Source of the DNA: a bacterium
Lineage (GTDB): Bacteria > JACRDZ01 > JAQUKH01
Length of the DNA stretch: 52,437 nucleotides
Assembly (NCBI GenBank): GCA_028719205.1
Contig: JAQUKH010000001.1
Location: forward strand, 144,603 to 197,039
Direction of reading: 5' to 3'
Shown: in pieces, positions 1 to 52,437 of the stretch
Layout: the number at the start of each line of letters is the position of its first letter
Position numbering within the stretch: the stretch's first letter is position 1
Made by a program: the position numbers and the translations under genes
The notes under the pieces: model-generated
What the model saw: only the letters and a program-made list of their open reading frames with translations
The model's database searches: none
Told to the model about the DNA's origin: nothing

Positions 1-145
1 TTGCTGTGCCTTTTTCAGTGGAATAACATCGTATCCCTTCAAAAACACCAAGTCCATAGTGAAGCGTATGCGTCAGAATATGAACATTGGCATCCTTCCA
101 ATCGCAAAATTTCCCATCCATCCAAATTTTTTTAGTTTCCTGCAT
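1..145 (-). CDS. ilvE: Branched-chain amino acid aminotransferase, N-terminal fragment
   Basis: The first 48 codons of a gene that runs off the left edge of the window. Translation from the ATG at 145 contains [20 protein letters not shown] and then [16 protein letters not shown], the characteristic N-terminus of PLP-fold-type IV branched-chain aminotransferases, which transfer the amino group between glutamate and the keto acids of Val, Leu and Ile. The catalytic lysine lies outside the window, so function rests on the N-terminal signature alone. The start overlaps the 3' end of lolD by 14 bases, so it is probably the last visible member of the lysS-lolC-lolD transcript. Confidence 0.9.
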
Positions 146-836
146 GAATTTTTTCCTCCCTGATAATCCCATCGACTAAGTGTACCCATCTGCTAAGTTT
201 TTTAGCCAGGGATTCATTATGTGTTACGATTATAAATGTTTTCTTTTTATTTTCATTTAATCCCATGATTAAATTTAGTATATAATCGCTGTTTTCTTTA
301 TCAAGACTTCCTGTAGGTTCATCAGCAAGAATCAGCTCAGGATCATTTACTAACGCCCTGGCTATAGCAACACGTTGTTGCTCTCCGCCTGACAGATCAG
401 TCGGTTTGCTTTTTGCCTTATGTTCCAGGTGCACCAATTCTAAAAGGGCAAAAGCCTTCTCTTCTAATTTTTTTCTGCTTACATTCTCGCCATAAATCAA
501 CGACGGCAAAAAAATATTTTCTAAAACATTAAATTCCGGTAATAAATTATAAAACTGGAAGATAAAACCGATTTTTTTATTTCTCCATTTAGCGCTTGCA
601 TTTTCTGAAAAAGTGTTTATATTTTTATCATTAAAAATAATTTCTCCGCTATTCGGTTTATCCAGGGCGCCGATCAAATGCAATAATGTGCTTTTTCCCG
701 ATCCGGAAGGCCCTGAAACACCCAGCATTTCACCGGTTTTCACTTCAAGATTTAACCCGTTTAAAACATCCAGCCTTTTATTCACATCATAATAATACTT
801 TACCAGATCTTTAACTTGTAATATTATATCACTCAT
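132..836 (-). CDS. lolD: Lipoprotein-releasing ABC transporter ATPase LolD
   Basis: A 234-residue ABC ATPase, the usual length for LolD. Walker A is GPSGSGKST (42-50), the Q-loop lies in [18 protein letters not shown] (about 91-108), the signature is LSGGEQQ (148-154), Walker B is LILADEP (168-174) and the switch histidine is in VTHN (204-207). In the family LolD powers extraction of mature lipoproteins from the inner membrane for delivery to the outer membrane. The gene overlaps the permease gene by 8 bases, which supports one complex. MacB-type ATPases are close relatives, but the LolC-like partner favours Lol. Confidence 0.92.
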
Positions 837-2064
837 ATCTTAACGCTTCCACAGGATTAAGTTTTGATGCCTGATGTGCCGGATACAATGTTGCTAATGT
901 GCATATGAAAACAGCCATAATTGATACAAAAAGTACATCCCTCATTTCCAAATGAGTAGGAAGTTTACTCAGATAATAAACATCAGCGGGTATTATAGTA
1001 ATATCGAATGTATTCTCGATAAACTTAATAATACGATCTAATGAATTGGAAAGCCATATACCGCTGACTGCCCCTAAGCAAGTCCCAACTAAACCGATTA
1101 TAGATCCAAGCATTATAAATATAAAGCGTATACTTCCTGAACTCGCGCCGAGGGATTTTAAAACACCTATATCCTTTGTTTTTTCCATCACTATCATGAT
1201 CAGGGTGCTTATTATGTTAAAAGCCGCAATCAAAACACATAACGTCATAATAATTATCATTACGATCTTCTCGAGCTTAAGAGCGGAAAAAAAGTTGCGG
1301 TTCATATCTCCCCAGCTCCTGACCCAATAAGGCTCCCCAAGGCTTTTTTGAAGGTCTCTGCTTATTTCTTCCGCTTTATTAAAATCAGAAACCCTTGTTT
1401 CTATCCCGGTTACCGCGCCTATGTCCATACCATAGAGCTTTTGCCCGCTCTTAAGGGAAATGTACGCTAAGCTCGCGTCATATTCGTACATTCCTGTTTC
1501 AAATAACCCTACAACCTGAAATTCATTTGATTGGGGCATCATACCCATAGGGGTCATGATCACCTTTGTAATAGCAACTAATTTATCACCAACAGATAAA
1601 CCGAGTTTCGCGGCCAATTCACTTCCTAAAATAATCCCTTTTTCTCCAAAATTCAATTTGCCTTCAATGATATTCTTTCCTACAGAATTTACAATTTCGG
1701 GCCTTTCCTGTTCAACTCCTCTTATAATAACTCCGACCGTACTGGTTTTTGATTGAAGAATACTCTGGCCATAAATAAAAGGCGCGCTGGATGTAATTCT
1801 TTTCTCCCGCTTAATCAAATCTAATACCTTTTCATAATCCTGCAGGCCTTTATCGCCGTGCTGATAAATAACAATATGACTGTTTGTTCCAAGGATCTTA
1901 TCCGTTAGATCCTTTTCAAAACCGCTCATTACAGATAAAACCGTTATAAGTGCCATAACACCCACAGCAACCCCGAGAATTGATATAAGGGTTATTATGG
2001 GAATAAACGCCTGACGGCGTTTTGTTATTAAATAACGAATGCTTACAAACCATTCGAAAGACAT
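829..2064 (-). CDS. lolC: Lipoprotein-releasing permease, LolC/LolE (LolF-like) family
   Basis: A 411-residue FtsX-type permease. The N-terminus (FEWFVSIRYLITKRRQAF, then a long hydrophobic helix and SVMSGFEKDL) is the diagnostic LolC/E start. A periplasmic MacB-like domain follows, and three further membrane helices lie near 265-295, 310-340 and 375-395. With LolD it would lift lipoproteins out of the inner membrane for LolA. Only one permease gene is present here, where E. coli has two (LolC and LolE). It may therefore work as a homodimer, unless a second copy lies elsewhere. Six bases separate it from lysS. Confidence 0.9.
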   Translation of the reverse strand: MSFEWFVSIRYLITKRRQAFIPIITLISILGVAVGVMALITVLSVMSGFEKDLTDKILGTNSHIVIYQHGDKGLQDYEKVLDLIKREKRITSSAPFIYGQSILQSKTSTVGVIIRGVEQERPEIVNSVGKNIIEGKLNFGEKGIILGSELAAKLGLSVGDKLVAITKVIMTPMGMMPQSNEFQVVGLFETGMYEYDASLAYISLKSGQKLYGMDIGAVTGIETRVSDFNKAEEISRDLQKSLGEPYWVRSWGDMNRNFFSALKLEKIVMIIIMTLCVLIAAFNIISTLIMIVMEKTKDIGVLKSLGASSGSIRFIFIMLGSIIGLVGTCLGAVSGIWLSNSLDRIIKFIENTFDITIIPADVYYLSKLPTHLEMRDVLFVSIMAVFICTLATLYPAHQASKLNPVEALRYE

Positions 2065-2070
2065 GCTATT

Positions 2071-3498
2071 TTATAATTCCTTTTTCATGTGCGGGAAAAG
2101 TATGACATCCCGTATCGAATTACAATTACAGAGAGTCATAACCAAACGGTCAATTCCTATTCCAAGACCGGCTGCGGGAGGCATACCATATTCCAAAGCA
2201 TGAACAAAATCTTCATCTATGACCTGGGGCGTCTCGTCATCCTTATCATTCAATTGTTCTTCAAGTTTTTTTCTCTGTTCTATCGGGTCATTTTGCTCTG
2301 AATAAGCATTACCTAATTCCTGTCCGCCGATAAAAAGCTCAAAACGCTCGGCAAGCGCGGAATTATCATCCCGTGTTTTAGACAAAGGACTGAATTCTAT
2401 CGGATAATCGGTAATAAAAGTAGGCTGTATAAGGCTTGGCTCCACCAATTCCTCAAATATCTTATTTTTCAATTTATTGCCCGCGTGCCCCTGCGCTTTG
2501 AATATTTTTTCGTGTTTTTCATAAACCGCCGGTTCTATCTTCTTTAAAGCTTCTTCAAAGGTCAGGATATTCCAGGGAGGCGTTAAATTTATCTTTTTTC
2601 CGTACATTTCAAAATCGAGTGAACTAAACACTTCCTTCGCTACGTTTACAATTAAATTCTGACATAATTCCAGAACACTTTTATAGTTAACATATGCCTG
2701 ATATATTTCGATCATTGTAAATTCCGGATTATGGCGCGTGGATATTCCTTCATTCCGGAAATTGCGGTTTATTTCATATACTTTCTCAAAACTGCCGACC
2801 AAAAGCCTTTTTAAATAAAGTTCGGGAGCAACCCTGAGATACAGATCCATATCCAACGTGTTATGATGTGTAATAAAAGGCCTTGCGGTCGCGCCGCCCC
2901 ATAAAGGCTGCATCATCGGGGTTTCGACTTCTAAAAACCCCTCTTTTTCCAGGTAGTCCCTTATTGATTTAATTATCTTTGAACGGTAATAAAATACCTT
3001 TTTAACATCATCATTTACTAAAAGGTCCAAATATCTCTGCCGGTATCTTAATTCAACATCTTTCAAACCATGCCATTTTTCAGGAAGCGGCATCAAGGAC
3101 TTACTCAAAAATGTCATTTCTTTCGCGAAAATCGTAATTTCTCCCGTATGTGTCTTAAAAATTGTTCCTTCAATTCCTATAAAATCACCTATATCCAATG
3201 CCTTTGAAAATTCTTTTTTATTATCAGTATCAAGCTTTAGATATACCTGTATCTGCCCGCTTTCATCCTTAATATTGAAAAATACTGTTTTCCCATGGCT
3301 TCGGAAAGAAACTATCCTGCCTGCGGCTTTAAAGGTCTCTTTACTTTCTTCGTTTTGAGCCAAAGAGGAATATTTATCAAGAATGGTTTTTGCAGGCGTT
3401 TTCCCCGGAAAAGCATGAGGGTATGTATCAATATTCAGATTCTTTAAACTTTCTAATTTTTTTAATCTCTCAGCTGTCAAAAGGTCAATATTTGCCAT
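2071..3498 (-). CDS. lysS: Lysyl-tRNA synthetase, class II
   Basis: 475 residues, close to the family norm of about 490-500. An N-terminal OB-fold anticodon-binding domain (about 55-150) is followed by the class II catalytic core. Motif 2 reads FRNEGISTRHNPEFTMIE (about 248-265) and motif 3 reads GLGIGIDRLVM near the C-terminus. The enzyme charges tRNA-Lys in the cytoplasm. It is the first gene of a minus-strand unit followed closely by the Lol genes and ilvE, with a consensus promoter 36-66 bases upstream. Confidence 0.97.
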   Translation of the reverse strand: MANIDLLTAERLKKLESLKNLNIDTYPHAFPGKTPAKTILDKYSSLAQNEESKETFKAAGRIVSFRSHGKTVFFNIKDESGQIQVYLKLDTDNKKEFSKALDIGDFIGIEGTIFKTHTGEITIFAKEMTFLSKSLMPLPEKWHGLKDVELRYRQRYLDLLVNDDVKKVFYYRSKIIKSIRDYLEKEGFLEVETPMMQPLWGGATARPFITHHNTLDMDLYLRVAPELYLKRLLVGSFEKVYEINRNFRNEGISTRHNPEFTMIEIYQAYVNYKSVLELCQNLIVNVAKEVFSSLDFEMYGKKINLTPPWNILTFEEALKKIEPAVYEKHEKIFKAQGHAGNKLKNKIFEELVEPSLIQPTFITDYPIEFSPLSKTRDDNSALAERFELFIGGQELGNAYSEQNDPIEQRKKLEEQLNDKDDETPQVIDEDFVHALEYGMPPAAGLGIGIDRLVMTLCNCNSIRDVILFPHMKKEL

Positions 3499-3534
3499 GA
3501 TTTTCCACTTTCTTTATTGTTTAACAAATTAGTT

Positions 3535-3564
3535 ATTATACTCTTTTAATTGATTTTATGTCAA
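3535..3564 (-). promoter_or_regulatory. Sigma-70-type promoter for lysS-lolC-lolD-ilvE
   Basis: On the minus strand the sequence reads TTGACA, 18 bases, TATAAT: perfect -35 and -10 hexamers. The expected transcription start is about 30 bases upstream of the lysS ATG. Confidence 0.75.
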
Positions 3565-3615
3565 GGACAAAGTGGCCTATTTTTATTATAATTTTCTAAT
3601 AATATTCAGATTAAC

Positions 3616-3644
3616 TTGACCTAACCCAAAAGCTTAGATACAAT
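3616..3644 (+). promoter_or_regulatory. Promoter for the GGDEF gene, probably leaderless
   Basis: TTGACC, 17 bases, TACAAT. The -10 box ends only 7 bases before the ATG at 3652, so transcription should begin at or beside the start codon. No Shine-Dalgarno sequence is present. Confidence 0.6.
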
Positions 3645-3651
3645 ATCTGAT

Positions 3652-4908
3652 ATGGAAAACATTCTTGTTGTTGAAGACAGTATTTTATCCAGCCAAATGA
3701 TCGTAAACAGACTTACAGAAAAAAATGAATTTAAAGTAATTTGTGTTAAAAACATGGCCGAAGCGACTAAATTTTTAGACAATTTCCCCGAAGAGATCTT
3801 TGCGGCAATTGTTGAATTTAAGTTGCCTGACGCGCCTAATGGCGAAGTTATAAATATTTTTGTTGAGAAAAATATTTCTGTAATTGTATTTACCGTAATT
3901 GTAAATAAAGAAATAAGGGAAATTGTATGGTCAAAATCAGTAACGGACTACGTGCTTAAAATTGATCCTCATAATCTTGACTATATAATGGCCTCTCTCA
4001 GGCGGCTCAAAAAAAATCCTGAAATAAAAATCATTGTCGCAGTAAAAGACGCATCGTTCGCTAAGGAAATTAAAAGGCTTCTAAATATACATAAATATAA
4101 TGTCATTGTAGCTGAAGATGGATTAGAGGCTTTAAAATTTATTGAAAATAATCCTGAAACAAAAGTTGTTATAACCGAATTAAACATTCCTAAAATGGAT
4201 GGATTCGCGCTGATATACCATATTCGAGAAAAATATACGAAAGACGATCTTGCCGTAATTGGCATTAATCCTGAAGATGATCCTCTTTTATCAACACGTT
4301 TTATTAAATACGGCGCGAATGATATTATTTTAAAAAAATCTTTTATTCCTGAGGATTTCTATCGTCATATTACTCAAAACCTGGAGAATATCGAACATAT
4401 TGAAATGGTGAGGAACGCGTCTTTGATCGATTTTCTTACCGGCCTTAATAACCGAAGGTATTTTTTTGAATTTGGGCAAAAGCTTATTGAAAATGCTTTG
4501 AGAAATAATATTTCTTTAACCTGTGCTATGCTTGATATAGATGAATTCAAAAAAATAAACGATACTTACGGCCATGATACCGGAGATCTAGTTCTTACAC
4601 AAATTTCTTCGATATTAAAAAGTAAAATTCGAAAATCGGATATAGTCGCAAGAATCGGCGGTGAAGAATTTTGCGTATTAGCCGTTAATATGAAAAAAGA
4701 ATTTGTGTTTAAAGTATTTGATAATCTGCGCAAAGAAATTGAAAATAATTATATAGATATAGGTAACGGCAATAAAATAAATATTACTGTTAGTATAGGA
4801 GTTTATAATAATTTTTTACCAAATCTTGATGATATACTTAAAAAATCTGATGATCTTCTCTATGAAGCAAAAAAAACAGGAAGGAACAAAATAGTACTTA
4901 GCAGGTAA
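3652..4908 (+). CDS. Diguanylate cyclase with two degenerate receiver domains
   Basis: 418 residues in PleD-like order: receiver 1 (about 1-118), receiver 2 (125-245) and GGDEF domain (255-418). The active-site loop is GGEEF (336-340), and an inhibitory RxxD site (R327-D330) lies five residues before it. The protein should therefore make c-di-GMP from GTP and be product-inhibited. In both receivers the position of the phospho-acceptor aspartate is glutamate: E55 in IVEFKLPD and E176 in ITELNIP. Receiver 2 also has KD in place of the usual acidic pair (K132-D133). Normal phosphorylation by a histidine kinase is therefore doubtful; this is inferred from motif alignment. The gene is alone on its strand, between a leaderless-looking promoter and a convergent neighbour. 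Confidence 0.9.
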   Translation: MENILVVEDSILSSQMIVNRLTEKNEFKVICVKNMAEATKFLDNFPEEIFAAIVEFKLPDAPNGEVINIFVEKNISVIVFTVIVNKEIREIVWSKSVTDYVLKIDPHNLDYIMASLRRLKKNPEIKIIVAVKDASFAKEIKRLLNIHKYNVIVAEDGLEALKFIENNPETKVVITELNIPKMDGFALIYHIREKYTKDDLAVIGINPEDDPLLSTRFIKYGANDIILKKSFIPEDFYRHITQNLENIEHIEMVRNASLIDFLTGLNNRRYFFEFGQKLIENALRNNISLTCAMLDIDEFKKINDTYGHDTGDLVLTQISSILKSKIRKSDIVARIGGEEFCVLAVNMKKEFVFKVFDNLRKEIENNYIDIGNGNKINITVSIGVYNNFLPNLDDILKKSDDLLYEAKKTGRNKIVLSR

Positions 4909-4922
4909 TAGGAGAATACCGG

Positions 4923-5780
4923 CTACTTTAAATGTTCTTCCGCGGTGGGTATCCATTTACCTTCATTGGGATCTTTTGCAGCCTGTTCTAAATATTTTCG
5001 CCAAAATTCTTTAGCCTTATCTTTCTCATTGATCTTTTCATACACTAAGGCTAAATTCATATACGCAGGGCTGTAATTTTGTTTGATATTTATCGCTTTC
5101 TCAAATTCCTCTATCGCTTTATCCCATTTCATCTGGCTATAATAGGATAATCCCAATGTGTAATGTGATTCCGGTAATTTATCGGCTTTCTGCAATTCGC
5201 TTTTCGCCAGTTTATAAAGCCCCATATGTTCATATACCAGGGCAAGTTTATAATTTACTTCTACCAGCTCAGGATTTACAAATAAAACATTTTTATACTC
5301 CTCTTCAGCCCAGTTATATTGTTTTCTATATGCATAATCATCAGCCGAGATCATTAATCTCACGGAAATTTTGTCCAAAACGTCTTTTCCCTCTTTAGCA
5401 TATGGGCTTTCAGGAAAATTTTTAATAATTTGTTTGTATAGCGGCACATATTCTTTATATGAACCGTATCTTTGCTTAATTTTTATCATACATTCCATAC
5501 AATTCAGAACATACTTGCTGTCAGGACATTCTTCTAATATTTTGTTATATTCTTTGTATGCCTTTAACCACTTTTCCTTTTGTTTTAAATTTTCTTCAAG
5601 ATCTACGATAAGCCTGCCGGTTTCGTCTTCTAATTTAAATAATGCCTGCGCCTTTTCAAAATTTATCTTAGCTATTTCGTCCTGTTCTTCAACTGACTTT
5701 TTACAGCCGGAAAAAGATAACATGATCAAAAATATTATAAATATTTTTTTATTTATAACTGATAACTGATAACTGTTCAC
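4923..5780 (-). CDS. TPR-repeat lipoprotein
   Basis: 285 residues with a lipoprotein signal peptide whose lipobox is SFSGC (Cys26). TPR-like helical repeats run to the C-terminus; the clearest lies around 175-255 (NYKLALVYEHMGLYKLA and AYMNLALVYEKINEKDKAK). The reading frame starts with GTG, and residues 2-8 are encoded by the ATAACTG triplet repeat; no better ATG exists before the hydrophobic core. It begins 3 bases after the guaB3 stop and so ends the long biotin/cofactor transcript. It resembles YbgF/BamD-type envelope scaffolds only in the general sense of a TPR lipoprotein; the specific role is unknown. Confidence 0.75.
   Translation of the reverse strand: MNSYQLSVINKKIFIIFLIMLSFSGCKKSVEEQDEIAKINFEKAQALFKLEDETGRLIVDLEENLKQKEKWLKAYKEYNKILEECPDSKYVLNCMECMIKIKQRYGSYKEYVPLYKQIIKNFPESPYAKEGKDVLDKISVRLMISADDYAYRKQYNWAEEEYKNVLFVNPELVEVNYKLALVYEHMGLYKLAKSELQKADKLPESHYTLGLSYYSQMKWDKAIEEFEKAINIKQNYSPAYMNLALVYEKINEKDKAKEFWRKYLEQAAKDPNEGKWIPTAEEHLK
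5755..5775. repeat. Three tandem copies of ATAACTG
   Basis: Three exact back-to-back 7-base units lie at the 5' end of the TPR lipoprotein frame. I saw no other copies in the window. They code for part of an otherwise featureless N-terminus. Confidence 0.7.
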
Positions 5781-5783
5781 TTA

Positions 5784-6947
5784 TTATTTCCCCATTCCTA
5801 CTTTTTGCGCTTTTTGAAAAACTTTGCCTTCTGTTTGAATTGACGGCGCGATAATAATTTCAGTTAATTGCATTTCCCTGATATTTTTAGCACCAAGATT
5901 TCCCATTGAAGTTTGTAACGCTCCTGCTAAATTCTGCGAGCCATCATCTAATTTTGCCGGCCCGAATAAAATTTCTTTCAGAGTTCCGGTTGTCCCTACT
6001 TTTATCCGTGTCCCACGCGGTAAATTAGCGTGAGGTGTTGCCATTCCCCAATGGAATCCTCTTCCCGGCGCTTCTTTAGCTTTCGCGAACGCGGAACCGA
6101 TCATTACAGCATCCGCCCCGCAAGCAATCGCTTTGCATATATCCCCGCCTATATTCATCCCGCCATCAGTAATAATTGGAACGTATTTACCTGATTTTTT
6201 ATAATAAAAATCTCTCGCGTCCGCGCAATCAATTGTAGCAGTTACTTGAGGGATCCCAATTCCTAAAACACCTCTGGTTGTGCACGCGGCGCCCGGCCCG
6301 ATCCCTACGAAAATACCATCCGCTCCGGTTCCCATAAGTTCCAATGCTACTTCGTATGTAACACAATTGCCGATAATTACAGGAATCTTCATCTTTTTAC
6401 AAAACGCTGACAGATCAAAAGTTTTATATTCAGAAGAAATATGTTTAACGGTAAGAACTGTAGATTGAACTACAAATATATCAACCCCTGCCTCCTGAGC
6501 TATCTCGCCAAAACGTTCCGCTCTTTGAGGGATTGAAGATACAACCGCGGGAACATTATGAGCCTTGATCTCCTTGATCCGCTTAGCTATAAGTTCTTCT
6601 TTTATCGGTTTAAGATAAACTTCCTGAACTAATTTTGTTGCATCCTCAGGTGACGCGTTTGCAATTTCATCCAAAACTACGGATGGATTTTCATATCTGG
6701 TCTGAATTCCTTCCAGGTTCAAAACCGCGAAACTGCCTAATTTACCCATTTCCACGGCAAAATTTGTATCAACTACCCCATCCATTGCAGCCGCTATTAT
6801 GGGAATTGAAAACTTTTTATCACGGAGTTCCCATTTGATATCAACTTCATTTGGATTAACCGTCAGATTACCCGGAACTAACGCGATCTCATCAAAACCA
6901 TAACACCGCCGGGCCTTCCTGCCCCTGCCAATATATTCTCCACCCAT
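5784..6947 (-). CDS. guaB3: GuaB3-family IMP dehydrogenase-related protein
   Basis: 387 residues with the TIM-barrel of the IMPDH/GMP reductase superfamily and no inserted CBS pair. The N-terminus (IGRGRKARRCYGFDEIALVP) and overall length match the GuaB3 group. The catalytic loop GPGAACTTR (217-225) provides Cys222, and a phosphate-binding region DGGMNIGGDI follows. It acts on purine nucleotides in the cytoplasm; whether it oxidises IMP or reduces GMP cannot be decided from sequence. The start is supported by a strong AGGAGG ribosome-binding site. A TATAAT box about 27 bases upstream of the ATG may provide an extra internal promoter, but no clear -35 accompanies it. Confidence 0.88.
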   Translation of the reverse strand: MGGEYIGRGRKARRCYGFDEIALVPGNLTVNPNEVDIKWELRDKKFSIPIIAAAMDGVVDTNFAVEMGKLGSFAVLNLEGIQTRYENPSVVLDEIANASPEDATKLVQEVYLKPIKEELIAKRIKEIKAHNVPAVVSSIPQRAERFGEIAQEAGVDIFVVQSTVLTVKHISSEYKTFDLSAFCKKMKIPVIIGNCVTYEVALELMGTGADGIFVGIGPGAACTTRGVLGIGIPQVTATIDCADARDFYYKKSGKYVPIITDGGMNIGGDICKAIACGADAVMIGSAFAKAKEAPGRGFHWGMATPHANLPRGTRIKVGTTGTLKEILFGPAKLDDGSQNLAGALQTSMGNLGAKNIREMQLTEIIIAPSIQTEGKVFQKAQKVGMGK

Positions 6948-6988
6948 AAAGAACCTCCTCTTTTTTTGAGATTATAACATTTATTAAA

Positions 6989-7777
6989 TTACTTATCTAT
7001 ATTTTTTTCCAATATTAATCTAAGCCCTTTTAAAGTCAGAAAAGGATCAACAATATCAATACTTTTAACATCTTTAGATAAAAATCCGGATAGTCCGCCT
7101 GTGGCTATAACTTTAGAATTCTCCTTAAATTTTAATTCTTTTTTAAGCGCGCGGATAATGCCTTCTGTCTGAAAAATAGTACCATAGTACAATCCTGAAT
7201 TTATTCCATCAACAGTATTTTTACCAATGATATTTAATGGTTTAATTATTTCAACCTTTGGCAGTTTTGCCGTTTTTAAATATAATACTTCCGCTGATAT
7301 CTTTATACCGGGGAGAATAATACCCCCCAGATATTCTCCTTTTTCACTAACACAATCATAAGTTGTGGCAGTCCCGTAATCTACAATGATAACCGGCCCT
7401 TTATATTCCTTGAACCCGCCTACCGCGTTCGCGATCCTATCCGCTCCAAGTTCTTCAGGATTATCTATGACAATCTTAATATCCAAATTTATTTTATTTC
7501 CTGCCTCGATCGGAATAATATTTAAATATTTTTGGCTGAACTTTCTAACTTCCTTACCTGTTTCAGGAACTACGTTTGAGATAATGAACGCCTTTATTTT
7601 CTTTGACGATACATTAATTTGTTTGATAAAGCCGTCAATTAAGGAAATATACTCATTTGTTTTTCTTCCCTTAACCGTATCAAACCGCCAGCTTTTGAGT
7701 AATTTCATACCTTTAAAAATACCGACACTCGTTTGAGTATTACCAATATCAAAGGCTAGATAGTAATTATCGTTCAT
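6989..7777 (-). CDS. coaX: Type III pantothenate kinase
   Basis: 262 residues, normal for CoaX. The ASKHA-fold phosphate loop is DIGNTQTSVG (10-19). The family motifs GADRIANAVGG and VDYGTATTYDCV, and the glycine-rich GGIILPGIKIS, are all present. The enzyme phosphorylates pantothenate in the first step of coenzyme A synthesis. It lies between birA and guaB3 in a cofactor gene run. A birA-coaX pairing is also seen in other bacteria. Confidence 0.96.
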   Translation of the reverse strand: MNDNYYLAFDIGNTQTSVGIFKGMKLLKSWRFDTVKGRKTNEYISLIDGFIKQINVSSKKIKAFIISNVVPETGKEVRKFSQKYLNIIPIEAGNKINLDIKIVIDNPEELGADRIANAVGGFKEYKGPVIIVDYGTATTYDCVSEKGEYLGGIILPGIKISAEVLYLKTAKLPKVEIIKPLNIIGKNTVDGINSGLYYGTIFQTEGIIRALKKELKFKENSKVIATGGLSGFLSKDVKSIDIVDPFLTLKGLRLILEKNIDK

Positions 7778-7813
7778 TATTACCCCTTAAAATTAGAATC
7801 TTCTCATTCGTTA

Positions 7814-8785
7814 TTAATTAATAATATCACCGCTGCTAATTTTTATTAACTTCCCGGATTTATCTTTTAATATAAGGCATCCGCTTTCATCAATCCTGAT
7901 CGCCTTGCCTTTTATAATACCGGTTTGTGTTTCAACATTGATCATTTTGCCAAGATTACAACATAATTCAGAATAAATTCTAATAATATCATTTTTATTA
8001 CCCGGGAATCTCAGATATCTATTTTCAATATTTTCTAAAATACCAACTAATAATTTTACGCGTGATATTATATTCCCTTTAGCAATTTTTAATGAGCTTG
8101 CCTTATCCTTTAAATATTTCGGATAATCTTTTGTGTTAAGATTTACATCGATTCCAATTCCGATTATCAGGAAATTTATTTTATCAATTTCCGCTTTCAT
8201 CTCCAAAAGTATCCCGCCGATCTTTTTGTTATTTACCAGCAGGTCGTTCGGCCATTTTATATTTACATCCAGATCCTGTGTTCTTTTTATCGTTTCCGCG
8301 CAGGCAACAGCTGTTAATAAAGGCATTAATGTTATATCAGAAAAATTGAACTTAGGTTTTAAAATGAGCGAGAACCACAAGCCTTTTCCTTTAGGAGAAA
8401 ACCATTCCCTTCCCATTCTGCCACGGCCGTTAGTTTGAGATTCTGCGATAAATACAGCGCCTTCATCATTGTTTTTCAAAGCGTATTGATACGCCAGGTC
8501 ATTTGTTGAACCGGCTTTCTCAAAAAATAATATTTTTTTACCGATTGTTTTTGTATTTAATTCAGAAAATATCTCTTCCGGCGTAAAACATTCTTTTTTG
8601 CCGGTCAAATAATAACCTTTACGAGGTATCGACCTGATATCATAACCTTCGCTTTTTAAGATATTGATCTTTTTCCATATCGCCGTTCGTGAAACATTAT
8701 TTTTATTACTTAATTTGCTCCCGGAAATAATATTCCCGTTCTTCAGTTCTTCTAATATTCCTGATGACAGCTTTAATGATTTCAT
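7814..8785 (-). CDS. birA: Bifunctional biotin-protein ligase and biotin operon repressor
   Basis: 323 residues. The N-terminal 60 form a winged helix-turn-helix (ISGSKLSNKNNVSRTAIWKK, then IRSIPRKGYYL). The catalytic domain has GSTNDLA (92-98), the biotin/ATP loop GRGRMGR (120-126) and KWPNDL (177-182), and ends with a small SH3-like C-terminal domain. It should attach biotin to carboxylase subunits and, as biotinyl-AMP-bound dimer, repress biotin genes. The DNA-binding domain, together with a BirA-like inverted repeat in the bioB promoter upstream in the same run, supports autoregulation. It overlaps nadC by 4 bases. Confidence 0.96.
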   Translation of the reverse strand: MKSLKLSSGILEELKNGNIISGSKLSNKNNVSRTAIWKKINILKSEGYDIRSIPRKGYYLTGKKECFTPEEIFSELNTKTIGKKILFFEKAGSTNDLAYQYALKNNDEGAVFIAESQTNGRGRMGREWFSPKGKGLWFSLILKPKFNFSDITLMPLLTAVACAETIKRTQDLDVNIKWPNDLLVNNKKIGGILLEMKAEIDKINFLIIGIGIDVNLNTKDYPKYLKDKASSLKIAKGNIISRVKLLVGILENIENRYLRFPGNKNDIIRIYSELCCNLGKMINVETQTGIIKGKAIRIDESGCLILKDKSGKLIKISSGDIIN

Positions 8786-9714
8786 TTAATTATCAGGCTC
8801 ATATCCAGCGCTTTGGCTGAGTGTGTAATCGCCCCGATGGAAATATAATCCACTCCTGTCCGCGCGATTTGTTTTACATTATTCAAATTAATATTTCCCG
8901 AAGCCTCAAGTTTTATCTTCTCAGGAACGATTCCGCGGGCTTTTTTCATATCAGATATTTTCATATTATCGAGCATAATAATATCCGGCGAATAATGAAT
9001 TGCCTCTATAAGTTCTTTAATATTTTGCACTTCAATTTCCACTAATTTATTTTTTACGGCCTTTTTTTTCAGGAGCTCAAATATTTTTGTTATTCCATTA
9101 TTTATTTTTATATGATTTTCTTTGATCAGTATCATATCATCCAGGCCAAAACGATGATTAAAACAGCCGCCGGCCTTTACAGAGTATTTTTCTAAAAATC
9201 TATACAGGGGCATTGTTTTGCGCGTATCCAGTATTTTAACAGAATGCGGTTTTATCATTTTATTAAATTTATTTGATAATGTTGCTATCCCTGAAAAATG
9301 CTGAAGAAAATTCAATGCCACTCTTTCCCCTTTAAGAATAGAATCAGCCGGGCCTGATATAACAGCGATAACATCTCCATTTTTTACTTCATCCCCGTCT
9401 TTTTTATTAAAAGATATTTTAATATTTTTATTTATCAATAAATATATATCCCTGACAATGAACAAACATGAAAGGACTCCGGTTTCTTTGGCCCTGATCT
9501 CCGCGCGAACGGTCTTATTTTTTGGAATTAGATAAAAGGATGTTATATCCGTACCGTTAATATCTTCTTTTAAAGCAGATTTGAGCATTTGCGGATAACT
9601 TATCGGAAAATATCCTTTAAATTTTTTACTATTTAGAATTTTACTATTAAATATCTCAGGCAGGGAAACAGCATTATTTTCGGCAAAACAATGTGTGGTT
9701 CTTCTAGAGAACAT
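8782..9714 (-). CDS. nadC: Quinolinate phosphoribosyltransferase (nicotinate-nucleotide pyrophosphorylase)
   Basis: Converts quinolinate and PRPP to nicotinate mononucleotide in de novo NAD synthesis. Family motifs are clear: LKEDINGTDIT, GERVALNFLQHFSGIAT, KILDTRKTMPL, KAGGCFNHRFGLDDMILIKENH, and EASGNINLNNV near the end. The 310-codon frame starts at 9714, overlapping the DUF507 gene by 11 bases. Its first 40 residues are not NadC-like, and NadC proteins are usually about 280 residues. The ATG at 9588 (residue 43) is an alternative start giving 268 residues. Neither start has a convincing ribosome-binding site, so the N-terminus is unresolved. Confidence 0.94.
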   Translation of the reverse strand: MFSRRTTHCFAENNAVSLPEIFNSKILNSKKFKGYFPISYPQMLKSALKEDINGTDITSFYLIPKNKTVRAEIRAKETGVLSCLFIVRDIYLLINKNIKISFNKKDGDEVKNGDVIAVISGPADSILKGERVALNFLQHFSGIATLSNKFNKMIKPHSVKILDTRKTMPLYRFLEKYSVKAGGCFNHRFGLDDMILIKENHIKINNGITKIFELLKKKAVKNKLVEIEVQNIKELIEAIHYSPDIIMLDNMKISDMKKARGIVPEKIKLEASGNINLNNVKQIARTGVDYISIGAITHSAKALDMSLIIK

Positions 9715-9985
9715 AATTTTTACGTTTGGCTATATCTTCTCTTGTTTTCATGTACATAGCCTTATATTCAGAACTACCTTCAGGTATATTGCGGGAATAA
9801 GAACTCATTATCTTTTTTGTTTCAGCTTCGATTTCATCTTCAATTGACAAGTCATTAATGATTATTTTCTTAACAAACTCTATTAATTCATCCTCATCCA
9901 GATCCGAATAAATGAGATCATCATCCAATATCCTGCCTACTATCTTATAACTTAGATCAACTATCCTGTCTTCACTTAAACGCAC
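9704..9985 (-). CDS. DUF507 family protein (copy A)
   Basis: A 93-residue, acidic, helical, soluble protein beginning MRLSEDRIVDLSYKIV and ending AKRKNYVL, the typical ends of DUF507 proteins, whose function is unknown. It starts with GTG behind an AAGGAG site 8 bases upstream. It is paralogous to the gene immediately upstream (similar length, similar N- and C-terminal blocks), and the two are separated by only 17 bases. The pair sits between bioD and nadC, so they are co-transcribed with biotin and NAD genes. Confidence 0.82.
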   Translation of the reverse strand: MRLSEDRIVDLSYKIVGRILDDDLIYSDLDEDELIEFVKKIIINDLSIEDEIEAETKKIMSSYSRNIPEGSSEYKAMYMKTREDIAKRKNYVL

Positions 9986-10002
9986 TTTAATGGCTCCTTA
10001 TT

Positions 10003-10284
10003 TTATATAACAAAACCTTTCTGTTTCACTAGCCTGTCTTTAACCTTTTTCAGAAGGCTATAATGGTCTATTGATCCATCCTTAATCTCTTTCTGATGTT
10101 GTTCTATTATCATTTTTGCTTCCTTGTCAATATCATCTTCCTGTTTCATATTCTCTAATATAACGCCGGATATCTTAGTTTGTAAAACATCTAAAGTAGC
10201 ATTTAATGTAATTCCCTTATAACCTTGCATTTTTAAGGCAATCTCTTTTCCCATATTTACAATTTTGTCTTCATTAATACGCAT
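10003..10284 (-). CDS. DUF507 family protein (copy B)
   Basis: A 93-residue paralogue of copy A: MRINEDKIVNMGKEIALKM at the start and KDRLVKQKGFVI at the end align with copy A's MRLSEDRIV and REDIAKRKNYVL. I chose the ATG at 10284 over one 12 bases further upstream because GAGG lies 8 bases before it and the resulting length matches the paralogue. No membrane segment or signal peptide is present. The function of DUF507 is unknown; two adjacent diverged copies suggest a heteromer, which is inference. Confidence 0.82.
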   Translation of the reverse strand: MRINEDKIVNMGKEIALKMQGYKGITLNATLDVLQTKISGVILENMKQEDDIDKEAKMIIEQHQKEIKDGSIDHYSLLKKVKDRLVKQKGFVI

Positions 10285-10324
10285 TTTTAACCTCATCTAT
10301 TAATTTAAAAAAGTAATTTTACCT

Positions 10325-10969
10325 TTATTTGCAGGTTTTGTCAAGATTAATGAAAGGATTTTTGATAACGCGTATACCTGACAGTTTTTTTATTATTTCC
10401 AGATTTGATTTTTCTGAAAGGTCCTCCATATCAGGACTTGTTTTATTAAAAACAAGGCAAATTATTTTAATTTTATTTGAAAGTAAAGCATTAATTGTTA
10501 ACAGGGTATGATTGATGGTTCCAAGGCCCGGACGACAAACAACTATAACGGAAAGACCTAATTTTTTAATAAGATCAATAACAAAATAATTTTTTTTGAT
10601 AGGTACCAGAACCCCCCCTATCCCCTCAACTACCATAAATTCATGTTTTTTGCATAATTTTTCATATGATGAATATATTTTGTTTAAATTTATCTCTCTT
10701 TTTTCAATTAATGAAGCAGGATACGGAGCAATCTGTGTTTTAAAACAAATTGGATTAATAAGTTCCAACGGATCACTCACCCCTGCCGCTTTTTTCAATA
10801 TTAAAGCGTCATTTGAAACAAAATGGTTTCCCCTTTTTTTGCCTCCGCTTCCAACCGGTTTCATAATACCGACATTAATACCTTTTTCCTTTAAGCCGCA
10901 CGCAATTGCCGCGCTAATTATTGTTTTGCCAACCCCGGTATCGGTTCCTGTAATAAATATTCCCCGCAT
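10325..10969 (-). CDS. bioD: Dethiobiotin synthetase
   Basis: 214 residues, usual length. The P-loop GTDTGVGKT occupies residues 8-16. MKPVGSGG and VVEGIGGVLVPI are the family's substrate-binding and Walker B-like motifs. The enzyme closes the ureido ring of 7,8-diaminopelargonate with CO2 and ATP, the step before BioB. It lies 3 bases downstream of bioA. Confidence 0.96.
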   Translation of the reverse strand: MRGIFITGTDTGVGKTIISAAIACGLKEKGINVGIMKPVGSGGKKRGNHFVSNDALILKKAAGVSDPLELINPICFKTQIAPYPASLIEKREINLNKIYSSYEKLCKKHEFMVVEGIGGVLVPIKKNYFVIDLIKKLGLSVIVVCRPGLGTINHTLLTINALLSNKIKIICLVFNKTSPDMEDLSEKSNLEIIKKLSGIRVIKNPFINLDKTCK

Positions 10970-10972
10970 AGA

Positions 10973-12325
10973 TCAAATTTCCTCTGTAACCTTTTTTATC
11001 GCTTTATGAACAATATCAAGCATAGCTTTTATTTCATTTTTTAAAATTGATAACGGCGGCATCAAGACGATCACGTTACCAAGAGGCCTGATAATAAGTC
11101 CGTTTTTGCGCGCTTCCTTAGTAACTTTTATACCGATCTTTTCATCCCATAAATATGGAACTTTCGTTCTTTTATTTTTCACAAGCTCAAGCCCAACCAT
11201 CATTCCGCATTGACGGATATCACCAACATGTTCTAATTCTATAAATTTTTCTAAATTATTTTTAAAATATTCAATTTTCGGTATCAATCTTTTTAATGTT
11301 TCCTCTTTTTTAAATATTTTTAAATTGGCCAATGCAACCGCGCACCCTATAGGGTTACCGGTGTAACTGTGCCCATGGAAAAATGTTTTCATTTCCTTAT
11401 AATCACCCAAAAATGCTTTATAAATATTTTCTTTCACTAATGTAGCGGCTAAGGGAATATAGCCTCCTGTAATACCTTTAGCTATACACATAATATCAGG
11501 TATTACATTTTCCCGCTCACAGGCAAACATCGTCCCTGTCCGTCCAAATCCTGTAGCTACTTCATCAGCGATCAGCAGGATATTGTATTTATCGCAAAGC
11601 CTTCTCACTTCATCCAGAAAACCGGGTGGCGCAACGATCATCCCGCCTGCACCCTGTATCAACGGTTCAATAATTAAACCCGCTATTTTATTATGATTTT
11701 TTTTGATCAATATTTCTAACTTATTAACACATCTGCTTTTATTTATATTTTTACAATTATGTTTTTCTTTGCACCGATAACAATATGGATATTCCGCGAA
11801 AATTGTTTTAAAGAGCAATGACCTGTAACATTGATGAAAAAGGCCGATTCCCCCGACACTTACAGCGCCAACTGTATCGCCGTGATATGCATTCTTAAAA
11901 GCGATGAAATTTTTCTTTTTTGGTTCAGGATCAGCCTTTTGCTTCCAATATTGAAAAGCAATTTTTAACGCGATTTCAACCGATGTCGCGCCATTATCCG
12001 AATAAAATAGCTTAGTTAATCCTTTTGGCGCGATATTAATAAGTTTTTCAGCAAGTTCAATAGCGGCAGGATGAGACAAACCTAAAAGCGTGGAATGAGC
12101 TATTTTTTTTAATTGAGACCTGAAAGCGTCATTTAATTCTTTTTTTTGATGTCCATGAACTGTCAACCACAACGAAGAAACACCATCAATATACTTATTT
12201 CCATAAATATCATACAAATAGACCCCTTTTCCTTTTTCTATTATAAGGGGCACTTCAGAACAATAATCCTTCATCTGAGTAAAGGGATGCCATATGTATT
12301 TTTTGTCTTTTTCCTCCAAACTCAT
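10973..12325 (-). CDS. bioA: 7,8-diaminopelargonate synthase (DAPA aminotransferase)
   Basis: 450 residues, class III PLP aminotransferase. WHPFTQMKDY at the N-terminus, FYSDNGATSVEIALK and YHGDTVGAVSVGG are BioA signatures. DEVATGFGRTG precedes the PLP lysine K283 in IAKGITGGY. Residues 182-199 form a four-cysteine segment (C182, C185, C191, C199) known in a subset of BioA proteins, possibly a metal site. It transfers an amino group from SAM to 8-amino-7-oxononanoate. It overlaps bioB by 4 bases. No bioF, bioC or bioH is in the window, so pimelate and KAPA supply must be encoded elsewhere. Confidence 0.96.
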   Translation of the reverse strand: MSLEEKDKKYIWHPFTQMKDYCSEVPLIIEKGKGVYLYDIYGNKYIDGVSSLWLTVHGHQKKELNDAFRSQLKKIAHSTLLGLSHPAAIELAEKLINIAPKGLTKLFYSDNGATSVEIALKIAFQYWKQKADPEPKKKNFIAFKNAYHGDTVGAVSVGGIGLFHQCYRSLLFKTIFAEYPYCYRCKEKHNCKNINKSRCVNKLEILIKKNHNKIAGLIIEPLIQGAGGMIVAPPGFLDEVRRLCDKYNILLIADEVATGFGRTGTMFACERENVIPDIMCIAKGITGGYIPLAATLVKENIYKAFLGDYKEMKTFFHGHSYTGNPIGCAVALANLKIFKKEETLKRLIPKIEYFKNNLEKFIELEHVGDIRQCGMMVGLELVKNKRTKVPYLWDEKIGIKVTKEARKNGLIIRPLGNVIVLMPPLSILKNEIKAMLDIVHKAIKKVTEEI

Positions 12326-13317
12326 AAATTAACCTCTAGACCCAGATCCTCGATCATTTCCCAATCTAATTCATGAGGCCGGCCCGCTGTAGTCAAATAA
12401 TTTCCGATCATCATACCGCTCGCGCCGGCATAAAATATCCAGCTTTGAAGCTGTCTGAGATTTTTCTCCCTGCCTCCGCACACCTTAATATCTCTTGATG
12501 GCAGTATAATTCTAAAAATAGAAATAATATTAAGTATTTCCATCGGTTCCAAAGGAGGCTGCTTTTCTAATGGCGTACCGGGAATAGGATTAAGAAAATT
12601 AAGCGGAATTGAATCAACTTCAAGTTCTCGCAGTGAAAATGCAAGGTCAAGGCGGTCGTCCCATGTTTCACCCATTCCAAATATACCTCCTGAACATGCC
12701 TGCAGACCGTATTTTTTCACTATTTTAACTGTTTTTACCCGGTCAGCCCAGGTATGCGTTGTGCAAATTTCCTTAAAAAATCGTTCTGATGTCTCCAGAT
12801 TATGATGATAGCGGGTTATGCCTGCATCCTTTAACATTTTGCAGGTTTCATCGGTTAATTCGCCTAAGGAGGCACAAGGCTTAATATCTATTTCATTTGA
12901 TATTCGTTTTACCGCGGAAATTATCCTTAAAAGGTCACTCTTCTTCTCTATGCTGCATCCGCTGGTAATAAGGCCATACCTGCTTGCCTTTAATCCCTTT
13001 ATCCTTCTGGCGCCTTCCAGCATTTCATTTTCTTCTACCAACGGATATGTCTTAACATTTGCTGAGTTATGTCCTGATTGCGCGCAATATTTACAATCTT
13101 CCGAACAATTTCCTGATTTAATATTCGCGATCCCGCAAAGATTGATTTTATCACTAAAATATTTTTCACGTATCTTATTTGCAAGGTGATGTATTTCAAA
13201 GGGGCTTTTCTGAATTAAGGAAACAATTTCAGCCGCTTCAACCCTGCCTATATCAATACCACGGCTTAATTTTTGCTCAATTTTATCTATAAATGATTTT
13301 ATTTTCATATTTCCCAT
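12322..13317 (-). CDS. bioB: Biotin synthase
   Basis: 331 residues, radical SAM enzyme. The cluster motif is C71, C75, C78 in GNCSEDCKYCAQS. YHHNLETS and SGGIFGMGET are the usual BioB blocks. It inserts sulfur into dethiobiotin to form biotin. It is the first gene of the minus-strand cofactor run and is preceded by a consensus promoter overlapping a BirA-like site. The frame starts at 13317; a second ATG three codons on (13308) is also possible, and both would leave a very short 5' leader. Confidence 0.97.
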   Translation of the reverse strand: MGNMKIKSFIDKIEQKLSRGIDIGRVEAAEIVSLIQKSPFEIHHLANKIREKYFSDKINLCGIANIKSGNCSEDCKYCAQSGHNSANVKTYPLVEENEMLEGARRIKGLKASRYGLITSGCSIEKKSDLLRIISAVKRISNEIDIKPCASLGELTDETCKMLKDAGITRYHHNLETSERFFKEICTTHTWADRVKTVKIVKKYGLQACSGGIFGMGETWDDRLDLAFSLRELEVDSIPLNFLNPIPGTPLEKQPPLEPMEILNIISIFRIILPSRDIKVCGGREKNLRQLQSWIFYAGASGMMIGNYLTTAGRPHELDWEMIEDLGLEVNL

Positions 13318-13333
13318 TTATTTATTTTTATAC

Positions 13334-13363
13334 ATTATAATACATATATTAATTTATTGTCAA
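13334..13363 (-). promoter_or_regulatory. Sigma-70-type promoter for the bioB operon
   Basis: The minus strand reads TTGACA, 18 bases, TATAAT, with perfect hexamers. The -10 box ends 16 bases before the first bioB ATG, implying a leader of about 10 bases. Confidence 0.75.
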
Positions 13364-13387
13364 CTATAGTTTATTTATGGTTTACCT
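13357..13387 (-). promoter_or_regulatory. Candidate BirA operator overlapping the bioB -35 box
   Basis: The minus strand reads AGGTAAACC, 13 bases, AGTTGACAA. Each arm matches 7 of 9 positions of the known bacterial BirA site (TTGTAAACC and GGTTTACAA, normally 14-15 bases apart). The right arm covers the TTGACA -35 hexamer, a good position for repression. The spacer is one base short of the consensus range, so this is a candidate only. BirA with a helix-turn-helix is encoded downstream in the same run. Confidence 0.5.
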
Positions 13388-13398
13388 AAAATTAATTC

Positions 13399-13427
13399 TT
13401 GACATAAATATTAAAATGGTCTAATCT
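13399..13427 (+). promoter_or_regulatory. Candidate promoter for the exported unknown at 13438
   Basis: TTGACA, 17 bases, TAATCT. The -35 is perfect but the -10 is weak (3 of 6). It ends 10 bases before the ATG, again leaving little or no leader. Confidence 0.4.
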
Positions 13428-13437
13428 CTACAAAATA

Positions 13438-14655
13438 ATGAGATATATTTTATTACATACAATCTTGTTTACATTTCTGATAAACGCCGCTTTTTCATCA
13501 GATCTTTCCGTTATTCAAACAAACAAAATTTCTCAAATTCAGCTTGCTTTAGCTGATAACAAATTAGATTTAAGATCTTTTAAAATTAATTTAGCCGGCA
13601 GGATCTTAAATCAGCCTATTATCCTGACCCCTGAAAATCTTGGAGAATGGGGAAAGATCTATTTTGAGGTTATTCCGCCTGATAACTATTCTTCAACGTT
13701 AAGTATTGACATATCCATAGATGCGGTTACATTCCGGAAAACCTCAAAAAATTCATTCTATTTTGAATTTGAGCCTGAAGATAATAAAACATATATAATT
13801 ACTATGCGTGTTTTAACAAATGATAACGCGGAAATAAGAACATTCAGGGAATATCCGATAACTTTTATAAGATTCCCTGAAAAACATTATTCTCAGCTCA
13901 TAAAGAATATTATTACAATAGCATTTAACAATAAAGATCCTTCTGCTTTTTTAAAACATCTTTCAAACACGTATACTGACCCTGAAAATAACCGTTATGA
14001 TGAAATAGAAGACAAATTAAACCTGGAATTTAAAAAATATAGTAATATTAAATTCACAATAAAAAATTTTGAAATCAGCAGATTGGATTCGGTAAAATTC
14101 AAGGTAACGTTTGAATGGACCAAATCATATGAAAAAAATGATGGAAATAATATTGAAAATATATTTGGAAAATCAATTTTTATTTTTGAAAATGACCTTA
14201 TAATTCAAACAAGCGGTGACTCAATATTTATGGATTCATCTGTAAATAAGCAATTATCTGCGAATTCCGGGGTGCTTAAAGGCGGAACCGTTAATCTGAC
14301 GCCGAATGAATCTTTTGAATTTTTAACAGAAACATTTTATAAAAATGACAGGTTTAAAGGCGATATAGCAGTAAAAAAAGACGGTAATTTTTTATCATTA
14401 TACGTTCCCGGAGGCGTGATACAGGATATGGGAATAACAGCATTATCGGAAATCAAAGAGGCACCTGAGACTGGATATTCAGAAGAAACACAGGTGATCA
14501 TTGGGCACAGCTATTGTCTCCGGAATAATAACAATAGATTCGCAAAACTTCAAATTACTTATGTTGAAGGCTCCGAAATCGGACAAACCTCCGTTCTTGT
14601 CAGTATAAATTGGATCTATCAGGAAAAAGAATGCAGGATATTAAGGCCTCAATAA
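13438..14655 (+). CDS. Exported protein of unknown function
   Basis: 405 residues with a cleavable signal peptide (MRYILLHTILFTFLINAAFS, cleavage near residues 20-21). The rest is soluble and beta-rich. I do not recognise a family. Residues about 155-260 (beginning SQLIKNIITIAFNNKDPSAF, including LKHLSNTYTDPENNRYDEIE) alternate helix and strand and could be a nuclear-transport-factor-2-like fold, but this is a guess. The start is fixed by the signal peptide, and no Shine-Dalgarno sequence precedes it. Its stop overlaps the stop of the convergent dockerin gene by 7 bases, so no terminator can lie between them. Confidence 0.7.
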   Translation: MRYILLHTILFTFLINAAFSSDLSVIQTNKISQIQLALADNKLDLRSFKINLAGRILNQPIILTPENLGEWGKIYFEVIPPDNYSSTLSIDISIDAVTFRKTSKNSFYFEFEPEDNKTYIITMRVLTNDNAEIRTFREYPITFIRFPEKHYSQLIKNIITIAFNNKDPSAFLKHLSNTYTDPENNRYDEIEDKLNLEFKKYSNIKFTIKNFEISRLDSVKFKVTFEWTKSYEKNDGNNIENIFGKSIFIFENDLIIQTSGDSIFMDSSVNKQLSANSGVLKGGTVNLTPNESFEFLTETFYKNDRFKGDIAVKKDGNFLSLYVPGGVIQDMGITALSEIKEAPETGYSEETQVIIGHSYCLRNNNNRFAKLQITYVEGSEIGQTSVLVSINWIYQEKECRILRPQ

Positions 14656-17612
14656 CTTTTTCCGAAACTGTTTCCTAAAATATACAGATCACTTCCGTCT
14701 ATTATTTTATCTTTATTCAGGTCAGCTTTCGGATTCCAGGTGCTTTCTCCCTGCGTTTTACCGAATGAAGATCCAAAAATAGAAAGATCCTCGCCATCTA
14801 TGATATGATTTAAATTAAGGTCTGATATTTCTATTGAATTCAAAAAGTAAATATTATCCCATTCAACAATTATACTGAAATCGCGTTTTGAATCTCCGTC
14901 CTGCCAATCAATCGCGTAATCTTTTATACCTGCCATATCTATTTTTTTATCTTCTTTTTTATCATAAAGAATTACGCGAAAATTAAGCGGCGGATTAATA
15001 ACATCCCAGGATAAGGTTGTTTTATCTTTAACATTAGTTTCAATTACAAAATCAAAGTTTGTAATCTCTAAAGCGCCAAAATTCCCGCATGCACGGTAAT
15101 CAGTTCTATATCTTCCATTATCCTTCCCCCAATCTGAATGAGGAAAATATAACGATACATAGCTTTCTACCGGAGGCGGTTCAGACAGATCATTGAAATC
15201 ATATCCGTTTTTCGCGCCGGGTAGAAATCCAAGATAATTTTCATTATCAATATAATTCTTTGACATTACTTTTAGTTTTAATCCCCACCCGTCATTTTTT
15301 ACTTTACGGGAAGGTGAATTTACAGTCATTAAACCGGTGGCATTAGCGTCATATTTTGGGAAAACAATAGTTATATCTTTATCACTTCTATTTTTAACCC
15401 AAAATCCAATATCCGGTGAAATAGTGGTAAGATCCAAATATGATCTTTTAGCGTTGGTAGTATCATAATCATATGTCAAAAACTGATTTTCAAGCCAGAT
15501 ATTAGATGTATCAGTGACATATATCTCAACAGTATCTTGTTTAACCTTGATCTTTGAACTTGCAATTTGGTAAGCGAATGGATCAGCAATTTGCGTCCAA
15601 CCGGGAGATAAAGAAATTGCAGAAACTTTATCAGGGTCAACAGAAGCACCGTTTACTTTAAGCGGTAACGTATCAGGTATATTATCTCCCTTAATTTTGA
15701 GCCAGAAAGCATCACCCGGATCAAAAGTTGTATCATAGTTATTAGAATATTCTTTTTTTGCGGTATTCCACCGGTAAACTCTTCTATCTTCCGATAAGCT
15801 TAACGCGTAATCAATATTTGAGCTGTCAAGGACCAATGGGAAGGAAACCATTTTCCATGTCCACGTAGGAAAAGGAACGGTATAACCGGCAACTTTAACG
15901 CTCAAATTTCCCACAACTTCTTTTTTATTATCCGCCCAATCAGTCGCAATGATCTTGTAAGAAATTCCCCTGGGGGTAATATATTCTTTTGGAATTTTTA
16001 TTGATTTTGTTAATTTCAGTATAGATAAACCTCCTTCCGTATATATTGGAACAAAGGCATTCTCACCTTCCCCGTTTTTCTTAACAAAAAATTCGCCTTT
16101 TGTTAAAGCGATATTGTCAGAGACAGTAACAGTTACATAAGAATCTTCACCGTTATTTAGTAAACCAAATAGATCAGTTCCTTCAATTTTAGGAACGGTA
16201 GTATCAAGGTTTAAATTAAGTGAAGTTACCGTTATAATTTTTGAATCTGATACTTTTGAGCCGTTATTATCTGTTACCCGGACTTTTGGATGATATGTAC
16301 CTGAGGAACCATAAATATATATAGCGGTATTTACATTATTATTTGTAAGATCGTATGTTCCGTTCCCGTCAAAATCCCATTCGTATAATGTAATTGAACC
16401 GTCATAATCAACTGCATTTGCGGTAAAGTTAATAGTTAATGGGAATCCCCCCGTGTCATGATTTGACGTTATATTTACTGCAGGTGGAAAATTTCTTTGA
16501 GTATATTTTGTGTTTGATTTGGGAAATGGATAATTATAAAAAACTACGCCACAAGTTCCAAAACTATCAGAAGAATCATAAATGCAGTTATTGATTATAC
16601 TATTATCAATAGTGCTCCACCAATTGTAATAAACAACATTTAAATCATTAGGCGAATTATTAACAAAATAATCGTTATTAACCGCACCTGTATCAAAAAT
16701 AAAGTTATTATATAAAGCATATATATTTGCGGAACTGCCTGTATTATAAATCCCTAATCCATCATTTGCGGAATTATAAGCAAGAGAACAACTGTCAAGA
16801 AAAAGTGTGCCATTATCGTTATATGCCGCACCACCATAATTAGCTTTATTATAATATAAGTTGCTTTCAAGAATATTAACCTGACTGTTATCTGATAATA
16901 ATATCCCGCCTCCGTTTTCAGTCATCAAGCCACAATTTCTTATTTCGCTGCTTGAAATAATAATTACCGAAGAAGGCGCGGCTTTAATTCCGTGTTTCGC
17001 ATTTTCCAAAATTGAGTTACTTAAAAACCCGATTGAAGAAGTATCAAATAAAATCCCTTCCCAATCTCCCGTTTCTAAAGAAGTAAATCTTATAAAATTA
17101 TTGCTTTCACCGATGGCATATAGCGCACCCTTTACATTAAAATGCGCGCTCGAACTAAATTTCAGCTCTGAGCCTGCTCCAATTACTAAAACAGCGCCTG
17201 TATCTATTACAACATCCGAAGTAATAAAATATTCGCCGGGGATTAAATTAGCATAACCGGAAATTGTTCCTGATAAATTATTTATGGTCTGTTGTAAAGC
17301 AAATATTTCTGTTGTGTCTGCGCCAACATAATTTGTTCCACTATATACTTGTACTTTCGGATAATAAATTCCTACTGTATTATAAGTATAAACCGCCGTA
17401 CTTTCCGTATTGCTTGTTTCATAAGCCCCATCTCCATCCAGATCCCATTCATAAATGTAAATCGCTGGGGCAGTAACTTCAACTCTAAAGTTTACTTGTA
17501 ATGGGGCAACTCCGCTATTTTTGTCATACAACAAACTCACATCCACTGCGGATAATGGGGCTTGCAATAAGCTTAATATTGCTATGATTAATAAAATATT
17601 TATTTTTTTCAT
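14649..17612 (-). CDS. Secreted PKD/beta-helix protein with C-terminal type I dockerin
   Basis: About 987 residues from the ATG at 17612, chosen because MKKINILLIIAILSLLQAPL is a signal peptide and the ATG sits one base after the FecR stop; the longer frame from 17663 adds an unlikely basic stretch. Order: PKD domain (YIYEWDLDGDG), a right-handed parallel beta-helix (many short SSIG/SSE/NSQVN turns), a second PKD domain (YEWDFDGNGTYDL), Ig-like and other beta-domains, and a C-terminal dockerin. Both dockerin loops keep calcium ligands at 1, 3, 5 and 12: DLNLNHIIDGED and DLNKDKIIDGSD. Dockerins bind cohesins, and a cohesin lipoprotein is encoded at 43039-43608. Beta-helices often bind or cleave polysaccharide; no catalytic site was identified. 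It is probably exported to the cell surface. Confidence 0.85.
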   Translation of the reverse strand: MKKINILLIIAILSLLQAPLSAVDVSLLYDKNSGVAPLQVNFRVEVTAPAIYIYEWDLDGDGAYETSNTESTAVYTYNTVGIYYPKVQVYSGTNYVGADTTEIFALQQTINNLSGTISGYANLIPGEYFITSDVVIDTGAVLVIGAGSELKFSSSAHFNVKGALYAIGESNNFIRFTSLETGDWEGILFDTSSIGFLSNSILENAKHGIKAAPSSVIIISSSEIRNCGLMTENGGGILLSDNSQVNILESNLYYNKANYGGAAYNDNGTLFLDSCSLAYNSANDGLGIYNTGSSANIYALYNNFIFDTGAVNNDYFVNNSPNDLNVVYYNWWSTIDNSIINNCIYDSSDSFGTCGVVFYNYPFPKSNTKYTQRNFPPAVNITSNHDTGGFPLTINFTANAVDYDGSITLYEWDFDGNGTYDLTNNNVNTAIYIYGSSGTYHPKVRVTDNNGSKVSDSKIITVTSLNLNLDTTVPKIEGTDLFGLLNNGEDSYVTVTVSDNIALTKGEFFVKKNGEGENAFVPIYTEGGLSILKLTKSIKIPKEYITPRGISYKIIATDWADNKKEVVGNLSVKVAGYTVPFPTWTWKMVSFPLVLDSSNIDYALSLSEDRRVYRWNTAKKEYSNNYDTTFDPGDAFWLKIKGDNIPDTLPLKVNGASVDPDKVSAISLSPGWTQIADPFAYQIASSKIKVKQDTVEIYVTDTSNIWLENQFLTYDYDTTNAKRSYLDLTTISPDIGFWVKNRSDKDITIVFPKYDANATGLMTVNSPSRKVKNDGWGLKLKVMSKNYIDNENYLGFLPGAKNGYDFNDLSEPPPVESYVSLYFPHSDWGKDNGRYRTDYRACGNFGALEITNFDFVIETNVKDKTTLSWDVINPPLNFRVILYDKKEDKKIDMAGIKDYAIDWQDGDSKRDFSIIVEWDNIYFLNSIEISDLNLNHIIDGEDLSIFGSSFGKTQGESTWNPKADLNKDKIIDGSDLYILGNSFGKSY

Positions 17613-17613
17613 T

Positions 17614-19152
17614 CTATCTGGCCTTTTTATTAGCTTTATCCGGCGGCCCCGGCGGCAAATCATTTACTTTAAATTCCCTGAAATATCTCATCGATTTATT
17701 ACCTAACATATCTTCCAATTCTACAGAAACTTTCCAATTCCCATCAGCCTTTCTGCCAAGAAATTTATATGGTGTTACCGTTATTGCGTATTTTTTCAAA
17801 CTATAATCATATTGCATAACTAATTGGAAGGAGCTCCCATTCTGGTGAAATAAAGTCAAATTTATATATTTTTTCATTTCTGAAAATTCATCGTCAGCTT
17901 CAACAGATATTTCAACTGATTCTTCTATATTAACCGGGTTTGGCGTAATATTAAAACTCGTTAAATTTGGAGGGCGCGTATCCAGATAAACCACCCTGGT
18001 TTCTCTGCTTTCATTTCCCGCTCCGTCAACAGCGCGAAATTCCAGGATATTTTTACCTTCATTAAGCATATAATTAGTATTAATAATACCTGCAATTAAA
18101 TGAATTTCCTGCCCATTAATAAAAAATTTGAGTCCTTCCTTCGCAACGTCATATTTATAAATAGTCTGAATACTTTTTTCACCATCTTTATTAACAGAGG
18201 TAAAACTAAAATTTATATTCCCCCCCGTTGCCCTGTCAGTTACTAAACCGACTATTCTTAAATTTCTGTTATTTGTAGCCCTCTTTCCAAATTCAGAAGT
18301 TGTGACCTTAATTATTGGAGGAGAAGTATCTTCACCTGTATTTATTGTGAAATTAAAATTACCATTTTCATCTGATTTTGTTGTAAGCGATTGTCCTGTA
18401 GAAGAGACCATATTAATCGTATTCCCGGGATCTGCCTGGCCTTTTATACTTGCCACACCTTTATCATTTTCAACAGATAATATTTTTGGAGAATTAATCT
18501 CCCCTTTTTTAATTAATTCTTCCTTTGCCTTTTCCAGATTTTCAAAACGTTCGAAATCAGAACCTGAAAGGACCCCGCTCCCGATAAAAGCTCCATCTAT
18601 ACCGACCAGAAAATATTTATTTTCTTCAATTACCTGTTCCCCTCCCGTTTTTATCGAACGCACATAACCTAAACCGCTCTTCAGCCCGATCCATGTCTCT
18701 CCATTTGGCTCAACGTGGATAAATACCGTTGTTCCCCGGAAACCAACCAGCGCTACGGGCGTTTCTATCTCAAAAGTATCTCCCTTTTTTAATTTCTCAA
18801 TTTTTCCGACCAGATCTCCGGCAAATAATTTAAAAGAAAATTTCTTTGTATTTGATTTATTATCCGTAAACAATTTTTGTATATCAAAAGTTGTATTTTC
18901 ACCAATATTAAAGATACTGTCATCAGGAAGCCTTAATTCAACCTTAGTTTTAAGCCTTGTCCTGATGCGGTCTTTCGGATAAAGCATCATTTTAAGCTTA
19001 ACATCTTCCCATTCTTGCTTTTGAGCTCTTTTTGCCTCAGCTTTACCTTCATAATAAATAAGCTGAGCTTCTTCTTTGGTTTCTTTTGCCGCAAATGAAT
19101 ATACCATTGGCATTATCATCAAAACTAAAATAACAAATTTAATATTTCTCAT
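17614..19152 (-). CDS. FecR-domain periplasmic protein with Ig-like domains
   Basis: 512 residues. A signal peptide (about 1-22) is followed by a FecR domain (about 30-190) with KDRIRTRLKTKVELRLPDDS, the aromatic strand motifs of FecR, and ETPVALVGFRGTTVFIHVEP. Two or more Ig-like beta-sandwiches follow: GVASIKGQADPGNTINMVSS and later LDTRPPNLTSFNITPNPVNI. There is no N-terminal anti-sigma segment, so it is not a classical FecR regulator. FecR-domain proteins are often encoded next to CHASE2 cyclases, as here. The intergenic space before it holds a palindromic repeat; an AGGA site precedes the ATG. Confidence 0.8.
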   Translation of the reverse strand: MRNIKFVILVLMIMPMVYSFAAKETKEEAQLIYYEGKAEAKRAQKQEWEDVKLKMMLYPKDRIRTRLKTKVELRLPDDSIFNIGENTTFDIQKLFTDNKSNTKKFSFKLFAGDLVGKIEKLKKGDTFEIETPVALVGFRGTTVFIHVEPNGETWIGLKSGLGYVRSIKTGGEQVIEENKYFLVGIDGAFIGSGVLSGSDFERFENLEKAKEELIKKGEINSPKILSVENDKGVASIKGQADPGNTINMVSSTGQSLTTKSDENGNFNFTINTGEDTSPPIIKVTTSEFGKRATNNRNLRIVGLVTDRATGGNINFSFTSVNKDGEKSIQTIYKYDVAKEGLKFFINGQEIHLIAGIINTNYMLNEGKNILEFRAVDGAGNESRETRVVYLDTRPPNLTSFNITPNPVNIEESVEISVEADDEFSEMKKYINLTLFHQNGSSFQLVMQYDYSLKKYAITVTPYKFLGRKADGNWKVSVELEDMLGNKSMRYFREFKVNDLPPGPPDKANKKAR

Positions 19153-19166
19153 TTTTTCCTATTCTT

Positions 19167-19210
19167 ACCTCCCCCTTCCCCTCCTTGGCAAGGAGGGGAT
19201 TTAGGGGTGG
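19167..19210. repeat. Palindromic dispersed repeat, copy 1
   Basis: A 44-base G/C-rich element with a core hairpin CCCCTCCTTG G CAAGGAGGGG, between the stop codon of the barrel gene and the start of the FecR gene. It matches the element at 46267-46310 at 42 of 44 positions in the same orientation. It abuts a stop codon, as copy 2 nearly does. It resembles REP-type elements. Confidence 0.8.
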
Positions 19211-20989
19211 TTAAAACACCGCTGTTACTTCTCCGCCGATCTTACGGATAAAATAATCCAAACTGTCATTTTCATCATTATTATCCAATATACTATATTT
19301 TAAACTAAATGATACATTTTGAGATATATAAAACTTTGACTCTATGTCGCGGCTGAACCTCTCTAAAACTTTGACGCCATTCTGGCTGGTATAATCATAT
19401 TCCAGGTATGGGATCAAAACGCACTTATCTTTCCAAAGAACAATATTTGATTGAATATTCGCTAAATAATATATCTGTTTCTGGCCGAGATTTTTATATT
19501 TAAAATAATTATAATTAAAATATGGCAGCAAACTGAGCCTGTCTTTTTTTATACCCCAATTCCACGAGACATACCCGGAATATCCTGAGTAATCATTTGT
19601 ATTCAGCAGATTGTCTTTATATTTCGAATACTGAACATTATAAGTAACCCAGGTTTCCTCACTATATTCATCGCGAATAGTTACCGCGTAAGTATCATCA
19701 TTCGTATCTTTTTCATCAGGCCTGTTACCATTTTTAGTTGTATTTTTATATTTAAATTCAGTGTTTCCCGATTCAGGATAATATTTAAATTTATATTCCT
19801 GGATCCTGGTAACTGTAGTTGTTTCAATATCCGATTTATTCACATTATCATTATATTTTTCAAAATTTCCCACTAGAGAATATTTCTTTGACAAAATAAA
19901 CTCATTTTCAAAGTCATAACCTTTTTTATCGGTTTCCAGATATGGATTTCCTTCACTGTGATAATTCGGATCAACTTTCTGGTAAATCATCTTTGTCAGC
20001 CATATTTTAGTTAAATAATTTATTTTGATGTTTGAAGCCTGATCCGTAAAAGTAGTATCCTTATCACCTTTCCGATATTTACTTTCCCCATATTCACTAT
20101 CTATCTTCAGCCTGTCATCTAAAAAATGAAAATGCCCATCAATCCCGATAATATCATTTTTCAACACCGGATACAAACTGGATGTTGAATCGACTGATTG
20201 TGGATTTGGTATTGAGGACATATCATCTTTTGCCGAAATAATATTCGCTCCCGCATCAAAAAAACGGTTAAATTTATTTTCAACCCTTATGGCTGCCATA
20301 TGCTGGCTGAAATCTCCTTCCTTAACATCCAGGATATTATTGCCGTTACTATCCTCTCCCGGATCAATTATTGAGTTCCCGTTTCTGTCCTCTTTAATAG
20401 GCTCTATTGCCTGTTGAGATTGCGCGACAAAAGCTTGAATAATCAGCCTCTCATTAAAAACTTTTTTAAATCCCAAACCTCGGACAGTTAAACCCTCTAA
20501 AGTAATACTTGAATAGCTTGGATAAAAATCACCCGCGTTAATTGTAACATCGCCTTTTACCGCCTCTAAACGAAAAGTATCAACAATAAGCCTCTTTTTC
20601 CAGGTACTAAAAGACAGATCAGCCAGATTCGATAGGTCCCACCCTGAATTTGTACCCATTAATAAATAACTTAACTTTTGGTTCAAACCTGAATAGTCTG
20701 TCCCGACTTCTTTCAGATTGTCATTCATCTTGATGTCTGTTAACGAATAAGTAAGGCTTCCAGCGATATTATATCTTTTAATGTTATACCAATCAGGTTG
20801 TTTTTGCAAAGCATCCGCAGTATCGCTTTTCATTTCCACAGCAGTTTCTTTCATCATAGTAGTGTCCACCGTTTCAACTGAATCTACCTGTGCCATATCA
20901 TTTTGCGCGCCGGAGGAATTAACTAATAGAACAGAAATGGATATAAAAACGGCAATAAAAGCCTTTTTATATTTTTTGTAGAAGCTCAT
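19211..20989 (-). CDS. Putative outer-membrane beta-barrel protein with twin EF-hand loops
   Basis: 592 residues from the ATG at 20989, chosen because it gives a signal peptide (YKKAFIAVFISISVLLVNSSGAQ); this start overlaps the cyclase gene by 23 bases. The remainder alternates aromatic and polar residues in strands (for example YSGYSGYVSWNWGI and FKYYPESGNTEFKYKNTT), as outer-membrane barrels do, and ends with GGEVTAVF, a terminal aromatic typical of barrels. Residues 201-224 hold two back-to-back 12-residue calcium loops, DRNGNSIIDPGE and DSNGNNILDVKE. I recognise no named family. It may be a surface partner of the neighbouring cyclase and FecR proteins. Confidence 0.7.
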   Translation of the reverse strand: MSFYKKYKKAFIAVFISISVLLVNSSGAQNDMAQVDSVETVDTTMMKETAVEMKSDTADALQKQPDWYNIKRYNIAGSLTYSLTDIKMNDNLKEVGTDYSGLNQKLSYLLMGTNSGWDLSNLADLSFSTWKKRLIVDTFRLEAVKGDVTINAGDFYPSYSSITLEGLTVRGLGFKKVFNERLIIQAFVAQSQQAIEPIKEDRNGNSIIDPGEDSNGNNILDVKEGDFSQHMAAIRVENKFNRFFDAGANIISAKDDMSSIPNPQSVDSTSSLYPVLKNDIIGIDGHFHFLDDRLKIDSEYGESKYRKGDKDTTFTDQASNIKINYLTKIWLTKMIYQKVDPNYHSEGNPYLETDKKGYDFENEFILSKKYSLVGNFEKYNDNVNKSDIETTTVTRIQEYKFKYYPESGNTEFKYKNTTKNGNRPDEKDTNDDTYAVTIRDEYSEETWVTYNVQYSKYKDNLLNTNDYSGYSGYVSWNWGIKKDRLSLLPYFNYNYFKYKNLGQKQIYYLANIQSNIVLWKDKCVLIPYLEYDYTSQNGVKVLERFSRDIESKFYISQNVSFSLKYSILDNNDENDSLDYFIRKIGGEVTAVF

Positions 20990-22853
20990 AAATTTTAGTC
21001 TCAGCCTTTCTTCCTTTAACTGTAACATTCCCTAGATCTTTTACAATAAATTTATCTCTAACTTTCTCATAAGTAGATTCACTGATAATTATGCTTGTTT
21101 TATAATCTTTGTTCAACGATTCGATTCTTGAACCTAAATTCACATTATCACCGATAACCGTATAATCCATTTTAGTATCTGAACCCATATTCCCCAGGAT
21201 CATATTACCTGTATTAATGCCAACGCCGATCTTAAACTGATGTTTCCCTTTTTCTTCCTGTTCCTTAGAAAACTTATTTGCCTCTTCTATCATCTCTAGC
21301 GCGCAGAGACAAGCACGCTCGGCATGGTTTGCCTGAATAATTGGAGCCCCAAAAACTACCATTATCGCGTCACCTATGAATTTATCAAGCATTCCGTCAT
21401 GTTTAAAAACGATCTTTGCCATCCTTCTGAAATATTCATTTAAAACCGCAACATTTTCCTTTGGTGAAAGATTTTCAGAAAATGTCGTAAAACCCCTGAT
21501 ATCTGAGAATAAAACTGTAAGTTCTTTTTCCTCGCCGTAAAGATTGATCTTTTCAGGATCCTGCATTAATTCTTTTAATACTGCAGGAGAAACATATCTC
21601 TGGAACGCGCCTTGTATGAATTTCTTTTGTTTCCGTTCAGATAAATATTTATAACCCAGATTGCCCGTAAAACTTGTAAAAATTACCAAAGTCGGTTTTA
21701 TCAACGGGAGCCAGATACTATTTTTCTGAAAAAGAACTAACGCGGAAGTAAAATATAGAATCCATAAAAATGCTGTTGCTATTATCGAAATTCCAAGTGA
21801 AAAAATATTAGATATAACAAAACAAAATAAGCTTAAAAATAATAGAATTATTATGGCCTGCTTACTATTTAATTCTATCACAAAATTTTTGTTTATAATA
21901 GTAAAAAAAGCATTAGCATTTATTTCAATTCCCGGTGATATTTCCTTAACAGGAGTCGACCTTAGATCATAAGCTCCGGCGGCTGTCGCGGCAATAAAAA
22001 CAATCTTATCCTGAAAATACTCCTTTGGTACAATTTGCTCATAAATCTTCCAAAAAGGTATATACCTGAAAACATAATAACCGGCATAATTCACGAGCAT
22101 TTGATTATCTTTTCCGACAGGGATTTTTATATCATTAAAATGAAAATATTTGCCTTTTTCAAGCCGAATATTTTCATTTGAAATACCTAAATAATCTATA
22201 GCCATTTTAACCGCAAACTGCGGATACGCCCTTTCTTCATGCTTTATAAAAAGCGGAATACGGCGGATTATTCCATCCCGGTCATTTTTCAGGTTGATAA
22301 ATCCAATACCCTTTGAATTCTGAACAATCCCATAAATAGGCGGGAAAATATATTGTTCCCAATAAATAGCAGTATCTAATTCATTTCCTAATGGATAGCT
22401 GAATGAACGTATTATTTCGTCATTAGTTCCTGGTTTAGCAGAAAAATAATAGCTTGAATATACTCTTTGCGATCTTTTTATTGATTCAATAAGCAGGTTA
22501 TCATCTTTCAGATCTTTTGAATTTTCAGTAAAAAGAACATCGAAACCTATCTGTTTTGCCCCGCCTTCGCTTATATAATCAAGTACCTTAGCATACATAC
22601 TTCTCGGCCATTCGCTGATCCTGCCTAATTTTGTCGCGGATTCATCATCAATTTCAATAATAACAATGTTCTGAAATTCTTCCTTAAATTTTTTATTGTA
22701 ATAATCCGTGCGGAAATTAAAACGGCTGTCTAAAGTTTTTCGTTCAAAATCCTCAAAAAAACTCAAATATTCAGTAAAGAGCAGAATAAATAACACCGAG
22801 CAGACACTTATAGCAAAACCTATTGAAAGGTTTTTTACCTTTGACTTCTCCAT
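20967..22853 (-). CDS. CHASE2-domain adenylate cyclase, class III
   Basis: 628 residues. One N-terminal membrane helix (about 10-30), an extracytoplasmic CHASE2 sensor (about 35-320), three helices (about 332-400) and a cytoplasmic class III cyclase domain (about 440-625). Metal aspartates are D451 in LFSDIRGFTTF and D495 in KFIGDAIMVVFGAP. K491 with D563 (DYTVIGD) is the adenine-selective pair, so ATP is the probable substrate, and R576 lies at the transition-state arginine position. It should turn an envelope signal into cAMP. It is followed by overlapping barrel, FecR and dockerin genes, suggesting one envelope module. Confidence 0.92.
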   Translation of the reverse strand: MEKSKVKNLSIGFAISVCSVLFILLFTEYLSFFEDFERKTLDSRFNFRTDYYNKKFKEEFQNIVIIEIDDESATKLGRISEWPRSMYAKVLDYISEGGAKQIGFDVLFTENSKDLKDDNLLIESIKRSQRVYSSYYFSAKPGTNDEIIRSFSYPLGNELDTAIYWEQYIFPPIYGIVQNSKGIGFINLKNDRDGIIRRIPLFIKHEERAYPQFAVKMAIDYLGISNENIRLEKGKYFHFNDIKIPVGKDNQMLVNYAGYYVFRYIPFWKIYEQIVPKEYFQDKIVFIAATAAGAYDLRSTPVKEISPGIEINANAFFTIINKNFVIELNSKQAIIILLFLSLFCFVISNIFSLGISIIATAFLWILYFTSALVLFQKNSIWLPLIKPTLVIFTSFTGNLGYKYLSERKQKKFIQGAFQRYVSPAVLKELMQDPEKINLYGEEKELTVLFSDIRGFTTFSENLSPKENVAVLNEYFRRMAKIVFKHDGMLDKFIGDAIMVVFGAPIIQANHAERACLCALEMIEEANKFSKEQEEKGKHQFKIGVGINTGNMILGNMGSDTKMDYTVIGDNVNLGSRIESLNKDYKTSIIISESTYEKVRDKFIVKDLGNVTVKGRKAETKIYELLQKI

Positions 22854-22891
22854 AGTTTATAATACTAAACACATTTGATTATTTTTACAAG

Positions 22892-23608
22892 TTATTTTTT
22901 CAATTTTTCAATTTCACTTTTTACCAAATACCTGAAATTACCTTCTCTCAGGTCCCCTAAATTAACCGGCCCGAACTTTATTCTTTTGAGTTCCACAAGA
23001 TAATATCCTATATTGTTTATCATCTTCCTGATCTGGCGTTTTTTTCCTTCAGTAATGGTTAATTTTATTTCAGAAATATCCGAATTCCGGCTGATCACCT
23101 CTACTTTGGCAGGGGAAGTTTTTATGCCGTCAACCATAATACCAGCTTCAAGCCGCGCGATATCAATATCTTTTATATCATTCTTTATTTTAATATAATA
23201 TACTTTATTGATCTCAAATTTGGGATGAGTTAGTTTAAAACACATTTCACCGTCATTAGTCAAAAGCAGCAAGCCGGTTGTATCTTTATCCAATCTGCCG
23301 ACGGGAAATAGTTTTACATTAATTCCCTTCAACAGATCAAAAACCGTCTTTTCCGCGTGAACATCTTTAACAGTAGTAATATATCCCCTGGGCTTATTTA
23401 ATAATATGTAAATATTCTCTTCTTTTGAAGGAACAACTATTTTGTTATTAAATATAACTTTATCTTTTTCAGGATCAATTTTAAGGCCCGGGTTCATTGC
23501 CTTTTGCCCATTTACCGAAATTTGCCCTGAACGCATTAATTCTTCAGCAGAACGGCGCGAAGCAATACCGCAGTCGGCAAGATATTTTTGTAATCTTATT
23601 TGTGCCAT
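22892..23608 (-). CDS. rluB: rRNA pseudouridine synthase, RluB/RsuA family
   Basis: 238 residues. An S4 RNA-binding domain (about 3-48, IRLQKYLADCGIASRRSAEE) precedes the catalytic domain with D107 in GRLDKDTTGLLLLTNDG and the later KRQIRKM motif. It isomerises a uridine in ribosomal RNA; RluB (23S rRNA) is more likely than RsuA from the N-terminus, but the target cannot be proved. Thirteen bases separate it from the LysM gene upstream. Confidence 0.9.
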   Translation of the reverse strand: MAQIRLQKYLADCGIASRRSAEELMRSGQISVNGQKAMNPGLKIDPEKDKVIFNNKIVVPSKEENIYILLNKPRGYITTVKDVHAEKTVFDLLKGINVKLFPVGRLDKDTTGLLLLTNDGEMCFKLTHPKFEINKVYYIKIKNDIKDIDIARLEAGIMVDGIKTSPAKVEVISRNSDISEIKLTITEGKKRQIRKMINNIGYYLVELKRIKFGPVNLGDLREGNFRYLVKSEIEKLKK

Positions 23609-23621
23609 TTTATTCAGGAAA

Positions 23622-24467
23622 TTATTTTACAATAATTTCAATTAAATTATAACTTTTTTCTTTAAGAAGGTTTTTAAGATGTTTTGAAGTTCTCTTAGAA
23701 GACGATGAAATATAATTGATCAAATATTCCTGTTTATTCGCATTGGTTTCATTTTGAGGGATCAATAAGCGATCCGCTTTTATTTTCAATTCATACCTTC
23801 CGAAACATATCACTACCAATGTATTTTTTACTAACTGGTAATCCTCTACCTTCATAAATAACTTATCTACTTCCGAAGGAGATTTATTTTCAGCTTCATT
23901 CAGGATATTCTGCAATGGTTCACTTTCAATAGTATCCGACGGAATTACGTCGTCTATTTTAGCAAATTGCGTATTTTCAGGAAGCAATATCTTTGTCCCA
24001 ACCCATAGAACATCCGGATTTTTTATTAATGGATTCATTTTCAGGCATAAATTGATAATATTTTTTAATTTTATTGGACTGACTAAATTATATTTATTTG
24101 AAAGAATTGACCATAAGGAATCCCCTCTTTTGACCACATAGCTTACCGATTTTATCTCAACAGTTTCAGGGGCATCAATTATGGCGTCAGTTTTAATATT
24201 ATCTGAAGCGGCATATTTTATATCGACTTCTTTTGTCAATTTCAATTTTCTATTGCTGTAAATAACATTATCGTCCTTTATCCATGGATTAGCCTGCCTT
24301 ACTTCCTCCGCGAAACTTGAAAAATCCAACGGATTTATATGTAATTCGTTAATGGCAATATCCCAGAGAGTGTCCCCCTCTTTTATTGTATATTCAAACT
24401 CATAATCACAGTAAGAATAACTGCTAATGCCTAAAATAATAAATATAATTGTTAAATATTTTTTCAT
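23622..24467 (-). CDS. Exported protein with two LysM domains
   Basis: 281 residues with a signal peptide (about 1-20). LysM 1 (about 24-75) starts EYTIKEGDTLWDIAI; LysM 2 (about 108-165) starts SYVVKRGDSLWSILSNKYNL. Each ends with a LKLT or KILLP strand. LysM binds peptidoglycan sugars, so it is probably periplasmic and wall-associated. The C-terminal 110 residues are helical and lysine-rich, with no recognised enzymatic domain. It is unrelated in detail to the LysM protein at 31839-32492. Confidence 0.82.
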   Translation of the reverse strand: MKKYLTIIFIILGISSYSYCDYEFEYTIKEGDTLWDIAINELHINPLDFSSFAEEVRQANPWIKDDNVIYSNRKLKLTKEVDIKYAASDNIKTDAIIDAPETVEIKSVSYVVKRGDSLWSILSNKYNLVSPIKLKNIINLCLKMNPLIKNPDVLWVGTKILLPENTQFAKIDDVIPSDTIESEPLQNILNEAENKSPSEVDKLFMKVEDYQLVKNTLVVICFGRYELKIKADRLLIPQNETNANKQEYLINYISSSSKRTSKHLKNLLKEKSYNLIEIIVK

Positions 24468-24517
24468 AATAACCCGCCTGAATTTAATTATCGGCTAATC
24501 TTTAAAACATTTTAATA

Positions 24518-25048
24518 CTATTTTATATTCGATATTTTATTATGGTATGTGGATCTTACTTTTTGGAAAAAAGACAGGCTGATATCTGATTTATAATCAG
24601 GGTATGTCCATGGCCATCCTCTGTAATTCTTATCCTGATAATAAAGGGTAACTTCGGCATAAATGCCTTTTCCGATATATATCCGGTGCGTAAAATCTTT
24701 GGTTGACGCGAGAACCAGTTTGGCGAGAGTTAAATAACCCGGGTCAATATTGACTATCCGTTTATTATCTTTTAAATGCTTAGATTCGATCTGATTTGTA
24801 AATATCTTAATATCCGAAAGCGATACAGGATCAATTAATTTTTCAAATGAAATAAATTTCTTTTTTAGGCCCAGGCCCATTTCTTTTTCATAATAATCCG
24901 TGTAAGTAAAATCAAATATTTCGCTTTTAAGGTCAATGAGCCCGTATTCAGCTGCAAGTTTTTCCTCAACAACATTAAAAAGCTCCAGATTATTTGAATA
25001 AATAGCGGTAATCAGCTTAACAGGAAGGCTATTTCTTTCTTTGCCCAT
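24518..25048 (-). CDS. DUF4416 family protein
   Basis: 176 residues from the ATG at 25048, chosen because AAAGGG precedes it and the sequence then begins NSLPVKL as family members do; an in-frame ATG at 25087 would add 13 basic residues and overlap the upstream gene by 59 bases. Family hallmarks: FDFTYTDYYEKEMG, VNIDPGYLTLAKLVLAS, TKDFTHRIYIGKGIYAEVTL and TYPDYKS. The biochemical function of DUF4416 is unknown. It appears soluble. It overlaps the Fe-S protein gene by 20 bases, indicating translational coupling. Confidence 0.85.
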   Translation of the reverse strand: MGKERNSLPVKLITAIYSNNLELFNVVEEKLAAEYGLIDLKSEIFDFTYTDYYEKEMGLGLKKKFISFEKLIDPVSLSDIKIFTNQIESKHLKDNKRIVNIDPGYLTLAKLVLASTKDFTHRIYIGKGIYAEVTLYYQDKNYRGWPWTYPDYKSDISLSFFQKVRSTYHNKISNIK

Positions 25049-25742
25049 GAATCCCTTTCTTTTTTCTTTGCTCCATGCCTTTCCCATCGCATACCTTTAC
25101 GCAAATTCCGCATATAAATTGACCAATGCCGGGGATTTTAGCGAATTCCTTCAGTTTTCCTAAACAATCTTCGCGTTTAAAATTTCGCGAATCTTTTTCG
25201 ATAGCGCTTATTGGACAAACAGAAATACATTTATAACAATCGCCGCAACCCGTTTTAAGTGGAGAACCGGTATCCAGCGGGTAATTCGTAAGTATTGTCG
25301 CGTACCGCGCCTGCGAACCATAAACAGGATTGACCAAAAGGTTATTCCTGCCCCACCAGCCAAGGCCCGCGTTAAAAGCTACGGAACGGTGTGAAACCTG
25401 AGCTAATTGTTTTTTCCAGTCAATGATCTGTGACGCGGGTATCGGTATCGCCTTATATCCCTTGCTTTGTATCAATAGAGCGACATCATGCGTGATCTTA
25501 TCAATAATATTATTCGTTTGCCTGTAATGATGAAAATAAAGCTGCGTCGGGTGGTCTTTTATCGTTTCTAAAATTCCCGAAAGCAATGGCATCCCGATGG
25601 AAATCCCAAAATTCAGATCATCCAAAATCTTTCTATCATCAAAAATAAATTCTTCTTTAAGTTTCGATATATCCGCGACTCCGCTTATGACTATCCCAAT
25701 TTTTTTTAAATAGTTTTTTATTATTTTGTTATTATTTTCCAT
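25029..25742 (-). CDS. QueG-like double [4Fe-4S] protein
   Basis: 237 residues from the ATG at 25742, one base after the stop of the small membrane protein gene. The QueG/reductive-dehalogenase-like core has AGLGWWGRNNLLVNPVYGS (125-143). Two ferredoxin clusters follow: C166, C169, C172, C176 and C193, C211, C214, C218. The aspartate that acts as proton donor in true epoxyqueuosine reductase, upstream of AGLGW, is replaced by a SHRSVAFN segment, and the C-terminal HEAT region is missing. It is therefore probably a paralogue, not a queuosine enzyme. Substrate unknown. Confidence 0.8.
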   Translation of the reverse strand: MENNNKIIKNYLKKIGIVISGVADISKLKEEFIFDDRKILDDLNFGISIGMPLLSGILETIKDHPTQLYFHHYRQTNNIIDKITHDVALLIQSKGYKAIPIPASQIIDWKKQLAQVSHRSVAFNAGLGWWGRNNLLVNPVYGSQARYATILTNYPLDTGSPLKTGCGDCYKCISVCPISAIEKDSRNFKREDCLGKLKEFAKIPGIGQFICGICVKVCDGKGMEQRKKKGIHGQRKK

Positions 25743-25743
25743 G

Positions 25744-25968
25744 TTATTTTTTATCAAATATAAAATAAATACTTGTCGCAATAGCAATAATAATTGATAT
25801 TACCAGTATTAAAATACCGCTTAGGAAAAGAAAACTTCCTGAAAAATAAAAAATCTCATTATCCCTGTAAAAATAGTACATGGCATATTGCGAAAACCCT
25901 AAAACACCAAGTACACTTCCTATCCATATCGACGAAGCAAATATTATTTTCCAAGATTTTTCAGTCAT
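25744..25968 (-). CDS. Small two-helix membrane protein
   Basis: 74 residues with hydrophobic helices at about 8-32 and 40-70, a short charged loop (YRDNE) between, and a basic C-terminus (FDKK). No family recognised. It sits 9 bases after the MEMO gene and 1 base before the Fe-S gene, so it is expressed with them. Confidence 0.6.
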   Translation of the reverse strand: MTEKSWKIIFASSIWIGSVLGVLGFSQYAMYYFYRDNEIFYFSGSFLFLSGILILVISIIIAIATSIYFIFDKK

Positions 25969-25977
25969 TTTAATCCT

Positions 25978-26901
25978 TTATTTTTTTGTTATCGCGATAG
26001 CCGAGTACCCGACTACTTTGTTTTTGTCGCCCGCCGGGACATCCCCTGAATTAGCCATGTTTAAAACCTGGACATTATTCGCGCCCATTTTTTTAGTAAC
26101 GATCATTTCAACTAAAACCCCCGATAAGCCGCAAAGCTGGGTTTCATTATGCATAGCAGGTTTTATTAAAGCCAACGGATCAAGAGTTTTAATTGCTTCA
26201 ATACCGATATTATCCATTTTTTGAGCGGTCTTATAATCATAATAGTGTGATAGATCCGTGCTTGCGATCAATAAAACATTTTTATCTTTTATCGCGTTAT
26301 AAATAATCTCAGCCGCCGATTCCAGTATTTCATAAGATTGTGTCCCGAATACGATAGGTATTATCTCAAAACCCGGCTTCAAAACCCGTTGTAAAAACGG
26401 TATCTGAACTTCAATCGAATGTTCATTGATATGTGGAAGCATATCCGCCTTGAATATTTTATCATTTTTTAATAGTGTTTCTGCAATAGATTTATTTATC
26501 TTTACTTCGCCAAGAGGTGTCAGGAAATAATTATCATCCCCGTTTTTATAATATATCGAACCATAATTAAAAGGCATAATATGGCTGCCGCCCAAAATTA
26601 TCACAACATCATATTTTGTATCTTTTATTAATTTATAGGAATAAGCCGCCACCTGCCCCGAATAAACATAACCCGCGTGCGGGCTTATCAGGCCCAGAAG
26701 CTCCCCTGCAGGTTTCACAGGATTAGCCTTAGCCAGGAACTCATCAACCATTTTTATCAATTCTTCTTTCCCGTCGGGATAGAACTGCCCCGCGACAGCC
26801 GGTTTTCTTATCATTTTCGCGTCAGTTTCTCTAATAAATAAGTTTAGAAAAATGATTGCTGTAAAAATCATAAAATAAAACAATATTTTAGTTTTCATCA
26901 T
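25978..26901 (-). CDS. Exported MEMO family protein (AmmeMemoRadiSam protein B)
   Basis: 307 residues. The core from residue 30 (MIRKPAVAGQFYP) is a full MEMO domain with the metal residues H75 (SPHAGYVYSG), H107 (GGSHIMPF) and C257 (ETQLCGLSGV), plus ASTDLSHYY. Unusually, about 28 residues precede it and form a hydrophobic signal-like segment (ILFYFMIFTAIIFLNLFI), so the protein may be exported or membrane-tethered. Usual partners, an AMMECR1 protein and a radical SAM protein, are absent nearby. It overlaps the PHP gene by 14 bases. Function of the family in bacteria is not settled. Confidence 0.88.
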   Translation of the reverse strand: MMKTKILFYFMIFTAIIFLNLFIRETDAKMIRKPAVAGQFYPDGKEELIKMVDEFLAKANPVKPAGELLGLISPHAGYVYSGQVAAYSYKLIKDTKYDVVIILGGSHIMPFNYGSIYYKNGDDNYFLTPLGEVKINKSIAETLLKNDKIFKADMLPHINEHSIEVQIPFLQRVLKPGFEIIPIVFGTQSYEILESAAEIIYNAIKDKNVLLIASTDLSHYYDYKTAQKMDNIGIEAIKTLDPLALIKPAMHNETQLCGLSGVLVEMIVTKKMGANNVQVLNMANSGDVPAGDKNKVVGYSAIAITKK

Positions 26902-27580
26902 TTGTTCTCAAATTACTTTCGATATAGTCCTTGAATCCGTCAAAAGAACACTCTTTTAAAGACAGGCTCATAGAGCATTTTCCCACATTATTGACTTCAT
27001 GGCAATCAGAAAAAGTCAAAGGGATAATATTATACCTGCTGTATCTTTCCATAAATTCCTCTTTTTTATCCGAATAATGCAGATCAAACAAATAAATTCC
27101 GAGTTTTATTAATACAGGAATTGATAACATTCGGCTTTCATTTTTATCCTGATGCGTGGAAATGATCAACACGTTATACTTATTTAATATTTTTACTGCA
27201 TCGGGAAGTTTTTTTGTAATCAGGAATTTGCCATTCCCATGTTCTTCATCCGGGACTTTTAATTCAGAAAGTAATTTATTCCCAATGTTTTCTATATTGT
27301 TTTCTTCGCTGAAAATAATTACTAAAGAAAGTTTCTCGTGAGAATCTGTCTTTACAGAGAGTTCCATTCCGGGAAGCACTTTAACCTTTTCCTTTAAACC
27401 AATAGCTTTTATATCTAAATAATTTTTTAAAGTATAATGGTCGGTAACAGCGATAAGATCTAAACCCTTATCTTTTGCCTGTTGGATAATTGCCTTATTT
27501 ATACCGTCATTATCAAGATTATCAGCTTTAAAGCATTTAGAGGCTTTTGTATGAACATGAAGATCTAAATTATATAACAT
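26888..27580 (-). CDS. PHP-domain metal-dependent phosphoesterase
   Basis: 230 residues. The PHP motif starts with DLHVHT (H8 and H10), continues with AVTDHY and PGMELSV, and has THQD (STHQDKNE) and FSDCHEV further on, giving the metal ligands. Enzymes of this family hydrolyse phosphoesters of small molecules or nucleotides; the substrate cannot be told. It is co-transcribed with the MEMO gene and lies 6 bases after the NosR-like gene. Confidence 0.85.
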   Translation of the reverse strand: MLYNLDLHVHTKASKCFKADNLDNDGINKAIIQQAKDKGLDLIAVTDHYTLKNYLDIKAIGLKEKVKVLPGMELSVKTDSHEKLSLVIIFSEENNIENIGNKLLSELKVPDEEHGNGKFLITKKLPDAVKILNKYNVLIISTHQDKNESRMLSIPVLIKLGIYLFDLHYSDKKEEFMERYSRYNIIPLTFSDCHEVNNVGKCSMSLSLKECSFDGFKDYIESNLRTNDEN

Positions 27581-27586
27581 ATAAAA

Positions 27587-28927
27587 TCAATTTTTTATAA
27601 CCTTTTCTTTACATTGTTCCCTGCACAAATTACATTGAATACATTCCCCTTTTTCAATAAAAATATCCTCATCTACGCTGCATATTTCTAAAGGGCATAT
27701 AGCTTCACACTTCCTGCATAAATCACAGTTTTTTTTCGCTTTCAAAGGAAAAATCGAAAAATTTGATAATAATGACAAAAACGCTCCAACCCCGCATAAA
27801 TATCTGCACCAGAACCTGAAAATAAAAAATGATGTTATTAACAAAAATATCAGGAACGCGAAAAATATAATTTCCCCTCTTAAACTGAAAATAGTATTAA
27901 AAGGTTCATAATTCGTAAAACCTATATTCCCGGTGACAAATACAGCGCCGACTATTAAGATCAACAAATAATATTTTATTAAGCGCGCCTTTTTCTCATC
28001 ATCGTTCAATATTTTAACATGGAATGGGCTGATTTTTCCGAGAAGTTCCTGTATTGCTCCAAACGGGCAGATCCAGCCGCAATATATCCTTCCCCAAAGC
28101 ATGGTCGTTATAAATGTCAAAACAAACAAAAAATACCACGATAAACTTGAAACAATATCGGGGATCCTGCCTGTAAATATATTAATTAAGCTTATTATCG
28201 AAATATAATTAAGTTCTAAAAACCCGAAATATAATATCGCTCCAGTCAAAATAAAATACCGTCCATAACGTATGCCGTTCAAATAAAAATATATTGCTAA
28301 AACAAAAAACAATGTAATTATATATATATTATAATTTTTATAAATATCTTTCCACTCAAAGGATATTTTTTGTTTAACCTCTAAATTAAAGAATTTATTT
28401 GCCGCCAGCTTAATCGACTTTTCAACAGCTGACACCACTGCCTGGCTTGAAATAGTCGCGCGTGTTATACCGTCCAGATCTCTACCTAATTTAAATTCAC
28501 TTTTGTGATCCAGTTTTTTAAACTGATCGGTAAAAACCGGTTCCTGAAGAGTTTGAACATACGAGGGAGTCTCATTATGCGATAATATTTTTATACCCTT
28601 TACCTGCCCCTTATTATTCATGCCTATTAGAATTCTTATTTTTCCCGCATATCCTCTGATATCAGGGGCGAAATCCGTAGAAAGAAAGCATAATCCAACA
28701 AGCTTTTTTTCACCTTTTTCATTTATCGCGTAAACTTCATAGTGAGGCGGCGACCCTTTTTTCTCTGAAAATCCATCAGCCTCAGGGTAGACAAGAGATA
28801 AGGATCTTATTTCTAACGAAATATCTTCTTTTTTTGTTTTTTCCTGATAAGTCTTCGCAATGATCAATAAACATATTATAATTACATTTATCCAGACAAA
28901 TATTCTATTTTTTTGTTTTTTATTCAT
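27587..28927 (-). CDS. NosR/RnfG-like membrane flavoprotein with NapH-type Fe-S domain
   Basis: 446 residues. One membrane helix (about 10-25) leads to an extracytoplasmic FMN-binding domain. Its flavinylation motif is DGITRATIS (152-160), a variant of the usual SGATxT/S, with S160 the expected covalent FMN site. Membrane helices follow, with NapH/NosR motifs GRIYCGWICPFGA and FWCRYLCGVGAFL, then two ferredoxin clusters (CDLCRKCEAICP and CIQCNLCREQCK). It should carry electrons between a cytoplasmic or quinone donor and an extracytoplasmic acceptor. No nosZ is nearby, so nitrous oxide reduction is not implied. Confidence 0.85.
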   Translation of the reverse strand: MNKKQKNRIFVWINVIIICLLIIAKTYQEKTKKEDISLEIRSLSLVYPEADGFSEKKGSPPHYEVYAINEKGEKKLVGLCFLSTDFAPDIRGYAGKIRILIGMNNKGQVKGIKILSHNETPSYVQTLQEPVFTDQFKKLDHKSEFKLGRDLDGITRATISSQAVVSAVEKSIKLAANKFFNLEVKQKISFEWKDIYKNYNIYIITLFFVLAIYFYLNGIRYGRYFILTGAILYFGFLELNYISIISLINIFTGRIPDIVSSLSWYFLFVLTFITTMLWGRIYCGWICPFGAIQELLGKISPFHVKILNDDEKKARLIKYYLLILIVGAVFVTGNIGFTNYEPFNTIFSLRGEIIFFAFLIFLLITSFFIFRFWCRYLCGVGAFLSLLSNFSIFPLKAKKNCDLCRKCEAICPLEICSVDEDIFIEKGECIQCNLCREQCKEKVIKN

Positions 28928-28946
28928 AGAAGTGAATACTTCAAGA

Positions 28947-29411
28947 TCATTTAAATTCCGGCTCTAATTTAAAGCCCTCTATTAATTTAAACACTTCTTT
29001 CTCTTTTTTCCTCATAATAACAAAATCTTTTTCTTTAATATGATCATAACCAAAAAGATGCAATATTCCATGTATTAAAAGTATTTTTAATTCCTCCTCA
29101 AAACTATGTTTATAATCTCCAGCTTGTTTTATCGCTGTTTCCACTGAAATGACCACATCGCCTATCAAATCGGAAGAAATATCAGTAGCTATTTCACCTT
29201 CCCTTAATGAGAAAGATAAAACATCGGTCGGTTTATCTTTTTTTCTGTATTTCTTATTTAATTCCCGGATAGTTTTATCATCAACAAACGTAATCCCGAT
29301 TACCGGCTTTCCGGGACTCATACTTTTAAGGATCGTATTAATTATTATTTTTAATTCTTTTGAAGGCAATTTGACTGACTTTTGCCAATTGTTTATCAAT
29401 ATTCTCATCAA
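28947..29411 (-). CDS. ybeY: Endoribonuclease YbeY
   Basis: 154 residues, normal length. The zinc motif HGILHLFGYDH supplies H114, H118 and H124; PTDVLSF (61-67) is also diagnostic. YbeY is needed for 16S rRNA maturation and ribosome quality control. The frame overlaps the end of pgpH by 74 bases, unusually long, yet MRILINNWQKSVKL is a normal YbeY beginning, so the overlap is probably real. The order phoH-pgpH-ybeY is the classic arrangement. Confidence 0.95.
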   Translation of the reverse strand: MMRILINNWQKSVKLPSKELKIIINTILKSMSPGKPVIGITFVDDKTIRELNKKYRKKDKPTDVLSFSLREGEIATDISSDLIGDVVISVETAIKQAGDYKHSFEEELKILLIHGILHLFGYDHIKEKDFVIMRKKEKEVFKLIEGFKLEPEFK

Positions 29412-30831
29412 CTAAATCCTCAGTTTTAGGATAATCCACCCTGCTATGGTATATTCCGCTTAGAACTCTTTCAAAAACCTGCGTAATTTTTGTAATATCC
29501 CTAAGGCTTAATTCACATTCATCCAGCTGACTATCCTTTAATTTCTCATTTATAAGCCTGTTTATCAATGATTTAAGAAGATTAGGCGTCGGATTAGTTA
29601 ACGTCCTGGAAGCAGCTTCCACAATATCGGCCAGCATAACTATTCCCGCTTCTTTTGATTGGGGTTTAGGCCCTGGATAACGATAATTTTGTTCAGATAA
29701 ATTTTCAGAAGGATTTTCCTTTAAGGCCTCCTGATAGAAAAAAGAAACCAGACTTGTTCCGTGATGTTCCCTGATAATATTAACTACGCCTTCACTTAAT
29801 CTATATTGATCTGCCAGATCAACCCCGTCTTTCACATGAGAAATAAGTATAAGACTGCTCATGTTAGGTGTTAATTTATCATGTATTTTTGTACTATTAT
29901 TTTCTGAAAAATATTTTGCTTTATTAAGTTTTCCAATATCATGGAAATAGGCGCTTGCCCTCGCTAAAAGGCTATTCGCGCCAATTGATTCCGCGCCTGC
30001 TTCAGCCAGATTCCCGACAACAATGCTGTGATGATAAGTACCTGGAGCTACTAACGCAAGATTTTTCAGTAAAGGATGATTCAGGTCAGTCAATTCTATC
30101 ATTCTTATGTCTGTTGTCAGATTAAATATATTTTCAAAAACTATCAATAAAATACCTGATAAGGAAATGGCAAGAAGCCCGCCAAGAAAACCCCACCCCA
30201 TCTCCTGCAAGGTCTTAAAGGAAGAATAATGATTACCTATAAGATTAATGATCAGAATAAGCACGCTATTCCCCACTCCAAGTATCAATCCTGCTAAAGG
30301 AATACTTATTCTTTTTCTTAAATGAAATACTGAAAATATACCGATCCAATTAGTCAAAAGCAGGAAAAATGAATAATTTAACGTGTTATCTTTCATCAAA
30401 CCGATCAAGATCCCTGCCAGGCTGCTTATAAAAAACGCGAGATTAGGTTTTAATAAAGTTGACAACAAAATACCTATAATTGCCCCGGGAACCAAATAGA
30501 TCGATATATCCAGCCAAAAAAGTAATTTTATCATAACAAAAGAAACTACTAAAATCAGACCTGTTATAAGTAATTTTGTTTCGGATTTAAATATCTTTGG
30601 CTGAAATAAATAGATATATATCCCGCTTAATAGAACAAAAAGTGATACCAATAATATTCTGCCCAAAATAGACATCAATTTGAAAGTTTCGGGCAGTATA
30701 ATTACAGTTAAAAATACTATTAATGACAATATTAATTTAATGTATTTTGATTCAGATCGTTTTTCTTTTATATCTGAATAAAATATTATTTTACTCTTTT
30801 TTAATCTATCTTTTAACTTCTCTTTGAGCAT
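29338..30831 (-). CDS. pgpH: PgpH-type 7TM HD phosphohydrolase lacking the extracellular domain
   Basis: 497 residues: a multi-spanning membrane region (about 30-235) and a cytoplasmic HD domain with YHHSIVVGNLAEAGA, H297-D298 in AYFHDIGKLNK, EHHG and ADIVEAASR. PgpH enzymes degrade cyclic di-AMP. Usual members have about 700-800 residues with a large extracytoplasmic 7TMR-HDED domain after the first helix. Here the N-terminus enters the membrane region directly, so that sensor domain is missing. It overlaps phoH by 26 bases and ybeY by 74. Confidence 0.9.
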   Translation of the reverse strand: MLKEKLKDRLKKSKIIFYSDIKEKRSESKYIKLILSLIVFLTVIILPETFKLMSILGRILLVSLFVLLSGIYIYLFQPKIFKSETKLLITGLILVVSFVMIKLLFWLDISIYLVPGAIIGILLSTLLKPNLAFFISSLAGILIGLMKDNTLNYSFFLLLTNWIGIFSVFHLRKRISIPLAGLILGVGNSVLILIINLIGNHYSSFKTLQEMGWGFLGGLLAISLSGILLIVFENIFNLTTDIRMIELTDLNHPLLKNLALVAPGTYHHSIVVGNLAEAGAESIGANSLLARASAYFHDIGKLNKAKYFSENNSTKIHDKLTPNMSSLILISHVKDGVDLADQYRLSEGVVNIIREHHGTSLVSFFYQEALKENPSENLSEQNYRYPGPKPQSKEAGIVMLADIVEAASRTLTNPTPNLLKSLINRLINEKLKDSQLDECELSLRDITKITQVFERVLSGIYHSRVDYPKTEDLVDENIDKQLAKVSQIAFKRIKNNN

Positions 30832-31759
30832 AAGCCTCTATTATTTTTTGTACCAGTTCATGCCGGACTACATCATTTCCGTTGAAATAAACAAATGAGA
30901 TGCCTTCTATATCCTTTAGTATTTCCTGTATCTCAATTAAACCTGATCTGCGGTTTGAAGGAAGATCAACTTGAGTTATATCACCGGTAATAACTGTTTT
31001 TGAATTAAATCCCAATCTTGTAAGAAACATTTTCATCTGTTCAGAAGTCGTATTTTGAGCTTCATCCAGTATAATGAAAGCGTTATTTAATGTCCTGCCA
31101 CGCATGTATGCCAAAGGGGCTACTTCAATTATACCTTTATCCATTAGCCTCTGCACTTTTTCAATTTCCATCATATCATAAATTGCGTCATAAAGCGGCC
31201 TTAAATACGGATCAACTTTTTCACTAAAAGAACCGGGTAAAAATCCTAAATTTTCCCCGGCTTCTACCGCAGGCCTTACTAATATTATCCTATCCACTTC
31301 TTTGTTTTTCAAAGAGGAAACAGCCATTGCCATCGCAAGATACGTTTTCCCGGTTCCCGCGGGCCCTATACCAAAAACTATATCATATTTAATTATAGCT
31401 TCAACATATTTTTTTTGCCCTAAAGTTTTCGGTTTGATATGCCTGTCACGGCGTGAAACAGACAGATCTTCAGTTAAAATATCCGATGTTTTTAGCATTT
31501 CCTCATCTTGCAATGATCTTATAACCAGATCAATATCATCTTTACTTATTGAATTACCTTTTTTAATTAATTTTAAAAGTTCTTCAATAACAAAAAATAC
31601 TTTTTCAACTGAATTTCTATTGCCTTTTATTATTAATTCATTTCCTCTTGAAAATAGCTTGGCATCAAATTTATCTTCAATTATATTTATATTCTTATCA
31701 TTTTGTCCAAAAAGAGAAAACGCGATTTCATTATTTAACAAGTAAACTTTTTTTTCCAT
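30806..31759 (-). CDS. phoH: PhoH-like ATPase (YbeZ)
   Basis: 317 residues. A KH-like N-terminal region (about 10-65) precedes the PhoH ATPase, with Walker A GPAGTGKT (132-139), RPAVEAGENLGFLPG, Walker B FIILDEAQN, and GDITQVDLP. PhoH/YbeZ works with YbeY in RNA metabolism. It is the first gene of a long minus-strand run; its start lies 0-45 bases from the preceding terminator, and I found no strong promoter in the gap. Confidence 0.93.
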   Translation of the reverse strand: MEKKVYLLNNEIAFSLFGQNDKNINIIEDKFDAKLFSRGNELIIKGNRNSVEKVFFVIEELLKLIKKGNSISKDDIDLVIRSLQDEEMLKTSDILTEDLSVSRRDRHIKPKTLGQKKYVEAIIKYDIVFGIGPAGTGKTYLAMAMAVSSLKNKEVDRIILVRPAVEAGENLGFLPGSFSEKVDPYLRPLYDAIYDMMEIEKVQRLMDKGIIEVAPLAYMRGRTLNNAFIILDEAQNTTSEQMKMFLTRLGFNSKTVITGDITQVDLPSNRRSGLIEIQEILKDIEGISFVYFNGNDVVRHELVQKIIEAYAQREVKR

Positions 31760-31806
31760 AAAATTAAAAAACTCTTATTATCAATTTTGATTATGATAAT
31801 AAGAGT
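31760..31806 (-). terminator. Intrinsic terminator after the LysM gene
   Basis: A perfect 13-base stem (31771-31783 with 31794-31806, arm ACTCTTATTATCA) around a 10-base loop. In the minus direction it is followed by TTTTTTAATTT (31760-31770). It ends the two-gene unit 31839-33476 just before phoH. Confidence 0.85.
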
Positions 31807-31838
31807 CTATAAAAATAACTTGTTTCTATCACCGTTTT

Positions 31839-32492
31839 TTAGCGGGGAATATCAAAAATTTGATAAGGATAAATCAATTTAGGGTCTTTAATTTGATCTT
31901 TATTAGCTTTATATAACCTCGGCCATTGATATGGATCACCGTAAATCTTATCTAATCCCGCAATCTTCCATAAACAATCACCCTGTACAACCTCATACTC
32001 AGTGGGCCTTGGGCCTGCTCCAATTATTCCCCTGGGTATATCAAATATTTGATCAGGATATATCAGATCCGGATTTTTTATCTTATCCCTGTTTGCCCAA
32101 TATATCTTTTTCCATTTATAGGGATCACCATATATTTTTTCCATCTTCGCGATCACCCAAAGGCAATCGCCTTTTATAACTTTATATTTTGTGGGTTTTT
32201 CTTTTAATTTCTTTATCTCTTCTTCAACAGCTTTAATTTCATCAGTTTTCGTTAAAGTAAGCTGTTCTTCATCACTGATTTCTTTCTTTAACCGGGATAT
32301 TTCTGACTGCAGGCTATCATATTCATTTAATAATTGCTTAGTTTCATCCTGAAGTTTTTTAATGGCATCTTCTAATACTGTTTTGGATTCATCTATTAAT
32401 GCCTGAGATTCAGCATCAGCAAAAATTTTCACATCAGATGATATTACAAAAAACAACATAAAAATAATGGTAAAAATAATTTTTCTATTCAT
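31839..32492 (-). CDS. Exported coiled-coil protein with two LysM-like domains
   Basis: 217 residues: signal peptide (about 1-25), a coiled coil (about 28-95, rich in Glu, Lys and Leu), then two near-identical LysM-like repeats, YKVIKGDCLWVIAKMEKIYG and YEVVQGDCLWKIAGLDKIYG. Both repeats continue through a WKKIYWANRDKIKNPDLIYP or WPRLYKANKDQIKDPKLIYP block and end QIFDIPR. Each has a cysteine directly before LW, which is unusual in LysM. It is probably a periplasmic peptidoglycan-binding protein. It follows the coiled-coil lipoprotein gene by 3 bases and is followed by a terminator. Confidence 0.85.
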   Translation of the reverse strand: MNRKIIFTIIFMLFFVISSDVKIFADAESQALIDESKTVLEDAIKKLQDETKQLLNEYDSLQSEISRLKKEISDEEQLTLTKTDEIKAVEEEIKKLKEKPTKYKVIKGDCLWVIAKMEKIYGDPYKWKKIYWANRDKIKNPDLIYPDQIFDIPRGIIGAGPRPTEYEVVQGDCLWKIAGLDKIYGDPYQWPRLYKANKDQIKDPKLIYPYQIFDIPR

Positions 32493-32495
32493 ATT

Positions 32496-33476
32496 TTATT
32501 TCTCAATTAAACTATTTCTTTTTCCGGTTAAATCGTTTAGTTCATTGACCAAAGTTGCGGTTTTTGCTTTTAATTTTTCCAGCTTTTCTTTCAGCGAATC
32601 TCTTTCTTCTCTAGCGCTTTTGACCTTTCTCTCGGCATCGTCCCTGTCTTTTTTCGCCTTATAATATTTTTCTATCAGACTCAGCATTCCCGATTCAGTC
32701 TCTTTGAGTTTAGCTAAAGACTGTTTTAAAATAATTTTTTCTTCTTCTTTTTCACTAATTTCAATTTTATACTTTAAAAGATCAGATTCTGCCGCTGATA
32801 TTTCTTTTACACCTTCAATAATACCGCTCAAATCGTTCTTTTTCAACGATTCAGTTAAAGTTTCCTTAGCTTTTTCGAATCTTTTCAGTTTTGATTCAAT
32901 GTTCCCTTTTTTAACTACTGCTTCATCTTTTGCTTCACCGGCAGATTTTATCGCTTTTTGGGCAAACTCTCTTGATTCTGGATATTTAGCGGATTTAAAA
33001 CTCTGCTGCGCCTGATTTAACGATGCTGCTGCATTGCTTATTTTCTGAGAAGCGTATACCTCAGCTTCAGCTTTTTTAGCTTCCGCAATCGCTTTCTCCG
33101 CTTCCTCAATTTTTACAGCGGATTCAGAAATCTCTATAGCCAACTCAGCGTAGTTAATAGCAGTATTTCCATATTTAATAGCTTTCAAATAATTTTCTTT
33201 TGCGATCTTATAAGATTTCTTATGATTAAGAACACCATCATTATAGTATTTTTCTGCTTCTTTTAACGAAGAGATCGCAGAATTCAGGTTATCAGGCGAA
33301 TATTTTTCAGCACCTTTTTCTTTTGCGATTTTTATTTTCTCTTTAGCTGTAGATATTATATTCTCAGCCTGCGACTTATATCCATTTAATTCCGCCAGCT
33401 GTTTCATATTCGGGGCACAGGCAATCCCGGCAATGAATAAAAAACTAATGATCAGTTTTAATCTATTTTTCATCAT
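32496..33476 (-). CDS. Coiled-coil lipoprotein
   Basis: 326 residues. The lipobox AGIAC places the lipidated Cys at residue 20. The mature part is almost wholly helical, rich in Ala, Lys and Glu: a TPR-like block (about 30-190, SAISSLKEAEKYY and YLKAIKYGNTAIN) and a coiled coil to the end. It resembles DUF4398-type lipoproteins. Together with the LysM coiled-coil partner it may link the outer membrane to peptidoglycan; this is inferred from domains and gene pairing. The mRNA is probably leaderless. Confidence 0.8.
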   Translation of the reverse strand: MMKNRLKLIISFLFIAGIACAPNMKQLAELNGYKSQAENIISTAKEKIKIAKEKGAEKYSPDNLNSAISSLKEAEKYYNDGVLNHKKSYKIAKENYLKAIKYGNTAINYAELAIEISESAVKIEEAEKAIAEAKKAEAEVYASQKISNAAASLNQAQQSFKSAKYPESREFAQKAIKSAGEAKDEAVVKKGNIESKLKRFEKAKETLTESLKKNDLSGIIEGVKEISAAESDLLKYKIEISEKEEEKIILKQSLAKLKETESGMLSLIEKYYKAKKDRDDAERKVKSAREERDSLKEKLEKLKAKTATLVNELNDLTGKRNSLIEK

Positions 33477-33482
33477 ATTCCT

Positions 33483-33510
33483 ATTTTAACAATATTTATT
33501 AACTTGTCAA
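33483..33510 (-). promoter_or_regulatory. Promoter for the coiled-coil lipoprotein unit, probably leaderless
   Basis: The minus strand reads TTGACA, 16 bases, TAAAAT. The -10 box ends 6 bases before the ATG at 33476. Confidence 0.6.
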
Positions 33511-33535
33511 CGAAAAAAAATATATATTTTTTCAA

Positions 33536-35293
33536 TTATACTTTATTGTCGGTTTTTATGCTTAATTCCTTTAATTGTTTTTCAGAAACCGTATCCGGCG
33601 CTCCTGTTAAAAGGCATGTTGCTTTTTGTGTCTTTGGAAAAGCAATAACTTCGCGTATATTTTCCGTTCCTATCAGGATCATGATCAGCCGGTCCAATCC
33701 AAAAGCAATTCCTCCATGAGGCGGAGCGCCAAACGCTAGAGCTTCAAGAAGAAATCCAAAACGCCCTTCTGCCTCTTCTTTACCGATCTTTAAAAGCTCA
33801 AACATTTTTTCCTGCATTTCCCTCTGGTGTATCCGAATACTTCCACCACCGATCTCATTGCCATTTAAAACCAGATCATAAGCACGCGCGGTAATCTCCC
33901 CCGGATCAATATTCAAATTCGCGCCTTCATTCGGAGAGGTAAAAGGATGATGCATAGCGACATAACGTTTATCTTCTTCACTGTATTCAAAAAGCGGGAA
34001 ATTAATGATCCACGCAAATTCATATTTTTTATTATCTATTAAATTAAGTTTGTTTGCCAAATAATTCCGTAAATGTCCCAATGACTGCCATACAATTTTA
34101 ACTTTATCCGCGACAAAAACCAGGAGATCGCCGTTTTCACCCTTCATCTCCGATTTTATTTTTTCTAAAATATCCGGCGTAAAAAATTTAGCAATGGGAG
34201 ACTTTATTTCATTATTTTCAATCTTTAACCAGGCTAATCCTTTTGCCCCGAAAATTTTTGCTTCTTCCGTTAACTTATCGATTTCCTGGCGCGAAAATCC
34301 GGCTCCGTTCGGGATTTTAATTCCACGAACAACTCCTTTTGAGTCAACTACTTTCTTAAATACCTCAAATTGGCTTAATTTAACAATATCAGATACTTCT
34401 ATGATCTCTAAATCAAAACGCAAATCGGGTTTATCTGAGCCATATTTTAAAATCGCGTCTTTATAATCTAAACGCCTTAAAGGAGTTTTTAACTCTCCTT
34501 TATTTAATTCTTTCCATATTGATTTAAACATTCCCTCGGTTAAATTCATAACATCTTCTTCACTTACAAAAGACATCTCAAGATCAACCTGAGTAAACTC
34601 AGGCTGCCTATCAGCCCTTAAATCCTCGTCACGGAAACATTTTACTATCTGATAATATCTTTCAAAACCTGAAATCATTAAAAGTTGTTTAAAAAGCTGT
34701 GGAGATTGAGGCAACGCGAAAAATTTCCCCGGACTCAAACGGCTGGGCACCAAAAAATCCCGCGCTCCCTCCGGCGTACTTTTGGTTAAAAACGGTGTTT
34801 CAATGTCGCAAAATCTTTCCTGATCCAGAAAATTTCGTATTGTTCTTCCCACCTTATGCCTTAACAAAATGTTCTTCTGCAAATCTCCTCTCCTGAGATC
34901 AAGAAACCTGTAACGCAGCCTTACATCCTCACCGACCTTATCACCTTCATTTAAAGCAAAAGGCAGCGGCAATGACCTGTTTAATATGTCTAATTTTTTT
35001 ACGATAATTTCAATTTTACCTGTAGGAAGGTTAACATTATCCGTTCCAGCCGGCCGGAATTTCACTTCACCTTCAATAGCCAGAACATATTCGTCACGTA
35101 TAACATTTGCTTCTTTATGGGATTTCTGGTCTATCTCAGAATTAAAAACAATTTGAGTAAGGCCATAACGGTCCCGCAAATCAATAAAAATCAATCCGCC
35201 ATGATCTCTGCGGCTGTTAACCCATCCCATTAAGATCACCTGTTTTCCAATATCACCTTCATTTAATTCTCCGCAATTATGTGTTCTTTTCAA
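33536..35293 (-). CDS. aspS: Aspartyl-tRNA synthetase, bacterial type, probably non-discriminating
   Basis: 585 residues with the N-terminal OB-fold (1-105), the class II core, and the GAD insertion of bacterial AspRS (about 285-420). Motif 2 is FRDEDLRADRQPEFTQVD, and motif 3 GLDRLIMIL is near the end. H31 (RRDHGG) and G83 (RPAGTDN) match residues reported for enzymes that also charge tRNA-Asn with Asp; E. coli's strict enzyme has Leu and Lys there. If so, Asn-tRNA would be made through GatCAB. It overlaps hisS by 4 bases. Confidence 0.95.
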   Translation of the reverse strand: MKRTHNCGELNEGDIGKQVILMGWVNSRRDHGGLIFIDLRDRYGLTQIVFNSEIDQKSHKEANVIRDEYVLAIEGEVKFRPAGTDNVNLPTGKIEIIVKKLDILNRSLPLPFALNEGDKVGEDVRLRYRFLDLRRGDLQKNILLRHKVGRTIRNFLDQERFCDIETPFLTKSTPEGARDFLVPSRLSPGKFFALPQSPQLFKQLLMISGFERYYQIVKCFRDEDLRADRQPEFTQVDLEMSFVSEEDVMNLTEGMFKSIWKELNKGELKTPLRRLDYKDAILKYGSDKPDLRFDLEIIEVSDIVKLSQFEVFKKVVDSKGVVRGIKIPNGAGFSRQEIDKLTEEAKIFGAKGLAWLKIENNEIKSPIAKFFTPDILEKIKSEMKGENGDLLVFVADKVKIVWQSLGHLRNYLANKLNLIDNKKYEFAWIINFPLFEYSEEDKRYVAMHHPFTSPNEGANLNIDPGEITARAYDLVLNGNEIGGGSIRIHQREMQEKMFELLKIGKEEAEGRFGFLLEALAFGAPPHGGIAFGLDRLIMILIGTENIREVIAFPKTQKATCLLTGAPDTVSEKQLKELSIKTDNKV

Positions 35294-36558
35294 GGCAATA
35301 CCTCCTTCTTAACTAGATCAAATAACTCTTCAAATTTTATTTCTCTCTGTACTCCGGTATTCATAGAACGCAATAAAACAATACCTTTTTCTAATTCCTG
35401 ATCACCTAAAATTATAACTCTTTTAGCTTTAAGTTTATCAGCTGTTTTTAACTGGCTTTTTAAAGATCTCTGTCTATGATCGATCTCACAACTGATCCCT
35501 GATTGACGGAATTTATTTGTTAATTCAAAAAGATATTCATAGGCTTTTTGGGATCCGACGGCAATATTATAAACTTCGAGGCTTGACATTTCTGGCCATT
35601 TTTTGCCGATACTGTCAAGCGCGAGAACAATTCTTTCGACACCCATAGCAAATCCGATACCGGGAATTTCATCTCCTCCCAGTTCATGGATCAGCTTATC
35701 ATACCTGCCTCCAGCGGCAATCGCGTTTTGTGATCCAAGCGATGAAAAAATGATCTCAAATGTTGTACGCGTATAATAATCCAGGCCGCGAACTAAACGC
35801 GGATTCATTTTATAATTTATCTTTAAAAGATCTAAATGCGCCTTTACCTCAGCTAAATGCGCCTGACAATCCGGACAGATCGCATCTGTAATTTTCGGAG
35901 CTTCGTTTAAAAAATTTTGACATTCAGGAATTTTGCAATCAAACATCCTTAATACATTTAAATTAAATCTTTCCTGGCAATCCGGGCAAAAGGCGGTAAC
36001 GTTCTTTGCTAATGCTTCCTTTAGAATATCTTTGTATTTCCCACGGCATTTCTCACAGCCCACGCTGTTTAGTTCAACCTGTATATTCTCAAGTCCCGCA
36101 AGTATAAAATAATTATACACCAGCGAAATTACCTCCGCGTCGAGGCTTGGTTCAGCGCTTCCGATCGCCTCAACACCGATTTGAGTATGTTGTCTATACC
36201 TGCCAGCCTGGGGCCTTTCATAACGGAACATAGGCCCTGTATAAAAAAGTTTTGTAATTGAATTATCCGCAAGATTATGTTCAAGGAAAGCCCTCATGAC
36301 ACCGGCAGTTCCTTCCGGCCTGAGGCATAATTTTCTGCCCTTGCGGTCATCAAAAACATACATTTCCTTTCGTACGATATCCGTGCCCTGCCCGATTCCG
36401 CGGACAAACAAAGATATTTCCTCAAAAATAGGCGTTCTTATTTCTTTATAACCATACAAAGAAAATATTTCCCGCGCTTTATTCTCTAAAAACTGCCATT
36501 TATTAACTTCATGAGGAAGTATATCTTTAGTACCTCTTACAGCTTTAATTTTTTCCAT
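35290..36558 (-). CDS. hisS: Histidyl-tRNA synthetase
   Basis: 422 residues, normal length. Motif 1 region (IRTPIFEEISLFVRGIG), motif 2 (MFRYERPQAGRYRQHTQIG) and the histidine A loop LVRGLDYYTRTTFE are present, followed by the C-terminal anticodon domain. An insertion at about 165-235 has several cysteine pairs (CEKC, CPDC, CPDC), seen in many HisRS sequences and possibly zinc-binding. It charges tRNA-His. The order hisS-aspS is common. Confidence 0.97.
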   Translation of the reverse strand: MEKIKAVRGTKDILPHEVNKWQFLENKAREIFSLYGYKEIRTPIFEEISLFVRGIGQGTDIVRKEMYVFDDRKGRKLCLRPEGTAGVMRAFLEHNLADNSITKLFYTGPMFRYERPQAGRYRQHTQIGVEAIGSAEPSLDAEVISLVYNYFILAGLENIQVELNSVGCEKCRGKYKDILKEALAKNVTAFCPDCQERFNLNVLRMFDCKIPECQNFLNEAPKITDAICPDCQAHLAEVKAHLDLLKINYKMNPRLVRGLDYYTRTTFEIIFSSLGSQNAIAAGGRYDKLIHELGGDEIPGIGFAMGVERIVLALDSIGKKWPEMSSLEVYNIAVGSQKAYEYLFELTNKFRQSGISCEIDHRQRSLKSQLKTADKLKAKRVIILGDQELEKGIVLLRSMNTGVQREIKFEELFDLVKKEVLP

Positions 36559-36916
36559 AATTTTTTAAATTCTTTTTTAAATTACTAAATATCAGAACCG
36601 CAGAAATTACGCCTAAGGAATCTGCTAAAAAATCAGCCCAATCACAACATCTTCCTGGAACAAAATATTGATGGATCTCATCAAGCCCGCCATAAAATAT
36701 TGAAAATAATATAGCGTAAAGCTCTGTTCGTTTTCTATTATAACTCTCAATTGAATTAAAAACTAAATATCCAAGTAATCCAAATTCAAAAAAATGTATT
36801 ACTTTATCAAATTCGGGGATAGGAGGCAATTTAACAGGTTGAGACAGAGAAGAAATATAAAAAATCAGGAATAGATAAAGAACTGTTATAATCCGAAAGA
36901 GAGGCCTTTTAGTCAT
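36545..36916 (-). CDS. VanZ family membrane protein
   Basis: 123 residues with four predicted helices (about 8-25, 43-55, 65-80, 95-115). The family signature is clear: FDKVIHFFEFGLLGYL and GGLDEIHQYFVPGR, then DWADFLADSLG. VanZ proteins are small membrane proteins; one example gives low-level teicoplanin resistance, but most have no known role. It overlaps hisS by 14 bases and the propeller lipoprotein gene by 4. Confidence 0.88.
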   Translation of the reverse strand: MTKRPLFRIITVLYLFLIFYISSLSQPVKLPPIPEFDKVIHFFEFGLLGYLVFNSIESYNRKRTELYAILFSIFYGGLDEIHQYFVPGRCCDWADFLADSLGVISAVLIFSNLKKNLKNYGKN

Positions 36917-37803
36917 TTAGATACCGTTAAACCTGAATCTGTTCCTAACAACAAAATATCTTTAGAGTCTTTGTAAATAGTATTGATCGCATTGTTTTTT
37001 AATCCCGGATTTAGTTCCTGCCATTTATTGTTCTTTATCGTTTGTATTTCCCCCGACCTCGTCCCAACCATCAAAGAACCATTTTTATCTAAATAAACCG
37101 ATGAAACCTGATCATCCTTTAATTTACTATTTCCAGTATTATAGATTATCCATATATGATTGTTATACTTAAACAGGCCTTTATTTGTAGCCAACCATAA
37201 ATTATCATAATCATCTATCAGAATATTATTTATTTCAAAATCCTCTAAATCGCTGGTGTCAAGTTTCAATTCCTCTAAAATGTCATTTTTAATAAAGTAA
37301 ATGCCGGACTTTGCGCCGATCCAAATATCCCCTGAAGCAGAAAAAACAATACTATTTACATCCCAAACAGGATAAGTCTTAAATTTGTCACCATTATACA
37401 TAACAAGTAAATCATTATTACGTCCGATCCACAAATTATCATTTTTATCAACCGCTAAACTTTGTATGTAAGAATCTTCTCTCCCCATTCCGAACGGCGT
37501 AATAATTTTTTCTTCATTTCCGATATTGAGACAAACTACATTTTTCCCTATTCCAAAATAAATATTTTTTTTAGCGTCTTCTGCTATTCCTGTTACCTTC
37601 TCACCTTTTTTAATATTTTTTGCGTCATTATATTTTTCATCCTTTATCCTATAAATACCGCCGGATGTAGCGATCCATAAATCATTCATTGAACTGGAAT
37701 ATATAAAATTTATCTTATCCTTTAGTAATACTTTCTGTTCACAGCTTACCGAGCTTACCAAAACCATCATAATAAATATTTGTAATATTATTTTATTTTT
37801 CAT
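36913..37803 (-). CDS. Beta-propeller lipoprotein of the two-component-regulator type
   Basis: 296 residues with a lipobox VSSVSC (Cys21). The mature part is a single propeller of about seven repeats with the pattern DLWIATSGGIYRI, NLWIGRNNDLLVM, DIWIGAKSGIYFI, NLWLATNKGLFKY and SLMVGTRSGEIQT. Such repeats are usually sensor propellers in hybrid kinases; here no kinase follows. It is probably periplasmic. It lies 5 bases after the HEAT gene and overlaps the VanZ gene by 4. Confidence 0.85.
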   Translation of the reverse strand: MKNKIILQIFIMMVLVSSVSCEQKVLLKDKINFIYSSSMNDLWIATSGGIYRIKDEKYNDAKNIKKGEKVTGIAEDAKKNIYFGIGKNVVCLNIGNEEKIITPFGMGREDSYIQSLAVDKNDNLWIGRNNDLLVMYNGDKFKTYPVWDVNSIVFSASGDIWIGAKSGIYFIKNDILEELKLDTSDLEDFEINNILIDDYDNLWLATNKGLFKYNNHIWIIYNTGNSKLKDDQVSSVYLDKNGSLMVGTRSGEIQTIKNNKWQELNPGLKNNAINTIYKDSKDILLLGTDSGLTVSK

Positions 37804-37808
37804 AAATT

Positions 37809-39599
37809 TTATTCACCAATCATTTTTAGCGCTTTTTCTATTTCAACTTTTATTTTTTCATTTTGAATTGACGCTAATTTGCTCTTTAAAGAAGAAATTG
37901 CCGATTTATCCCTGATCTCTCCCAAAGAACGAATTATCCCGATTAAAGTAATTTCCTTTGAATTATCAAGGTTTTTAATCAACTCAGGAACTGACACAGT
38001 TCCTAAATCACGCAGGGCATAAATTGCCCTATATCTCAACGCTGAGTCTTCAGATCCTAAAACCTCGATCAAGGATGGTATTACTTCTTTATGTTTTAGT
38101 TTCACAAGCACATAAGCAATATTCATTTTGCTCCATAGGTCCTCAACGCTCAGTTCTTTTATTAATTCAGGCAAATTATTCTCTCCAAACTCAATAAGTA
38201 TTTCAGTCGCGGTTGCAGTCTGCAGATCATCCTGATCTTCTTTTAAAACATTTATTAACGCGGGAACCGTTTGTTTACCTATCTGTAACAACATTTTCTT
38301 ACTTTCATCCTTACTATTCTTATCTTTTAATCCATCTACCAAAGTTTCAATTGAAAGAGGGGTTCTTTTTACTATAATAGCCCTGATTCTTTCCCTAAAC
38401 GGATCAAGCCCTTTTTCCTCCTTTATTAAAGCATCTAAAAGGGTCTTATCAACATTTTTATCTTTAAGCCTTATCATTATATCTTCCGCGTCATAAGAAA
38501 AGTCTTTAACGGCAAATAATCTTAATAAAAAAAGAAAATTTCCACCGCCTAAATTAACCAAAGCATCTTTATAATAACCTCTTATGTTTATATCATCAGC
38601 CTTTATTAACCTGTTTAATATTTCAGTCGCGTAATAATCTCTCGGTTCCATTTTAGTCGTTAAGTGATTTCTTACTTTTTCTGAAGGATCAGTTATATTA
38701 TCTAAAAGAAAAACTTTAAGATCATCTGACTTTTGGCTGCAAAGAATGTCAATTATCACGATTTTTTTGTTTTCATCCTTGGATTCTTTCCAAACACTGT
38801 TTAAATTATCCGCCACTACACAACTATCAGGATAATTACATAAAAAATTAGTTATTTCTTCCTCCAACCTGCCGCCGGCCGTCTTAAATAACTCTACGGC
38901 TGATATTACAGCATCCTCTTTTCTTTCATTGATCATTTCCTTAGCTAAAAGGTTAACCGGTTCAATCACGCTAGCGGACAACTTTACGATCTCCATTAAA
39001 GCTTCTTTAGTATTCGCATTAATTATTTCCTCTGTAATTATTTTTGCCGTAATATAATTTTTTTCATCTTTTTCCTGAAGGTTTAAAAACAAAGGCTCAA
39101 TTAATTTAACACCTAAAAGCGGCATTTGTTTTACTAAAATTTTATTTTCAGGAAATTGGTTTAAATAATTTATTAACGGCCTGATAACTTCTTTATCGTC
39201 TGTTTTAACAAGGGCAATAATGGCTTCGTTGTTTATATCTATTTTTTCAGAAGGATTTAAACACTCCGATAGAAAAACTATATTATCATTTAACCTCATT
39301 TCTCCCAAGGCATAAATAATGTTTCTTTTTGCCTCGTAAGAGCTGCCGGCGTAAATATTTTTAAGATCGGCACTTGCGGATACCTTATCTAAACCGGCAA
39401 GCACATAAATAGCCGCGATCTTATATTCATCATTCTCATCAGTAAGATATTTTTTTACAGAGTTATAGTCTTTAGAATTTTTCATTTCAGAAAGCACCGC
39501 AGCTGCATTATTATGGAATGTAATATCAGACTTTGCGCTGATCGAACTAAATGAAAATATTATTGTAACTACTAATAGTATTAACGTTTTTCTTTTCAT
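37809..39599 (-). CDS. Exported HEAT-repeat protein
   Basis: 596 residues. Signal peptide (about 1-22) and then HEAT-type helical repeats throughout, the clearest in the last third (VPALINVLKE, LPELIKELS, IPSLIEVLGSEDSALRYRA and VPELIKNLDNSKE). HEAT solenoids are protein-binding scaffolds. This one would act outside the cytoplasmic membrane; no enzymatic domain is visible. It shares repeat style with the smaller membrane-anchored HEAT protein at 46347-47276. Confidence 0.82.
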   Translation of the reverse strand: MKRKTLILLVVTIIFSFSSISAKSDITFHNNAAAVLSEMKNSKDYNSVKKYLTDENDEYKIAAIYVLAGLDKVSASADLKNIYAGSSYEAKRNIIYALGEMRLNDNIVFLSECLNPSEKIDINNEAIIALVKTDDKEVIRPLINYLNQFPENKILVKQMPLLGVKLIEPLFLNLQEKDEKNYITAKIITEEIINANTKEALMEIVKLSASVIEPVNLLAKEMINERKEDAVISAVELFKTAGGRLEEEITNFLCNYPDSCVVADNLNSVWKESKDENKKIVIIDILCSQKSDDLKVFLLDNITDPSEKVRNHLTTKMEPRDYYATEILNRLIKADDINIRGYYKDALVNLGGGNFLFLLRLFAVKDFSYDAEDIMIRLKDKNVDKTLLDALIKEEKGLDPFRERIRAIIVKRTPLSIETLVDGLKDKNSKDESKKMLLQIGKQTVPALINVLKEDQDDLQTATATEILIEFGENNLPELIKELSVEDLWSKMNIAYVLVKLKHKEVIPSLIEVLGSEDSALRYRAIYALRDLGTVSVPELIKNLDNSKEITLIGIIRSLGEIRDKSAISSLKSKLASIQNEKIKVEIEKALKMIGE

Positions 39600-39608
39600 A
39601 TTTTTATT

Positions 39609-40190
39609 TTATTTTTTTACAACCGGGGCCGGTTTTTGATCCTTTACCTCAACAGGGAATATTGGTTGTGTAAGTTCTATTTTTTCTTTAATCTTCGGGA
39701 TTTCTGCTTTAGCCAGCGCGATCCATTTACTTCTTTGGGTAAGAGAATAATCCTTTGGGACATGGACATTTTCAATATTATTTGTCTTTATACTTCTAAC
39801 CTGATCTTCAGTCAAGGGAATATATGAATCTGCTATCATTTCTTTAGGATTATGCCTGGCAGGTTCAGCCTCGCGTATTCCATCAGGATAAATTGGATCG
39901 CCCAGTATCATCCCGGCTTCCAAGTCACTTGCGGGAAATTTTTTCACGGTATAAGAGGTAAGTATCTGCTCTACTGTTTCCTGAGCCCATAAAGCCTGTT
40001 TATAATAATCAAAAGCCTTTGGAATATCTCCTTTATTTTCCCATTCAACACCCATAGCGTAATATTCCCTGCCTTCATTATATGCCTCTTTCGCGCGCGC
40101 AAGGACCTCAAATACTGTCATGGCAATAGTAATAAGATAAACAACAAAAATTATCAATAACGCTTTAAATATTTTTTTAGGTGTTAACAT
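39609..40190 (-). CDS. Membrane-anchored protein with a HD-GYP-associated-like domain
   Basis: 193 residues. One membrane helix (about 8-27), a TPR-like hairpin (about 33-72), and a region about 82-145 resembling the N-terminal domain of HD-GYP proteins: FPASDLEAGMILGDPIYPDG then YIPLTEDQVRSIKTNNIENV. The C-terminus is proline- and lysine-rich. The catalytic HD-GYP domain is absent. The start overlaps the Zn-peptidase stop by one base (TAATG). It may be a sensor or scaffold; the role is unknown. Confidence 0.68.
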   Translation of the reverse strand: MLTPKKIFKALLIIFVVYLITIAMTVFEVLARAKEAYNEGREYYAMGVEWENKGDIPKAFDYYKQALWAQETVEQILTSYTVKKFPASDLEAGMILGDPIYPDGIREAEPARHNPKEMIADSYIPLTEDQVRSIKTNNIENVHVPKDYSLTQRSKWIALAKAEIPKIKEKIELTQPIFPVEVKDQKPAPVVKK

Positions 40191-40873
40191 TAATCTCTCC
40201 TATTCCTTAAAATTAATAATCTTATTAATTGCATTGCGGCCATAGCAGTTGCCGCGACATAAGTGAGAGCGGCCGCGTTCAAAACTTTACGGCTTCCTTC
40301 CAATTCTTCGTCAGATAAAAATTTATTTCCCTGTAAATTTGCCAATGCCAAACGGCTTGCGTTAAATTCAACCGGCAGCGTAATTATATGAAACAACACA
40401 GCTAAACTAAAAAGCAATATTCCAATATCCATCAATATTCCCGCTGATCTAAAGAAGAAACCGATAAAAAACAGAGGAATAGCCAGTTGAGAGCCTATAT
40501 TTGCCGCCGGGACAATTGATGAACGGATTTGCATCGGGAAATAACCGTTTCTGTCCTGAATCGCATGCCCGACTTCATGAGCCGCAATTCCAAGCGCGGA
40601 TAAAGAATTGCTGTTATAAACCTCATATGAAAGCTTTAATTTTTTGCTTCGCGGGTCATAATGATCTGTTAAAACTCCGGGCTGCACTTCAACACTGACA
40701 GATAAGCCGTTGTTGACAATCATCTGTTTAGCGGCATCCGCTCCTGACATACCACGCGACGACTTTATTTTTGCGTATTTTTCATATGTTGATTTCACTT
40801 TAAATTGCGCGTAAAAAGCAAAAGCAAGCGCAGGCAGCAAAAATATCATTGATGGATCAAAAAATGGAAACAT
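40190..40873 (-). CDS. Membrane zinc metallopeptidase, YugP family
   Basis: 227 residues, typical of the family. An N-terminal helix (about 8-22) precedes the zinc motif H99-E-V-G-H103 in AAHEVGHAIQDRNGY. Further helices follow at about 120-165 and 195-220, and NASRLALANL lies in the loop. Its substrate is unknown; the family is thought to cleave membrane proteins. The ribosome-binding site AAGGAG, 10 bases before the ATG, is good. It is the first gene of the unit running to aspS. Confidence 0.9.
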   Translation of the reverse strand: MFPFFDPSMIFLLPALAFAFYAQFKVKSTYEKYAKIKSSRGMSGADAAKQMIVNNGLSVSVEVQPGVLTDHYDPRSKKLKLSYEVYNSNSLSALGIAAHEVGHAIQDRNGYFPMQIRSSIVPAANIGSQLAIPLFFIGFFFRSAGILMDIGILLFSLAVLFHIITLPVEFNASRLALANLQGNKFLSDEELEGSRKVLNAAALTYVAATAMAAMQLIRLLILRNRRD

Positions 40874-40913
40874 TCTGAAATCACTCCTTCTTTACTTTTG
40901 TTTTGGAATATGT

Positions 40914-40941
40914 ATTATATCAAAATATTTATTAAAAGCAA
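40914..40941 (-). promoter_or_regulatory. Promoter for the Zn-peptidase to aspS unit
   Basis: The minus strand reads TTGCTT, 16 bases, TATAAT. It implies a leader of about 30 bases carrying a clear AAGGAG site. Confidence 0.6.
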
Positions 40942-40943
40942 AT

Positions 40944-43037
40944 TTATTTTCCAAAATTCATCGCAAGTAAAGCCAGGTCATTCCCGTCAATTATCAGATC
41001 TTCATTTAAATCCGCGTAAAGATTCCAATTGGAATTTTGAGGATTAGATCCGAAAGCTTTTGCCATATCATATAAATCATGGCCGTCAACACGGTCGGCC
41101 GAACCCGAAGAAACCGTATCAATATTACCCATAGGCTTGCTCAAATATTTAAGCCCGATAGCCATAACCGCTTCAGCAATTGCTCCATCACTATAAGTGA
41201 CCTTGACCTTGACATTATATGTACCTATTATATTATAGGTGAAGTTTAGGGTCTTAACGGTTGTTGTTGTCTCATATTTATCATCCCCATTAAAATCCCA
41301 TTCGTATTTAATAATATCGCCGTCTAAAGCTGTTGTATCAGCGGTAAAATTCACTAACCAGGGTGAATGGGATAAAATTTCGGCTGTAAGTTTTACTACC
41401 GGCTGTTGAACAAGTGAAATTTTCGCGGTCATGATATCGCCATAATTCGAAACACCGGTAATCGCGATCCTGGTATGAGTATTATTTTTTAATCTGGAAC
41501 CGGGGATTGTATCATTAGTAAAATCCGAATTATTTCCTGAAAAGAAAAACATATTCTTATCGAGAGGAGTTTGTTCGGTATCCAACTGACTGAAGCCTAA
41601 AATACCTTCATCGGCCTCTTCAACATCCACACCTTTATCGTTCACATCAGCATTAACATCGTTAAAGTTGAAGTTCGAAGACGTAAGTTTTGAATTATCA
41701 ATATGATAAATAACCACTCCTCCGTGGCCTGATGCCTCTTCAAAACGCTGGAAGCCCATGTCATATCCTGAAAACTGCCGGTTTTCCAAAAGAAAATATT
41801 GATCCGGATCTGATGTGTTAACCCGGAAAACAGATGAACCATCACTGTCAGTCTTTGGAAGCGTAATATCCTGTCCGGAATCTATTGTTGTTACTTTCCC
41901 CCATGAAAGATATTCTTTACTCCATGCTGATAATTGTGTAGGCATAGACCCGTGAAATTCTCCTGTTTTTGATGCCCAGCTGCCATTTCCCATTAAATCA
42001 AAAAATCCTACGCCATAAGAATCCCCGTTTCCAGGATTGGTATCGTATAAATCCGGCAGTGAAAAAATTAAATGTCCGAGTTCATGCGCCATTATTCCGA
42101 TAGTAGCAAGGTGATCTCCGTGCCTTTCGCCTATTTCACAATAGTCCTCTATCGTTATCGTACTATCAACTATCGGATAACCTACCGAAAACATAGACCA
42201 TCGATGGCCCCAGATTGATGGTGCAGCAGGACCCGCGGAACGTTCATATCCCGCGACAATAATTATAATTGAAAGCTCATCAGTAGAAATAGTACTATCC
42301 TTATTGTAATCGTACGATGCATAGTTAATATATGGATCTGCTAGTGTAATCGCGTCTTTGGCAATCTGTTGATTCGTAGAATCAGAAATAACATCAGTAG
42401 AATCACCTGTATTTGGATGTTTGTAAGGCAAATGCAGCCACCCAATTATACCGTCATCTGTTACCCCGGAGGTTTCAGACGCAGGACTAATGGATACCGC
42501 GGAATATGACACTTTTTGATAATAGTCCGAAACACTGCTGGTTTCTCCAAAAAATAAAGGTTGAATATCCAACGGGTCATATGTTCCGGCAGTATCTAAA
42601 AAATCAACACAGATAACTAATAGCTTTCTGTCTCCCGCAACCGGATTACTTTCGGTTAAACTATTTCTCGAACCAAAATCGATATTACCATTTCTATATT
42701 TAATTGATTCTTTCTTAACAGACTGGTATGAATTCAAACCTTTGGGTATATTAAATTTAGAAGGCTCTACTTCCCCGACAACCAGCCTTGAAACATTATC
42801 GGACTGATAATATTCCCAATTGCCGTTAGCCGCGTTTTTGTAAATTCCATAACCTTCTTTTGTTGTGATCCAATTATACCTTTCATCACCATGAAGCCTT
42901 GCTTTAAAAGTTTTCCCGGAAGGTTGCTTTAATATAATAAGGTTATTATCAGCCGGCCCGGCATTTGCTTTTAAGGATAAACCTAATAATAGAAATATCG
43001 ACAAAAACAAAATTTGCCTGTTCATCATTATTTTCAT
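40944..43037 (-). CDS. Secreted M6 family metalloprotease with PKD domain and C-terminal dockerin
   Basis: 697 residues: signal peptide (about 1-26), peptidase M6 domain (about 130-450), beta region, PKD domain (about 555-630, IIKYEWDFNGDDKYET) and C-terminal dockerin (about 645-697). The zinc motif is H318-E-L-G-H322 followed by PDLYD, and SYGVGFFDLMG is the Met-turn. Residues 243-254 form an EF-hand-like loop, DYNKDSTISTDE. The last dockerin loop, DLNEDLIIDGND, keeps all calcium ligands; the first (SADRVDGHDL) is degenerate. It starts one base after the cohesin gene; an AGGA site favours the ATG three codons in. It is probably docked at the surface by the cohesin lipoprotein. Confidence 0.9.
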   Translation of the reverse strand: MKIMMNRQILFLSIFLLLGLSLKANAGPADNNLIILKQPSGKTFKARLHGDERYNWITTKEGYGIYKNAANGNWEYYQSDNVSRLVVGEVEPSKFNIPKGLNSYQSVKKESIKYRNGNIDFGSRNSLTESNPVAGDRKLLVICVDFLDTAGTYDPLDIQPLFFGETSSVSDYYQKVSYSAVSISPASETSGVTDDGIIGWLHLPYKHPNTGDSTDVISDSTNQQIAKDAITLADPYINYASYDYNKDSTISTDELSIIIIVAGYERSAGPAAPSIWGHRWSMFSVGYPIVDSTITIEDYCEIGERHGDHLATIGIMAHELGHLIFSLPDLYDTNPGNGDSYGVGFFDLMGNGSWASKTGEFHGSMPTQLSAWSKEYLSWGKVTTIDSGQDITLPKTDSDGSSVFRVNTSDPDQYFLLENRQFSGYDMGFQRFEEASGHGGVVIYHIDNSKLTSSNFNFNDVNADVNDKGVDVEEADEGILGFSQLDTEQTPLDKNMFFFSGNNSDFTNDTIPGSRLKNNTHTRIAITGVSNYGDIMTAKISLVQQPVVKLTAEILSHSPWLVNFTADTTALDGDIIKYEWDFNGDDKYETTTTVKTLNFTYNIIGTYNVKVKVTYSDGAIAEAVMAIGLKYLSKPMGNIDTVSSGSADRVDGHDLYDMAKAFGSNPQNSNWNLYADLNEDLIIDGNDLALLAMNFGK

Positions 43038-43038
43038 C

Positions 43039-43608
43039 CTATTGATAATTTAAACTCCCGCCGATCCATGATGTGCCGGCGATATTGGGATTATGCGCGT
43101 TTGATGATTTCAAAGCGCTATTCTGGACATTAAATCCTATAGCAGTATTCGCCTGCGTTGTTAGCGCCCTAAAAACAATAGTAACTAACGTTCCATCTCC
43201 ATTTGCGCCCGGAACATCTCCTTTTTTATCACTACCGACCAGTAAGGTACCTTCCTTTCCCCTATCCAGCATAGCGGAAAATACAATATCTCCTTCCGTA
43301 CCTAAATAATCTCCTTTTCTTAATGATATATAGTTTATTTTACTGCTATCGTATGTTATTTCAATCGCGGCACCATATACATCCGTCCCGTTTTTTACCT
43401 TAACAGCTAAATTTATCTCATCATTATTTATTGAAACTTGTTCTAAATATACTGTATTATCTGAAGGGGTGCCTGAAGGAGTGAAAGAAATTGTATCACC
43501 TGTACCGGTAAGCGGCATTGATGACCCGCCACCGCTTTTGCCACAACTGTTCAAAATAAATAGGACTGAAATACTTATTATACTTATTAAAAACTTAAAT
43601 CTTCTCAT
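43039..43608 (-). CDS. Cohesin-domain lipoprotein
   Basis: 189 residues. The lipobox ILNSC places the lipidated Cys at residue 22. A Gly/Ser/Pro-rich linker (about 23-50) leads to one cohesin domain (about 52-187), seen as VYGAAIEITYDSSKI, YLGTEGDIVFSAML, LLVGSDKK and LVTIVFRAL. Cohesins bind dockerins. The gene is first in its operon, and the next gene, one base away, encodes an M6 protease ending in a dockerin. One cohesin per lipoprotein fits a single-enzyme surface anchor. The assignment comes from pattern, not a profile search. Confidence 0.8.
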   Translation of the reverse strand: MRRFKFLISIISISVLFILNSCGKSGGGSSMPLTGTGDTISFTPSGTPSDNTVYLEQVSINNDEINLAVKVKNGTDVYGAAIEITYDSSKINYISLRKGDYLGTEGDIVFSAMLDRGKEGTLLVGSDKKGDVPGANGDGTLVTIVFRALTTQANTAIGFNVQNSALKSSNAHNPNIAGTSWIGGSLNYQ

Positions 43609-43616
43609 ATTTATAT

Positions 43617-43646
43617 ATTATACCGTAATATTGGATAAAAAATCAA
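43617..43646 (-). promoter_or_regulatory. Promoter for the cohesin/M6 protease operon, probably leaderless
   Basis: The minus strand reads TTGATT, 18 bases, TATAAT. The -10 box ends 8 bases before the cohesin ATG. Confidence 0.6.
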
Positions 43647-43661
43647 CCTAAAACTGCTATT

Positions 43662-44567
43662 TTATTCCCCCAGAACTTTAATTTCCGGCTCCAGGTTAAC
43701 TCCAAATTTGTTATAAACTCTTTTCTGGATTTCTTTTATCAAAGAAAGAACATCAAATGCCTTAGCTTTATCAGGATCCACATTTATAATGAAACCGGCA
43801 TGTTTTTCTGAAACTCTCATTGAACCAATTTGTAAGCCCTTACAGCCTGATTTATCAATAAGCGCGGCGGCGAATTTCCCGTTCCCGGGATTTTTAAAAA
43901 TACTTCCCGCGCTGTGATATTCCAATGGCTGTGTTTCTTTTCTTTTTTTTATATATCCATCAATCCGTTCTTTTATGTCTTGCGGCGAATCCTTTTTTAA
44001 TAAAAGTTCGGCTTTAGTAATTATATCTCCACTCTCACTAAAAATACTTTTTCTGTAACCAAAATCCAGTTCTTCTTTTTTCCATTCTTTTTTCTCTCCG
44101 CCTCCGGAAACTCCCCATATCCTGAGAACAAGATCACCTATACATTTGTCTTTTACACCGGCATTCATTGCCACGGCACCGCCAACATTTCCCGGAATTC
44201 CGATAGCAAATTCCAAACCGCCAAACTCCATTTCCTGCGTGAATCTTACAAGCTTAGGCAATAAAATACCCGCTGACACTTCAAATATATTATTATGTAT
44301 ATCAATTGTATTTAATATTCTTTCGGTCTTAATAACGATCCCTGTGATACCCTTATCCTTTACTAAAACATTTGAGCCGCGCCCTAGCACACACCATGAT
44401 ATATTATTATTACAGGCATACTGCAAAATATTTATTATATCATCTTCATCATGAGGAAAAACTAAAATGTCCGCCGGCCCGCCTACTTTAAAACTTGTAT
44501 GCCGGGACATCGGTTCGTTAAATAATATCTCCCCTTTAATTTTTAATTTTATATTATCTTTATGCAT
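43662..44567 (-). CDS. murB: UDP-N-acetylenolpyruvoylglucosamine reductase
   Basis: 301 residues. The FAD domain has TSFKVGGPAD (24-33), LGRGSNVLVKD and GIPGNVGGAVAMNAG. The catalytic region has YRKSIFSE, and S222 in HSAGSIFKNP is the expected proton donor. It makes UDP-MurNAc in the second step of peptidoglycan synthesis. It lies alone on this strand, its stop 15 bases from the cohesin promoter, and is divergent from the redox operon. Confidence 0.97.
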   Translation of the reverse strand: MHKDNIKLKIKGEILFNEPMSRHTSFKVGGPADILVFPHDEDDIINILQYACNNNISWCVLGRGSNVLVKDKGITGIVIKTERILNTIDIHNNIFEVSAGILLPKLVRFTQEMEFGGLEFAIGIPGNVGGAVAMNAGVKDKCIGDLVLRIWGVSGGGEKKEWKKEELDFGYRKSIFSESGDIITKAELLLKKDSPQDIKERIDGYIKKRKETQPLEYHSAGSIFKNPGNGKFAAALIDKSGCKGLQIGSMRVSEKHAGFIINVDPDKAKAFDVLSLIKEIQKRVYNKFGVNLEPEIKVLGE

Positions 44568-44613
44568 TTAAAACTGATACTATCATAAAATATTATTATA
44601 AACAAATATATTA

Positions 44614-44642
44614 TTGTGAAACCATAACCACATGTATATAAT
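44614..44642 (+). promoter_or_regulatory. Promoter for the redox-like operon, probably leaderless
   Basis: TTGTGA, 17 bases, TATAAT. The -10 box ends 10 bases before the ATG at 44653; an overlapping second TATAAT lies 5 bases nearer. No ribosome-binding site is visible. Confidence 0.5.
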
Positions 44643-44652
44643 ATAATAAAAT

Positions 44653-45525
44653 ATGAAAAATATTCTTTTATTGTTCTTTTTGTTATATATGCCAAATTTA
44701 ATCGGCTGTTCAGTAAAAGGCGATAAACTTTATATATTTAAAATTGCTGATATCCCGACTGAAAAAGACTGGGAGAATTCATTATCTTATTATTTACCTG
44801 TAGAAAAAGGAAAACTCAACCAAAGTTCGCCTAAGCTTTCAAAACTGGATAAAGAAACCATTCACGCGTCAAACAAAACATGCCATCATGTGGCCCCGTC
44901 TACCCCGGTTGACATTAAACTTTCGGCTTTCTATAACGAAAGTAATTTGTTTTTAAGGATTCAATGGCCTGATAAAAATAAAGATGATCAGCCGGCAGTA
45001 TGGGATAAAGATACAAAAACATTTGATAAAACCAAAGGCAGTGAAGACGGTTTGGGAATTATCTGGAACAAAGAGAATATTCCATCCGCCAACTGCTTAT
45101 CAAGCTGTCATCTGAATGAATGGCAGGTGCAAAATTCAATACTTACACCAACACATCAGATGAAAACAAAAGATAATGAAATATATGATCTTTGGATATG
45201 GTGGGCAGGCAGGAATACGAAAGATAATTCAATTTGGGAGATAAATATTGATAGTTCAGGTATTGACGAAAACAAATATTTCTTGCAAAATACCGGCAAA
45301 ACACCTAATATATATTCTCAAAGTTTTTATAAGGACGGCTTCTGGACTTTGACTATTACAAGCCCTTTAAATGATAATAACAAAAATTTCATTGCCGGTA
45401 ATTCTTATCATTTTCAAATTGCGGTTTTTGATAACACGTATTCTGATCATAGCATTACTTCCGAAATTCAGGATATGATTTTTATTAAAAATGAGATTAA
45501 ATTTAAAAAGGATGAAATCTTATGA
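44653..45525 (+). CDS. Ethylbenzene-dehydrogenase-type heme-binding lipoprotein with CX3CH motif
   Basis: 290 residues. The lipobox NLIGC gives lipidated Cys19. The body resembles the heme-binding EB_dh (DMSO reductase gamma-like) fold: DIKLSAFYNESNLFLRIQWP, then IYDLWIWWAGRN, and a final FQIAVFDNTYS. C148-L-S-S-C152-H153 is a CX3CH sequence, one residue longer than the normal heme c motif; C77-H78 is a lone pair. It may bind heme b, heme c or both. It is first in a plus-strand operon with a CarboxypepD-type protein, a HEAT protein and a polyferredoxin, and overlaps the next gene by 4 bases. Confidence 0.7.
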   Translation: MKNILLLFFLLYMPNLIGCSVKGDKLYIFKIADIPTEKDWENSLSYYLPVEKGKLNQSSPKLSKLDKETIHASNKTCHHVAPSTPVDIKLSAFYNESNLFLRIQWPDKNKDDQPAVWDKDTKTFDKTKGSEDGLGIIWNKENIPSANCLSSCHLNEWQVQNSILTPTHQMKTKDNEIYDLWIWWAGRNTKDNSIWEINIDSSGIDENKYFLQNTGKTPNIYSQSFYKDGFWTLTITSPLNDNNKNFIAGNSYHFQIAVFDNTYSDHSITSEIQDMIFIKNEIKFKKDEIL

Positions 45526-46265
45526 AAAATTTATTTTTACTGTTTACCGGTTTAATTATTTTGTCCTCAACGAGTAACGCGTTCTTTTGGGATAAGAAAA
45601 AGGATCAACGGTCAGTTATTTCAGGCAAGGCGCTTATGCCTGTGGAAAACATATATATCTATGTTTATAAAGAAGGCAATGACCTGCATGGCCCCCCATA
45701 TACTATCTCCGAGGCAACTAACGCAAATGGTGAATTCAAATTTGAACTGCCGGACGGTTCTTATTTTTTCGCGGCAAGAAAAAGAATGAGCGGAGATCAA
45801 CAAGGGCCTGTACAACCGGGAGATATCAAAAGTGAAACTATCGGGCCTATAAGTATCAAAAACGGAAAGCCTGTTACATTAAATATAGACTGTTTCGTAA
45901 AACAAGGAGATGATAAGGCTATCACCAATCCTTTAGAAACAAGTAAAACCGGCATAAGCGGCACAATTTACGATGCCGATGGTAAACCGGTAGAAGGTGT
46001 CCGGATACATGTATATACATACGTACAGATGTCTGAAAGGCCTAAATTTGTATCAGTTAAAACCGGGCCGGATGGAAAATATATTGTTTATTTACCTCAG
46101 GGAGGAACATATTACCTTTCCGCGCGTGATAAATTCGGAGGGCCTCCTAAAATCGGAGACCTCTATGGCAGATACGATCAGGGAACCATTAATCCATCTG
46201 CCATTATTGTCAAAGATAATGAGATAAAAAAGGATATTAACATTATTGTCAATAAAATATGGTAA
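45522..46265 (+). CDS. Exported protein with two carboxypeptidase-regulatory-like domains
   Basis: 247 residues. Signal peptide (about 1-20) and two Ig-like transthyretin-type repeats, SVISGKALMPVENIYIYVY and TGISGTIYDADGKPVEGVRI. Each ends in a YFFAARKR or YYLSARDKF strand and a following GPxxGD loop, which is so similar that an internal duplication is likely. Such domains are binding or spacing modules, often on surface proteins. The start is coupled to the heme protein gene, with AAGGAT upstream. No enzymatic domain. Confidence 0.75.
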   Translation: MKNLFLLFTGLIILSSTSNAFFWDKKKDQRSVISGKALMPVENIYIYVYKEGNDLHGPPYTISEATNANGEFKFELPDGSYFFAARKRMSGDQQGPVQPGDIKSETIGPISIKNGKPVTLNIDCFVKQGDDKAITNPLETSKTGISGTIYDADGKPVEGVRIHVYTYVQMSERPKFVSVKTGPDGKYIVYLPQGGTYYLSARDKFGGPPKIGDLYGRYDQGTINPSAIIVKDNEIKKDINIIVNKIW

Positions 46266-46266
46266 G

Positions 46267-46310
46267 ACCTCCCCCTTCCCCTCCTTGGCAAGGAGAGGAT
46301 TAAGGGGTGG
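46267..46310. repeat. Palindromic dispersed repeat, copy 2
   Basis: The second copy of the 44-base element of 19167-19210 (42 of 44 identical). It starts one base after the stop codon of the CarboxypepD-type gene. One change (GGAGAGG in place of GGAGGGG) weakens the hairpin. Confidence 0.8.
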
Positions 46311-46346
46311 TGAATAAAATGGCGTAAAAAATAATTACACTTAAAA

Positions 46347-47276
46347 ATGAACAAAAAAATAATATTTATACTATCAGGCCTGTTAGTAGTAATAATCTTG
46401 GCAATATTTTTTTACCAGAAACCAATAAATTTAACCACAATAGAAGATATTAACGAGGCATCACAAAAGGCCAAAACCGGCGACAAAAGAGCTATAAAAT
46501 TTTTGATCAGAAATTTAGAAAATGCGAATACCGATATACAAAAAGAGGCTTATAACAGTATCACAAAAATCGGCAAACCTGCTGTTCCATTGCTTTTAAA
46601 ACTTCTCGAAAACAAAGACCCTGCTTTACAGGACTATGGCGCGGGCCTTTTAGGGGGTATTAAGGATAAGGAAACCGTACCGGTATTGATAAAAAATCTT
46701 TTTTCACCGGATTTTAAACATAAATATGTTTTATGCTGGGCGTTAGGCGAGATCAGCGACACAAGCGCTATCATTCCTTTGATCAGCCTTTATCCAAAAG
46801 AAAAAGAAGACACCCAAAAATATATTTTAAGGTCCATAGTTAAGATCGGTAAGCCCGCGATACCTTTTCTTTTAAATAATCTCGAAAGTAATGATCTAAA
46901 TCTCCAAAAATTAAGTATTCTTTCATTAGGACAGATCCGCGGGAAAGATCTTGTGCCCCCGCTTCTTAAAATTGTAAATGAAAAAAATATTGAATATGTA
47001 GTTTTAGCGCTGGGAGACCTGGCTGACCCCGAGGGTATCGATTTTCTAGTCAAATCTTTAAAACATCCCGTCTGGCAGGTCCGGCAAAAGTCCGCCCAGT
47101 CATTAACCCGTTTTACCGACACGAGAATTTTACCGCCTCTTCGCGCCGCCCTGAATGATGAAGTAGTGGCTGTCCGTGAATGGGCCGCGAAGGCAATCGA
47201 ATGTATCAGCGAAGAGAAATGTAAATATAAAAACGGAAAAGGAGAACTTGTTTTTCCTGACAGTTTATATCGTTAA
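46347..47276 (+). CDS. Membrane-anchored HEAT-repeat protein
   Basis: 309 residues. An N-terminal anchor helix (about 5-23), then about seven HEAT-type repeats (VPLLLKLLENKDPALQDYG, VPVLIKNLFSP, IPFLLNNLESNDLNLQKLS, LPPLRAALNDEVVAVREWA). It is probably extracytoplasmic, tethered to the inner membrane. HEAT repeats usually bind partners, so it may organise the redox proteins encoded beside it. No ribosome-binding site is obvious. Confidence 0.78.
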   Translation: MNKKIIFILSGLLVVIILAIFFYQKPINLTTIEDINEASQKAKTGDKRAIKFLIRNLENANTDIQKEAYNSITKIGKPAVPLLLKLLENKDPALQDYGAGLLGGIKDKETVPVLIKNLFSPDFKHKYVLCWALGEISDTSAIIPLISLYPKEKEDTQKYILRSIVKIGKPAIPFLLNNLESNDLNLQKLSILSLGQIRGKDLVPPLLKIVNEKNIEYVVLALGDLADPEGIDFLVKSLKHPVWQVRQKSAQSLTRFTDTRILPPLRAALNDEVVAVREWAAKAIECISEEKCKYKNGKGELVFPDSLYR

Positions 47277-47299
47277 GCAGTGAATAGTAGTAACATAAA

Positions 47300-48748
47300 A
47301 TGAAGAATTTACTTAAAAATAAAACTATAAAAGATTTAATAAAGCAAGGGTTATTCCCGGGTCTGTTTCAATTTTTAACTCTGGTTGTTCTAATTTTAAT
47401 TTTAGTTTGGACATGGCCGAATCACAATATTGCCGGAATTTCAGCGTCTGATCCGCTGATCTATACAAATCTCGGTAACCTGCTTTTTTGGATCTATTGG
47501 ATGATGGGAATGATAATTCTTGTTCTTCTATGGGGAAGAACATGGTGCGCCATCTGCCCTATCGGAATGGTCAACGGTATCGCGGGCAAATTTGGATTAA
47601 AGCTCAATTATCCTAAAAAATTGCGCAACTGGTATCTTCTTGTTGTTGTTTTTATACTTTTACAAATAACAATTAATATATCAAAATTAAATCATTATCC
47701 TGACTTAACCGCTCGCCTTATATTTATTTTTATTCTTCTTGGCACTATATTCGGTCTGCTTTTTCGCGGCCGTGTTTTCTGCAGATATTTATGCCCCGTT
47801 GGCAGTATGATCGGAGTCTATTCCTGTTTTTCCCCTCTCGAACTTCGCGTAAAAGATAAAAAAATATGCGCGCAATGCCTTAACAGGGAATGCGTCAAAG
47901 GTAAAACAAACGCGTTTTCCCTTTGTTTAGGAAAAACCGAGTTCCCTGTACAAAATAACGCTATACCCTGCCCTGCCGATATTTTTCCCGCGACACTTGA
48001 AGAAAATACACATTGCTATTTTTGCGGACAATGCGTAAAAGTCTGCCCTAATGATAATGTCCGGTGGAACACAAGAAATATATTTAAAGAAGTGCTTCTG
48101 CCAAATGAAAGGCCTTTTTCTGAAACACTTTTTATCATCGTATTATTAGGCATGATAATGGAAAAATTTGTCCCGATGTGGCCGGGTCTGCAGGAGAAAA
48201 TATTCCCTGAAAGTTTACCCGCTCTAATATTTTATATCTGGATATATCTGATCCTGCCGGGAATAATAATTCTTTTACCGTCTTTTTTGATTTATTTTAT
48301 TTCCAAAATAAGGATTAAACAGCCCGATGAAACCGGCCAAACCGCTGAACCGGTATCCTTAAATAAAATAATCGCCTATGGAAGTAATATTTTCATTCCG
48401 GTTATATTCTTTTCGCATTTCGCGTTAGCCCTGGTAAAAATATTCACTCGCGGAGGATATATTTTTTACGGATTAATGGATCCCGTGGGCATAAAAACAT
48501 ACAGGGCTATTTACCAGGCCGAAATCATAAAAGCTCCTGAAAGTATTCTTCCTGTTTTCATACTCCGCTGGATTGTGCTTTTACCCGTTATTTTCGGAAG
48601 CATCATCTCTCTGATCACCGTTTTCAAATTAATTAGATCTAATTCATTCAACAAAAACAGCTACGCCTTCGCAATCATAAATTCCGTAGTAATTTTTGCC
48701 GTAAGTTTAATGTTTTTATTGATCGTTAGAAATTGGTTATTCAATTAA
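47300..48748 (+). CDS. NapH/NosR-type polyferredoxin membrane protein
   Basis: 482 residues. Membrane helices at about 18-40, 55-75, 110-128 and 135-155, and a C-terminal set (about 275-480). NapH/NosR motifs: GRTWCAICPIGMVNG and RVFCRYLCPVGSMIG. A cysteine-rich cytoplasmic section (CAQCLNREC and HCYFCGQCVKVCP) can bind [4Fe-4S] clusters. It should pass electrons across or along the inner membrane, perhaps to the heme lipoprotein at 44653. Unlike the protein at 27587 it lacks an FMN-binding domain. Its stop shares TTAA with the ssb stop (4-base overlap). Confidence 0.85.
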   Translation: MKNLLKNKTIKDLIKQGLFPGLFQFLTLVVLILILVWTWPNHNIAGISASDPLIYTNLGNLLFWIYWMMGMIILVLLWGRTWCAICPIGMVNGIAGKFGLKLNYPKKLRNWYLLVVVFILLQITINISKLNHYPDLTARLIFIFILLGTIFGLLFRGRVFCRYLCPVGSMIGVYSCFSPLELRVKDKKICAQCLNRECVKGKTNAFSLCLGKTEFPVQNNAIPCPADIFPATLEENTHCYFCGQCVKVCPNDNVRWNTRNIFKEVLLPNERPFSETLFIIVLLGMIMEKFVPMWPGLQEKIFPESLPALIFYIWIYLILPGIIILLPSFLIYFISKIRIKQPDETGQTAEPVSLNKIIAYGSNIFIPVIFFSHFALALVKIFTRGGYIFYGLMDPVGIKTYRAIYQAEIIKAPESILPVFILRWIVLLPVIFGSIISLITVFKLIRSNSFNKNSYAFAIINSVVIFAVSLMFLLIVRNWLFN

Positions 48749-49155
48749 AACGGGACTTCATCAGTCGGCCCTTCAAATTCAGATTCAGATGATTGATTTT
48801 TTTTACCGGCGGATGCCCCGTCTTTCTTCGGTGATTTGAAGAACACGCTTTCAGCTATTACTTCTGAAATATAGTGTTTCGTGCCATCCTTGCCGTCATA
48901 AGACCGGTTTTCTATCCTGCCCTGAACTGTCACAAATGTCCCTTTAGTCAGCCTCTCCGCTACATGTTCTGCGAGTTTTTGCCAGCAGACAATATTATGA
49001 AATGTAGTTACTTCTTCCCATTTATCATCTTTTTTAATACTCCGGCTGGTAGCAAGCCCAAACTTGGCAACTGCGGCTCCTGACGGCGTAAAACGCAATT
49101 CAGGATCTTTGGTAACATTTCCGATCAGAAAACATATGTTTTGCGAAAATTGCAT
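48745..49155 (-). CDS. ssb: Single-stranded DNA-binding protein
   Basis: 136 residues. The OB-fold (about 5-108) shows IGNVTKDPELRFTPSG, FHNIVCWQKLAEHVAERL and VQGRIENRSY. A short linker leads to the acidic tip DEVPF, which recruits repair and replication proteins. It protects single-stranded DNA. An AGGA site precedes the ATG. The leader is about 37 bases from the predicted promoter. Confidence 0.95.
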   Translation of the reverse strand: MQFSQNICFLIGNVTKDPELRFTPSGAAVAKFGLATSRSIKKDDKWEEVTTFHNIVCWQKLAEHVAERLTKGTFVTVQGRIENRSYDGKDGTKHYISEVIAESVFFKSPKKDGASAGKKNQSSESEFEGPTDEVPF

Positions 49156-49197
49156 GATTTTTCCTTTCTATAAAATAAAAAAATAAAGACCGAAGTA

Positions 49198-49226
49198 ATA
49201 ATATATCATTTTAAAATGTAAATCAA
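49198..49226 (-). promoter_or_regulatory. Promoter for ssb
   Basis: The minus strand reads TTGATT, 17 bases, TATTAT, giving a leader of roughly 37 bases with a normal ribosome-binding site. Confidence 0.5.
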
Positions 49227-49235
49227 TGATTTTAT

Positions 49236-49264
49236 TTGCATTGTTATCCTTTCTATGATATATT
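49236..49264 (+). promoter_or_regulatory. Weak candidate promoter for hsp20
   Basis: TTGCAT, 17 bases, TATATT. It lies in the region that a TTG-started reading would translate, and so supports the ATG at 49293. No heat-shock operator such as CIRCE was seen. Confidence 0.35.
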
Positions 49265-49292
49265 TTCAGGCGAAACAAATATATATAAAAAA

Positions 49293-49718
49293 ATGGCACC
49301 ATTTATAAAAATTAAATTATTTGCTAACCATGGCCACATTAATAATGAAATGGAGAAAATGATAAGACATATTTCGATATTTAATACTCCGTTAGCAATG
49401 ATAAATGAAAATATCTGGCATCCTCCAACAGATGTCTGCGAGAATAAAAATGAATTTATTATCGTAATGGAGATAGCCGGAATGAAAAAGAATGATTTTG
49501 ATATATCAGTTTCAAACGACGCTCTTACTATTTCAGGCCACCGCCATACCAATGCAAAAGAATGTAAAACTCCGAATAATTATAACCAGATGGAAATACA
49601 TACCGGTTATTTTGAAAAAATTATTTATTTACCGATCAAAATTAACACTAAAAAAATAAAGGCAACTTATCAAAACGGTTTTCTGAAAATTATTTTATCT
49701 AAAACCTTTAAAAGATAA
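49293..49718 (+). CDS. Small heat-shock protein, Hsp20/alpha-crystallin family
   Basis: 141 residues from the ATG at 49293. An upstream in-frame TTG at 49236 would add 19 unlikely residues and remove the promoter space. The alpha-crystallin domain runs about 40-140: WHPPTDVCENKNEFIIVMEI, AGMKKNDFDISVSNDALTI, SGHRH, then YFEKIIYLP and YQNGFLKIIL. It should hold unfolded proteins in a soluble state. The start of lon lies 15 bases after its stop, so the two stress genes probably form one operon. Confidence 0.88.
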   Translation: MAPFIKIKLFANHGHINNEMEKMIRHISIFNTPLAMINENIWHPPTDVCENKNEFIIVMEIAGMKKNDFDISVSNDALTISGHRHTNAKECKTPNNYNQMEIHTGYFEKIIYLPIKINTKKIKATYQNGFLKIILSKTFKR

Positions 49719-49733
49719 TTCTAAAAAATAAAT

Positions 49734-52082
49734 ATGAGCAGATTAGACGGATTCAGCCAGGACGAAATAGAACATATAGATGTACCTGATACTCTCCCCA
49801 TCCTGCCGATAAGAGACACTGTACTTTATCCTTTTATCAGCATACCCCTTATCATCAATTCAAAAAAATCTATCAAGCTGCTGGATGATATTATGTCCGG
49901 CGATAAAACTTTGGGGCTTGTTGCTACACATGGAAATATAGAAGACCCGAAAGCTTCTGACCTTTATTTATTTGGAACCGCGGCAAAGGTAATTCGTCTT
50001 TTGAAATTTCCGGAAGGAACGATCCGGATAATCGTAAGCGGGATCCGCAGAATAAAAATAGACAAAATAATACAGGAAGAACCATATTTCGTTTCTAAAA
50101 TTACCCATGTAAAGGATCTAATAGATAATAATATTGAGCTTGAAGCAACGGCGAAAAATGCCGCCACCCAATTTCATAAGATCATTTCTCTTCAGCCGTA
50201 TCTGCCCGACGAATTAAAAATTGTCGCGATGAATATTGACAACCCCGGGCTTTTGGCTGATTTTGTCGCGTCGAATTTGAATCTCAGCGTTGTGGAAAAA
50301 CAGGATATTCTTGAAACCTTTGACGTTAAAACCCGTTTGGAAAAAGTTACGGTATTCCTGAATAAAGAACTGAAACTTCTCGAATTAGGATCCAAAATCC
50401 AGGAGAATGTGCAGAATAAGATCGACAAAACACAGCGTGAATTTTATTTGCGTGAACAAATGAAAGCTATACAGAATGAGTTAGGAGATGATGATGAACG
50501 CAGTTTAGAGGTTAAGGAATTAAGAGATAAAATTGAAAAAGCAAATATGCCGAAAGATGTCGAAAAAGAGGCTGTAAAAGAAATTAACAGGCTGCAGAAA
50601 ATGCCTCCCGGCGCCGCGGAATATACCGTATCCAGAAATTACCTGGACTGGTTAATATCACTGCCCTGGAGCATAGAAACAAAAGACAACCTCGAGATCG
50701 TTGACGCGAAAAAGATCCTTGATGACGACCATTACAACCTTGAAAAAGTTAAAGAAAGAATTTTAGAATATCTCGGAGTACGAAAACTGAAGCAGGATAT
50801 GAAGGGCCCTATTCTATGTTTCGTAGGCCCGCCCGGCGTTGGAAAAACATCTCTTGGAAAATCTATCGCGAGGGCGCTAGGCAGGAAATTTATCAGAATG
50901 TCTTTAGGCGGTGTCCGTGATGAGGCTGAAATAAGAGGACACAGGCGGACTTATGTAGGAGCTCTGCCCGGGAAAATAATTCAGGGAATCCAAAAGGCAG
51001 GTTCCAGAAATCCTGTTTTTATGCTGGATGAAATTGACAAACTTGGAACTGATTTCCGTGGAGATCCGTCATCCGCTCTTTTAGAGGTACTTGATCCGGA
51101 ACAAAATAACAGTTTTACAGACCATTATATTAACCTTCCTTTCGATCTGTCCAAAGTAATGTTTATTACCACGGCAAATATTCTTGACCCGATTCCACCT
51201 GCACTTAGGGACAGGATGGAAGTAATTGAATTACCCGGTTACTCTCTTGACGAAAAAATATTTATCGTGGAAAGATTTCTTATCCCCAGGCAATTAAAGG
51301 AGCACGGATTGACTAACGAAAACCTGCAATTTTCGAAAGATGTCTTACCGGAAATTATACAAAATTACACTCAGGAAGCCGGTTTAAGGAATCTGGAAAG
51401 AGAAATTGCCACTATCTGCAGGAAAACAGCAAAAGAGATCGCTAGCGGTTCTAAAAACAAATTTGTTATACAAAAGAAAAATTTATATAATTATCTAGGG
51501 CAGATAAAATATTATTCTGAAACCGCGCAACGCCTGACTGAACCCGGCATAGCTATCGGCCTCGCATGGACCCCGACAGGCGGGGACATAATTTTCATTG
51601 AATCAACAATGATGAAAGGCGGTAAAAATCTTAGCCTTACAGGACAGCTTGGTAATGTAATGAAAGAATCCGCGCAGGCAGGCTTAAGCTACATACGGTC
51701 ACACTCAAAAAAATTAAAGATAAAAGAGGATTTTTTTGATAAATACGATATACATCTTCATGTACCGGCCGGAGCGATCCCAAAAGACGGCCCATCAGCA
51801 GGAACTTCCATTACTACCTCTCTTGTTTCTCTTCTTACCGGGCGAAAGGTAAAAAATAATCTTGCAATGACCGGTGAAATTACTCTGAGGGGAACGATCC
51901 TCCCTGTCGGCGGGATAAAAGAAAAGGTTTTGGCCGCGCTGCGAGCCGGTATAAAAACAATTATACTGCCTGAAAAAAACAAAAAAGATATTATAGAACT
52001 CCCGACTCATATAAAAAATAAATTAAAATTTATTTATGTAAATAAGATAGATGAAGTTTTAAAGGCGGCATTGGAAAGGTAA
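49734..52082 (+). CDS. lon: ATP-dependent protease Lon
   Basis: 782 residues, normal for LonA. The N-terminal substrate domain (about 20-210) is followed by a helical region and the AAA+ module with Walker A GPPGVGKT (365-372) and Walker B VFMLDEID (428-435). The protease domain has Ser688 in DGPSAGT and Lys731 in GGIKEKVLAA, spaced 43 residues apart as in E. coli Lon. It degrades misfolded and regulatory proteins in the cytoplasm. It is co-oriented with hsp20, 15 bases upstream; no ribosome-binding site is visible before the ATG. Confidence 0.97.
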   Translation: MSRLDGFSQDEIEHIDVPDTLPILPIRDTVLYPFISIPLIINSKKSIKLLDDIMSGDKTLGLVATHGNIEDPKASDLYLFGTAAKVIRLLKFPEGTIRIIVSGIRRIKIDKIIQEEPYFVSKITHVKDLIDNNIELEATAKNAATQFHKIISLQPYLPDELKIVAMNIDNPGLLADFVASNLNLSVVEKQDILETFDVKTRLEKVTVFLNKELKLLELGSKIQENVQNKIDKTQREFYLREQMKAIQNELGDDDERSLEVKELRDKIEKANMPKDVEKEAVKEINRLQKMPPGAAEYTVSRNYLDWLISLPWSIETKDNLEIVDAKKILDDDHYNLEKVKERILEYLGVRKLKQDMKGPILCFVGPPGVGKTSLGKSIARALGRKFIRMSLGGVRDEAEIRGHRRTYVGALPGKIIQGIQKAGSRNPVFMLDEIDKLGTDFRGDPSSALLEVLDPEQNNSFTDHYINLPFDLSKVMFITTANILDPIPPALRDRMEVIELPGYSLDEKIFIVERFLIPRQLKEHGLTNENLQFSKDVLPEIIQNYTQEAGLRNLEREIATICRKTAKEIASGSKNKFVIQKKNLYNYLGQIKYYSETAQRLTEPGIAIGLAWTPTGGDIIFIESTMMKGGKNLSLTGQLGNVMKESAQAGLSYIRSHSKKLKIKEDFFDKYDIHLHVPAGAIPKDGPSAGTSITTSLVSLLTGRKVKNNLAMTGEITLRGTILPVGGIKEKVLAALRAGIKTIILPEKNKKDIIELPTHIKNKLKFIYVNKIDEVLKAALER

Positions 52083-52105
52083 ACAAGGGGTCATGACCCC
52101 TTGTT
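52082..52105. terminator. Bidirectional hairpin terminator between lon and gltD
   Basis: A perfect 24-base palindrome with arm AACAAGGGGTCA. It starts at the last base of the lon stop codon and is followed by T-rich sequence on the plus strand and A-rich sequence on the other. It should end transcription of both convergent genes. Confidence 0.8.
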
Positions 52106-52107
52106 AT

Positions 52108-52437
52108 TTATTTTGACAGGTAATCGTCAATCGCTTTTGCGGCATTCCGTCCTTCGGATATCGCCCAGACAATTAATGACTGGCCCCGGCGCATGTCGCC
52201 ACAGGCAAATATTCCATTTTGAGATGTGAGATAATTCTGGCTGGTTTTAACATTGCCTCTTTGATCCAGCTCAACCGCGGATTCTTTAAGCAGGCCTTCA
52301 TGTTCAGGGTGGACAAAACCTAACGCAAGTATAATGAGATCCGCATTAATTTCAAACTCCGTCCCGGGGATCTCTTTCATAACATGAGCGCCCTTAGCAT
52401 CTTTTTGCCATTCAACATTCACGCATATAATCTTTTT
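52108..52437 (-). CDS. gltD: Glutamate synthase small-chain-like oxidoreductase, C-terminal fragment
   Basis: The last 109 codons of a gene entering from the right edge; translation through the edge reads KKIICVNVEW at the start. VMKEIPGTEFEINADLIILA, LGFVHPEH and GIFACGDMRRGQSLIVWAI, followed by SEGRNAAKAIDDYL, match the C-terminal FAD/NAD-binding part of GltD, the NADPH-dependent subunit of glutamate synthase. Related subunits of other enzymes share this end, so the exact assignment is likely rather than certain. Confidence 0.85.
   Translation of the reverse strand, partial: KKIICVNVEWQKDAKGAHVMKEIPGTEFEINADLIILALGFVHPEHEGLLKESAVELDQRGNVKTSQNYLTSQNGIFACGDMRRGQSLIVWAISEGRNAAKAIDDYLSK

Follow-up and report, generated by a model that had tools for sequence, protein, structure and literature searches.

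Single-cohesin anchoring proteins of the OlpA and ScaE kind are Gram-positive proteins held by SLH, sortase or helix anchors, and they stand within larger cellulosomal sets. Cohesins and dockerins also occur in many microbes without cellulose degradation. Both modules are already known, as are single cohesins at the cell surface and occurrences outside the cellulosome (PMC9012536, PMC10553843, PMC8542988, PMC11557425). Single-cohesin proteins with a C-terminal helix have been described in Lachnoclostridium (PMC11557425), and non-cellulosomal cohesins and dockerins in Cloacimonadota (PMC8542988), in ANME archaea and in the sulfate reducers that accompany them, where adjacent cohesin and dockerin domains are also mentioned for the sulfate reducers (PMC9012536, PMC10553843). 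A 2017 review states that what cohesins and dockerins do outside the cellulosome is unknown (PMC5244752).

The gene pair analysed here, encoding a cohesin lipoprotein and a dockerin-bearing M6 protease, lies in a stretch of 52,437 nucleotides (the window; positions 144,603 to 197,039 of contig JAQUKH010000001.1, assembly GCA_028719205.1). We consider it probable that the lipid-anchored cohesins of this genome, each monovalent, hold exported proteins with a dockerin tag at the outer membrane, with lipidation, calcium-dependent 1:1 binding and location being inferred and no binding data available.

The cohesin lipoprotein and the M6 protease

Both genes are on the minus strand, the cohesin gene first and the protease gene after a gap of one base, with the following features.

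43039..43608, minus strand: lipoprotein of 189 aa with a single cohesin domain, encoded by the first of the two genes (PF00963 and AF2 model)
43543..43545, minus strand: lipobox cysteine Cys22 (ILNS/C), with Gly at +2 (sequence)
43108..43425, minus strand: cohesin domain, residues 62-167 (Pfam), the fold extending to the C-terminus
40944..43037, minus strand: secreted M6 metalloprotease of 697 aa with a C-terminal dockerin, its gene separated by 1 base from the stop codon of the cohesin gene
41751..42617, minus strand: M6 catalytic domain, residues 141-429 (TIGR03296, 174.4 bits)
42072..42086, minus strand: zinc-binding motif HELGH, residues 318-322
41175..41408, minus strand: PKD domain, residues 544-621 (PF18911, PKD_4, 34.7 bits)
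40947..41132, minus strand: dockerin, residues 636-697, with an insertion-type loop 1 and a canonical loop 2

The Pfam profile PF00963 matched the cohesin protein over residues 62-167 with 41.6 bits (E 1.8e-10; curated cut-off 24.1), which, together with Cys22, bears out the initial annotation, where a lipobox protein with one cohesin-like domain had been recognised and this profile named as a check at 43039-43608. The AF2 model (pLDDT 91.1) has the standard cohesin jelly-roll fold, superposes on type I and type II cohesins with Z of 15-17 (for 6KGC_A, Z 17.5 with 135 residues superposed at an rmsd of 2.2) and has the non-cellulosomal Archaeoglobus cohesin 2XDH as its top Foldseek match, and a profile of the cohesins matched the solved structures 3L8Q (1e-11) and 2Y3N_A (6.9e-5). 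The N-terminus, MRRFKFLISIISISVLFILNSC followed by GK, reads as a lipoprotein signal with Cys22. By the criteria of a lipobox, no Asp at +2, and the presence of Lol and an outer membrane, the protein qualifies as an outer-membrane lipoprotein, the localisation itself being inferred; genes for LolA and Omp85 are present in the genome. Scans for promoters and terminators around the pair gave nothing decisive: a promoter-like match lies upstream of the cohesin gene (43646-43617, minus strand), and similar matches are frequent in the same AT-rich stretch.

Regarding the second gene, the protein has its own signal peptide, carries HELGH and scored 174.4 bits against the NCBIfam M6 model TIGR03296 (cut-off 110.8), in agreement with the secreted metalloprotease that had been read one base after the cohesin gene. 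The Pfam profile Dockerin_1 (PF00404), named alongside the cohesin profile as a check, fell short at its C-terminus (16.8 bits, under the cut-off of 22.9), whereas dockerins elsewhere in the genome exceeded the cut-off with 31.6, 25.5 and 24.8 bits. The identity of the dockerin is secure despite this score, because a profile of eight dockerins from the genome matched the solved type II dockerin 2Y3N_B (E 2.2e-16) and the AF2 model of the dockerin (pLDDT 91) superposed on 2Y3N_B with Z 6.5 and an rmsd of 1.4 A over 47 residues, meeting the fold class criterion of a two-helix fold related to solved dockerins; the cohesin and dockerin profiles match the two chains, A and B, of one co-crystal, 2Y3N. 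The dockerin had also been credited with an intact calcium loop, which is true of loop 2 (DLNEDLIIDGND), a canonical calcium loop, but not of loop 1 (GNIDTVSSGSADRVDGHD), which, compared with the dockerins of related genomes, has an insert of five residues and in which ligand positions are altered, so that two canonical 12-residue calcium loops are not present.

Neighbouring cohesin and dockerin genes in this and other genomes

The assembly (2.59 Mb, 68 contigs), whose phylum was represented by only four genomes in the comparison, has 13 cohesins in 13 ORFs, one each, and 13 dockerin matches. Eleven cohesins are lipoproteins or lipoprotein-like, the remaining two lying in a pilus/secretin cluster; all lipid-anchored cohesins are monovalent, Asp at +2 is missing from every one of them, and no multi-cohesin scaffoldin was found among the 13 cohesin ORFs of an assembly that is 92.7% complete. 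Seven of the 13 cohesins adjoin a dockerin gene, six directly (C1, which is the pair of the window, C24, C8, C31, C30 and C3) and one by inference across contig ends, C46, in which the cohesin gene adjoins a propeller gene broken by the contig end; the continuation with the dockerin probably starts contig C10, a join that rests on common repeat sequence and is not assembled. Both gene orders were found (cohesin first in C1, C8 and C46, dockerin first in C24, C31, C30 and C3), with gaps, where measured, of -11 to 50 bases. This adjacency cannot be ascribed to chance, as 0.13 pairs would be expected among about 2300 genes and 200,000 shuffles gave four at most, none reaching seven.

Several lipid-anchored cohesins and several dockerins have no adjacent partner, and pairing in trans is therefore possible; one such dockerin protein is encoded in the window.

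14649..17663, minus strand: second dockerin protein of the window, 1004 aa, with PKD and without a cohesin neighbour, a possible client in trans

Genome G001 has a dockerin ending (L101) similar to that of this protein. A PKD-PKD-cohesin lipoprotein without a dockerin neighbour (L021:11518-12636, G000:C24) has a cohesin domain 72% identical to that of the window and is possibly a longer-armed socket. At L025:11690-14234 (G000:C10), a secretin (PF00263) with a C-terminal cohesin domain is followed by a second cohesin protein, a non-lipoprotein, next to pilin-like genes, and a similar long cohesin protein occurs in the same setting in related genomes (L104, L105); the secretin cohesin might bind dockerin cargo during exit. 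Incomplete dockerins were also seen, one as a fragment directly after an intact dockerin (L025:1545-1634), apparently a decayed duplicate, the other in a propeller-like protein (L095:6498-7646, G000:C17) whose dockerin ends before loop 2 is complete and which is possibly truncated.

The paired proteins of the genome have only the dockerin in common and are otherwise unrelated, comprising the M6 protease, an S8 subtilase with LVIVD repeats, an RCC1 propeller, a BNR-like propeller, a DUF5122 propeller with cadherin, a VWA/CLCA-like protein that has a HELGH of its own, and a secreted dockerin-only protein; glycoside hydrolase families were not found in any annotated dockerin protein of the genome. 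Invariant ends combined with varying middles point to a tethering cassette. Among related genomes, the sister genome G001 has a cohesin lipoprotein followed by an M4/M36-like protease and another after a dockerin-only protein, and G002 has a cohesin lipoprotein after a 2597-aa FG-GAP/fibronectin protein. Secreted proteins consisting of little beyond a signal peptide and a dockerin adjoin a cohesin lipoprotein at L028:4430-4858 and L097:181-507, and at L028 the dockerin-only protein is followed by a large one containing DUF5060 and CBM_4_9 domains.

Cohesin and dockerin subtypes go together. Six A1-type cohesins have a dockerin neighbour, these cohesins being 50-60% and their dockerins 52-66% identical to those of the window, and all six dockerins are of the insertion type, while the dockerins of four pairs with other cohesin types are without the insert. 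Cohesin and dockerin distances correlate over 11 pairs (r=0.86, p=5e-5) and within the six A1-type pairs (r=0.60, exact p=0.028), although part of this co-segregation may come from joint duplication of whole cassettes.

A survey of 386 genomes drawn from across the domain found a cohesin in 74 and a dockerin in 100, and the short cohesin ORFs collected from the matches included 11 lipobox single cohesins outside the phylum. Eight of these adjoin a same-strand gene with a dockerin-type calcium loop (P 4e-5, the background being 8% of long ORFs), and half of the eight partners are M6 proteases. One of the eight, L170 of G222, is similar to the pair of the window, with 44-49% identity in the dockerin and 27-28% in the cohesin, and has propeller-like cargo. 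In the phylum of G305, lipobox single cohesins were present in 10 of 10 genomes examined, and an M6 protease gene overlaps or touches the cohesin gene in 15 of 30 loci taken. In all 15 proteases the pro-region contains a dockerin-like loop, at residues 95-141 and ahead of HExGH, of which one protein has no exact match in the available part; against the dockerin profile the pro-region gave hhalign probabilities of 81-88%, with E values, as single comparisons, of about 1e-5, and it is termed dockerin-like because only one loop, a half-module, is present.

L183-L189, L193-L197, L203, L206 and L210: conserved lipo-cohesin/M6 operons of the other phylum, M6 with one dockerin-like pro-region loop

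The M6 protease of the window stands closer to M6 proteins found in its own phylum (35%, 30%), in which no dockerin was seen (the G003 copy is broken by the locus end), suggesting from sequence comparison that the pairing of cohesin and M6 protease probably arose at least twice. In three other genomes (L136, L172, L179) the protein that follows a lipo-cohesin is VWA-like and has both a dockerin-type loop and a tail of T9SS type A. Two narrower readings were rejected: that the pairs are confined to the source phylum, since a narrow two-loop dockerin pattern misses wide and half dockerins and pairs were found elsewhere, and that the window holds a single odd operon, given the repertoire across the genome and the recurrence in other genomes.

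Proposed tethering mechanism and alternatives

The cohesin lipoprotein would be exported by Sec, lipidated at Cys22 and, because Asp is missing at +2, probably delivered to the outer membrane by Lol. Export of the M6 protease would rely on its own signal peptide, and the C-terminal dockerin of the protease would bind the one cohesin in a calcium-dependent, 1:1 manner, by which the protease would be retained at the outer membrane. Least certain is the outward orientation of the docked complex, which is inferred; a cargo of 700 aa, whose export route is unknown, could stay periplasmic. What the computation shows directly is the domains and their folds, the layout of the operon, the recurrence of such pairs with cargo of unrelated kinds, and the co-segregation of subtypes. 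As the same socket-and-plug serves six or more further exported proteins, the general function would be the tethering and display of cargo, not the regulation of one protease, and six more pairs with unrelated cargo, together with the protease pairing repeated elsewhere, suggest one-socket, one-plug tethering and not a cellulose-digesting complex. The initial annotation had likewise proposed a docking system other than a cellulosome, and this is the best-supported reading, on the strength of the lack of a scaffoldin and of glycoside hydrolases in the annotated dockerin proteins, the repeated pairs with unrelated cargo, the subtype co-segregation and the recurrence in other phyla, with binding and outward orientation inferred; the docking system is wider than was then supposed, because the protease is one cargo of several.

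A more far-reaching version is offered only tentatively, namely a general diderm protein-display system in which each dockerin client is held at the surface, with private specificity, by its own neighbour-encoded lipid-anchored cohesin, the cassettes duplicating and swapping cargo and M6 proteases having been adopted at least twice, once with a C-terminal and once with a pro-region dockerin. Were specificity private, seven natural pairs of cohesin and dockerin would be available in one genome, and distant phyla would share the tethered M6 protease as a module. The gene-pair layout predicts the binding partners, and the question is thus directly testable on small purified domains.

Possible to a similar, limited degree is a promiscuous arrangement, in which any insertion-type dockerin is bound by all A1-type lipid-anchored cohesins and neighbours are merely co-expressed. 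The identity of the paired modules to those of the window would allow this, as would the existence of unpaired insertion-type dockerins (C7, and late in C24) and unpaired A1-type cohesins (C24b, the one 72% identical to that of the window, and C8b, at a contig end), but the genes stay adjacent whichever of the two comes first and also where the subtypes diverge, and the distance correlation is positive even within the six A1-type pairs. Docking might also take place inside the periplasm, with the lipoprotein at the inner leaflet and without any exit of the dockerin protein; we think this less likely than not, since InhA-type M6 proteases, subtilases, VWA proteins and adhesion-like propellers are usually extracellular and some lipo-cohesin partners elsewhere bear T9SS tails, although a lipobox alone does not confer surface exposure and an element for surface export could not be identified in the pair.

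Two further explanations fare worse than these. That the cohesin lipoprotein serves the M6 protease alone, as inhibitor, zymogen anchor or chaperone, is improbable: the same cohesin type is paired in this genome with RCC1, DUF5122 and other non-protease proteins, and the dockerin of the window is C-terminal, distant from the active site in sequence, even if the recurrent lipo-cohesin/M6 operons of the other phylum have their dockerin-like loop in a pro-region whose removal would free the enzyme. A cellulosome-like multi-enzyme complex could be invoked on the grounds that cohesins and dockerins define cellulosomes and that a scaffoldin may have been missed in the incomplete assembly; with no ORF holding two cohesins, every lipid-anchored cohesin monovalent and no glycoside hydrolase family in the annotated dockerin proteins, this reading was rejected and has hardly any likelihood left.

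Comparison with known systems

Tethering by lipid-anchored single cohesins, the reading preferred here, shares its modules with the type II complex of (Pseudo)Bacteroides cellulosolvens (2Y3N) and the type II cohesins of Acetivibrio (3L8Q, 1QZN), to which both modules are related by profile and on which the folds superpose. In those systems enzymes are linked to multi-cohesin scaffoldins, whereas the arrangement found here has a single cohesin with a lipid anchor and lacks a scaffoldin, and its cargo consists of proteases or propellers. In having a single cohesin, the lipoprotein resembles OlpA and OlpC of C. thermocellum and ScaE and ScaG of R. flavefaciens, several of which have a cell-surface anchor, but it differs from them in carrying a lipobox in a diderm and in being encoded beside its presumed client. 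Like the non-cellulosomal cohesins and dockerins of Archaeoglobus fulgidus (2XDH), of ANME archaea and sulfate reducers, and of Cloacimonadota, the pair stands outside cellulose degradation; those reports, in their accessible parts, describe multi-cohesin or fused proteins, unlike the lipoprotein-cohesin/dockerin gene pairs found here. No description of such gene pairs or of the pairing with M6 proteases was found in the open-access literature, subscription literature being outside the scope of the search.

A functional parallel may be drawn with T9SS and other sorting tails (choice-of-anchor proteins), in which a C-terminal module likewise attaches varied exported cargo, and the M6 homologue of the sister genome apparently ends, as judged by eye, in a FlgD/T9SS-like tail instead of a dockerin. 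These tails differ from the arrangement described here, in which receptor and ligand would pair non-covalently and each client has the gene of its receptor next to its own.
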